This document shows positions 1-40,353 of a DNA stretch of 40,353 nt, piece by piece; position 1 is the first letter of the stretch; the number at the start of each line of letters is the position of its first letter. The stretch comes from a virus. The notes beneath the pieces were generated by a model. It was not told the DNA's origin and searched no databases. It saw only the letters and a list, made by a program, of their open reading frames with translations. Position numbers and translations under genes: made by a program. The stretch lies in the IMG/VR virus record IMGVR_UViG_3300032242_002490, positions 1 through 40,353 of that record, one strand, 5' to 3'.

Positions 1-2
1 AG

Positions 3-41
3 GCTCGTAAGTCAACGTCTGGTTTTGCGGTTGCAGCGTAG
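3..41 (+). CDS. 3' end of an upstream gene (partial)
   Basis: One frame is open from the window edge to a TAG at 39-41 and would encode a C-terminus reading ARKSTSGFAVAA. The next gene starts 8 bases later and its ribosome binding site (TAGGAGA, 40-46) overlaps this stop, as expected for tightly packed phage genes. Too little is visible to identify the protein. Confidence 0.45.
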   Translation, partial: ARKSTSGFAVAA

Positions 42-49
42 GAGATGTT

Positions 50-349
50 ATGATTCTAGTAAATCAAATTCGATGCAAGAAGTGCGGTGACGAGCCATTT
101 TCGTCTCATGTACATGACTTCGTATACTGCAAGTGCGGCGCTGTGGCGGTGGACGGCGGCACGCACTATTTAAAACGTACAGGCAATCCCGATGACTTTG
201 AGGACATGAGTTACTCCATGGACGACAAGATCATCTCTGAATGTGTCGATGCGGTCAAATGGGGTCATGAGACAGGTCGTAATGAACTCGGCATTGTTCT
301 TGCCGTCATTCGTGCGCTCAAGAAGCATGATGCAGTGGTGGCAGCATAA
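50..349 (+). CDS. Small zinc-ribbon-like phage protein
   Basis: This 99-residue protein has a C9-x2-C12 pair and a C27-x-C29 pair separated by a His-containing stretch (H20, H22), which looks like a small zinc ribbon. A mixed helical C-terminal half follows. The start is supported by TAGGAGA about 5 bases upstream. The stop overlaps the next gene (ATAATG), so the two are probably translationally coupled. Similar small zinc-ribbon proteins are common in the early regions of large phages, but no function is known to me. The ORF is secure; the zinc ribbon is inferred from cysteine spacing. Confidence 0.75.
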   Translation: MILVNQIRCKKCGDEPFSSHVHDFVYCKCGAVAVDGGTHYLKRTGNPDDFEDMSYSMDDKIISECVDAVKWGHETGRNELGIVLAVIRALKKHDAVVAA

Positions 350-546
350 TGAGCAATATTGATAAGTTGACGCAGCTGCGGGATGCCATCAAAGCCGCAC
401 ACCCCACAGATAGTTCAGAGATTCTGTTGGTGCGCCAGCTGGGTACTATAGAAGGTATTTTATCCACGCTGATGGTAACCAATACTGAAGTAAAGAAAAC
501 TGTGGAATTTATGATCAAGTATTACGAAGAAAGGAAAATCGCGTAA
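349..546 (+). CDS. Hypothetical small phage protein
   Basis: A 65-residue protein, mostly charged and likely helical, with no motif I recognise. Its ATG shares a base with the previous stop and its own TAA (544-546) shares a base with the next ATG, so it lies inside a chain of translationally coupled small genes. The overlaps on both sides are the main evidence that it is real. Function unknown. Confidence 0.65.
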   Translation: MSNIDKLTQLRDAIKAAHPTDSSEILLVRQLGTIEGILSTLMVTNTEVKKTVEFMIKYYEERKIA

Positions 547-713
547 TGAAAATGACAAATGAACAAATTGAAAAGTTGGAAAAAGCACAACGCCTAATTT
601 CTGATGTTTATCACGAAGCGATTAAATGTGGTGCAACAGAAACCGAAAGTGTTTTGAGTGCCGCTGATTCTTGTATTTCAGAAGCATTAGATTTTGTTGG
701 TGAAAATTATTAA
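546..713 (+). CDS. Hypothetical small phage protein
   Basis: A 55-residue ORF beginning MKMTNEQIEKLEKAQ, predicted to be largely helical and acidic, with two cysteines (C29, C43). It starts in a TAATG overlap with the previous gene and the next gene starts directly after its stop. No SD sequence stands out, which fits reinitiation from the upstream gene. I do not recognise the family. Confidence 0.6.
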   Translation: MKMTNEQIEKLEKAQRLISDVYHEAIKCGATETESVLSAADSCISEALDFVGENY

Positions 714-878
714 ATGGAACAAATTATCACCAATGCATTAATTGGCGTATTTGTTGCCATATTACTCGCTACACTTTTTCTCAAAGAGCAAAATCTCAGT
801 GAAATGTACAAAAATGTTTTTCAATTTAAATTGGAATTAGAAAGTCTTTTGAAGGAAATTGAAAGTGAAATGGAATAA
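714..878 (+). CDS. Small single-pass membrane protein
   Basis: A 54-residue ORF with a hydrophobic segment at about residues 4-23 (IITNALIGVFVAILLATLF) followed by an acidic, probably helical or coiled-coil tail. The layout suggests a short inner-membrane protein with its N-terminus in the membrane. It starts immediately after the upstream stop. It ends the first gene cluster and is followed by a terminator-like hairpin and a promoter. Function unknown; tiny membrane proteins of this sort recur through the window. Confidence 0.6.
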   Translation: MEQIITNALIGVFVAILLATLFLKEQNLSEMYKNVFQFKLELESLLKEIESEME

Positions 879-881
879 AGT

Positions 882-910
882 GGCAAACAAGCAAATAATG
901 CTTGCCTTTT
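882..910 (+). terminator. Weak rho-independent terminator candidate
   Basis: CAAGCA (887-892) can pair with TGCTTG (899-904) around an AATAA-type loop. Flanking GG and CC could extend the stem across a bulge, and TTTT follows at 907-910. It sits just after the small membrane protein and just before a promoter. The stem is short, so termination would be partial. Confidence 0.35.
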
Positions 911-930
911 ACGCTAAACTCCTGTAGAAT
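903..930 (+). promoter_or_regulatory. Sigma70-type promoter candidate
   Basis: TTGCCT (903-908) and TAGAAT (925-930) are separated by 16 bases, close to the host sigma70 consensus. Transcription would start near 937, almost at the ATG at 940, so the downstream SWIM gene would be nearly leaderless or use the second ATG at 949. The -35 overlaps the terminator arm. Confidence 0.4.
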
Positions 931-939
931 GGTTCTATT

Positions 940-1278
940 ATGATCGCAATGCAAGAAATTACCACCGGCAACGGATGGTCTGAAAAATACAATCACATTT
1001 ATTTGTTCGATGGTTCAAAAGCCGTCGCATATATTCCACATGGCAAAGTTAAAGCAATTTACTTTAATAATCCTATGAACATTCATCGATCACGCCGCAA
1101 GTTTGTCGAGCTCAAAAAGAATCCTTTTAAACGTGTGATTCAAACCAATCTTATTCGTATCGTAGGTTCGCGTGGAGATGTTTATCACATTGACCCCAAC
1201 CTCAAGACCTGCACTTGCAATGGTTTCACATTTCGTGGCCGTTGCAAACATATTGACTCACTTACACCGGCAGCATAA
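940..1278 (+). CDS. SWIM-type zinc-finger protein
   Basis: The 112-residue protein ends in a SWIM zinc-finger signature, CxC-x8-CxH (C91, C93, C102, H104), preceded by a basic region (HRSRRKF near 49-55) and a beta-rich N-terminus. SWIM fingers bind DNA or protein partners and occur in recombination-mediator and transposase-associated proteins. Here the finger is at the extreme C-terminus of a very small protein. No SD precedes ATG 940; ATG 949 is an alternative start. A nucleic-acid-binding role is inferred from the finger and the basic patch. Confidence 0.7.
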   Translation: MIAMQEITTGNGWSEKYNHIYLFDGSKAVAYIPHGKVKAIYFNNPMNIHRSRRKFVELKKNPFKRVIQTNLIRIVGSRGDVYHIDPNLKTCTCNGFTFRGRCKHIDSLTPAA

Positions 1279-1280
1279 TT

Positions 1281-1550
1281 ATGTTTAAACGTGATTTCCA
1301 AGCAATGGCTAAATCTCTTGATGACCCTGGTCGAATCATTTCGGTCGCCACGATTGATGGTGTTACCATTTCAACCGTTCGGCTTCCTGATAAGTTAATA
1401 TCGTACTCAACATCAAAACATCAGTGGGAAACTTGCCTGTTCTATCAAGACGGCAACAGTGAAGTTGTCAAGACTTATGATTCGGCCGAAATGGCCAAAG
1501 ATGGACATGATATGTTTGTCATTAAACAAGTAATGAAAGGTAAGGAATAA
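1281..1550 (+). CDS. Hypothetical small phage protein
   Basis: An 89-residue ORF starting 2 bases after the SWIM gene, with a beta-strand-rich look (alternating hydrophobic residues such as IISVATIDGVTISTVRL) and a short basic C-terminus. No known motif. It is probably co-transcribed and co-translated with its neighbours. Confidence 0.6.
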   Translation: MFKRDFQAMAKSLDDPGRIISVATIDGVTISTVRLPDKLISYSTSKHQWETCLFYQDGNSEVVKTYDSAEMAKDGHDMFVIKQVMKGKE

Positions 1551-1554
1551 AAAA

Positions 1555-1827
1555 ATGAATTGCAGTTTGAATCTTTCGAGAGAAGATCTCGGCGATCTAT
1601 ATAATTGTGTGATGCTCACTGTTACTAATCGCGAGCGAAGTAACGAGATTTCTGATATGTGGGAAGATGTTCCAAAAGCAGACCCAATTCTTGAACGTCT
1701 GTATGTGCTAGAACAACGTCTGGTTAATCTGATTGAAGTTCTGGATCATCCAGAAGGTCCAAAAGGTCCGGAATATAGTACGGAAAATCCATGGAAAGGC
1801 ATATCAATGCCACCGTCGAGAGGTTAA
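1555..1827 (+). CDS. Hypothetical small helical protein
   Basis: A 90-residue ORF with a helical central part (RLYVLEQRLVNLIEVL) and a proline- and glycine-rich C-terminus. It begins 4 bases after the preceding stop; GGTAAGGAATAA upstream supplies a plausible SD (AAGGA). No motif identifies a function. Confidence 0.6.
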   Translation: MNCSLNLSREDLGDLYNCVMLTVTNRERSNEISDMWEDVPKADPILERLYVLEQRLVNLIEVLDHPEGPKGPEYSTENPWKGISMPPSRG

Positions 1828-1833
1828 AACAGT

Positions 1834-1938
1834 ATGAACTTTTTAAATAAACTTGTAATGTTATTAGAAGATAATATTCTTCCTTTTATTGCTGGATTTA
1901 TTCTTGGTATGTTTGTTGTAGTTATGAGGATCTCATAA
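1834..1938 (+). CDS. Tiny membrane protein (34 aa)
   Basis: The frame encodes 34 residues with one strong hydrophobic segment (ILPFIAGFILGMFVVVM, about residues 15-31). Its stop overlaps the next ATG as TAATG at 1936-1940, which supports translation. Such tiny single-pass proteins are frequent in T4-like early regions and may act on the host membrane. The role is not known. Confidence 0.5.
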   Translation: MNFLNKLVMLLEDNILPFIAGFILGMFVVVMRIS

Positions 1939-2018
1939 TGAATACTTTAGATATTTTTTATTTGATTACTGAGTTTTTAATTGTATTTGCCTTTGGTGCG
2001 GCCGTACTCTTTGCATAA
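1938..2018 (+). CDS. Tiny membrane protein (26 aa)
   Basis: A 26-residue ORF, almost entirely hydrophobic (YLITEFLIVFAFGAAVLFA). It starts in a TAATG overlap with the previous tiny membrane ORF, and its stop lies one base before the start of the methyltransferase-like gene. The two consecutive small membrane ORFs form a coupled pair. Length alone leaves doubt that it is a functional protein. Confidence 0.45.
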   Translation: MNTLDIFYLITEFLIVFAFGAAVLFA

Positions 2019-2019
2019 T

Positions 2020-2622
2020 ATGATGCGTGTTTTGATTGCCTGTGAATTCTCTGGTGTTGTCCGTGAGGCCTTTCGGTCTCGCGGACATGACGCATGGTCG
2101 TGTGATCTGTTACCGGCCGATGATAGTTCACCTTATCACCATCAAATGGATGCAATTCAAGTTGCCAACATTCTACCGTGGGATTTAATGATAGCACACC
2201 CGCCGTGTACATATCTCTCCGCATCTGGCTTACATTGGAACAACAAAAGGCCAGGGAGGCAACAATTGACAAACGAAGCAATTCAGTTTGTTCGTAATTT
2301 GTTGGATTCTCCCATTGAAAAAATTGCAGTTGAGAATCCAATTGGTTGCCTGTCAACCAAACTCCGCAAGCCAGACCAAATTATCCAACCATGGCAATTT
2401 GGTGAAGATGCTTCAAAGGCTACCTGTTTATGGTTGAAAAACCTCCCTCAACTAGTGTATACTAATGTATTACCTGGTGGTAAACAGGCACGACGGGCAA
2501 ACCAAACACCGTCTGGTCAAAATAAAATACCACCAGGTCAAAAGAATAGACCACCAAGATGGAAATTGCGGTCAGTTACTTATCAAGGCATAGCAGATGC
2601 GATGGCTTCACAATGGGGTTAA
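2020..2622 (+). CDS. Small C5-cytosine-methyltransferase-like protein
   Basis: The 200-residue product shows the order of a C5-cytosine methyltransferase: an N-terminal SAM-binding segment (ACEFSG, residues 7-12), an acidic strand end (CDLLPAD, near 28-34), a Pro-Pro-Cys motif (61-63) where the catalytic cysteine lies, and ENP (105-107) in place of the usual ENV. It is much shorter than typical enzymes (over 300 residues) and has no clear target-recognition domain. It probably methylates phage or host DNA, or belongs to the related short phage family of uncertain specificity. Two ATGs (2020, 2023) fit; the longer in-frame extension to 1981 would run through the preceding tiny gene and is not used here. 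Confidence 0.65.
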   Translation: MMRVLIACEFSGVVREAFRSRGHDAWSCDLLPADDSSPYHHQMDAIQVANILPWDLMIAHPPCTYLSASGLHWNNKRPGRQQLTNEAIQFVRNLLDSPIEKIAVENPIGCLSTKLRKPDQIIQPWQFGEDASKATCLWLKNLPQLVYTNVLPGGKQARRANQTPSGQNKIPPGQKNRPPRWKLRSVTYQGIADAMASQWG

Positions 2623-2627
2623 CTTTA

Positions 2628-2804
2628 ATGAAAGCAAAAACATATTCGTTGATTGAAAAATGTGTCGAAGAAGGTATTCGCCATGGGTTTTCTAAAGCTC
2701 ATAAACACGATATGAATCCTAGCCAATCAGTGATTGAAATGAGTATACACGATGCTGTTATGTTAGAAATCTCTGAGTGGTTTACATTCGATGAACTCGA
2801 ATAG
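2628..2804 (+). CDS. Conserved small phage protein
   Basis: Start taken at ATG 2628 (58 residues, MKAKTYSLIEKC...) because the open frame upstream lies inside the methyltransferase-like gene. The sequence GIRHGFSKAHKHDMNPS followed by an acidic EWFTFDELE tail resembles a short uncharacterised protein that recurs in phages. I know no function for it. Its 3' end overlaps the next gene by 14 bases. Confidence 0.6.
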   Translation: MKAKTYSLIEKCVEEGIRHGFSKAHKHDMNPSQSVIEMSIHDAVMLEISEWFTFDELE

Positions 2805-2958
2805 TCCCTTAACTGACGAACACATAAATACAATCTGCGACAAGATTAGTGAAATATTTGGCGAACGTGCCGCTAATCCCGAACAAGAGCCACTTAGGTT
2901 TAATCACCAAATAAAAGTGGCTATTTTTCTTCTTGGTTGGAAAGTTAAAAAGGGGTGA
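2791..2958 (+). CDS. Hypothetical small phage protein
   Basis: A 55-residue ORF that starts inside the 3' end of the previous gene (ATG 2791) and ends at TGA 2956-2958, with the next ATG two bases later. The N-terminal half is acidic and helical; the C-terminal third is hydrophobic then basic (IKVAIFLLGWKVKKG). The tight packing on both sides supports it. No family recognised. Confidence 0.5.
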   Translation: MNSNSPLTDEHINTICDKISEIFGERAANPEQEPLRFNHQIKVAIFLLGWKVKKG

Positions 2959-2959
2959 A

Positions 2960-3172
2960 ATGAGTAAGAAAATCGTAGAATTTTCAAAAAAAGCCATGAT
3001 AGTACGCGAACTAAACTATAGTTGGTGTGCAGGCGGAGTCACTTTACTCACGATGCAAAAATTTGCTGAGTACATTCTATTAGATTTTCTTGCTGATGAT
3101 CCAAACAAAGACCAATTAGTCCAACAATATATCGACAAATTAAAGTCCGATCCATTTGAAGCACAAGAGTAA
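2960..3172 (+). CDS. Hypothetical small phage protein
   Basis: Start chosen at ATG 2960 rather than the longer frame at 2933 because AGGGG at 2951-2955 makes a good SD at the right spacing, and the longer version would overlap the upstream gene. The 70-residue product is helical with an acidic C-terminus. No motif recognised. Confidence 0.6.
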   Translation: MSKKIVEFSKKAMIVRELNYSWCAGGVTLLTMQKFAEYILLDFLADDPNKDQLVQQYIDKLKSDPFEAQE

Positions 3173-3173
3173 A

Positions 3174-3338
3174 ATGGTTACCAAAGAAGAATACTCACAA
3201 GCACTAAAAGACTATTGCGACCATATTAATAACGTTAAGAAAATTGATAATGCTATGGACAAAATGAAATTAGTGAACAAATACTGGAAACAACAATATG
3301 AAAAAAATAACACAAAAAGTGAAAAAGGAAAAATATGA
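3174..3338 (+). CDS. Hypothetical small charged protein
   Basis: Start placed at ATG 3174, directly after the preceding stop; an upstream in-frame ATG at 3156 would overlap the neighbour. The 54-residue product is very lysine-rich and helical (KKIDNAMDKMKLVNKYWKQQ). The stop overlaps the next start (ATATGA). Function unknown. Confidence 0.55.
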   Translation: MVTKEEYSQALKDYCDHINNVKKIDNAMDKMKLVNKYWKQQYEKNNTKSEKGKI

Positions 3339-3682
3339 AAGAGCTTAATACAACATTTGATAACAATACGTCGAAAGAATGGTTAAAAAGTTTACTTCGC
3401 GTAGGCATAGTCACTATTAATTTTACCAAAAAAGATGGAACAAATCGTAGAATGAAATGTACGTTGGCGCATGGAATTATTCCTCATGCAGAACATACAG
3501 ATGAAATGAAAGATATTACTTCAGGTAAAGATTTGATGGAAGAAATTGATCTTCCTGGTAGAAAGAAAAAGATTCCATCCATCAATGCATTGGCGGTATA
3601 TGATACCGAATCCAATGCTTGGCGGTCGTTCCGGTGGGATTCTGTTCATAGTATTGAACTTAATTTTGATAAAGAGGTATAA
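3335..3682 (+). CDS. WYL_2/DUF2693-like small protein
   Basis: The 115-residue protein has the pattern of the small WYL_2 (DUF2693) family: a strand pair VTINFTKKDGTNRRMKCTL (about residues 25-44), a variable loop, and AVYDTESNAWRSFRWDSVHSIEL near the C-terminus. This family is an Sm/SH3-like beta barrel common in large phages and thought to bind nucleic acid or a ligand. The call rests on motif recall. It overlaps the upstream gene by 4 bases. Confidence 0.6.
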   Translation: MKELNTTFDNNTSKEWLKSLLRVGIVTINFTKKDGTNRRMKCTLAHGIIPHAEHTDEMKDITSGKDLMEEIDLPGRKKKIPSINALAVYDTESNAWRSFRWDSVHSIELNFDKEV

Positions 3683-3685
3683 TTT

Positions 3686-4039
3686 ATGGCTGACCGTTTT
3701 GATTTAGAACAACAGATTATGGATTGTTGGCACGTTGTTGATGATCTAAAAATTCTGTCTGAGTCTGTTTGTGAACACGATGACTTCAATCGTGATAAGA
3801 TTACCAATATTACCATGGGTCTTGAACAATTATATCAATTGAAGTTTGATAAGTTGTTTCGTACTTTCGAATCTGTTCTGCGGGAAGAATGGTATACAAA
3901 AAACAAACTGAAAGAACTAACGACTGCCTATGAAAATATGCTTGATCGAGCAGATGAAAAAGAAAAAGATCTGGCCAATCAGATTAGCCGTTATCGTTTG
4001 TTAACCGGTATCGTTTTAGAGCAAAAGACGAATGAGTAG
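3686..4039 (+). CDS. Hypothetical coiled-coil protein
   Basis: A 117-residue, highly charged protein, predicted to be nearly all helix with heptad-like spacing in the second half (LKELTTAYENMLDRADEKEK). GAGGTATAATTTATGG gives a possible SD (GAGG). It overlaps the next gene by 8 bases. No function recognised. Confidence 0.6.
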   Translation: MADRFDLEQQIMDCWHVVDDLKILSESVCEHDDFNRDKITNITMGLEQLYQLKFDKLFRTFESVLREEWYTKNKLKELTTAYENMLDRADEKEKDLANQISRYRLLTGIVLEQKTNE

Positions 4040-4268
4040 GATATCGGATGATGATCTTGCCGAATTGGTAGAAGGTATAGACACCTACCTTGTCACTTGC
4101 GTACAAACATTTAACGTGGATCCAATACAGTTAATGGCAATATTGATGTCCAGAATGGTGCAATTGGCACAAACTGTTGGTGGTGAAAATGTATTTTTGG
4201 CCTTGCTTAAATGTGCCGAAGAGACTATAATTAACTCTCCAGATATTGATAAGCCAATGAGGCATTAA
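4032..4268 (+). CDS. Hypothetical small phage protein
   Basis: A 78-residue acidic, helical protein. It begins within the last codons of the coiled-coil gene and ends one base before the metallophosphoesterase ATG, so all three are likely one transcriptional unit. No known motif. Confidence 0.6.
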   Translation: MSRISDDDLAELVEGIDTYLVTCVQTFNVDPIQLMAILMSRMVQLAQTVGGENVFLALLKCAEETIINSPDIDKPMRH

Positions 4269-4269
4269 A

Positions 4270-5115
4270 ATGAAGTTCGCACTAGCTAGTGATATTCATC
4301 TTGAGTTTGGCCAGCTCGAGATCAAGAACACGAAAAAGGCCGATGTACTGATTTTATCAGGTGACATTCTTGTTGCCAGTAAACTTGGCCGTGTTGACAA
4401 TACAGTAAACATTGTTGGTGAAGGCACACAGTCTGATCGTTATCACAAGTTCATGCAACAAGCTTGTTCGGAGTTTCCTCACGTTGTATATGTGATGGGT
4501 AATCATGAACATTATCACGGAGACTTTGAACAGTCGGCTAATATTATTAGTGATGCGTTTTCGTATCTCCCCAACTTACACTTTCTCGAAAAAAGTATGT
4601 TTGTTTTGAATGATGTGACGTTTGTTGGTGGTACGTTGTGGACTGATTTCAATCAACACAATCCTCTGACGATGCTCACTTGTGCTAATGCAATGAACGA
4701 TTTTCGTATTGTTCGAAATGGAACGGAAGAATCCGGCACTTCCTGGTTTACTACAGAAGTTGCGTATCGGGATCATATTGACATGATAGCTTATATCAAG
4801 GCAGCTATACAGTTGAATCCAAAAGGTACGTTTGTTGTTGTTGGCCATCATGCGCCAAGCAAGCAATCGACACATCAACGTTATATACATGAGAAGCAAA
4901 TTAATGGTGCCTATAGTTCTGACCTAGAATATCTGATGCAGGAATTTCCTCAGATCAAGATTTGGACACACGGTCACACACATTATCCATTTGATTACAA
5001 AGTTAATAAGACCCGCGTAATCTGTAACCCTCGCGGTTATATTAATTATGAACCAAAAGCAGATGACTTCAAATTGAAGTATTTCTCTTTGCGTTCTTCC
5101 AAAAAGAATGTATAA
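4270..5115 (+). CDS. Calcineurin-like metallophosphoesterase
   Basis: The 281-residue protein carries the full set of metallophosphoesterase metal-binding motifs in order: D8-x-H10 (SDIH), GD at 31-32 (SGDI), GNHE at 77-80, GHH at 192-194 and GHTH at 235-238. These bind two metal ions and hydrolyse phosphomono- or diesters. The length suits a soluble single-domain enzyme. Phage members may act on nucleic acids, nucleotides or signalling nucleotides; the substrate cannot be told from sequence. GAGGCATTAAAATG gives the SD. Catalytic residues appear intact. Confidence 0.85.
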   Translation: MKFALASDIHLEFGQLEIKNTKKADVLILSGDILVASKLGRVDNTVNIVGEGTQSDRYHKFMQQACSEFPHVVYVMGNHEHYHGDFEQSANIISDAFSYLPNLHFLEKSMFVLNDVTFVGGTLWTDFNQHNPLTMLTCANAMNDFRIVRNGTEESGTSWFTTEVAYRDHIDMIAYIKAAIQLNPKGTFVVVGHHAPSKQSTHQRYIHEKQINGAYSSDLEYLMQEFPQIKIWTHGHTHYPFDYKVNKTRVICNPRGYINYEPKADDFKLKYFSLRSSKKNV

Positions 5116-5147
5116 GAAACGCGCTACATACTTAAAAAGGATTTGAA

Positions 5148-5828
5148 ATGAAAATTTACATAGGGCCATACCGTAACTGGATTGGTCCCTACCAAATTGC
5201 AGAGAAACTAATGTTCTGGGTTCCTAAAGAAAAGGACGAATATGGATTTTCTCGCACATCAAAAAAGGTTTACGATTTTGGAGATCGTCTATCCAACATT
5301 GATTGGTTGACAAACGTTTGCCAATGGGTTGAGAATAAAAAGAAGCGTAAGATCAAAATTCGTATTGACAAGTACGATACTTGGAGTGTGGACGGTACAC
5401 TTGCGCCTATCATTCTTCCGATGCTTAAGCAACTCAAAGCGACTAAGCATGGTTCTACAATGGTCGATCTTGAGGACGTTCCTGTAGAATTGCGTGGAAC
5501 ATCAACAGAAGATTATGACAATCAACTCACCTTTGATTTCTATAAGTCTGATACCGATTTATCGCCTAACATACATGATCGTTGGAATTGGGTCATGGAT
5601 GAAATGATTTGGGCATTTGAACAACTAAACGATGATGATAACGATGCACAGTTTCATTCTGGTGAGTCGGATATACAGTTCATCAAACGTGATGATGGGT
5701 TGAGTGAAATGGTGAAAGGACCAAATGATACAAGCCATTTTGATATTGAAGGATTCAATAAACACCATGATCGTATTCAGCGTGGTACTACATTGTTTGG
5801 TAAATACTTTAAGGGACTCTGGGACTAA
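5148..5828 (+). CDS. Conserved phage hypothetical protein
   Basis: The 226-residue protein starts MKIYIGPYRNWIGPYQIAEKL after a good SD (AAAAAGGAT). It has many Trp, Asp and Lys residues and an acidic middle. The N-terminal IGPYxxWxGPYQIA pattern is something I associate with an uncharacterised protein widespread in T4-like and other large phages. No catalytic motif is visible. It is probably a soluble early protein of unknown role. Confidence 0.7.
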   Translation: MKIYIGPYRNWIGPYQIAEKLMFWVPKEKDEYGFSRTSKKVYDFGDRLSNIDWLTNVCQWVENKKKRKIKIRIDKYDTWSVDGTLAPIILPMLKQLKATKHGSTMVDLEDVPVELRGTSTEDYDNQLTFDFYKSDTDLSPNIHDRWNWVMDEMIWAFEQLNDDDNDAQFHSGESDIQFIKRDDGLSEMVKGPNDTSHFDIEGFNKHHDRIQRGTTLFGKYFKGLWD

Positions 5829-5830
5829 TC

Positions 5831-6070
5831 TTGATCTCTATTATTCATTACATTTCAGCGAGTAGACGGCTCAAAGAATTACAAAAGACCGTCGATATGT
5901 TGGGTGGAGAATCCGAAGCACCACCAATGGTTCTTGGGCAAAGAGATATTTGCCAATTAGAAAAAGAATATTACTTACAACAATCATATAAAGCCTTTTG
6001 GTTTTATTTTGTTTTAGTTATATTTTTTGTTGTTTCATATGCACTATATAAGGTCACTCATGTTAAATAA
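5831..6070 (+). CDS. Small C-terminally anchored membrane protein
   Basis: The open frame begins at a TTG (5831) two bases after the upstream stop, giving 79 residues. ATG 5897 would give a shorter version. A hydrophobic segment near the C-terminus (FWFYFVLVIFFVVSYALY) suggests a tail-anchored inner-membrane protein with a cytoplasmic N-terminal part. It overlaps the next gene by 11 bases. Function unknown; the start is uncertain. Confidence 0.5.
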   Translation: MISIIHYISASRRLKELQKTVDMLGGESEAPPMVLGQRDICQLEKEYYLQQSYKAFWFYFVLVIFFVVSYALYKVTHVK

Positions 6071-6323
6071 TTTTTATGCTTGGGTGGGCAAACACTCAAT
6101 AAGTTTGTTCTTGTTGGCACTCTGTGTAGTGGCGGGAACAATGATTGTAAATTTGGTCGATGTGGTTCAGAAACCTTCTGATATGAGAGTATATAAAGAT
6201 GGCATTCAGAATCATATAGTGTGGTCTATCAAAGGAGAATGTTTCTTTGTACGTCCATATGGCCAAGATGCTGTGTATTTGATTAGAGTTCAAGATTGTG
6301 ATAAGAGGATGAAGAATGATTAA
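6060..6323 (+). CDS. Small membrane protein with exposed C-terminal domain
   Basis: Start taken at ATG 6060 (87 residues) because AAGG lies at suitable spacing and the longer frame from 6027 would overlap the upstream gene further. A transmembrane segment (ISLFLLALCVVAGTMIVNLV, about residues 14-33) precedes a soluble beta-rich part with two cysteines, perhaps periplasmic and disulfide-bonded. With its neighbour it makes a pair of small membrane proteins. Function unknown. Confidence 0.55.
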   Translation: MLNNFYAWVGKHSISLFLLALCVVAGTMIVNLVDVVQKPSDMRVYKDGIQNHIVWSIKGECFFVRPYGQDAVYLIRVQDCDKRMKND

Positions 6324-6501
6324 TGCGACGAAAGATTATAAGATGAGTAAAGCCGCGAAGATAATGCTGTCACAGATTGCCGATCCACATCAACGAGGTG
6401 TGGTTAAGAAATCTGTAGTTGAATCTGAATTGCACGAAAAGAATGCCCGATACAAGAAAATGAGAAACCATAATGGTTCTAATGACCAAGGAGAAGAATA
6501 A
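6316..6501 (+). CDS. Hypothetical small basic protein
   Basis: A 61-residue ORF rich in Lys, Arg and His (AARYKKMRNHN-type C-terminus), overlapping the upstream gene by 8 bases and sharing a base with the next start. AGAGGATGAAG upstream is a usable SD. It may bind nucleic acid, judged only by charge. Confidence 0.55.
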   Translation: MINATKDYKMSKAAKIMLSQIADPHQRGVVKKSVVESELHEKNARYKKMRNHNGSNDQGEE

Positions 6502-6779
6502 TGAGTTTGTTTATTGAAGTAAATTCGGTTGAAAAGAGATGTCCTGTTATTATCAATCTAGACCATGTTGCAGAAATTGCTCCATTGGTAAAAGGTGGTT
6601 GTGCCATATTTTTCTCTGATTCTGCCGGTTCTGGATCAAAGTCCACGTTGACTGTCACAGAAGGGTATGAATTATTTAAGCAATTAGTAATGCAAATGGT
6701 CACAGCTGATGATATTGCTAAAAAAGTTGAACGTTTAAAAGGTTCAAAGCCTGCTAAGATTGATTCGCCAGCAACCTAA
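6501..6779 (+). CDS. Hypothetical small phage protein
   Basis: A 92-residue protein: an N-terminal beta-rich half (INLDHVAEIAPLVKGGCAIFFSD) and a helical second half with a basic tail. AAGGAGAAGAATAATG gives a strong SD. The strand pattern recalls small LytTR- or FlbD-like beta folds, but I would not assign a family. Confidence 0.6.
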   Translation: MSLFIEVNSVEKRCPVIINLDHVAEIAPLVKGGCAIFFSDSAGSGSKSTLTVTEGYELFKQLVMQMVTADDIAKKVERLKGSKPAKIDSPAT

Positions 6780-6790
6780 AAGGTCGGGTG

Positions 6791-6798
6791 AATAAATA
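6791..6798 (+). promoter_or_regulatory. Late-promoter-like AATAAATA
   Basis: AATAAATA matches 7 of 8 bases of the T4 late promoter TATAAATA and lies 34 bases upstream of the PurD-like start, a workable distance. The motif is AT-rich and can arise by chance, so this is only a candidate. Confidence 0.3.
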
Positions 6799-6832
6799 AC
6801 TGGATACTCCAAATCAAACAATAAGGATATCC

Positions 6833-8164
6833 ATGTTAATCCTAGTACTCGATTCAGGTGGTTTAACTTTAGATTGGTGCCTGCGGTGTATAGCCGCAGG
6901 ACACACAGTTAAATTATATACAAAAGAACCAAAGGCCAAACCAATCGGTGAAGGCCTTGTGGATAAAATCGATAACTGGAAAAAGTATGTTGATGTAGCC
7001 GATTTAATTTTTGTTGCTGATAATATGAAACTCATGGACGAGATTCAGGTTCTCATCGACAAAGGATATCCTGTATTTGGACCTGGTAAAAAGGCGGCTA
7101 GACTAGAACTTGATCGTATGTATGGTCAAGATTCCATTAAAGAATTTGGTGGTTCAGTTATACCATCAGTTGAGTTTTCCAACTATGATGCAGCCATCAA
7201 ATACATCAAAGAGAATCCAAAACGGTACGTCTGTAAACCGTGTGGAGAAGAGGAGGACAAGACTCTCTCCTACGTAGGTAAGGACGAAGCTGATCTAATT
7301 GGGTTTCTCTCTAAGCGTAAGGAGAAGGGAGCGAAGGCTTCTAAATTCATTCTACAAGAGTTCAAATCAGGTATGGAGTTTTCATGCACTGGTATTTTTG
7401 GACCTGCTGGATGGATGCCTTTTTGGCTAGAGTGTTTTGAATTTAAGAAACACATGAACAACGATCTTGGTGTTAATACCGGAGAAATGGGTACAGTTAC
7501 CCGATACGTTAAAGAATCCAAACTTGCTGATATGGTTTTAAAACCAGCCGAGGATCTTTTACACAAATTGAAATATGTTGGTATCGTTGATATCAATTGT
7601 ATTATTGATGAAAAAGATGGAACGCCATGGCCAATGGAATGGACAGTTCGACCTGGTTACCCATGTTGGAACATTCAACAACCATTGCATAAAGGTGATC
7701 CTGCCGAGTGGATGGTCGATTGCATTAACGGCAAGAATACACTAGAGGTTGAATTACAAACCTGTATTGGTGTCGTGATGGCAAATTCGGATTTTCCATT
7801 CATGAAGAAAGAACTGGAAGAATACTTAGACTTTCCAATCTTAACCGACGATCTTACCGACTCAGAGCTTGACAACGTACACCCTTGTGAGTTAAAATTA
7901 ACTAAGGCGGTCAAGATGGTTGACGGCGAATTGGTGGAAGATATGCCTGAGTGGGGTACTGCCGGCACATACATTCTTGTTTGTACTGGCACTGGTGATT
8001 CTATAATGGAAGCCAAAGACAATGCATACAAGATTGTCAAGAAAATCAAACTAGGTAATGATCCACACTATCGCACGGATATCGGTGATCGCACAGAGAA
8101 GTCCTTGGTCAAACTGAAGAAATTCGGATTTGCGACAGGATGGAGTTTTGGTAAAAAGCAATAG
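6833..8164 (+). CDS. PurD-like ATP-grasp ligase
   Basis: The 443-residue protein resembles phosphoribosylamine-glycine ligase (PurD): a short N-terminal Rossmann-like domain, a FGP segment at 82-84 where PurD has GP(S/T)K, ATP-grasp strands around K135 and 172-190 (LQEFKSGMEFSCTGIF), NTGEMG at 215-220 (PurD: NTGGMG), and EWTVRPGYP at 269-277 where PurD has a metal-binding E-x-N-x-R-x-GDPE. The last motif is altered: Thr replaces Asn, and the GDPE acidic residue is missing. PurD joins glycine to phosphoribosylamine in purine synthesis. The phage enzyme may do that or ligate another amine and carboxylate. AAGGAT upstream is the SD. The ATP-grasp fold is secure; the substrate is open. Confidence 0.7.
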   Translation: MLILVLDSGGLTLDWCLRCIAAGHTVKLYTKEPKAKPIGEGLVDKIDNWKKYVDVADLIFVADNMKLMDEIQVLIDKGYPVFGPGKKAARLELDRMYGQDSIKEFGGSVIPSVEFSNYDAAIKYIKENPKRYVCKPCGEEEDKTLSYVGKDEADLIGFLSKRKEKGAKASKFILQEFKSGMEFSCTGIFGPAGWMPFWLECFEFKKHMNNDLGVNTGEMGTVTRYVKESKLADMVLKPAEDLLHKLKYVGIVDINCIIDEKDGTPWPMEWTVRPGYPCWNIQQPLHKGDPAEWMVDCINGKNTLEVELQTCIGVVMANSDFPFMKKELEEYLDFPILTDDLTDSELDNVHPCELKLTKAVKMVDGELVEDMPEWGTAGTYILVCTGTGDSIMEAKDNAYKIVKKIKLGNDPHYRTDIGDRTEKSLVKLKKFGFATGWSFGKKQ

Positions 8165-8179
8165 AGTGAATTTTTTGTT

Positions 8180-8734
8180 ATGAATATTTTTTATCTTGAC
8201 CCAGATACGGTCAAGTGTGCTGAGTATCATGTTGATAAGCATTGCGTTAAGATGATTTTAGAGTATTGCCAACTACTCTCAACAGCACACCGTGTTATTG
8301 ATGGTACACCGACTGTACAAAAATCTAAAACAGGTCGGAATGTTAAGCGTTGGATTTTAAATGATGACCGTGAGTCGGTGATATACTCGGCTACACACAA
8401 CAATCATCCGTCAGCCGTATGGGTTCGTCAATCAAAAGAAAATTATGGTTATCTAGTTTCTCTTTTGCGTGAATGCCTTTCAGAGTATACTTATCGTTAC
8501 GGCAAGAAACATAAGTGCGAAGAATTGTATCCGCATTTGATTGATGCACCAATGAATATTGCGATTGCACCATTCACCGAACCAACACCGGCAATGCCAG
8601 ACTCATGTAAAGTTCCTGGTGATTCTATTGCGTCATATCGTAACTATTACAGAACGAACAAAGAACATCTCTGGTCATGGAAAGGCAAGATTGCAGGACG
8701 AGATGTTCCCTATTGGCTTAATCAAGTAACGTAA
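8180..8734 (+). CDS. Conserved phage protein of unknown function
   Basis: The 184-residue protein begins MNIFYLDPDTVKCAEYHVDK and contains KMILEYCQLLSTAHRV, a NNHPSAVWVRQS segment (about 75-86) and a YRNYYRTNKEHLWSW segment near the C-terminus. I recognise this as a protein found in many T4-like marine and freshwater phages, usually without an assigned function. The spread of conserved His, Asp, Lys, Trp and Tyr residues suggests an enzyme. Its 3' end overlaps the convergent LamG gene by 13 bases. Confidence 0.6.
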   Translation: MNIFYLDPDTVKCAEYHVDKHCVKMILEYCQLLSTAHRVIDGTPTVQKSKTGRNVKRWILNDDRESVIYSATHNNHPSAVWVRQSKENYGYLVSLLRECLSEYTYRYGKKHKCEELYPHLIDAPMNIAIAPFTEPTPAMPDSCKVPGDSIASYRNYYRTNKEHLWSWKGKIAGRDVPYWLNQVT

Positions 8735-10335
8735 AAAGTTGTAACGTTTCCTGTATTAGTTGGTGAACCAGCTGCAATATTAGCTAAGTAGCCAGTGATT
8801 TGAGCATAGGTATTTGTACCTAGTGATTGACCGGCCCAACCGTATTGAGTAAGTCCTGCGGCATTACCTGAAGTGTAGTAAACACCGCCTACGTTTCCAG
8901 CAGTCGCGTTTCCAAAGTTTTGATATCCGCCGGTAGTATTTGCATATATTTGGTTTCCTACACCTACCGTGTTAGCTCCTATTCTTATTGCGTGTAAGTT
9001 TGTTGACGCTGTATTTCCGGTAGCATAGACATAAACCCCACCAGGACCAAAATTGTTGGTGATTGAAACTATACCCACAATAGGAATTGAATTAGCACCA
9101 TTTGGAGAATTAGGTTCGTAAAGTCCTACGGCAGTATTTCCAAAAGTATTTCCTCTTTCTCCTACTGTCGCCAACACATTAATATTACTATATATTATAG
9201 CGTTTGCTGTAGCTTGATCTTTAGCCCAACCATGTATCGTCGTTGTAGAACCAGGTACGCTATAGAGTGCCAACCGTGATATTCTACTTCTCCATGTTTG
9301 CGTGTAAATTGTATTATCAACAAAATTTGAAAAAGAGATTTGACCGGAACCTATACCAGCAAGAGCTCTCACCATTGGGTCATTTAAACTGATTTGAGAT
9401 GTTTTTAATGCATAAGCAGTAGGTGAATAGGCAGAACCGCCAATTGCTGTTATAGAATTGGATGCATACATTGCAGAATCAATTATAGAATTTGTGATTA
9501 CTGGATTTGTGGTCAACGTAGTTGCGAATGGACTTAAAGTACTAAGAGTAGCAAAAGTTGTGTTGCTATTATCTGATGCATTGCTAACCAACCAATTATT
9601 ATTACTACTATCTTGAATAAAAACTTCGTTGTATAAAGTTCCGGTACTGTTCTGAGGTGCCGTAAGCAAAATCGCCGTGCCGTCAGTACTCGTTAATGGA
9701 GAAGTTGAAGGAGTAAATGTTCCAGAATACAAAGCGCGATTATTCACAAACCTAAAGTTGGTAATGTATCCATCATATTGATTCGCAGCACTACCTATCT
9801 GGGATTTGCCTATAAATGGTGTTGTGCCAGAATCAGGTAATGTTCCAGAATATGTGACCGTATTAGCATCAGGTACTCCATCGACAAATAATCTTACGAC
9901 ATTGCTCTTATCTCTAACAACCGCAATATGATGCCATGCGTTGATAGCATAACCAGCATTAGTACCCGTTACAGAATTCGTCGAAGATGTACCACCAACA
10001 TAAGCCTTTAAATTAAATGTTGTTGAACTTACTCTCCATAATTCAATATTCCAACCAAGTGAGGTACCTAAGCTGTTGCTATTGACTGCTATGGACGTGC
10101 CTCCACCGAGACCCGTATTTGTGGCTATAGAGCGTGGATTTATCCATGCTTCGATTGTAAACTCACCAGTAGCTGCTGTTGCTGTTGAAGCTGCCGGCGG
10201 CAAAACTAAATGACAAGTTGCGGAGCTAATTAAAATTGATCCAGTGTTGCTAACTGCGGAATTTGCACCCGCAAAGGAGACGTTTGTGCCGGTTTGACCG
10301 TTTACAAAGGTTAACAAACTATTATCTGTTGCCAT
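8722..10335 (-). CDS. LamG-domain structural or adhesion protein
   Basis: The 537-residue product has a laminin-G/concanavalin-like domain at about residues 50-220: a FTIEAWINPRS strand, a WHHIAVVRDKSNVVRLFVDGV segment and a YDGYITNFRFVNNRALYSGTF segment are typical of LamG-type folds. The rest is Ser/Thr/Asn/Gly-rich beta structure, as in phage fibres and decoration proteins. It probably binds a glycan on the host or decorates the virion. It lies alone on the minus strand among early rightward genes, has its own late-type promoter, and overlaps its convergent neighbour by 13 bases. This suggests an independently acquired late gene. Confidence 0.75.
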   Translation of the reverse strand: MATDNSLLTFVNGQTGTNVSFAGANSAVSNTGSILISSATCHLVLPPAASTATAATGEFTIEAWINPRSIATNTGLGGGTSIAVNSNSLGTSLGWNIELWRVSSTTFNLKAYVGGTSSTNSVTGTNAGYAINAWHHIAVVRDKSNVVRLFVDGVPDANTVTYSGTLPDSGTTPFIGKSQIGSAANQYDGYITNFRFVNNRALYSGTFTPSTSPLTSTDGTAILLTAPQNSTGTLYNEVFIQDSSNNNWLVSNASDNSNTTFATLSTLSPFATTLTTNPVITNSIIDSAMYASNSITAIGGSAYSPTAYALKTSQISLNDPMVRALAGIGSGQISFSNFVDNTIYTQTWRSRISRLALYSVPGSTTTIHGWAKDQATANAIIYSNINVLATVGERGNTFGNTAVGLYEPNSPNGANSIPIVGIVSITNNFGPGGVYVYATGNTASTNLHAIRIGANTVGVGNQIYANTTGGYQNFGNATAGNVGGVYYTSGNAAGLTQYGWAGQSLGTNTYAQITGYLANIAAGSPTNTGNVTTFYVT

Positions 10336-10365
10336 TATTATTACCTATTTTCAAAAATATTTGTA

Positions 10366-10394
10366 TTGCCACGAACAAGATATCGTGTTATGAT
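10366..10394 (+). promoter_or_regulatory. Sigma70-type promoter for nuclease gene
   Basis: TTGCCA (10366-10371) and TATGAT (10389-10394) are spaced by 17 bases, a good host sigma70 match. The predicted start near 10401 gives a leader of about 35 bases before the PD-(D/E)XK nuclease ATG at 10436. The site is in a non-coding divergent interval. Confidence 0.55.
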
Positions 10395-10405
10395 GGTTTA
10401 CTATA

Positions 10406-10413
10406 TATTTATC
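10406..10413 (-). promoter_or_regulatory. Late-type promoter for the LamG gene
   Basis: The minus strand reads GATAAATA, 7 of 8 bases matching the T4 late consensus TATAAATA, about 70 bases upstream of the LamG start. A late promoter is what a structural gene surrounded by early genes would need. Only the motif match supports it. Confidence 0.45.
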
Positions 10414-10435
10414 TTTCTCATGGAATGACTATACA

Positions 10436-11095
10436 ATGTTCATATACTGCCCACCTGTACAACTAGAAGATCTCAAGTCCCAGACATTTCCTGATGGGAA
10501 AAGATACTATACTCTACCTGATGGTACAGTATTGCCTTCAGTTACCACAGTTATTGGTGCCAAGAAGAAAGATTCCATACAAAAGTGGCGACAGAGGGTG
10601 GGCGAGGAAGAGGCGAATAGAGTCAGCAGGAAGGCGTCCAATCGTGGCACAAAGGTGCACCAAGTATGTGAGGACTATCTGAACAATGATCAGAACTACA
10701 TCAAGGATAAGATGCCTGATGTTGTCGAGATGTTCTATTCAATCAAACCTTTGGTCGATAGAATCAATAATATTTGGTATCAAGAACAATCTCTGTTCTC
10801 AAAAGAAATAGAAATGGCAGGCCGATGTGACGTAATAGCCGAATTTGATGGTAAATTATCTATCATCGACTTCAAAACTTCTTCCAGATCAAAAAGAAAG
10901 GAAGATATTACTGATTATTTTGCCCAATGTACGGCATATGCCATGATGATCGAAGAAATGGTTGGCACACCAGTCGACCAGATCGTAATCATTATGGCAG
11001 TTGATGGTAGTGAACCGTTATTATTTGTGGAAAAAACATACAGTTACATCGACACGCTAGCCGAATACATACAGTATTATAAGCAATTGGCATAA
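10436..11095 (+). CDS. PD-(D/E)XK (RecB/Cas4-like) exonuclease
   Basis: The 219-residue protein shows a nuclease core in order: GTKVH (71-75), E124/E126 before GRCDVIAEFDG (D132), LSIIDFKTS with D145 and K147, and the RecB-type QxxxY motif (Q164, Y168). These residues bind metal and cleave DNA, and the layout matches the short phage exonucleases of the RecB/Cas4 group. It probably takes part in phage recombination, replication or host DNA breakdown. It starts without an obvious SD. A sigma70-type promoter lies just upstream, consistent with early expression. Confidence 0.8.
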   Translation: MFIYCPPVQLEDLKSQTFPDGKRYYTLPDGTVLPSVTTVIGAKKKDSIQKWRQRVGEEEANRVSRKASNRGTKVHQVCEDYLNNDQNYIKDKMPDVVEMFYSIKPLVDRINNIWYQEQSLFSKEIEMAGRCDVIAEFDGKLSIIDFKTSSRSKRKEDITDYFAQCTAYAMMIEEMVGTPVDQIVIIMAVDGSEPLLFVEKTYSYIDTLAEYIQYYKQLA

Positions 11096-11108
11096 ATAAT
11101 TTTATTAC

Positions 11109-11137
11109 TTGACATATGAGGCCAATAAATGTATACT
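11109..11137 (+). promoter_or_regulatory. Strong sigma70-type promoter upstream of tmRNA
   Basis: TTGACA (11109-11114), a 17-base spacer and TATACT (11132-11137) form a near-perfect sigma70 promoter. The -10 falls inside the start of the 27-aa ORF, so the transcript from here would carry the 48-aa ORF and then the tmRNA precursor. It is the best promoter near the tmRNA. Processing at the tmRNA ends would remove the roughly 220-base leader. Confidence 0.6.
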
Positions 11138-11212
11138 TATATTGTAGAAACCTTGGCGTTGTCAATAATTGTTATTGCGGTAATAATTTATATTGCCTCG
11201 TACCTAAAATAA
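11129..11212 (+). CDS. Tiny membrane protein (27 aa)
   Basis: The 27-residue ORF is a short polar N-terminus, one transmembrane stretch (LALSIIVIAVIIYIASYL) and a terminal Lys. TGAGG at 11117-11121 is a suitable SD. The strong sigma70 -10 overlaps its first codons, so it must be transcribed from further upstream, either from the nuclease gene or from the CATAAATA at 11091-11098. Role unknown. Confidence 0.5.
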   Translation: MYTYIVETLALSIIVIAVIIYIASYLK

Positions 11213-11215
11213 TTG

Positions 11216-11362
11216 ATGACAATCAAACACCTTCAAGAGATAAACAAAGGGTATTTTGAACATCTATGGTTCGCTTGGAAAGTTGCGTTCGTATTGATTA
11301 TACATGGATTGATTCCGATGATATTGATTGATTATGCGTCAAACAAGTTATCGAAAAAATAA
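11216..11362 (+). CDS. Small membrane protein (48 aa)
   Basis: MTIKHLQEINKGYFEHLWFAWKV followed by a hydrophobic stretch (AFVLIIHGLIPMILIDYA) and a basic end. The pattern 'KHLxExNxxYFEHxxFAxKV...HGxxP' resembles a small uncharacterised phage and bacterial membrane protein family (DUF6356-like, from memory). Its TAA at 11360-11362 directly abuts the first paired bases of the tmRNA acceptor piece. It is probably made from the same transcript as the tmRNA precursor. Confidence 0.55.
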   Translation: MTIKHLQEINKGYFEHLWFAWKVAFVLIIHGLIPMILIDYASNKLSKK

Positions 11363-11705
11363 TGGTAGTAAACTCTTAAGTAAAGGCGTCTTGGACGGGG
11401 GTTCGATTCCCCCCACCTCCACCAAAAGGATTTTTATGTTTGAAGAATGGCATTGGGTTTATCTGTTGGGCATTGCCTCAGCGGTAAACTTATATTATCA
11501 TTTCTTAAAGAGTCTTTTTGATGGGGGTGACAGGCTTCGACAGGATGAGTAATAGTCAAAGGGCTACCAGAGAGGCGACTGTCTTAAACAGCGCAAAAAA
11601 TGTAAATGCAAATGATAGCAATTACGACATGGCACTAGCCGCCTAATAGCGGTGTAGTATTCCAGGGTTTCGGTGGGTTTCCTGGTAACAGAATAACCCA
11701 CCAAT
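11360..11705 (+). ncRNA. ssrA: Circularly permuted (two-piece) tmRNA
   Basis: The acceptor piece comes first. It holds a T-arm with stem GGGGG/CCCCC (11397-11401, 11409-11413) and loop TTCGATT, acceptor strand CACCTCC (11414-11420), A, and encoded CCA ending at 11424. The coding piece begins at 11523 with GGGGGTG, which pairs over all 7 acceptor positions and includes the G3.U70 alanine identity pair. A D-loop analogue (GGCTTCGAC) follows. P2 pairs AGGATG (11542) with CGTCTT (11387) and CTACCA (11564) with TGGTAG (11363). The tag frame from GCA 11608 encodes ANDSNYDMALAA, with its TAA-TAG in a hairpin loop. A pseudoknot follows: CCAGG/CCTGG (11662, 11681) with GGTGGGTT/AACCCACC (11672, 11695). 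The spacer 11425-11522 would be excised. Outer ends are approximate. Confidence 0.93.
11436..11552 (+). CDS. Small ORF across the tmRNA spacer
   Basis: An ATG at 11436, preceded by AAGGA (11426-11430), opens a 38-residue frame beginning MFEEWHWVYLLGIASAVNLYY, a plausible membrane-inserting peptide. It runs through the intervening segment of the permuted tmRNA into the mature coding piece and ends at TAA 11550-11552. It could be translated only from an unprocessed precursor. It may be a real small membrane gene, or the hydrophobic frame may be chance. The SD and start placement are the evidence in favour. Confidence 0.4.
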   Translation: MFEEWHWVYLLGIASAVNLYYHFLKSLFDGGDRLRQDE

Positions 11706-11726
11706 TTTTATAATAGGAAGAAATGT

Positions 11727-12071
11727 ATGGAATATTCATTTAAAGATAAGACAGGAAAAATTGTACGTTTCGATATTCGTATAAGTGAGTATGATGCGTT
11801 CAAAGCAGACCATCCAGAATTGGAACGGTACTTCGAGACTGCGCCTGCATTTGTATATGATGGCCGACCTGTATCTGGTTTTGATTCAAGAACCGATGAC
11901 GGATTTAAAGAAGTCTTGTCTAAGATATCTGATGCACATCCGCACAGTCCTTTGGCTGACAGATATCGTAGAAAGACAACTAAAGAAGTCAAGACACGCG
12001 CTCTTGTAAAGAAGCATCTTGATAAAAGAGCCAGCCAAATTAGAGAGGCGGCCGCTCGAAGAGGAAGATAA
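11727..12071 (+). CDS. Conserved small T4-like phage protein
   Basis: This 114-residue protein has a beta-rich N-terminus (MEYSFKDKTGKIVRF), a middle with a DDGFKEVLSKISDAHPHSPLADRYRRK segment (about 72-98) and a basic C-terminal helix ending in RRGR. I recognise the 'DDGFxEVLSKIxxAHPxSxLADR' stretch from T4-like cyanophage and pelagiphage proteins of unknown function. AGGAAG six bases upstream is the SD and selects ATG 11727 over ATG 11723. Confidence 0.65.
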   Translation: MEYSFKDKTGKIVRFDIRISEYDAFKADHPELERYFETAPAFVYDGRPVSGFDSRTDDGFKEVLSKISDAHPHSPLADRYRRKTTKEVKTRALVKKHLDKRASQIREAAARRGR

Positions 12072-12074
12072 GTT

Positions 12075-12587
12075 TTGAAACAAAGTATACTTAAAAGTGC
12101 GATAATAGTTTCTCTATCGCTTGCACTAATCTATACTCCTTACCTGATACCGCGGGTAAGAATTTTAGGACAAGAAACAGTTCAAGCAAGTGTTTCGAGA
12201 GATTTTAATAGGCAATTAACTTGCTTGACCGAAAATATTTACTATGAAGCTTCATATCAACCATATGAAGGTAAGTTAGCGGTTGCACAAGTCACGATTA
12301 ACCGTGTAAACTCGGGTGTGTTTCCATCTGATGTGTGTTCTGTTGTCAAACAAAAGAATAATGGTGTATGCCAATTTTCGTGGGTGTGCAAGTCTGTAAA
12401 GTCTTTGCTCGTCAACAGATACGAGTGGCAAGAAGCCGAAGTGATTGCTCGAAGGGCACTGACTGAGCCCGTCATACACGAAGCTATTCACGATGAGAAC
12501 ATTATGTATTATCATGCTTCTTATGTACATCCTGATTGGAAATTGAAACAGATAATGCGAATTGGCGAACATATTTTTTATAAGTGA
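12075..12587 (+). CDS. SleB-type cell-wall hydrolase (endolysin)
   Basis: The 170-residue product has an N-terminal hydrophobic segment (about residues 8-26), a signal anchor or signal-arrest sequence. A Hydrolase_2/SleB domain follows: LTENIYYEAS (catalytic-type Glu at 58), EGKLAVAQVTINRV, then a CQFSW segment and YYHASYVHPDW near the end. SleB-family enzymes cleave peptidoglycan. In a phage this would be the lysis enzyme or an anchored muralytic protein. The start is TTG with GAGGA upstream. No holin-like gene is obvious next to it, though several tiny membrane proteins lie nearby. Confidence 0.8.
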   Translation: MKQSILKSAIIVSLSLALIYTPYLIPRVRILGQETVQASVSRDFNRQLTCLTENIYYEASYQPYEGKLAVAQVTINRVNSGVFPSDVCSVVKQKNNGVCQFSWVCKSVKSLLVNRYEWQEAEVIARRALTEPVIHEAIHDENIMYYHASYVHPDWKLKQIMRIGEHIFYK

Positions 12588-12593
12588 GATGAT

Positions 12594-12815
12594 ATGCCGA
12601 ACAAAGAAGAAATCAGACAATTTAGTTTGTTGATAGAGAAATTGTCCTATGAATTGAGATGTTCTAAACTAGAAGCAATACTAGAACATTGTAAGAAAAC
12701 AGGAATGGAAGTTGAAGTTGCTAGTACTCTGTTATCGCAGGCCCTCAAAGGTCGGCTGAAAGAAGAGGCACAAGAACTCAATATGATTAAAGGATCTGCT
12801 CGACTGCCAGTATGA
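12594..12815 (+). CDS. 33: Late-transcription coactivator, gp33-like
   Basis: The 73-residue helical protein contains CSKLEAILEHCKKTGMEVEVASTLLSQALKGRLKEEA-type helices followed by LNMIKG, which fits the short gp33 family of T4-like phages. gp33 bridges host RNA polymerase and the sliding clamp so that late promoters (TATAAATA) are read. The position agrees: it sits directly before gp59 and close to gp32, as in T4 (33-59-32). The stop overlaps the gp59 start (ATGA). The late-promoter motif at 21199 supports a working late system. Sequence similarity to gp33 is by recall only. Confidence 0.65.
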   Translation: MPNKEEIRQFSLLIEKLSYELRCSKLEAILEHCKKTGMEVEVASTLLSQALKGRLKEEAQELNMIKGSARLPV

Positions 12816-13417
12816 ATGACACCACGGGCTTCGCTGCGTTTGCCCTGTATCATAGTCTGAAACTACATTTTTCTGGTAGTTATGATTATATCAAATATAA
12901 CGGCAAAACAAACGTATCAAAACAGACCTTCTCTGTACGCAAGGACAAATATTCTTTTTATAGATTGTCCAGAAAGTACCCTATTGAAGATCTAAAAAAC
13001 TTTTATATCTCTAACTTCATTGCCGATAATGGTAAGTGGGTTGGAGATATGACCACTTCTACAGGCGAAGAAAACTATAAGTCATGGCAAAAAAGAAACC
13101 AGTCTTTAACTTATCAGTTTGAGAATGATCTTACCGGTTTGTTCGATAAATATAAGCCTGTAGACTTGATTCGTGTTTCTGATGGGTATCCAAAATTACT
13201 AATGGAACTTATGGAAGGAAACATTTGTATTGAAACGTTGGTCATAATGAATTCGATCATGGGTTTTCTACCAATGTGGAAAGAAAAGATTCAAGACGAT
13301 ATTATTTGGCCAAACTATGAGATGAGAATCTTAAAGTATACTCCGTTTGTTCAATATCAGGAACAGAAGTGTAAAGAAATTCTTAGACACAAGGTAAAAG
13401 AAAGTGCAGAAATCTAA
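12812..13417 (+). CDS. 59: Helicase loader gp59
   Basis: The 201-residue protein matches T4 gp59 in length and motifs: YDYIKYNGKTNVS (T4: YDVIKYNWCMRVS), RKDKYSFYRLSRKY (T4: RRDKYFFQKLSEKY), FYISNFIAD..WVGDM, and IIWPNYEMRILKY toward the C-terminus. gp59 binds fork DNA and gp32 and loads the gp41 helicase during recombination-dependent replication. It starts in an ATGA overlap with gp33 and overlaps the downstream HAD gene by 14 bases. Confidence 0.88.
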   Translation: MNDTTGFAAFALYHSLKLHFSGSYDYIKYNGKTNVSKQTFSVRKDKYSFYRLSRKYPIEDLKNFYISNFIADNGKWVGDMTTSTGEENYKSWQKRNQSLTYQFENDLTGLFDKYKPVDLIRVSDGYPKLLMELMEGNICIETLVIMNSIMGFLPMWKEKIQDDIIWPNYEMRILKYTPFVQYQEQKCKEILRHKVKESAEI

Positions 13418-13895
13418 AATCAGTTGTATCTATTTGGACATGGACGGCGTGATTGCCGACTTTAGAAAATATTATAATTCCATGTACGGAATGGATCCAG
13501 AAGTTGCTGAGAAGCAAGAGAAGTTTCGTCCATTGTTTCACGAACTCATTATGAATGATGGTTTTTCTAAACTGGATAAAATGCCAGATGCCGATATGGG
13601 ATTAGAATTTCTCCGAAAGTGTTCTGTACCTACACAGATTCTTTCTTCTACATCTCGCCAAGAATACTACGAGGCCATTTCAAAACAGAAAATGATTTGG
13701 TTGCATAAAAACGCAATCACATTTAATCCTATTTTTGTACCAGGCAAAAAACTAAAACAAGCTTATGCCAATCCTACTACTATCATTATTGACGATACCG
13801 AAAGTATCATAGATGATTGGAGAGAGAAAGGTGGGATTGGTATATGGCATAAGAATTGGGCAGACACGCTGGTACAGTTGCGCCAATACGTTTGA
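13404..13895 (+). CDS. HAD phosphatase, 5'(3')-deoxyribonucleotidase-like
   Basis: A GTG start inside the gp59 gene gives 163 residues with HAD motif I DMDGV (D12, D14), motif II SST (81-83), a Lys pair at 115-116 and motif IV DD (130-131). This is a complete HAD active site with a small helical cap between residues 20 and 65, as in phage 5'(3')-deoxyribonucleotidases. It would remove phosphate from nucleotides and shape the dNTP pool. It is inserted between genes 59 and 32, next to replication genes. Confidence 0.75.
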   Translation: MQKSKISCIYLDMDGVIADFRKYYNSMYGMDPEVAEKQEKFRPLFHELIMNDGFSKLDKMPDADMGLEFLRKCSVPTQILSSTSRQEYYEAISKQKMIWLHKNAITFNPIFVPGKKLKQAYANPTTIIIDDTESIIDDWREKGGIGIWHKNWADTLVQLRQYV

Positions 13896-13920
13896 CACCG
13901 ACTAAATACTATGATATTAT
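13892..13920 (+). promoter_or_regulatory. Sigma70-type promoter for gene 32
   Basis: TTGACA (13892-13897), a 17-base spacer and TATTAT (13915-13920) make a strong sigma70 promoter. The -35 overlaps the last codons of the HAD gene. Transcription from about 13927 would give a leader of about 56 bases before the gp32 ATG, allowing high independent expression of the single-strand binding protein. Confidence 0.65.
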
Positions 13921-13938
13921 GATATACGTGAAAATAAA

Positions 13939-13968
13939 CCGTTCACATTCCGTTCAATACTCCGTTAA
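13939..13968 (+). repeat. Three short direct repeats in the gp32 leader
   Basis: CCGTTCA (13939), CCGTTCA (13950) and CCGTTAA (13962) recur at 11- and 12-base intervals in the otherwise A/T-rich leader between the promoter and the gp32 SD (AAGGA). In T4, gp32 represses its own translation by binding its leader. These repeats could be part of such an operator, but that is inference. Confidence 0.45.
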
Positions 13969-13982
13969 TAAGGAAAACATCC

Positions 13983-14873
13983 ATGAGCTCATTTGCTAAT
14001 CTCAAGCGTCAGTCCCAATCTGGGAATCTTGACAAACTATCAGCCAAAATCAAAGAACTTAATTCATCGTCGGAAAATTCGGATAAGTCCGAAAAATTCT
14101 GGCGTCCTGAAGTCGATAAGTCAGGTAATGGTATGGCAACAATTCGTTTCCTGCCTGCTCCTGCCGTCGATGGCGAGGACGCTTTACCTTGGGTCAAGTT
14201 GTTCTCTCACGGCTTTCAAGGACCAGGTGGTTGGTTAATCGATAATTGCCTGACGACCAAAGGTCAACCATGCCCTGTCTGTGAAGAAAACAACAAGTTG
14301 TGGAATACTGGCATCGAAGCCAATAAGAACATCGTTCGTTCCCGCAAGCGTAAGCTGAACTATATCGCTAACGTGTATATCGTTTCAGATCCTAAGCATC
14401 CAGAGAACGATGGTACTATCAAGCTGTTCAAGTTTGGTAAGAAAATATTTGATAAGATCACCGAGGCTATGAACCCTCAGTTTGAAGATGAGAAGGCAAT
14501 CAATCCATTTGATATGTGGACTGGTGCTAACTTCAAGTTGAAGATTCGTAAGGTCGAGGGATATCAGAACTATGATAAGTCTGAGTTCGAGTCTGCTGCA
14601 CCTCTCCTGTCTGATGACGGCGAGTTGGAGAAGATTTGGAAGTCAGAGAGTTCTTTGTCTGAACAGATTGCAGACAAGGAATTTAAGTCTTACGATCAGA
14701 TTAAGAATCGTCTAGAAAAGGTTCTTGGTACATCGTCACCAAAAACAACGGTAGAAACAATCAAGGCGGCTGCGCCTAAGTTGAAGGCCGTTGAACAGGT
14801 GGAGGCAATTGTTAGTTCGACCGAAGAGGACGATGATATGTCCTACTTCTCAAAGTTGGCTGAGGAAGAGTAA
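13983..14873 (+). CDS. 32: Single-stranded DNA-binding protein gp32
   Basis: The 296-residue protein has the three-part plan of T4 gp32: a basic N-terminus (FANLKRQSQSGNL) for cooperative binding, a core with the zinc site H76, C89, C97, C100 (T4: His-Cys-Cys-Cys), and an acidic C-terminal tail (EEDDDMSYFSKLAEEE) that recruits replication partners. It coats single-stranded DNA in replication, recombination and repair. AAGGA precedes the ATG, with a strong promoter and repeat-bearing leader upstream and a strong terminator downstream. Confidence 0.95.
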   Translation: MSSFANLKRQSQSGNLDKLSAKIKELNSSSENSDKSEKFWRPEVDKSGNGMATIRFLPAPAVDGEDALPWVKLFSHGFQGPGGWLIDNCLTTKGQPCPVCEENNKLWNTGIEANKNIVRSRKRKLNYIANVYIVSDPKHPENDGTIKLFKFGKKIFDKITEAMNPQFEDEKAINPFDMWTGANFKLKIRKVEGYQNYDKSEFESAAPLLSDDGELEKIWKSESSLSEQIADKEFKSYDQIKNRLEKVLGTSSPKTTVETIKAAAPKLKAVEQVEAIVSSTEEDDDMSYFSKLAEEE

Positions 14874-14897
14874 TCTTCTATTTTGTTATGAATAAAG

Positions 14898-14922
14898 AGA
14901 CCCACCGAAAGGTGGGTTTTCT
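14898..14922 (+). terminator. Rho-independent terminator after gene 32
   Basis: ACCCACC (14900-14906), a GAAA tetraloop and GGTGGGT (14911-14917) form a 7-bp GC-rich hairpin followed by a T-rich tract. It lies between two convergent transcription units. On the minus strand the same stem is followed by a weaker T-rich run, so it may work partly in both directions. Confidence 0.9.
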
Positions 14923-14924
14923 TT

Positions 14925-16793
14925 TTAATATCTTCTAGTTGATGATTTTACCGTTCTATTTTTAGTAGATTCATCATTCACTGGACTAGCCGGCGTAAGT
15001 TCTGTTATCTGTTGTGTTGAACCTGACGTATTGTTTTGTACCACGGCAGAAGTTGATGGATTATCCTTACTTCTTGGAGCAGTCAACATATCTTCATTTT
15101 CTTTTGATCTATCGTTAATGTATTTACCGATAAAATCAGGCGTGACAGGTCTCAAAAAAGGAATATCCATTTTCTTAACGACATCTGCTGCTTTTGCGGA
15201 AGCTTCATCTGAAGCTGCTTTATCCGCTTTTTGTTTTGCGATTGCAACAGCTTTTAATTTTAACTGTTCTCTTAGTTTAGGTATTTTTTTAAGTTCTTGT
15301 TCGAGGCTTGTTTTTATTTTTTCATCTTTACTTAATTCCCAATCCATTTCCATTTCTGGAATCTTTTCTGCAGCGCCTGTTGTATAACTGGCTGCCTCTA
15401 TTTGATCTTGATGTGCAACTTCTTCAATAATAGTTACGGCTTTGAGTAAAGGTTTTGTATCTCCTGTCAATGCAGCATATTCTAATGATTTGTCTAAGTA
15501 CTCATTTTCATTCTTAACTTGTTTAACTTTTGAATATACTTGTAGAGCTGCAAGAAGAGGCCCAGCCGCTTCAGAAGCTATTCCTAAAGTCCTAGAAACA
15601 AGAGCAATTCCAGGAGAAAACTCTTCAAGTGGAGTTAATATTCTTGTTGCTGTTACTCCAACTTTAGATGATGCGACTGTTGGTCTAGGTGTTGCAGTTG
15701 AAAATCCCTTAACTTCTGTATAACTTCCAGTTGTACCTTTTCCCATCTCAATAGTAGTACCACCAGTAGGTGCTGGCGTTAATTTGGGTGCGTTTGCCGT
15801 TGCACTTACAGGAGGTTCTAAAACAGGCGCGCCTTTACTTGGCAAAGCAGGAGTTCTTTCTGGTGCTGGTAATGCTTTTGTTCCAGTGGGAGCTGCTGAA
15901 GTAGGCTCAGGCGCTGGTAATGCTTTTGTTCCAGAAGGAGCTGAAGGTGTTTCTGGTGCCGGCAAACGCGGCACTGGTTCAGTCACCGGCGGTTTAACTT
16001 CAGGAATACTCGGTAGTCCTTTAGGAAATCTTTTAAGTAGATTTCTTAAGAATCTGTATAATAATATATCTTCTAGGCTATCTTTAATAAAGTTCCATAT
16101 AGGATTACCACCACCGCCACCCATATTGTTGGCTAATTCTTTTAAGTTTTTTTCATTTTCTTCAACTATACTTCTGAAAGCCTTTCGAAGAGCATCTAAA
16201 AATTCTTTATGTCTACGTTCATCATCTACTTTTCTCTGTTGACGAAAATCATCTTCTAGTTCTTTATCTAATTTTTTCTTGTCGAAAGAATCTTGAAGTA
16301 TTGTATAAATTTTTGATAAAACGTCTGATACCGAATCTCCTTTTCTGACTCGGGTGGCTCGTCCTGTTTGTTTGACCTTAAGAGTTTTTTGTACGTCTTG
16401 ACTCTCTTCTTCGCCTTCTCTTATTCTTTTGGCTTTTTCTTTTTCTTCTGTTTCTTGTTTGAGTTGTTCGGTACTCTTAATATTCGTATCATTTACTTCG
16501 GATACTTTTTCTTTTTTGACCTTTTTTCCTTTTCCAGTCTCATCCATGTTAAGACCGAGAATATTGGCAAGAATCCTAGTATCAATTTTTCCACCGGTCA
16601 ATACTTTGGCAATAAAAAGAATGTTAAACTTCTCTTTCATTCCTTTGGCATGACCTTGTATCTTTTGGTCAATAGCCAATTTGAGAGCTTCGCCAATGCT
16701 CTCGTTGGTCATTAATTTAGAAGCTATTAGATCAGAAAGACTTGAGTTTCTGACTGCTCTTGCTTCTGCACTTGATAGTTTTTTATCAGCCAT
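14925..16793 (-). CDS. Tape-measure-like structural protein, second paralog
   Basis: The 622-residue protein shares its plan with the 595-residue neighbour: an N-terminal helical region ending in a Lys-rich patch (GKGKKVKKEK near 87-96), a second helical block with ERRHKEFLDALRKAF, then a region rich in Pro, Ala and Thr (about 260-350) and a charged C-terminal part. It has no lysozyme-like domain. Place (last gene of the tube-chaperone-long-protein operon), length and helical content suggest a tape-measure or tape-measure-associated protein that spans the tail tube. It overlaps its paralog by 8 bases. The role is inferred from order, not from a recognised domain. Confidence 0.5.
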   Translation of the reverse strand: MADKKLSSAEARAVRNSSLSDLIASKLMTNESIGEALKLAIDQKIQGHAKGMKEKFNILFIAKVLTGGKIDTRILANILGLNMDETGKGKKVKKEKVSEVNDTNIKSTEQLKQETEEKEKAKRIREGEEESQDVQKTLKVKQTGRATRVRKGDSVSDVLSKIYTILQDSFDKKKLDKELEDDFRQQRKVDDERRHKEFLDALRKAFRSIVEENEKNLKELANNMGGGGGNPIWNFIKDSLEDILLYRFLRNLLKRFPKGLPSIPEVKPPVTEPVPRLPAPETPSAPSGTKALPAPEPTSAAPTGTKALPAPERTPALPSKGAPVLEPPVSATANAPKLTPAPTGGTTIEMGKGTTGSYTEVKGFSTATPRPTVASSKVGVTATRILTPLEEFSPGIALVSRTLGIASEAAGPLLAALQVYSKVKQVKNENEYLDKSLEYAALTGDTKPLLKAVTIIEEVAHQDQIEAASYTTGAAEKIPEMEMDWELSKDEKIKTSLEQELKKIPKLREQLKLKAVAIAKQKADKAASDEASAKAADVVKKMDIPFLRPVTPDFIGKYINDRSKENEDMLTAPRSKDNPSTSAVVQNNTSGSTQQITELTPASPVNDESTKNRTVKSSTRRY

Positions 16794-18573
16794 TTAAAGA
16801 AACTCTGTTTACGGACAATTGTAATGGATCCTGTGATGGATTTATAAAAGATGATTTGTTTATGTTACTCTGATTGTATGTATTGTTAACGGAAACAAAT
16901 AACATATGAGCGCCTTGTTGTATGTTCTCTTTCTTTTCCAACAGAACATTTGACGATATCATATTAATCACTTTACCAATTTGCGGAGCTGCCAATGGAT
17001 TTGCGGCAGGTGTCATATCAACAGAAGCAGAAACAACTTCTGTTTTAGGAACAGATATAACAGAACTAGGCAAAGGCGAGGCTGTAATCTTTTTATCAAC
17101 TTTTGGCACCGAGGCAATCTTCGTTGTCTCCGTTTTTGGTGCGGGTGTTTTTGGTGTCAAAACTGGCATAACGGCCGCAGCCGATTCTTTCGGTGGCTCA
17201 ACTTTTGGTGGTTCGGCTTTTGGTGATTCTGCTTTTGCTGGAATTGACGATGCCGTTGTGGTCGCAGGCGTTAAAGTTGAAGTATTAGATGCAACTTCTG
17301 TCACGCCACTAGATTGTGGTTTTTCTGGTACTTGGGCCAGTTTTGTATCTTCGGCAGAAGGAGTCTGTAATTTTTCTACTTTGCCTACTTTAAATCCTTC
17401 AATCTGTTTCATCGACGCCAGCATTTTGTCTTGTTGAGCTGGATTTAAATCGGACAATTTGGTATCAGGAGAAACTCCTACGGAACGAGAAACATTCGCA
17501 ATATACGTTGCTGTCGGATTCTCACTTGGTGGCGCATATTTGGAAATTGCCTGCGTGATTGTTAAGTACTTGTATGAATTAGTTTGAAATAACAGATCTT
17601 TTCTTGCCTTTTCTCCAGCCTCTAATGTTGGAAATACTGCAAATCCTCCGCTCTGCCCTATGGCACCGTGTTTTGTTGCAAAGGCACTTGGTCGAATATT
17701 TCCTGGATTGTTATTTCTCCAAGAAATTGTTCCGCCTTTTCTAACTTCATCACCAATAATCGTTTCTCGATTTTTGCCAGCCATGTTTTTATTATTTGGA
17801 GTTGAACTATCAGTAGGAGTATCACCCGCTATAGTTGATACAGCAGCGGCACCACCAACCACAACAGCAGCCGTACCAACCGCAGCAGCCGCGGCTCCAA
17901 CATCTCCTAATACAAATGTTTCAATTCCAGTTTTAGCAAGATCAAATACTTTCTTGATGGCAGAAACGACAATGTTATCTTCTTTTTTACCTGCAATATC
18001 TTTAAAAATTTTGTTGATGCGTTCTTTGCCAGCACCCTTTTCTTCTTTGACAACACCCCTTAGAACATCAAGTATTTCTTTATGTCGATGTTCTTTTAGT
18101 TCTTCTTCTTCTTTGTTAAAATCGGTTTTTAATTCCTGTTCTAACTTTTCATCTTCTATTATTTTTTGGTATAGTGGATATAATTTACCCAAAGCATCCG
18201 CAAAAGGTTCGTTCTTTCTTATAGGTCTGACTTGCGTATACGCCTTATCAACCTTGAGTGGGTTCTTTTTCTTTTTCTTACCAGAAGAAATACCAGAAAA
18301 GTATTCAATATCTTCCTCACTTCTACCCAACATTCTACCGACTAATACTACGGCAAGGGCTGAATCTCCGGTGATTCTTTTGACAATACTAAGTGGATCA
18401 AGAGATTCTCTATATCCGGTGAGGGTTGCTTTCGCCTTTTCTGAGATAGATTCTTTTAGTGCATCACCCAAAGATTGCTTTTCATCACCAACAAGTTTAC
18501 CGGCAATCTGATTAAGAAGGCCGGTTCCTCGTATACGTCTCGATTTTCTATATTCGGGTGATCTTGATTCCAT
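16786..18573 (-). CDS. Tape-measure-like protein with lysozyme-like domain
   Basis: The 595-residue protein has a helical N-terminal region (1-100, ending in a Lys run), a helical block 125-175 containing EHRHKEILDVL, an Ala/Val/Gly-rich hydrophobic stretch (about 224-250), and a domain at about 280-394 with WRNNNPGNIRPS and FAVFPTLEAGEKA. The NNPGNIR signature belongs to the phage 'structural protein P5' peptidoglycan-hydrolase-like domain. Proline-rich linkers follow. Its start shares a base with the end of the frameshift ORF upstream (TAATG), the usual arrangement for a tape measure behind a tail chaperone. T4 gp29 is of similar length. It may set tail length and open the cell wall during entry. 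Confidence 0.6.
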   Translation of the reverse strand: MESRSPEYRKSRRIRGTGLLNQIAGKLVGDEKQSLGDALKESISEKAKATLTGYRESLDPLSIVKRITGDSALAVVLVGRMLGRSEEDIEYFSGISSGKKKKKNPLKVDKAYTQVRPIRKNEPFADALGKLYPLYQKIIEDEKLEQELKTDFNKEEEELKEHRHKEILDVLRGVVKEEKGAGKERINKIFKDIAGKKEDNIVVSAIKKVFDLAKTGIETFVLGDVGAAAAAVGTAAVVVGGAAAVSTIAGDTPTDSSTPNNKNMAGKNRETIIGDEVRKGGTISWRNNNPGNIRPSAFATKHGAIGQSGGFAVFPTLEAGEKARKDLLFQTNSYKYLTITQAISKYAPPSENPTATYIANVSRSVGVSPDTKLSDLNPAQQDKMLASMKQIEGFKVGKVEKLQTPSAEDTKLAQVPEKPQSSGVTEVASNTSTLTPATTTASSIPAKAESPKAEPPKVEPPKESAAAVMPVLTPKTPAPKTETTKIASVPKVDKKITASPLPSSVISVPKTEVVSASVDMTPAANPLAAPQIGKVINMISSNVLLEKKENIQQGAHMLFVSVNNTYNQSNINKSSFINPSQDPLQLSVNRVSLNG

Positions 18574-19501
18574 TACCGTCTAGCCTTTCTCTCTGCGTTC
18601 TTTTGTTTGATCTTCTCATTTTCTTGTTCAATGTGTTGGATCAATAAAGTCACGTAGATATCGCGTTCCCACGGTATCATGTTTTCAAGTTCTGACAAAC
18701 TATACTTATGGTGCTGTATCAATGCAAAGTTTGTCGTGTAGTAATTACTCAGATTGTCATGACGAAAGGTTAGTCGAAAAAACTTTCTAGTCCCTCAAAT
18801 TGCACCGTATGCTCAAATCCGCATTTAGAACATTTAATGTCAACAGTCTTATTTAACTTTGGTAAATTCTCAAAAAATTCTTGTATCTTGTTAAATTGAA
18901 ACTTATTAAGAGATTCAAGAAATTCAATTAGTTCTTCTCTTGTACTATCTTTTGCATAAAAGGTTTGTTGGCCATCATAAATGCAATCAATAGAATCTAC
19001 CATCATCAAGAGAGCAATGTCTGCAATGTTATCTGTTTTAATATCACTGACTTCTTTAATTATTTTAAATTGTGGATATTTCAATTTAATTGATATTTTA
19101 TCATTTAACTGTACAATGTCTTTAATTTCCTTATCTCTGGTAACTTCAATCTTGAGCAAATCAATATCAGACTGCATAATGTTGCCGCATTTTTTATCTT
19201 CAACAATATTCTCGCAACGATACTTTGCAGAGACCACTTCACCAACTGATTTGGCTCTGAGGTGCAAGAAATAGTATTCAATATCTACAATTGGTAAACT
19301 ATCAATATTGACGCCTTCTGTCAAAGTACAATTATTCAATATCTGTTTGACATTGAGATTCATCGTCTCAAGGTCATTGGCTTCAAGAGCCATTAACAGG
19401 TTCTTTTGCTCTTTGACTAAGAACGGCCTAAAAGCAATATGCTTCTTTGATAGAGGCAGATCAATTTCATATACGGGCGAATCAATTTTTGGCAAAGCCA
19501 T
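18573..19501 (-). CDS. Probable -1 frameshift product of the gp26-like chaperone gene
   Basis: The gp26-like frame ends AGT TTT TTC GAC TAA. A -1 shift on TTTTTTC (18776-18782) would bypass this stop and add 67 residues, beginning RLTFRHDNLSNYY and containing HHKYSLSELENMIPWERDIY, ending at TAA 18573-18575; the fusion would be 309 residues. The added frame has no ATG before its middle. An SD-like GAGGGA lies about 8 bases before the slip site, as in dnaX. Lambda G/GT and other tail chaperones use the same device just before the tape-measure gene. The extension resembles gp51-type hub-assembly proteins, from memory. Frameshifting itself is not demonstrated. Confidence 0.7.
18770..19501 (-). 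CDS. 26: gp26-like baseplate/tail assembly protein
   Basis: The 243-residue protein fits the T4_baseplate (gp26) family: an N-terminal strand region with PLSKKHIAFRPFLVKEQKNLL, a possible zinc ribbon made of a C-x(n)-C pair (YRCENIVEDKKCGN) and CSKCG near the end, and the C-terminal FEGLESFF typical of the family. In T4 this protein belongs to baseplate hub assembly. Here it lies between tail tube and tape-measure-like genes, the place of a tail assembly chaperone. Its last codons hold a slippery sequence. Confidence 0.75.
   Translation of the reverse strand: MALPKIDSPVYEIDLPLSKKHIAFRPFLVKEQKNLLMALEANDLETMNLNVKQILNNCTLTEGVNIDSLPIVDIEYYFLHLRAKSVGEVVSAKYRCENIVEDKKCGNIMQSDIDLLKIEVTRDKEIKDIVQLNDKISIKLKYPQFKIIKEVSDIKTDNIADIALLMMVDSIDCIYDGQQTFYAKDSTREELIEFLESLNKFQFNKIQEFFENLPKLNKTVDIKCSKCGFEHTVQFEGLESFFD
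18776..18796 (-). promoter_or_regulatory. Programmed -1 frameshift signal
   Basis: On the minus strand GAGGGA (18796-18791) is followed 8 bases later by TTTTTTC (18782-18776), with the zero-frame stop TAA two codons on. The heptamer obeys the X XXY YYZ rule in the reading frame (T TTT TTC), and an internal SD 5' of a slip site is a known stimulator. No convincing downstream pseudoknot was seen by eye. Confidence 0.7.
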
Positions 19502-19530
19502 TGTAAAACTCCTTCAATTCAAAAAATTAT

Positions 19531-20127
19531 TTAGATTTTGGGTGGAACATCTGGTATATCAATTTTAAAAGGTGCAATGAGAGGCGGTTTAAACGATGAT
19601 ACTGCTAATGGTATACCAGGTCTGCGTGCTGATGATCCTGTTGTCCAATATGTATAAGCTAAAACTACGGTTAATTTATGATGTCCGTCTGAACTCCAAT
19701 CCAAATCTAATTGATTAACGGCAATTGGATAAGCGTCTATAAGATTTACAATGTATGATGGATTGTTTGATTGATCGTATTGCGTTATGACAACATCACT
19801 GACATAATTATCTTTGTAATTAAAATTAAAATTATTTGAATGAGATCCAACGGACATCAACCAATCATCAAAGAATTGTTTCTCTTGCATATTTTCGGAA
19901 ACAATAAAAGTTAAATTGATATCATTGTACGAATGTTGATATGGAAACTTTTCTATAGTTCCATATATTCTTTGATCGTGAGTTACAAGAGTTTTTCCAG
20001 GTAACTCAGCAGTTTCGCAGCTAAACGTCATAAAGCTAGACGCTCGTATAATTTGAACATCAAAACGACTTGGTCTAGCCAAATCGTTTATAAAGTTTGC
20101 CCTAAAATCGTTAATGCTACCTGCCAT
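19531..20127 (-). CDS. Tail tube family protein (gp19/gp54-like)
   Basis: The 198-residue protein has the features of the T4 gp19 tube family: RPSRFDVQI near the N-terminus, CETAELPGKTLVT, YNDINLTFIVSENMQEKQFFDDWL (about residues 68-90) and YIVNLIDAYPIAVNQLDLDWSS near the end. Tube proteins stack as hexamers to form the inner tail tube; gp54 in the same family starts the tube on the baseplate. Length favours gp19, whereas nearness to gp48 would favour gp54. It comes just before the chaperone gene in its operon. Confidence 0.7.
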   Translation of the reverse strand: MAGSINDFRANFINDLARPSRFDVQIIRASSFMTFSCETAELPGKTLVTHDQRIYGTIEKFPYQHSYNDINLTFIVSENMQEKQFFDDWLMSVGSHSNNFNFNYKDNYVSDVVITQYDQSNNPSYIVNLIDAYPIAVNQLDLDWSSDGHHKLTVVLAYTYWTTGSSARRPGIPLAVSSFKPPLIAPFKIDIPDVPPKI

Positions 20128-20128
20128 T

Positions 20129-20752
20129 CTAATCGTTCCTTATTTGTGCTGATGGAGCAACATTTCTTATCTGTTCTACCGAATCTTCCCATACCTGTTC
20201 GGCTTTTGCCTTTCTAAACTGATGTATTGGTAAGAATACCGCAATGTCCCATTCGTTAGGCTGGACCATCAGGATCTTTGATTGGATCTGCGAGGTCAAG
20301 TAACGTTTAATACATGGTCTGAACTCTTTGAACCGTCTGGAGGCGTTCAGGATCTCGTAGGTGACACGCATCTTCTTAATCTCATTATCAGGTGTCATGG
20401 TGGCGTAATCCATGAGTTTATCCATAAATGCCACTCTATATTTAAGTGGTAAGTAATGAAGATTGAGTCCTAAGAAACCGTCCGGATACCGTTCGAGCAT
20501 TAGTACCAACGGAAACCTATCATAGTATGGCAAGTCATCTTTGCCTATCGGGTTGTAATAAAAATAGTACAAACTTCCAATTGCAAATCGACTGACCTTT
20601 CGGAAATCCTCACGACTAATTGCTGATGGGATATTTCCTGGATTTCTGAGCGCAGCAATCTTCTGACCCAACCACTTAAATGATTGTTGGGACATTGACT
20701 GTAGCTGTGCTCCAGTTTTCTGTTGTGCTAAATTTGTAAGTGTTGATGCCAT
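20129..20752 (-). CDS. 2: gp2-like DNA end protector
   Basis: The 207-residue protein contains LPYYDRFPLVLMLERYPDGFLGLNLHYLPLKYR (about 73-105) and RRFKEFRPCIKRYLTSQIQSKILMVQPNEWDIAVFLP near the C-terminus. I recognise these as hallmarks of the protein annotated as DNA end protector (gp2) in T4-like cyanophages and pelagiphages. gp2 protects packaged DNA ends from host exonuclease on injection. It sits beside gp4, a head-completion protein, as in T4. The name comes from memory of annotated relatives. Confidence 0.6.
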   Translation of the reverse strand: MASTLTNLAQQKTGAQLQSMSQQSFKWLGQKIAALRNPGNIPSAISREDFRKVSRFAIGSLYYFYYNPIGKDDLPYYDRFPLVLMLERYPDGFLGLNLHYLPLKYRVAFMDKLMDYATMTPDNEIKKMRVTYEILNASRRFKEFRPCIKRYLTSQIQSKILMVQPNEWDIAVFLPIHQFRKAKAEQVWEDSVEQIRNVAPSAQIRND

Positions 20753-20764
20753 TTGAGTATTTAG

Positions 20765-21199
20765 TTATAGTCCTAGATGATCTTCTGTCATGACTTTGAA
20801 TTCCCAACCCCGATCAAGACAGAACTCGTTAGCAGCTGCCCATTTGGCTTGATTGACTCCATAAGTCATTACTTCGGTTATGTATCTTTTGGTTTTTCTT
20901 TGTTGTGGTTCTGGAGGAGCCGTTTGTTTTTTTGGCTTAATTTCTATCATCAACGTTTTGGTTTTATTGTCTTTGGTCTGTACTTTAACCAAAAAGTCGG
21001 GAAAGTATCGATGAAATTTGCCATCAACAGGTGATTTGTAAGGTACAATAATTTCTTCTGAGTTCCACGCAAGAATTGATGGATTACGATCAAGCCAATC
21101 CATCATCCGGCACTCCCATGAAGAGCGATAAATGATGTTTTTGTGATCTCCCATATACTTAGAGGGATTCTTTGGTGTAAAACGACCTGAGTATGCCAT
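20765..21199 (-). CDS. 4: Head completion protein gp4
   Basis: The 144-residue protein has the TnsA-like nuclease pattern of T4 gp4: YRSSWECRMMDWLDRNPSILAWNSEE (E near 29), RYFPDFLV (D near 68) and MIEIKPKKQ (E and K near 86-88). These form the metal-dependent endonuclease core known for gp4, which with gp50 finishes the packaged head before tail joining. It is the first gene of the leftward operon, and its ATG abuts the divergent late promoter. Confidence 0.85.
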   Translation of the reverse strand: MAYSGRFTPKNPSKYMGDHKNIIYRSSWECRMMDWLDRNPSILAWNSEEIIVPYKSPVDGKFHRYFPDFLVKVQTKDNKTKTLMIEIKPKKQTAPPEPQQRKTKRYITEVMTYGVNQAKWAAANEFCLDRGWEFKVMTEDHLGL

Positions 21200-21206
21200 A
21201 TAAATA
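21199..21206 (+). promoter_or_regulatory. T4-type late promoter for the baseplate operon
   Basis: TATAAATA matches the T4 late promoter exactly and lies 36 bases before the gp48 ATG, which has AAGGA at 21231-21235. On the opposite strand GCTAAATA at 21223-21230 (6 of 8 bases) could serve the leftward gp4 operon. This is the best-placed late promoter in the window. Confidence 0.7.
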
Positions 21207-21241
21207 ACTCAACAAGAGCTCTTATTTAGCAAGGAAATAAA

Positions 21242-22345
21242 ATGGCTGATGCGCCTACACAAGTTAATCCATTGATCAAAACGGATGCGCTGTATCAGGG
21301 GCCTCGGGCGGCCGCAGCACCGGTAACGAATGGGCCTACAGCCAGTTTAATTGGCAACAAATATACGGCTCCACAACTTACATATCCAGAAAGTATTGGT
21401 TCTGGTGTGTCTGAAGGACACTTATATCCTCATGCAGTTAAATTTTACATTAACGTTCCTAATGTAACTAGTAGTGCCGTATTTGAACAAGTTGTCTGGG
21501 ATTCCAATCTTCAAGGAGTAATAGAAGGAACAAATAATCCTTCTATTGCAGGAATTGCAGGTGGTACAAAATCATCAAATTTTTCTTCTGTTGGAACTTA
21601 CGCTCAGGAACAACAAGCAAATCAAACAAGAATAGCTTCTACTATCACGTTGTATATGCCTGATACAGTGACCGAATCATATGACGCACATTATGATGAT
21701 GTCAGTATAGCTGAATTTAAATTAAATAAATTAGGTCAAATGGTAGCAACTGCTTTTGACAAAATTTCTGGTTCATCTGAAGGTACAATAGATTGGTCGG
21801 CTTTAGGATTACTCGGCGCGGGACAAACAGGAATTGGAAATTACTATCCCACAGCAGCAAAAGCACAAAGCCTAGGCGTTGCGGTAAATCCTAACGTTCA
21901 ATTACTATTCAGGTCAATTGGTTTACGTCAATTTCAATTTGAGTTTATGTTCAGTCCTAAAAATCCAAATGAATCCGCAGCCGTTCAGAATATAATAAGA
22001 ATGTTTAAGTTTCATGCTGCACCAGAAATTTTAGGATCTTTTTTAAATACAGATAACTGTACAATAAACAACACCGACATAAATTCCATAGCTGCAGGTC
22101 TTGCTTTTGTTATACCGTCATCTTTTAATATTCAATTTCTATACTTAAACCCAAAATCAAATAGTTGGGACGAGAATAACAATATACATAGGATAGGAAA
22201 TTGTGTTTTAGAAAATATTGCGGTAGACTATGCGCCTAACGGATGGTCAACATTTACCGACGGAAATCCTACACAAATAAGAATGACGTTACAGTTTAAA
22301 GAAACAACTATTGTTACTAAATCAGAAGTTACTCTAGGATTCTAA
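21242..22345 (+). CDS. 48: Baseplate tail-tube cap gp48
   Basis: The 367-residue protein matches the length of T4 gp48 (about 364). It shows family-like segments: a LYMPDTVTESYDAHYDDVSIAEF region (about 138-160), a RQFQFEFMFSPKNPNES segment (about 229-245), MFKFHAAPE, and a C-terminal LENIAVDYAPNGWSTF strand pair. gp48 sits on the baseplate hub and starts tube growth. It follows the late promoter and its stop overlaps the gp53 start. Confidence 0.85.
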   Translation: MADAPTQVNPLIKTDALYQGPRAAAAPVTNGPTASLIGNKYTAPQLTYPESIGSGVSEGHLYPHAVKFYINVPNVTSSAVFEQVVWDSNLQGVIEGTNNPSIAGIAGGTKSSNFSSVGTYAQEQQANQTRIASTITLYMPDTVTESYDAHYDDVSIAEFKLNKLGQMVATAFDKISGSSEGTIDWSALGLLGAGQTGIGNYYPTAAKAQSLGVAVNPNVQLLFRSIGLRQFQFEFMFSPKNPNESAAVQNIIRMFKFHAAPEILGSFLNTDNCTINNTDINSIAAGLAFVIPSSFNIQFLYLNPKSNSWDENNNIHRIGNCVLENIAVDYAPNGWSTFTDGNPTQIRMTLQFKETTIVTKSEVTLGF

Positions 22346-22950
22346 TGAAGTATTTTCAACAATTACCTAAAATACAGTACACAGACTTTAACGGAAACTA
22401 TTTACTATTAACCAATCTATTGGTGAGAGCAAATATTATTCCTAAACTTCTGGCTAATCCACTTCTTTTCTATTCGTATGAATTGCAAGAAGGTGATACT
22501 CCAGAAATAGTTGCGTCAAAGTATTATGGAACAGTAGATGATTTTTGGTTGGTTATGTTTGCAAACCAATTGCTGGATCCTCAGTGGGACTGGCCTTTAA
22601 CCTATCAAAATTTTAATTCGTATATTGTTGATAAGTATGGTTCCTTGGCAAACGCACAAGGACAAATTATACAATATACTATGACTACGACTACGACTGA
22701 TCTATTATACGGTACTTCTAATCCTGTTACAACAATAATAGATGCTGCTGCGTTTGCCAATACAATTACAGGTACAACGAGCGCCACTTTACCATCAGGT
22801 GATATTGTTTCCATAACAGTTAACACTCAACCTGTTTTTGCATACGATTATGAATATCAAATGAACGAATCAAAAAGAAATATAAATCTTATTAATTCAA
22901 CTTATGCACCGACTGTAAAATCGCAATTAAAAACTTTATTAGGCCGATAA
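22345..22950 (+). CDS. 53: Baseplate wedge gp53
   Basis: The 201-residue protein contains the gp53 signature: an N-terminal segment ending YELQEGDTPEIVASKYYGTVDDFWLVMFANQLLDP (about 48-83), a LysM-like strand-helix motif, followed by WPLTYQNFNSYIVDKYG. gp53 joins wedges to the hub to complete the baseplate. The gene is translationally coupled to gp48 (TAATG) and ends just before the hub gene. Confidence 0.8.
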   Translation: MKYFQQLPKIQYTDFNGNYLLLTNLLVRANIIPKLLANPLLFYSYELQEGDTPEIVASKYYGTVDDFWLVMFANQLLDPQWDWPLTYQNFNSYIVDKYGSLANAQGQIIQYTMTTTTTDLLYGTSNPVTTIIDAAAFANTITGTTSATLPSGDIVSITVNTQPVFAYDYEYQMNESKRNINLINSTYAPTVKSQLKTLLGR

Positions 22951-22951
22951 C

Positions 22952-24331
22952 ATGGCAAATTTAGTGCAGGGTGGAGATATTAATAAACCAGAACAGTACC
23001 GAGTACTGGCTCTTGAATTATATCTACATAAACAAACCGACAAAAAAGTAAGTTTATTACAGGCGTATAGAGAGGTTGGAATTTTTGAAAACCTTTTTGA
23101 ATCTACAATGTCAGGTTATGTGTTTCTAGTAGATGCTTTGGGTATGATAGAAAATTTAAACTTGACTGGATTTAATTATGTAAGAATTGTTTTGGCAAAG
23201 TTTGGTGAAGATGATCCGAATATAATAACAAAAATTTTTAGAGTCTATAAGATTGGCGAAAGAATGTCTCAAACTAATAATCGAGAAGGTTATGTTCTTT
23301 ATTTTTGTTCGGAAGAAAATGTACTTTCAGAACAAATCAAAATAGCCAAATCTTATCCGAAAAAAATGATATCCGATGTTATTAAATCTATATTGACCGA
23401 CGAATTAAAAACAACTAAGATAGGCAAAATAGAAGATACAACAGGCCAATACTCTTTTATTGTTCCTAATATCAAACCTTTTGAAGCAATCAACTGGTTG
23501 TCAATCTATGCGCGACCAACCAATTATACTGGTGCCGATATGATTTTTTATGAATCGTCCAGTACTGGATTTAATTTTAGATCAATACAATCAATATACT
23601 CAGATAATGTTTATAGTTCTTATGGTTATAGTACTCAGAATTTAAATCAGCTGGGTTTTCAGGCAGGACTTAGATCCATATTAGCTTATAAATATATTCA
23701 AATTAGTGATGTAATGCAGGGAATTAGTGACGGAATGTATGCAAACAAATTGATTAGTATTGATCCACTATTGCGTACTTCAAATACAACCATATTTAAT
23801 TATAACGATAGTTCTACTAGCACTCCTTCTTATTTCTCTTCAGCAAAAAATCTTAACGGAAATCCTGTTGCTATAGAAATGAAAAATAGATTAGGAAAAA
23901 CGGTATCACAGAGTTCTGATGCTGTGGTCAAAGTATTGACTGGAAATTCAAAAGAAACAACATACACACCAATACAAAGTAACCAAAAAGGTTTAGATAG
24001 TATTGTTCCTTCTATTGCGGTGGAAACTTATATACCTAATAGAACAGCGCAAATACCTTTGGCACACTCTATTAGAGTTCAGTTTACAATACCTGGAGAT
24101 ATTGGGTTTTCAGTAGGTAAAATAATTTATTTGAATCTACCTTCTTCTAGAATAAATGAAGATAAAACTGCTAGTGTTGACGTATATTACACAGGTAAGT
24201 ATTTGGTGTCGGCAGTTAAACACCAATTTAACTCTAAAGGTGAATATCATTGCATCGCCGAAGGTATTACGGATTCTGTATCGAAGGCCTATACAACACC
24301 TTCAACTGACGCAACTGTATTAGGAAGTTAG
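22952..24331 (+). CDS. 27: Baseplate hub gp27-like
   Basis: The 459-residue protein begins with a beta domain (YREVGIFENLFESTMSGYVFLVDALGMIENLNLTG) and has EAINWLSIYARP near 180-195, both typical of phage hub proteins related to gp27/gpD. A trimer of this protein would form the ring holding the spike. It stands between gp53 and the gp5 OB-domain gene, matching the hub-spike arrangement. Confidence 0.75.
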   Translation: MANLVQGGDINKPEQYRVLALELYLHKQTDKKVSLLQAYREVGIFENLFESTMSGYVFLVDALGMIENLNLTGFNYVRIVLAKFGEDDPNIITKIFRVYKIGERMSQTNNREGYVLYFCSEENVLSEQIKIAKSYPKKMISDVIKSILTDELKTTKIGKIEDTTGQYSFIVPNIKPFEAINWLSIYARPTNYTGADMIFYESSSTGFNFRSIQSIYSDNVYSSYGYSTQNLNQLGFQAGLRSILAYKYIQISDVMQGISDGMYANKLISIDPLLRTSNTTIFNYNDSSTSTPSYFSSAKNLNGNPVAIEMKNRLGKTVSQSSDAVVKVLTGNSKETTYTPIQSNQKGLDSIVPSIAVETYIPNRTAQIPLAHSIRVQFTIPGDIGFSVGKIIYLNLPSSRINEDKTASVDVYYTGKYLVSAVKHQFNSKGEYHCIAEGITDSVSKAYTTPSTDATVLGS

Positions 24332-24332
24332 T

Positions 24333-24659
24333 ATGTATGAGAGTAATTTTTTAGGTAAATCTGGATTTACTTGGTGGATTGGAAAAATAGTAAACACTTC
24401 TGACCCATTAGGTATAGGTCGATGCCAAGTACGCATATATGGATTTCATGGCGATCCAAACGATCCCATGTCTCAACTAAATATTCCGGATAGTGACTTG
24501 CCGTGGGCATTGTCAATATATCCAACAAACTCAACAAAAACTTTTTCAGCACCTACACCTAATCAAAAAGATTTGGTTGTAGGATTCTTTTTAGATGGTG
24601 AATCAGCCCAACAACCGATAATGTGGGGCATGATACCTGGTTTTAGAAACGACACTTAA
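24333..24659 (+). CDS. 5: gp5 N-terminal OB-fold domain as a separate protein
   Basis: The 108-residue protein has the gp5 OB-domain pattern: GFTWWIGKIVNTSDPLGIGRCQVRIYGFHG (about 11-40), then LPWALSIYP and VVGFFLDGESAQQPIMWGMIPG (about 82-103). In T4 this domain joins the hub and is followed in the same chain by lysozyme and spike domains; here the chain ends after the OB fold. The next gene starts 15 bases later. The domain call is strong; splitting is discussed as a finding. Confidence 0.8.
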   Translation: MYESNFLGKSGFTWWIGKIVNTSDPLGIGRCQVRIYGFHGDPNDPMSQLNIPDSDLPWALSIYPTNSTKTFSAPTPNQKDLVVGFFLDGESAQQPIMWGMIPGFRNDT

Positions 24660-24673
24660 ACAGAGTTAAAAAA

Positions 24674-25711
24674 ATGGCAGATCCAGTAGTACCCAATTTA
24701 ACACCTGTTGATATTGCTCCTATAGTTATAGATACAGCCGCTTTGGCATCAAAAATTCCTGATTTTGGAGTTAACAATGCCAACTGGATAACAGTAAACG
24801 GAAAATTTTCTGTAACAAATACTCCAAATTCTGTATTCACTAGAATTGCACAAACATTAGGTGTGCCAACAACACCTCAGACAGCAAGAGGTGTATTAAC
24901 TGATTCTGCAATTGATTACATGAACAATAATCTTGTGCATAGTTGCGATTTCAATTTTTTGGTTAAATTGGATCTTGGATTGGGACCTTTATTTGAATTA
25001 TTTGCCGCAATACCCGATGCAATTAAAAAGGCAAAAAATTCAGCAGCCGAAGTATTATCTTATCTAGTCAAAGATTTTATGAAAGCAATATTTACGGCAC
25101 TTAAAGCACTTCAAGAAGGATTAAGTTTAGACGGAACCGGTTTAGTTTCTATAACAGTTAACAAAGTAAAACATTTGGTTGCTGATATTCAAGATATCGT
25201 AAATTTTATAGCGCAAGTGGTTGAAGATGTTATGTCTGTGGTTTACTTTATTCAAGATGTTGAGGCTTTAATTAAATGGATATTAAGTTTGCCTCAACAA
25301 ATAATTAATATGGTTATAGGTTGTTTGAATCAATTCAAAAATAGTTTAAATCAATCAATAAACCAAATCAAATCAATACCAGGTCAAGTTGAAGGCACAA
25401 TAACGCATACTATAGATTCAATAAAAGCTTCAGTTACTAATACTTTTCAAAGTACTATAAACGGAGTGCAGTCCAGTATTTCTTCCCGTAGTTCAAATCT
25501 TGACCCATCGTTAGCAGCTGCTATTAATAATACTATTAGTAATCCAAATTCTCCTAGTGCAGTGACAACATTGGGTACTTTAGGTACCGTTTTAGTTGAT
25601 GTAGTTCATAATAATAATACAAATAAATTATCGAGTGTTAATTCACAACCGCAAAACAATGTTCCTGCTAAAAATAGTAACAGCATTGGTAGTGGAAACG
25701 GTAACCCTTAA
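24674..25711 (+). CDS. Unknown helical structural protein
   Basis: The 345-residue protein has a soluble N-terminus, a long amphipathic helical middle (about 95-250, including FLVKLDLGLGPLFELFAAIPDAIKK and a strongly hydrophobic ALIKWILSLPQQIINMV) and a Ser/Asn-rich low-complexity tail. AGAGTTAAAAAAATGG gives a weak SD. It lies between OB-fold and spike genes of the hub, so it is probably a tail or hub component. It could be a membrane-active or tube-filling protein. I do not recognise a family. Confidence 0.55.
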   Translation: MADPVVPNLTPVDIAPIVIDTAALASKIPDFGVNNANWITVNGKFSVTNTPNSVFTRIAQTLGVPTTPQTARGVLTDSAIDYMNNNLVHSCDFNFLVKLDLGLGPLFELFAAIPDAIKKAKNSAAEVLSYLVKDFMKAIFTALKALQEGLSLDGTGLVSITVNKVKHLVADIQDIVNFIAQVVEDVMSVVYFIQDVEALIKWILSLPQQIINMVIGCLNQFKNSLNQSINQIKSIPGQVEGTITHTIDSIKASVTNTFQSTINGVQSSISSRSSNLDPSLAAAINNTISNPNSPSAVTTLGTLGTVLVDVVHNNNTNKLSSVNSQPQNNVPAKNSNSIGSGNGNP

Positions 25712-25722
25712 AGGAAAATAGT

Positions 25723-26640
25723 ATGTCGTCAGATCCAAATAAACCCGATTTTACTTCTTTATGGTATGAGCCTCCTTCGGCTGCAAATACTAATTATCCT
25801 CCATTACATCCATATAACCATGTGACACAAACAGATGGTGGCCATTTATTTGAATTAGACGATTCACCTGGTCGTAAAAGAATAAGAATACAACACGGTG
25901 GGCCTGATGAGATAACTGCGGGAGCGCCGGCTTTTAATAATGGCACACAAGGTACATCATCAAATAATTCAATCAATTCTTCAAATCCTGTTGGTTCATT
26001 TGTTGAATGGACTCCAAACGGCGATGTGGTATATAAAGTGGTTGGAGACGGTTATGAAATAATTCTGCAAGACAAAAATATGATCGTTAATGGTAAACTG
26101 AATGTGACTATTGTAGGTGACGCAAAAATACATCATCAAGGAAATAAAATAGAACAAGTTGATGGAGACTATGAACTTAATGTTAAAGGAAATTATTCTT
26201 TAGTGTGCCAAAAATTATCGCAAATTACTTCCCTTGGAAATATGAATATCAATGCAGGTAATGGTCTGTTAGGAAGTTTGAGACTTAGTGCAGGTTATGT
26301 TAAAATTGACGGAGACTTAAACTGCTGGGCGGGTTTGAGAGCGGATACCGTTGTTGCAAATCGTGTGGATGCCATAATGGGAATGTCGGCCGGTCCTTTT
26401 GGATTTGTAACAGAGTTGGGCGGTGTTAGTGCAGGTTTACCAATTGCTGTGCCTACGTGTATAACCGCAGCAGGTCCAGTATCTTCACTTACAATGGTTA
26501 ATTCTCCTTTGGCTATGCTTGGTTTGTCAAATTCAATTTTTCATTTTGACATTATTAATAATTTACTTTACAATACACATACTCATGTGACTCCGGTCGG
26601 ACTAACTGCGCCGCCGTTGCCACAAATGATTGCTGCTTAA
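25723..26640 (+). CDS. gp5/VgrG-like spike protein
   Basis: The 305-residue protein has a GGHLFELDDSPGRKRIRIQHG segment (about 39-58), as in VgrG and gp5 spike proteins, then repeated short strands (MIVNGKLNVTIVGDAKIHHQGNKIEQVDGDYELNVKGNYS, about 118-160) that suit a triple-stranded beta helix. A Gly-rich region follows, then a C-terminus with HTHVTP. It should form the membrane-piercing spike under the hub. The lysozyme domain of T4 gp5 is absent. AAAGGAAAATAGTATG supplies the SD. Confidence 0.7.
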   Translation: MSSDPNKPDFTSLWYEPPSAANTNYPPLHPYNHVTQTDGGHLFELDDSPGRKRIRIQHGGPDEITAGAPAFNNGTQGTSSNNSINSSNPVGSFVEWTPNGDVVYKVVGDGYEIILQDKNMIVNGKLNVTIVGDAKIHHQGNKIEQVDGDYELNVKGNYSLVCQKLSQITSLGNMNINAGNGLLGSLRLSAGYVKIDGDLNCWAGLRADTVVANRVDAIMGMSAGPFGFVTELGGVSAGLPIAVPTCITAAGPVSSLTMVNSPLAMLGLSNSIFHFDIINNLLYNTHTHVTPVGLTAPPLPQMIAA

Positions 26641-26658
26641 TGATACGGAGATAATATA

Positions 26659-27657
26659 ATGAGTCTATATTCACAATTAGGTTTTAAATTTGATGATCCA
26701 GAGGCAAGTATAGCTGTTCAACCATTTTCAGCCTCGGTTAATTCGCAAATGAATTTGTTATCGACAGCATCTACAACTCAAAATAGTGATGCTACTTTTT
26801 CTAGCTGGCAAAATAAAGTTAATACTCATTTTTCTTCCATTGTAATGACAACAAACGTAGGTATTAGCGCACTGGCGGCCGCATCAACAGTTCACGCACA
26901 ATATGTGAAACCTGCATTGGCCACACCACCAGTCACTCCATTATTGAATAGTTGGCAAATACAAGATATGGCCAATAATGATGTTGGTGGTTACTTTCAA
27001 AACCCTGTTGCAAATGTAGTACAAGCAATCTGGAATCTTTCTAACACTTACATAACCTATAATACAAACGGATTATCAAATACTACTAATGCGACAATTA
27101 ATACGTTAATTCAACAGACGGTTGCAAATGCAATAGCTATTGCAAATGTTTATGCGAACACCTTTGTATATGTGACAAACCGAGAATCGAACGTTACTTC
27201 TGTTGGTAATGATGTAACCACGATACATTATACAACAGCTATGTCTCAAAGTAAAACAGCGACATATATTATTAGTATGTCTGATCAATCGGTGCAAAAT
27301 AATTCAATTATTCTTGGAAATTTTACAAGTATAATGATAGGCAATACTTTGAATAGTTTAAACACCGTATTTTACACCTTGTCAAGTGTTCTGGCAAATT
27401 CTGTCAATACATCATCAACTCCTTGGTCCTCAAACATAGACCTTGCTAATGCACAGTCTTTGCAAAGCAATGTTTCTGCTTTGGCCAACAAATTATTGAC
27501 TTTTCCGCAAAATGACCAGCGGTTCTTTCAAAATACGGCAACTTTAATAAACAATTATCACTCGGTTCGAAATTTTAGTAGCTTAGGTCAGTCTGAAACT
27601 CAATTAATTAATAATTACATAGGTACGCCAAAGCTCATTTCAAGAATTAACAAATGA
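26659..27657 (+). CDS. Unknown structural protein
   Basis: The 332-residue protein is rich in Asn, Ser, Thr and Ala, with helical stretches (TINTLIQQTVANAIAIANVYANTFVYVTN), and has no catalytic motif. ACGGAG upstream is the SD. Context between spike and gp25 genes suggests a baseplate or tail component. Function unknown. Confidence 0.55.
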   Translation: MSLYSQLGFKFDDPEASIAVQPFSASVNSQMNLLSTASTTQNSDATFSSWQNKVNTHFSSIVMTTNVGISALAAASTVHAQYVKPALATPPVTPLLNSWQIQDMANNDVGGYFQNPVANVVQAIWNLSNTYITYNTNGLSNTTNATINTLIQQTVANAIAIANVYANTFVYVTNRESNVTSVGNDVTTIHYTTAMSQSKTATYIISMSDQSVQNNSIILGNFTSIMIGNTLNSLNTVFYTLSSVLANSVNTSSTPWSSNIDLANAQSLQSNVSALANKLLTFPQNDQRFFQNTATLINNYHSVRNFSSLGQSETQLINNYIGTPKLISRINK

Positions 27658-27746
27658 TTTTGGAAAATTTGAAATTTTTTGCTCCGGCCCCAAAATTGTT
27701 TGGACAGTATCCAAGAGTTCCAAAAAGCGTTTTACTCCAGACATAA
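27654..27746 (+). CDS. Tiny ORF between baseplate genes
   Basis: The ATG overlaps the stop of the preceding gene (ATGA, 27654-27657) and opens 30 codons (MILENLKFFAPAPKLFGQYP...) ending 7 bases before gp25. The ATGA coupling and gap-filling length make translation plausible, but there is no independent SD and no recognised family. Confidence 0.4.
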   Translation: MILENLKFFAPAPKLFGQYPRVPKSVLLQT

Positions 27747-27753
27747 ATAAAAG

Positions 27754-28152
27754 ATGGCAACAAATACACTAACAAACATTTATTCAGATATAGACTTAAC
27801 CTTTATGCCTCAACCTGTTACGGGTGATGTGTCATTGGTTTTGGATTCCCGTGCTGTAGTCAATTCTGTTAGAAACCTTTTGCTTACTAATTTTTATGAT
27901 AGACCATGGCAACCAGGTATTGGTTCTAATGTAACCGGATTGTTGTTTGAACCTATGTCAGGCATCACATCAACATCCCTTGTTCGTGAAATAACTGATG
28001 TGATTAACAATTTTGAACCAAGAGCAAAATTGAATAACGTATTAGTTACTGAAGATTACGTCAACAATGGATACAATGTTTCTATGAGTTTTTTCATTGG
28101 AAACAGTGTGCAACCTACATCAATAACGGTATTTCTAGAGAGGGTTAGATAA
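27754..28152 (+). CDS. 25: Baseplate wedge gp25
   Basis: The 132-residue protein has the gp25/gpW pattern: DIDLTFMPQPVTGDVSLVLDSRAVVNSVRNLLLTNFYDRPWQPGIGSNV (about 12-60), with the conserved RxWxPxxGSxV-type stretch, then LFEPM and helix-strand ends. gp25 links wedges to the tube and sheath and helps trigger contraction. Length matches T4 (132). Its stop overlaps the gp6 start. Confidence 0.9.
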   Translation: MATNTLTNIYSDIDLTFMPQPVTGDVSLVLDSRAVVNSVRNLLLTNFYDRPWQPGIGSNVTGLLFEPMSGITSTSLVREITDVINNFEPRAKLNNVLVTEDYVNNGYNVSMSFFIGNSVQPTSITVFLERVR

Positions 28153-30239
28153 TGGCAGGCGCCAACTCAAACATTCAAGTCACTAATCTAGACTTTGCCG
28201 ATATTAAAACCAATTTCATAAGGTACTTGCAAGGCCAAAGTACTTTTCAAGATTATAATTTTACTGGTTCTGCACTCTCGACTCTTATTGACGTTTTGGT
28301 ATACAACACTCAATACAATGCATTTTATTTGAACATGGTCGCCAATGAGATGTTCCTCGATACGGCCTTGCAACGTAGTTCGGTTGTTTCTCACGCTAAG
28401 TTATTGAATTATACACCAAAATCAGCATCTGCAACATCAGCCTTTGTTGATGTAATTGCCTCTGGAGTACCCGCTGGTTCGCTCGTTATGCCTCGGTTCA
28501 CACAATTTCTATCTGAACCTGTTAGTGGAAAATCATATCCTTTTGTTACCGTTGATACTCTATCAACAACTGTATCATCTGGAACTGCTACATTTACAAA
28601 CGTAGAGTTGAAACAAGGTGTCCCCGTGACTCTGACGTTTGCTTACAGTTCTGCGGCTAATCCAGGCGCTGTATTTGCGTTACCTGACTCAACAATCGAC
28701 ACCAGCACATTACTGGTCGAAGTGTTTACAAATTCAACCAGCACATCATTTACCACATATAATCAAGCAGTTAACTTTTTGGGCCTGAACGGAACTTCTC
28801 CTGTTTATTTCTTGGAAGAAGCGACTTCTGGATATTACCAAATCAATTTTGGTGATGGTATTATAGGACAAGCATTGTCCGACGGTAACGTAGTGGTCGT
28901 TTCATATCTCACAACATCAGGTATGGAGGCTGCAGGCGCTAACAACTTTGCAATCACGACCTCACTTGGCAGTTATACAACAAATGTTATTCCTGTTGTA
29001 GCTGCAGCTGGCGGTACAAATCAAGAATCTATTGACTCTATCAAGTACCAAGCACCAAAAACATATGCAGCGCAAGGCCGTGCAGTGACGATTGATGATT
29101 ATATCACACTCATTAAACAAAATACTCTAGGTTATACCTTTGATGCGGTCAACGTGTGGGGCGGAGAACAAAATGATCCGCCGGCATATGGCCAAGTTTT
29201 CATTTCTTTAAAGCCGTCGGGATCATACACATTTACCGAAACGCAAAAGAAAGTCATAACAAATTCGATCATCAAACCAATATCGGTCTTGACTGTTAAA
29301 CCAACACTTGTAGATCCGGACTATACTTACGTTAAAGTAAATACTAATGTGGTATATGACCAAAAGAGAACCAATCTGTCAGCAGGCCAAATTCAAAACA
29401 GTGTCATTCAGTCAATTGAGAAATTTGGAACTTCTACACTAAACACATTTAACTCCACATTTTCTTTATCTCAGTTAATAGAAACAATACAATTTGCCGA
29501 TCCGTCAATTTATACTAACGAAGTATCTATACAATTACAGAAAAAGTTTTATCCAGCACTAGGATCTTCTTCAAATTATAAACTGTATTATAATACGCCT
29601 TTACAAAGAGGTCTATTGTCTAGTGGTATTTCTAGTACACCTGGTATGCAGTTCATTGATCCTGTAACACCTTCTCAAATTATTGATGGAATTTTTATTG
29701 AAGAGGTTCCATCTTCAGTCGGTGGAATTCAGTCAATATCAATAATTAATCCTGGTTTTAGTTATCAATATCCACCAACAGTTACCATATTAGGTGACGG
29801 AACGGGTGCGACAGCCGCAGCAACTATAAGCCAAAACGGAAAACTCTCTGCAATTACTGTTACTTCAGCCGGCAACAACTATACACAGGCCGTTGTGTCA
29901 ATTACACGAGCCACGGGTGACACAACTGGCACCAACGGCGCGGCTGTTGCAACGCTTGAAGGACAATACGGAACTTTAAGACTATCTTACTATAAATTGA
30001 ATAGTAGTAACACATATGTTAAAACCGTATTTAATTCAAATATAGGAATTGTTGATTACGTCAACGGAACAATTACATTAACTTCATTTAGTCCGTACAA
30101 TATTGATAATTCACTTGGCCAACTTACTATTACAGCCAATCCAGTAACAACAATAATTTCTTCTACATACAATAGAATCATAACAATTGATCCTAATGAC
30201 CCAAGTGCCGTAATTGTTAACCTGAGTCTTAAGAACTAA
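28152..30239 (+). CDS. 6: Baseplate wedge gp6
   Basis: The 695-residue protein fits gp6/gpJ: an N-terminal LDFADIKTNFIRYLQGQSTFQDYNFTGSALSTLIDVLVYNTQYNAFYLNMVANEMFLDTA helical region (about 13-72) is the family hallmark, followed by a long beta region and a middle segment with KYQAPKTYAAQGRAVTIDDYITLI. gp6 forms the ring of heterotrimers that hold the wedges and change shape on contraction. It is coupled by overlap to gp25 and to the next gene. Confidence 0.88.
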   Translation: MAGANSNIQVTNLDFADIKTNFIRYLQGQSTFQDYNFTGSALSTLIDVLVYNTQYNAFYLNMVANEMFLDTALQRSSVVSHAKLLNYTPKSASATSAFVDVIASGVPAGSLVMPRFTQFLSEPVSGKSYPFVTVDTLSTTVSSGTATFTNVELKQGVPVTLTFAYSSAANPGAVFALPDSTIDTSTLLVEVFTNSTSTSFTTYNQAVNFLGLNGTSPVYFLEEATSGYYQINFGDGIIGQALSDGNVVVVSYLTTSGMEAAGANNFAITTSLGSYTTNVIPVVAAAGGTNQESIDSIKYQAPKTYAAQGRAVTIDDYITLIKQNTLGYTFDAVNVWGGEQNDPPAYGQVFISLKPSGSYTFTETQKKVITNSIIKPISVLTVKPTLVDPDYTYVKVNTNVVYDQKRTNLSAGQIQNSVIQSIEKFGTSTLNTFNSTFSLSQLIETIQFADPSIYTNEVSIQLQKKFYPALGSSSNYKLYYNTPLQRGLLSSGISSTPGMQFIDPVTPSQIIDGIFIEEVPSSVGGIQSISIINPGFSYQYPPTVTILGDGTGATAAATISQNGKLSAITVTSAGNNYTQAVVSITRATGDTTGTNGAAVATLEGQYGTLRLSYYKLNSSNTYVKTVFNSNIGIVDYVNGTITLTSFSPYNIDNSLGQLTITANPVTTIISSTYNRIITIDPNDPSAVIVNLSLKN

Positions 30240-33200
30240 TGATAAAGAACGACGAAAAGACTTCGTTATTAATTCCGTCACAACTGCCCGGTTTTATTCG
30301 GGATAATAATGATTACGCCAATTTTATAGCTTTTATTCAGGCCTATTACGAATTTTTGGAATCTGCTAATACTTCCAATACAACATCAACAACAGCAAAT
30401 TCGTATAATCAAGGCATAACGTTTGCATCAAAAAATCTTCCAGCATATTCTGATATTAATAATACATTAGATGATTTTTTAAAATATTACATCAATGACT
30501 TTTTGCCTTATTTTCCAGAAGAAGCATTATTAGATAAAAGAAAAGCAATCAAATACGCCAAACAATTGTACCAAACTAAGGGTACGCCGGCATCATATCA
30601 GTTTTTGTTTAGAGTATTATATAATTCCGATTTTGATTTCTATAATACTGGCGATAGAGTACTGAAGGCATCTGCTGGTAGTTGGTATGTATCAAGAAGT
30701 CTCAAGTTAGCAACAGATGATCCAAGGTTTCTATCAATACAAAACTACAGATTATTAGGTGAAACAACCAAATCATTTGCAACCATAGAAAATTCGGTGC
30801 TAGCACAAAATAAAACCGAAGTATTCATATCAAATATTGAAAGATTATTTAACTCAGGTGAAACTGTTCGTGTAGTTGACAATCAAAATCAAGATGTCAT
30901 TATCAATGGTTCTAATTTACGGGCAAAAGTTGTAGGTCAGCTTAGTCAAATCAACGTATATAAAGATCAATACGGAAATACCTATCGTGGATTGTTTTAC
31001 AACCCAGGAGATCCTGTTGTCATATACGGAGGATTAAATCCTACTCTAGCTAATCCAATTGGCGCTACTGCACAGGTTGGTTCTGTAACTTCAGGTTCTA
31101 TTCAACAAATTAACGTAGTGTATGGTGGTCGGGGTTACACGCCGTATTCACCAACTTCTAATAATTCAACTGCAATTGAATTTACTAATTTGAATTCTGG
31201 TGCTGCGGCACCAATAGCAATTGTCGGTGGTGTTGATACTTCTAATGTTGCAATCGCTAACTTTATTGTTTTGGATTCAATTGCTTCGGCAAATAATGTC
31301 AAGATTGCGAATAGTTTCTACTTTTTAATTAGTGGAACTAATTTGACTGTATCTGCCAATAACTATGCTGCCAACAATATTGTTTTTCAAGGACCGAGTC
31401 TGGCATCAAATACATTCTCCGCCAGAGTCAGATCACTTGATTCAACTAACAACATCGTATACATTTCAAATACTACTGGTAATATTATAGTCAGTACTCC
31501 ACTATTTTGTAGTAATGACTTTACAATTAATTCTAATGTGGTAAGTTACAATTCGTTGTCAAACGGAATAACATTTACTGCAAACACATTTACAGTCGGA
31601 GAAACAATTTATCAAGGAGCAAATCTTGCATATGCTACATTTACCGCAAGTGTGGTACTTGTATCAAATAATATTATTACGATAAACAATGTTGCTCCGC
31701 TAACTTCACAGACAGTAATCGTTAATGCAAACGTGGTAGGTACTAATTCATCCACTAGACGCATAGCAAAATCACAATTTACATCAAATGCCAATACAAG
31801 TTTAGCCAATTCATTTACATATGCAAGTTTTCCAACGTATCCAATATCTTCGGTGTACGTGCAGAATGGTGGAGGTGGCATAACAACACCCCCTACTGTA
31901 GTTGCAAACTCGTATTATGCTACTACTAATCCTGCGATTATAGGACATCTATCTGCACTAGGTATTTTGGCTCCATTACAGATAGAAAATCCAGGAAAAA
32001 ACTATAGTGTTGGTGACAAGATAACTATAACTGGTGGCCGTGGAATTGGTGCTCAGGCTAACATAATCTCAGTCAATTCTTCTGGCGCTATTATGAATGT
32101 GGCCTACGTTCAAGTGCCAGATGGAAATAATATTATTCGTTATCCATATGGTGGTTGGGGTTACACTCCTGATTCTATACCAACAGTCAATGTGGTAACA
32201 TCAACAGGATCTAACGCATCACTTTATGTTCCAGGCGTATTGGGCGCTGGCGCTCAGTTCTCTCTCACCGTAGACCGTGCGGGTTCAGTTTCAACAATCA
32301 ACCTTCTTACTTATGGTGAGGACTACGACGCACAACCTAACGTGTCACTCAAAGTACAAGATATTGTTATAACAAATGCAAACCCATTAAATTTACCATT
32401 AAATCTACAGACGGCTTATCAAGGTTCGAGTCTCAGTACTGCATCGTATATTGCAACTGTGGCAGCTGTATCGTCTTTACAAAATTTTGCAAATACGTCC
32501 CAAAATTTATACAACTTAAGATTGTTTAATTACAATGCGTTACCTAATTCAACTTTACCAATTAAGATTTCTAATACTAGTATATCGGTATCAATTGTAA
32601 ATAGCAATTATGCTGCAAACAACTTCTTCAATGGAAGTCCTACGTATACAAACGGCGTCAAAACATATGGCGACGGTAACGCCAAGGCTACTGCAAAGTT
32701 CTTGAATGGATTGACAATTGGCCAAGGACAATACTTAGATTCTCAGGGTCAACCAAGTGCGTTTAACGTATTACAGAGTTCGTATTATAATAACTTCACT
32801 TACGAAATCACTGTACAGAAAGAGATTTCAAGGTACAGAGATATACTGTTGAATCTATTGCACCCAGCTGGTATGCAATTAATTGGTAGATATTCCATTA
32901 GAAGTAATAATAACTTTAATACCAGTAACACACGTTCTTTCAACTCGGCCGATACTCTAGCTTATTATACGGGCACCGTTAATTCACAAGCATCAATGCA
33001 AGCGGATTTTACAAATGCCGGCAATAATATAGTAAGATTTATCAATTTAAGCGGTGCGAATATTGCAACGTTTATTGTTCCTGGATACACAATATCACTT
33101 AATCCGCCAAACGGGCCTCCAGTTTTCTCGACTGTTCAGACCGTCGATTATGCAAACAGTAAAGTAATATTAACCAATAATATTTGGTTGACCTATGCAA

Positions 33201-33601
33201 ACGTTGCCTATGTTTCTGCAAATTCTGGATCTTCTGTCATAAATATAAGATCATTGACAGGTTCGTACAACATCATGAATAATGGTGTATATACAAACCC
33301 AGCGTTGCCGTTGAAAGATATTGTATTTACTGGAGATACTGTAAAGCTAGGAACGAGTACCTATACTGTAACGGGTGTAAATGCTTCGGCCGGAACAATA
33401 TCGGTATCATCGACAATATCAACAACCACCGCCAATTCATTATTATCGGTGAACAGGACTTATAATGTTGGTGGAACATTGCAAACGTATAATCAAGTGA
33501 GAATATATGGTCCGTTGGGACAAGGTTATGTACCAGAAATTACAGATGAATTAGGTAACAGTCTAACAACGCAACTCGGACAAGTAATCATACTAGGGTA
33601 A
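30239..33601 (+). CDS. Large baseplate wedge protein, gp7-like
   Basis: The 1120-residue protein begins with a domain I recognise from T4-like phages: a FIRDNNDYANFIAFIQAYYEFLE segment (about 18-41), then DFLPYFPEEALLDKRKAIKYAKQLYQTKGTPASYQFLFRVLYNSDFDFY (about 96-144). Long Asn/Ser/Thr-rich beta domains with Gly repeats follow, and a shorter conserved stretch near the end (EISRYRDILLNLLHPAGMQLIGRYSI). Position after gp6 and length close to T4 gp7 (about 1030) suggest the gp7 role. Identification by position is stronger than by sequence. Confidence 0.65.
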   Translation: MIKNDEKTSLLIPSQLPGFIRDNNDYANFIAFIQAYYEFLESANTSNTTSTTANSYNQGITFASKNLPAYSDINNTLDDFLKYYINDFLPYFPEEALLDKRKAIKYAKQLYQTKGTPASYQFLFRVLYNSDFDFYNTGDRVLKASAGSWYVSRSLKLATDDPRFLSIQNYRLLGETTKSFATIENSVLAQNKTEVFISNIERLFNSGETVRVVDNQNQDVIINGSNLRAKVVGQLSQINVYKDQYGNTYRGLFYNPGDPVVIYGGLNPTLANPIGATAQVGSVTSGSIQQINVVYGGRGYTPYSPTSNNSTAIEFTNLNSGAAAPIAIVGGVDTSNVAIANFIVLDSIASANNVKIANSFYFLISGTNLTVSANNYAANNIVFQGPSLASNTFSARVRSLDSTNNIVYISNTTGNIIVSTPLFCSNDFTINSNVVSYNSLSNGITFTANTFTVGETIYQGANLAYATFTASVVLVSNNIITINNVAPLTSQTVIVNANVVGTNSSTRRIAKSQFTSNANTSLANSFTYASFPTYPISSVYVQNGGGGITTPPTVVANSYYATTNPAIIGHLSALGILAPLQIENPGKNYSVGDKITITGGRGIGAQANIISVNSSGAIMNVAYVQVPDGNNIIRYPYGGWGYTPDSIPTVNVVTSTGSNASLYVPGVLGAGAQFSLTVDRAGSVSTINLLTYGEDYDAQPNVSLKVQDIVITNANPLNLPLNLQTAYQGSSLSTASYIATVAAVSSLQNFANTSQNLYNLRLFNYNALPNSTLPIKISNTSISVSIVNSNYAANNFFNGSPTYTNGVKTYGDGNAKATAKFLNGLTIGQGQYLDSQGQPSAFNVLQSSYYNNFTYEITVQKEISRYRDILLNLLHPAGMQLIGRYSIRSNNNFNTSNTRSFNSADTLAYYTGTVNSQASMQADFTNAGNNIVRFINLSGANIATFIVPGYTISLNPPNGPPVFSTVQTVDYANSKVILTNNIWLTYANVAYVSANSGSSVINIRSLTGSYNIMNNGVYTNPALPLKDIVFTGDTVKLGTSTYTVTGVNASAGTISVSSTISTTTANSLLSVNRTYNVGGTLQTYNQVRIYGPLGQGYVPEITDELGNSLTTQLGQVIILG

Positions 33602-33604
33602 AAA

Positions 33605-36040
33605 ATGAGTACAATAAAGATTTCACAACTTCCTGCTGGATCGGTAATTCAAGCTAACACACAGAATACTATATTCGCAGGTGTTGATTTGGTATCAGGA
33701 ACAACATACGCATACTCAGCCAAAGTTCTTGCAACGGGTCTATACTCAAATACTTCTTTAGTTGTCGGTCAAAATCAAAGTTTATTTCCAAATACAATTG
33801 CTCAGTTTTCATTGTCCGGTGCATCATACGTTCAAACAAACTTTGTCAATTTAGATGGCGGAGGTTCAGCCGACCATGTTATTACTGCAAACAACGGAAC
33901 AGATTCAACATACTTTCTAGACTTGGGATTAGCAAATCCTGCTTATCAACCTGGTTTTGAATATAATAATATTGGCACCTCTGTTTCTCCTTTAGATGGT
34001 TATCTGTATGTTCAAGGAGGAACCACATCAGGACTTCTTGGTGGTAACCTAATTCTTGGTACGACTACAACTGGTACGCAGATTAAATTTATTGTTGGTG
34101 GCGGTACAAATTCCAATATTGTTGCTAAAATGACTAATGCCGGACTTGTGATGAACGGCACCACGAGCATCACGACAAGTAATCTATATGCAACAGGTAA
34201 TATTGTAACAAACGTAATCACTACACCACTAGGATCAGGTTCAAATCTTCTGATAGATCCGGATGGCGTTGCAGACGTCATATTTCCAGCATCCACAGAA
34301 CTTCTTGTACAGAGTACCTCGGCCGCCACAGGAATAAATTCAGGTGCTATACAGGTTGCAGGCGGTATATCTGTTACGGGTAATGTGTATTCTGGTAATG
34401 TGTATACGGGATCATTAATTGCAACAGGAAATGTGACTGCTGGTTATCTCTATGGTAACGTAGTCGGCTCTTCTATTGCAAACACTATTCAATGGAATAT
34501 TCTATCGTCTGCACCAACACAATCATATGGACAATTATGGTATTCTTCAAGTGATACTTCTCTTATTGAAGATACTGATATTGCAGGCGATAGACCTATT
34601 CTTGGTAAAGTTCTTTATGAAAGAGTATACAATGGAACAGGATCAACTATTCTAGCCAATTCTTGGGTTAGACTTATAAATTCAGTAACAGCAAATGCAG
34701 TACCATACGTTCAATTGGCTGATGCTACAACGTCAGCTAATGCGGCAGTGGTTGGCGTAGTAAAAAATCCAATTAATGCTGGAGCATATGGAATAATTTA
34801 TACGCAAGGAATACTGAACAATTTAAATTTATCTAATCTTAGTGTTGGTGATACCCTCTATATCTCGACAACACCAGGCGCGGCAACAAACGTAGCACCT
34901 ACTGGATCTAACTCTGTTGTATCTCTTGCTTATGTTTTGAATAACAATTCAAGTAACGGAAAATTACAGATATTCATCACACCAACTCCTTGGTATGGTA
35001 AAGCAAACGGCTCTGTAATGTATTCAAATAATAATGTTCTTGTTACATCTAATACCATTCAAATTAACGATTCAACACAAACACTGACGATGAACGGCTC
35101 TATTTCCATGACAGGTGGAATTGTTACTGTCAATAATAATACATTTGGTCCAACATTATCTGCAATGAGAATTGATGGTTCTGCTGGTTTTGCAGCACAG
35201 GCCACATCTCAGTCAGGCACAATGATGCAGGTTATTGGTCTGGCCAATACACCAACTAGAATTATTGTAGATTCATATAGCGCATTGGGTAATGCGTACA
35301 GTTTGATTGCAGGTCGCCACGCAAGAGGAAATGCAGCTGCGCCCATAGCATCACAATCCGGTGACGTATTATCAAGATTTTCAGGTAACGGATACGGCGC
35401 AACAGGATATGCGCCTCTTGGTGTTGGTCGAATAGATTTTGTTGCCGCAGAAAATTATACAGATACAAACAAAGGATCGTTCATACAGTTTGCTGCGACA
35501 CCAATTGGATCAAACGTATTGTCGTCAAACGTAGTTACAATATCTGACACAGGGTTGACAACAAATAATATCACAGCAAATACAATTACAGCAAATGCGG
35601 TATCATCTACGTTATCTACAGTAGGAACATGGAAACCTAACGTACAATTTACAACACAAGGAACTGTAACGTATACAGCTAATACAGGATCTTTTGTCAA
35701 AACTGGACGTCAAGTTTCTGCATACTTCACGTTATCCGCATCAACATCAGGTAGTTCTGGTAATATGTCGATTGCTAACCTTCCGTTTTCTTCAGCGACA
35801 ACTGCGGGAACAGTAGGCATAACTACAATTGTTGGTTCAGTAATTGGACCATCAACAGGCAATATGGGATATATTTCTGGAAACGTATCGAGTGGAGCTT
35901 CCAGTACTCAGCTATATGTAACTGTTAACACAGGCAACGGATCTTTAACAAATGAACCGGTTACAGGTGGTACAGGAACTGGTGGAATAGGTACGCCGTT
36001 TACAATAAGTGGCGTGATATCTTATATTTCAGCATCTTAA
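33605..36040 (+). CDS. Fibre-like baseplate or tail appendage protein
   Basis: The 811-residue protein begins MSTIKISQLPAGSVIQANTQNTIFAGVDLVSGTTY, a start I associate with fibre-like proteins of T4-like aquatic phages. It is built of Gly/Ser/Thr/Asn-rich beta strands with LDGYLYVQGG and repeated TGNV/SGNV stretches (about 225-290) that suit a trimeric fibre. No peptidase-type C-terminal chaperone domain is visible. It lies between gp7-like and gp8 genes and may be a fibre connector or a receptor-binding element. Confidence 0.6.
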   Translation: MSTIKISQLPAGSVIQANTQNTIFAGVDLVSGTTYAYSAKVLATGLYSNTSLVVGQNQSLFPNTIAQFSLSGASYVQTNFVNLDGGGSADHVITANNGTDSTYFLDLGLANPAYQPGFEYNNIGTSVSPLDGYLYVQGGTTSGLLGGNLILGTTTTGTQIKFIVGGGTNSNIVAKMTNAGLVMNGTTSITTSNLYATGNIVTNVITTPLGSGSNLLIDPDGVADVIFPASTELLVQSTSAATGINSGAIQVAGGISVTGNVYSGNVYTGSLIATGNVTAGYLYGNVVGSSIANTIQWNILSSAPTQSYGQLWYSSSDTSLIEDTDIAGDRPILGKVLYERVYNGTGSTILANSWVRLINSVTANAVPYVQLADATTSANAAVVGVVKNPINAGAYGIIYTQGILNNLNLSNLSVGDTLYISTTPGAATNVAPTGSNSVVSLAYVLNNNSSNGKLQIFITPTPWYGKANGSVMYSNNNVLVTSNTIQINDSTQTLTMNGSISMTGGIVTVNNNTFGPTLSAMRIDGSAGFAAQATSQSGTMMQVIGLANTPTRIIVDSYSALGNAYSLIAGRHARGNAAAPIASQSGDVLSRFSGNGYGATGYAPLGVGRIDFVAAENYTDTNKGSFIQFAATPIGSNVLSSNVVTISDTGLTTNNITANTITANAVSSTLSTVGTWKPNVQFTTQGTVTYTANTGSFVKTGRQVSAYFTLSASTSGSSGNMSIANLPFSSATTAGTVGITTIVGSVIGPSTGNMGYISGNVSSGASSTQLYVTVNTGNGSLTNEPVTGGTGTGGIGTPFTISGVISYISAS

Positions 36041-36060
36041 TTTTGAGCAATAAATAAGTC

Positions 36061-37443
36061 ATGGCAACAAATCAATCACTACTCACTTACGGCGCAAAAG
36101 TTTCCTCTGTAGAGGATGTTTACTTTTCTCCCGTGGTAACCGTATCGGGAGTGCAACTATCTTCCCTGTATTGTTTTATTGGTAATGTTACTCCTTGGCC
36201 AAATGGAATTCCACCTGTTCCGACTCAAGATCAGTATTCATTGAGACAAGCAATGAGGAATATTATCGCGGCAAAACTTATTACTACTGGTAATATTGCA
36301 CCAGTAGTACAAAGAATAAATTGGACCACAGGAACGATCTATGCATATTATAGTGATCTAATTGATATGTTTGCAGTAGATGTGAATGGTTATCTCATTA
36401 ACTCGTTCTATGTACTCAATACTTACAATCAAGTATTTAAATGTCTTTGGAATAATAATGGTGCGGCGTCAACCGTTATGCCTTATTTCCAACCAGGTTC
36501 ATACAATACCAACAATATATTCCAAAGTACTGATGGTTACAAATGGAAATACATCTACACCGTATCCGACGGCGACGTTATTAATTTCATGGACAATAAC
36601 TGGATACCAATTGCTGTAGGCGTTAATACTCCAAATCCAATTGCGTCTTTATCAGGAACGGGAAGTATTGACGTAATCAATGTCACGAATGGTGGATCTG
36701 GTTACGATACTGTTAACTCGGCTATCTCTATTGTGATAACAGGAGATGGTTCAGGTGCTTCTGCAAACGTTGGTCAAATAGTCAATGGCGTCATTCAAGA
36801 TATCATTGTTCAAACACCAGGATCAAATTATAATCGAGCCAACGTGACCATAGTTACTGCGAATAGTAGTATAGGTTCTGGCGCAACAGCGACTGCACCC
36901 ATATCTCCGGTTGGTGGCCATGGATTTGATCCTGTGTCCGAATTAGGTTGCAATCACGTTATGGTAAGTGTTGAGTTTAATGGTAACGAAGCAATAAATG
37001 GTGTAGGTATGGTTCCTACCGATATAACATATTATCAGGCAGGTATTATAACAAACCCAACAACAAAATCATTGAGTCCTCTTCCTGCAAATTCATCTAT
37101 TTATGATGCATCGACGAAGTTAATTGTTGCCGCGGGTTTTGGTGTGTACGTTAGCGGAGAAACCGTATTTCAAGGATCTAGTTTGGTGGCCGCTACGTAT
37201 ACTGGAACAGTTGTTGATTTTGATCCTGCATCCGAAGTACTAAGCTTAATAAATACCACAGGATCACTGACATATAATGCTCCTGTTTTTGGTAACTCTT
37301 CAACAACATCAAGAATATTGTTGTCTGCAACAACTCCTGATTATGTTGTTCAATCGGGATATGTTTCATATATAGAAAACCTAACAGGCGTTCAAAGAAG
37401 CTCTGACGGCATAGAACAATTTAAATTCGTACTTGGATATTAG
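36061..37443 (+). CDS. 8: Baseplate wedge gp8
   Basis: The 460-residue protein shows the gp8 pattern: an N-terminal SPVVTVSGVQLSSLYCFIGNVTPWP, YYSDLIDMFAVDVNGYLINSFYVLNTYNQVFKCLWNNNGAASTVMP (about 99-144), QPGSYNTNNIFQSTDGYKWKYIYTVSDGD (about 146-174) and a NNWIPIAV end to the domain. Gly-rich beta repeats follow. gp8 dimers link wedge proteins gp6, gp7 and gp10. It starts directly after an AATAAATA motif and lacks a clear SD. Confidence 0.85.
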   Translation: MATNQSLLTYGAKVSSVEDVYFSPVVTVSGVQLSSLYCFIGNVTPWPNGIPPVPTQDQYSLRQAMRNIIAAKLITTGNIAPVVQRINWTTGTIYAYYSDLIDMFAVDVNGYLINSFYVLNTYNQVFKCLWNNNGAASTVMPYFQPGSYNTNNIFQSTDGYKWKYIYTVSDGDVINFMDNNWIPIAVGVNTPNPIASLSGTGSIDVINVTNGGSGYDTVNSAISIVITGDGSGASANVGQIVNGVIQDIIVQTPGSNYNRANVTIVTANSSIGSGATATAPISPVGGHGFDPVSELGCNHVMVSVEFNGNEAINGVGMVPTDITYYQAGIITNPTTKSLSPLPANSSIYDASTKLIVAAGFGVYVSGETVFQGSSLVAATYTGTVVDFDPASEVLSLINTTGSLTYNAPVFGNSSTTSRILLSATTPDYVVQSGYVSYIENLTGVQRSSDGIEQFKFVLGY

Positions 37444-37452
37444 AGGACTAAA

Positions 37453-40353
37453 ATGGCTCTGAACTTTAACGTATCTCCATATTATGATGACTTTGATCCA
37501 ACAAAGAATTTTCATCGTATCCTTTTTAAACCAGGTTATGCTGTACAGGCGCGTGAATTAACTCAATCACAAACCATTCTTCAGAACCAGATTTCTAATT
37601 TTGCACAGAATATTTTTTCAACAAATACACCAATAAGTGGTGGTAAAGTAACAACAAATTTAAATTGTTACTATATTCGATTGAATTCAACATACGCTGG
37701 TGCAAGCATTACTGCCGCCAACTTTCTAAACAAAGTAATTCAAGATTCTACTGGAGTAATCCTTGCCAAAGTTATTGCCACAACAGAAGCAACAGGAACA
37801 GCCGGCGCGGGAGATCCACCAACACTGATCGTTTCATACATTTCAGGTGGCGCTAAATTTACCGACGGTATGTTAATAGTTCCATCTGACGGAACAAACG
37901 TAGCTGCAACAGTTTCTACAACTACCGTATCACAAAGTTCGACAGGATATTCTTCAGTAGCTTCCGTTTCATCGGGCGTGTACTATGTTGTAAATGGTTA
38001 CTCACAATCATCAACACCAAATGCCGACGGCACTTATACCAACTTTTCAATTGGTAACTTCGTACAGGTGAATCCGCAAACAACGATTCTCAGTAAGTAC
38101 AGTAACACACCTTCGGTCCGCGTCGGACTTCAGATTACAGAGACGATTGTAGATTACATTAATGACTCTTCACTCTTAGACCCAGCAGTAGGGGCGTCAA
38201 ACTATCAGGCCCCAGGCGCTGATCGTTATCAAATTAATTTAACACTTTCTACTTTACCACTTACGCTAGGTAATGACAACAACTTCATTGAACTGGTACG
38301 TGTGGTCAATGGCCAAATTGCTTACCAGGTAAACGGAACTTCTTATTCGGCTATCGATGACTACTTTGCCAAAAGAGATTATGAAACTAACGGCGATTAT
38401 GTTGTCAACGATTTCAGTTTAACACCAGCTCCAAATGCCGGTGGAAATTCTTCAATGTATGATCTAAGCATTGGACCTGGTGTCGCTTACGTACATGGTT
38501 ATCGTATTGAGAATCAATCAAAAACAACCTTGACAAGTGATAGAGCAAGAACTGCATCTGTTGTCAACCCAAATTACGTCTACATTGATTATGGTTCATA
38601 TGTTTATACTGATACCGCAAACGGATTTTTTGATGTCACAACACAACCAACGGTCGATCTTCACTGCGTAACCGCAGCTAACGTTCTTTCCGGCATATCA
38701 AGTGGTGGTAAATATACCTCAACTCTAATTGGTCAAGCAGCAATAAGAAACTTCATTTATTCTAGTGGAACAGGCGCGGCAAATACATGGGTATTTAAAA
38801 CATATCTTTCTGATATCAATATGTTTTCTCTTGCGAACACGGCCGGTGCTTCGAGTACTGCCAATTCGATTGTACTTGTAGATTCCGGTCAAGTCTTTTC
38901 GACGATTGCCAATGCATATTATGGTATGGCATTAACTGCCAAATCAGGAACCATACTGGATCAAAGAACAATTTCTTCTTATACAGTTTCCGGTACAACA
39001 AAAACTTTCTTTGTGAATCCTCCGTTCACAATCACACCAACAACAAGCACAACATTTACTTTAAATCCTGATCCTACAACAATAGAATCGGTAGTTAGAA
39101 ACACCGGTACAAATACAGCGCCGACTATAGTGGCTAGTACAAACGTCAACAACTCGGCCGGTAAAGTAAACGGTCTGGCAACTGGCGCAACAATACTACA
39201 AAACCCAAGTTCACCTGAAATGTTATTCACTGTTGGTAATCCTTATGTTGCTAATCTGTTTAGCACAAACTACACAACAACACAAGCTTGGAGAAATGTA
39301 TCTTTTAATTCCTCCACCGGATTATCATTGACTGTTACTACCGGCAGTCCTTTAAAATTTATTGGATCAGGATCATTATCTGGTGCATCAGTACTTCAAA
39401 ACTATTTGGTTGTAAATCCAAATACAGGTGCTATTTTAGATTTTAGTGCTGGTTCTAATACTGTAACAGTTACAAATAATCAACAAACGGTTGCATTTGC
39501 ATCTTCAACATACGCAACACAAACAGTTGACGTAATTACATTGATGAATGTTACAAATGCCGATGGAACTTCTTTCATATTAAAGATCAAGAATCTTGTA
39601 ACAGGAAATACTAATGCTTTCAGTTCATTTGCCACAGCAGTAACAGGAACAACTGGATGTTTTTGGGACTCTACAATGGGTCAAACGAAAATCTCATACG
39701 CAAATGCAACAGGTAATAATAAAATATCATTCTATGTTTGCGACGTTAAGAAAGTAAAAAAGATTGTTGATACGTTAATACCAGGTGCATCATTAACTGC
39801 TGGAATGTTAACATCTTCACAATACGATGTGACAGACCAATACGTATATAACAATGGCCAACAAGATAGCCATTATGATTATGGATATATTACTCCGATT
39901 GCCGGTTCTAATGGACCTCGCGGTGATATTGTTGTATTCTATGACTACTACAACCATGCCGGCGGCGACGGTTACTTCTCTGTACTTTCTTATCTTGGTG
40001 CATCTAGTGGTGGTGTTTCAAGTTCTCCAGAACTCTATCAAAATATTGGATCATATACAAGTAAAGCCGGTAACGTTTATAGATTAACAGATGTTATTGA
40101 CTTTAGACCAACTAGAAATAATGGCACAACAACACTTTCATATCAGAATTCATCGGGTGGAATTTATCTTCCAAATGACCTGACACAGTTTGTGGGTGGT
40201 TATTCTTTCTACATGGGAAGAAAAGATAAGTTTATATTGAGTAAGGACAAGAATTTTCAAATCATTGAAGGAACTTCTTCACTGAATCCATTGTCACCAG
40301 CTGCACCAGATGGTTCACTTGTACTTGCAAATCTAACCTTAGATCCGTATACA
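37453..40353 (+). CDS. DUF4815-containing baseplate/fibre protein (partial)
   Basis: An ATG at 37453 with AGAGGA upstream opens a frame that stays open to the window edge (967 codons so far). The N-terminus, YYDDFDPTKNFHRILFKPGYAVQARELTQSQTILQNQISNFAQNIF, is the DUF4815 signature found in large tail or baseplate proteins of T4-like phages, in the place of T4 gp9/gp10 or a fibre attachment protein. The rest is Ser/Thr/Asn/Gly-rich beta structure. The C-terminus lies outside the window. Confidence 0.8.
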   Translation, partial: MALNFNVSPYYDDFDPTKNFHRILFKPGYAVQARELTQSQTILQNQISNFAQNIFSTNTPISGGKVTTNLNCYYIRLNSTYAGASITAANFLNKVIQDSTGVILAKVIATTEATGTAGAGDPPTLIVSYISGGAKFTDGMLIVPSDGTNVAATVSTTTVSQSSTGYSSVASVSSGVYYVVNGYSQSSTPNADGTYTNFSIGNFVQVNPQTTILSKYSNTPSVRVGLQITETIVDYINDSSLLDPAVGASNYQAPGADRYQINLTLSTLPLTLGNDNNFIELVRVVNGQIAYQVNGTSYSAIDDYFAKRDYETNGDYVVNDFSLTPAPNAGGNSSMYDLSIGPGVAYVHGYRIENQSKTTLTSDRARTASVVNPNYVYIDYGSYVYTDTANGFFDVTTQPTVDLHCVTAANVLSGISSGGKYTSTLIGQAAIRNFIYSSGTGAANTWVFKTYLSDINMFSLANTAGASSTANSIVLVDSGQVFSTIANAYYGMALTAKSGTILDQRTISSYTVSGTTKTFFVNPPFTITPTTSTTFTLNPDPTTIESVVRNTGTNTAPTIVASTNVNNSAGKVNGLATGATILQNPSSPEMLFTVGNPYVANLFSTNYTTTQAWRNVSFNSSTGLSLTVTTGSPLKFIGSGSLSGASVLQNYLVVNPNTGAILDFSAGSNTVTVTNNQQTVAFASSTYATQTVDVITLMNVTNADGTSFILKIKNLVTGNTNAFSSFATAVTGTTGCFWDSTMGQTKISYANATGNNKISFYVCDVKKVKKIVDTLIPGASLTAGMLTSSQYDVTDQYVYNNGQQDSHYDYGYITPIAGSNGPRGDIVVFYDYYNHAGGDGYFSVLSYLGASSGGVSSSPELYQNIGSYTSKAGNVYRLTDVIDFRPTRNNGTTTLSYQNSSGGIYLPNDLTQFVGGYSFYMGRKDKFILSKDKNFQIIEGTSSLNPLSPAAPDGSLVLANLTLDPYT

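Follow-up and report, generated by a model that had tools for sequence, protein, structure and literature searches.

Judged from very strong sequence evidence, a single gene of an uncultured, T4-related virus almost certainly yields two proteins, namely a short gp26 and, through a programmed -1 frameshift at the heptamer T_TTT_TTC, a gp26-gp51 fusion. Interpretation of gp26 and gp26-51 as a putative short and long pair of tail assembly chaperones in the style of lambda G/GT is supported. The initial annotation of this DNA had proposed the same lambda-type logic, which now draws support from a conserved in-phase site, the -1 frame and its extension, a stimulator, and selection acting on the -1 frame. 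Our analysis covered a window of 40,353 bases, the whole stretch of DNA taken from the record of this virus.

The genes of interest lie on the minus strand in the order head-closure gene, end-protector gene, tail tube gene, gp26-like gene, and then two large genes. The tail tube gene (19531..20127), directly upstream of the gp26-like gene, was recognized by its matches to PF06841 (E 1.8e-07) and phrog_45 (E 1.6e-38). The gp26-like gene itself (18770..19501) encodes a predicted short chaperone (TAC-N) of 243 aa, which is approximately 38-42% identical to the nearest records and matches both the full length of the Pfam T4_baseplate family PF12322 (E 1.4e-57, profile 3-218 of 219) and phrog_150 (E 5.2e-62). 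The large downstream gene (16786..18573, 595 aa) sits at the position of the lambda tape measure gene, and its product matches phrog_2276 (tape measure) and phrog_873 (endolysin), which overlap at one mid-protein stretch; it is a tape measure candidate by position, its identity not being proven. The two adjacent large genes at 14925-16793 and 16786-18573 form a tandem pair, alike in their N-terminal ~220 residues (26% identity, E 1e-16), and the upstream member carries a peptidoglycan-hydrolase-like stretch. A 345-aa protein encoded on the plus strand within the baseplate cluster (24674-25711) also showed weak matches to many tape-measure families (best E 7e-07), perhaps reflecting merely amphipathic composition.

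The 3' end of the gp26-like reading frame reads GAG GGA CTA GAA AGT TTT TTC GAC TAA. As initially annotated, the slippery heptamer TTTTTTC (18776..18782, minus strand) stands close to the zero-frame stop (TAA, 18770..18772) in the correct phase, T_TTT_TTC, across gp26 codons 241-242, and a Shine-Dalgarno (SD)-like GAGGGA (18791..18796) precedes it by 8 nt. The -1 frame was also found as described: it opens at CGA (18776), continues for 67 codons (18576..18776), and ends at a TAA (18573..18575) that forms a TAATG overlap with the start codon of the next gene, giving a predicted fusion of 309 aa. The claim that this frame has no early start codon held up to codon 19, where a TTG occurs (18722); the first ATG is codon 33. 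The gap of about 200 bases that had been described as empty apart from the extension is itself coding in the -1 frame. Heptamers of the form X_XXY_YYZ (Y = A or T) occur in phase 51 times in the window's 10,768 codons, and only two of them read beyond the stop of their own gene, TTTTTTC by 67 codons and one TTTAAAT by about 20, which makes the site more than a chance occurrence.

The extension corresponds to the C-terminal domain of gp51 (TAC-C). It matches phrog_634, the T4 gp51 family, with an E value of 1.6e-30 (profile 55-120 of 121), and tblastn matched it in 548 phage records. A further match, to the C-terminal region of the gp26 family phrog_150 (E 1.4e-08), suggests that some phrog_150 members were recorded as fusions.

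Comparing the gp26-like genes of related phages for a T-rich heptamer and a -1 extension, a check proposed with the initial annotation, showed that both are kept. All 81 close relatives (80 IMG/VR relatives fetched with gp26, plus the window) carry the heptamer and have gp51 in the -1 frame. In a non-redundant set of 170 loci drawn from 213 sequences, 145 have an in-phase site (TTTTTTC in 128, TTTTTTT in 16, and TTTTTTA in 1), and the 25 that do not are all T4-type or Ackermannviridae. Outside those two groups, the heptamer therefore lies in the overlap and in phase in 145 of 145 loci. Across 80 clusters, the T preceding the site and the TTT codon are invariant, while neighboring wobble positions vary freely; codon usage alone would produce this invariance with a probability of ~1e-21, a figure that is overstated because the clusters are related. 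The site, frame, extension, and stimulator occur together in Kyanoviridae, in Pelagibacter and Methylophilales phages, in Pseudomonas, Ochrobactrum, and Acidovorax phages, and in several Straboviridae (Schizotequatrovirus, Emmerichvirinae, and Cronobacter S13). Isolates with this arrangement include Kyanoviridae cyanophages, Pelagibacter phage Mosig, Methylophilales phage Melnitz-3, Vibrio D485 and phi-Grn1, Aeromonas AS-szw, Cronobacter S13, Pseudomonas pf16 and Astolliot, Ochrobactrum ORM_20, Acidovorax ACP17, and Pseudoalteromonas XG4. A scan of viral contigs with gp26 of Vibrio D485 returned no match. In 16 of the 145 loci (L083, 815-1546, and similar Pelagibacter-type loci), the distance from the slip codon to the gp26 stop is 30 nt rather than 6-12, which lengthens the tail of the short form by about 8 residues.

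Ackermannviridae and Vibrio phage K382 (L093, L098, L116-L133, L215, and L216) also have the gp51 domain in the -1 frame, yet they lack the canonical heptamer, and the site is instead NTT_TTC (ATT, GTT, or CTT, then TTC). Such a site would let the Phe tRNA slip, although re-pairing in the P site could not follow the standard pattern. Re-initiation at the gp26 stop is a possible explanation for this group, and some of its loci do have TAATG at the stop. Ahead of the first downstream ATG, the -1 frame of the Ackermann-type loci is under purifying selection, with a pN/pS of 0.10 over a stretch that includes one GTG. A tentative reading, to which we give somewhat less than even weight, is that in these phages the chaperone gene uses a non-canonical -1 shift involving a single tRNA; our literature search for an NTT_TTC single-tRNA shift in this chaperone gene found no description of one.

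Two kinds of potential stimulator were evaluated, with the caution that the clusters are related and the stimulator, folding, and selection figures are hence not independent tests. At the SD-like element, Gly is encoded by GGA or GGG in 49 of 79 clusters compared with 132 of 550 codons (24%) elsewhere in gp26, and Glu is encoded by GAG in 30 of 46 compared with 522 of 1750 (30%). In 60 of 80 clusters, pairing with the anti-SD was stronger than in synonymously resampled sequences. A modest, family-wide excess of RNA structure appears just downstream of the slip site (18690..18776 in this virus), where 80-nt windows starting from -20 to +20 of the slip codon have a mean folding z of -1.1 to -1.6, while most windows on either side lie at about -0.1 to -0.5. 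The z-score drops again near +200, at the start of the next gene. This is a mean tendency only, as the windows fold differently among relatives and no conserved downstream stem or hairpin was found.

The -1 frame is under purifying selection directly behind the slip site. Codons 3-18 after the slip have a pN/pS of 0.08 (283 pairs, locus set), and this stretch is mostly ahead of any usable start; in 53 of 80 clusters there is no ATG, GTG, or TTG within the first 14 codons of the frame. The core of the -1 frame has a pN/pS of 0.12, the same value as gp26's own tail. The +1 frame of the same stretch consists mostly of stops, with a pN/pS of 1.14 from only 5 usable pairs.

These data bear on the possibility that gp51 is a separate small gene, translated without frameshifting from an internal start (the TTG at 18722 here, an ATG in others). 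Many cyanophage GenBank records annotate gp51 from an internal ATG in just this way, and in most clusters the -1 frame contains an ATG at about codon 19 or 20. We rejected the internal start, however, because the -1 frame is selected ahead of it. The start positions also differ or are absent among relatives, no SD was seen before the TTG in the window sequence, and a separate gene would leave the invariant in-phase heptamer unexplained, all of which makes this explanation very improbable. It is likewise highly unlikely that transcriptional slippage on the T run produces mRNAs with a T lost or gained: a run of six T is the kind of sequence on which RNA polymerases can slip, but it is short for efficient slippage, and neither the codon phase nor an SD-like element at 8 nt would be needed, yet both are conserved. 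Translational coupling, in which ribosomes stop at the end of gp26 and restart nearby in the -1 frame, would fit the close overlap of the gp26 stop with that frame and the TAATG found at the stop in two Ackermann-type relatives (L093 and L215), but it is extremely unlikely given that the window and most relatives have no start codon at or near the stop and that it explains neither the heptamer nor the SD-like codon bias 8 nt upstream.

Programmed -1 frameshifting is thus the reading we favor, and from it we infer the slippage, the product ratio, the chaperone function, and the binding partners as follows. The ribosome would slip back one base at T_TTT_TTC near the end of the gp26-like gene, aided by the upstream SD-like GAGGGA and probably also by downstream RNA structure. 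Short gp26 (TAC-N) would be the abundant product, and the 309-aa gp26-gp51 fusion (TAC-NC) the less abundant one. If they act like lambda gpG/gpGT, the short form may coat the tape measure while the C-domain of the long form recruits tail tube subunits, and both forms would leave the finished tail. A structural model of gp26 (mean pLDDT 93) has as its top matches among solved structures 3fgx, 3klu (YqbN), 2ob9 (the HK97 tail assembly chaperone, Z 7.1), and 5ir0, with Z of 7.5-4.9; these are middling (Z < 8) and cover only about residues 1-96, and the next match falls to Z 2.7. The gp26 profile matched no sequence among solved structures, and Foldseek against the PDB gave no significant match. 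The fold matches and the upstream tail tube gene appear to fit a lambda G/GT-type chaperone, which is supportive but not decisive.

The principle of this frameshift in T4-like phages was already published in 2022. Vladimirov, Gautam and Davidson (2022, Virology 566:9-15) are cited in a passage of PMC12846349 for poly-T -1 signals in T4-like TAC-N genes, and in a passage of PMC10885494 for T4-like phages in which a short gene is accompanied by a fused long one, whereas an older review described the G-T frameshift as conserved "except T4" (PMC5009743). New here are an uncultured member, figures for the stimulator and for -1 frame selection, and, in Ackermannviridae, the non-canonical NTT_TTC site. 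Cyanophage gp51 had looked like a fragment of ~20% of the T4 length, and Aeh1 had seemed to be without gp51 (PMC3037559). The cyanophage "fragment" is explained if gp51 is the frameshifted tail of gp26, and frameshifting may also explain the apparent absence in Aeh1. Aeromonas AS-szw has the frameshift, and the gp51 "missing" from Aeh1 may have been overlooked in a similar way. The GenBank records we compared (L082-L101 and L214-L218) do not treat gp51 consistently: it is given as a separate internal-ATG gene, omitted, or only gp26 is annotated. Our results correct the annotation of many phage records in which gp51 is either absent or listed as a gene of its own.

A close parallel is lambda gpG/gpGT, where the short gene follows the tail tube gene and a -1 slip close to its end gives a short and a long product; the predicted scheme here is the same, and the tail tube gene precedes the chaperone gene as in the lambda V-G-T order. 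The lambda slip site differs from TTTTTTC, and the zero-frame protein of this virus is larger. Xu, Hendrix and Duda reportedly treated the lambda gpG/gpGT-type family in 2004. Neither lambda protein is found in the mature virion, and the mechanism has been summarized (PMC5009743). With regard to the stimulator, this virus resembles dnaX of Escherichia coli, in which an SD-like element lies about equally far 5' of a homopolymer slip heptamer. In dnaX, however, the shift occurs on A_AAA_AAG rather than TTTTTTC, it makes a shorter product, and it has a known, defined downstream stem, of which no counterpart was found here.

T4-type phages, which serve as a control, arrange the same domains differently. 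Their genes 26 and 51 lie on opposite strands; gene 26 contains no in-phase heptamer (its codons are such as TTC TTT), and gp51 is separate, in a single frame. Residues 11-203 of T4 gp51 (249 aa) are homologous to gp26 (hhalign E 7.3e-11), and its C-terminus matches the -1 extension (profile E 0.0037). In AlphaFold models of gp26 and gp51, helices and strands follow one another in almost identical order, and gp51 has additional helices at its C-terminus. T4-type gp51 is, by these comparisons, a gp26-like domain and a C-domain in one frame, and T4 therefore makes short and long forms from two genes. The abstract of the 2022 study reportedly names T4 genes 26 and 51. The idea in the initial annotation that these two genes descend from a frameshifted pair fits the homology over ~200 residues and at the C-terminus of gp51; in a tree of gp26 and the gp51 N-domain, the latter falls on a weakly supported branch of 2.3 changes, and the tree settles neither the T4 duplication point nor the direction of change. 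T4 gp51 is required for baseplate assembly and is absent from the particle (PMC3004832). In Tevenvirinae and Twarogvirinae, the short form has its homologue in gp26 and the whole long form in gp51. Our findings support the view proposed in 2022 that T4 holds as two genes, on opposite strands and without a slippery site, what relatives such as this virus make from one frameshifting gene.
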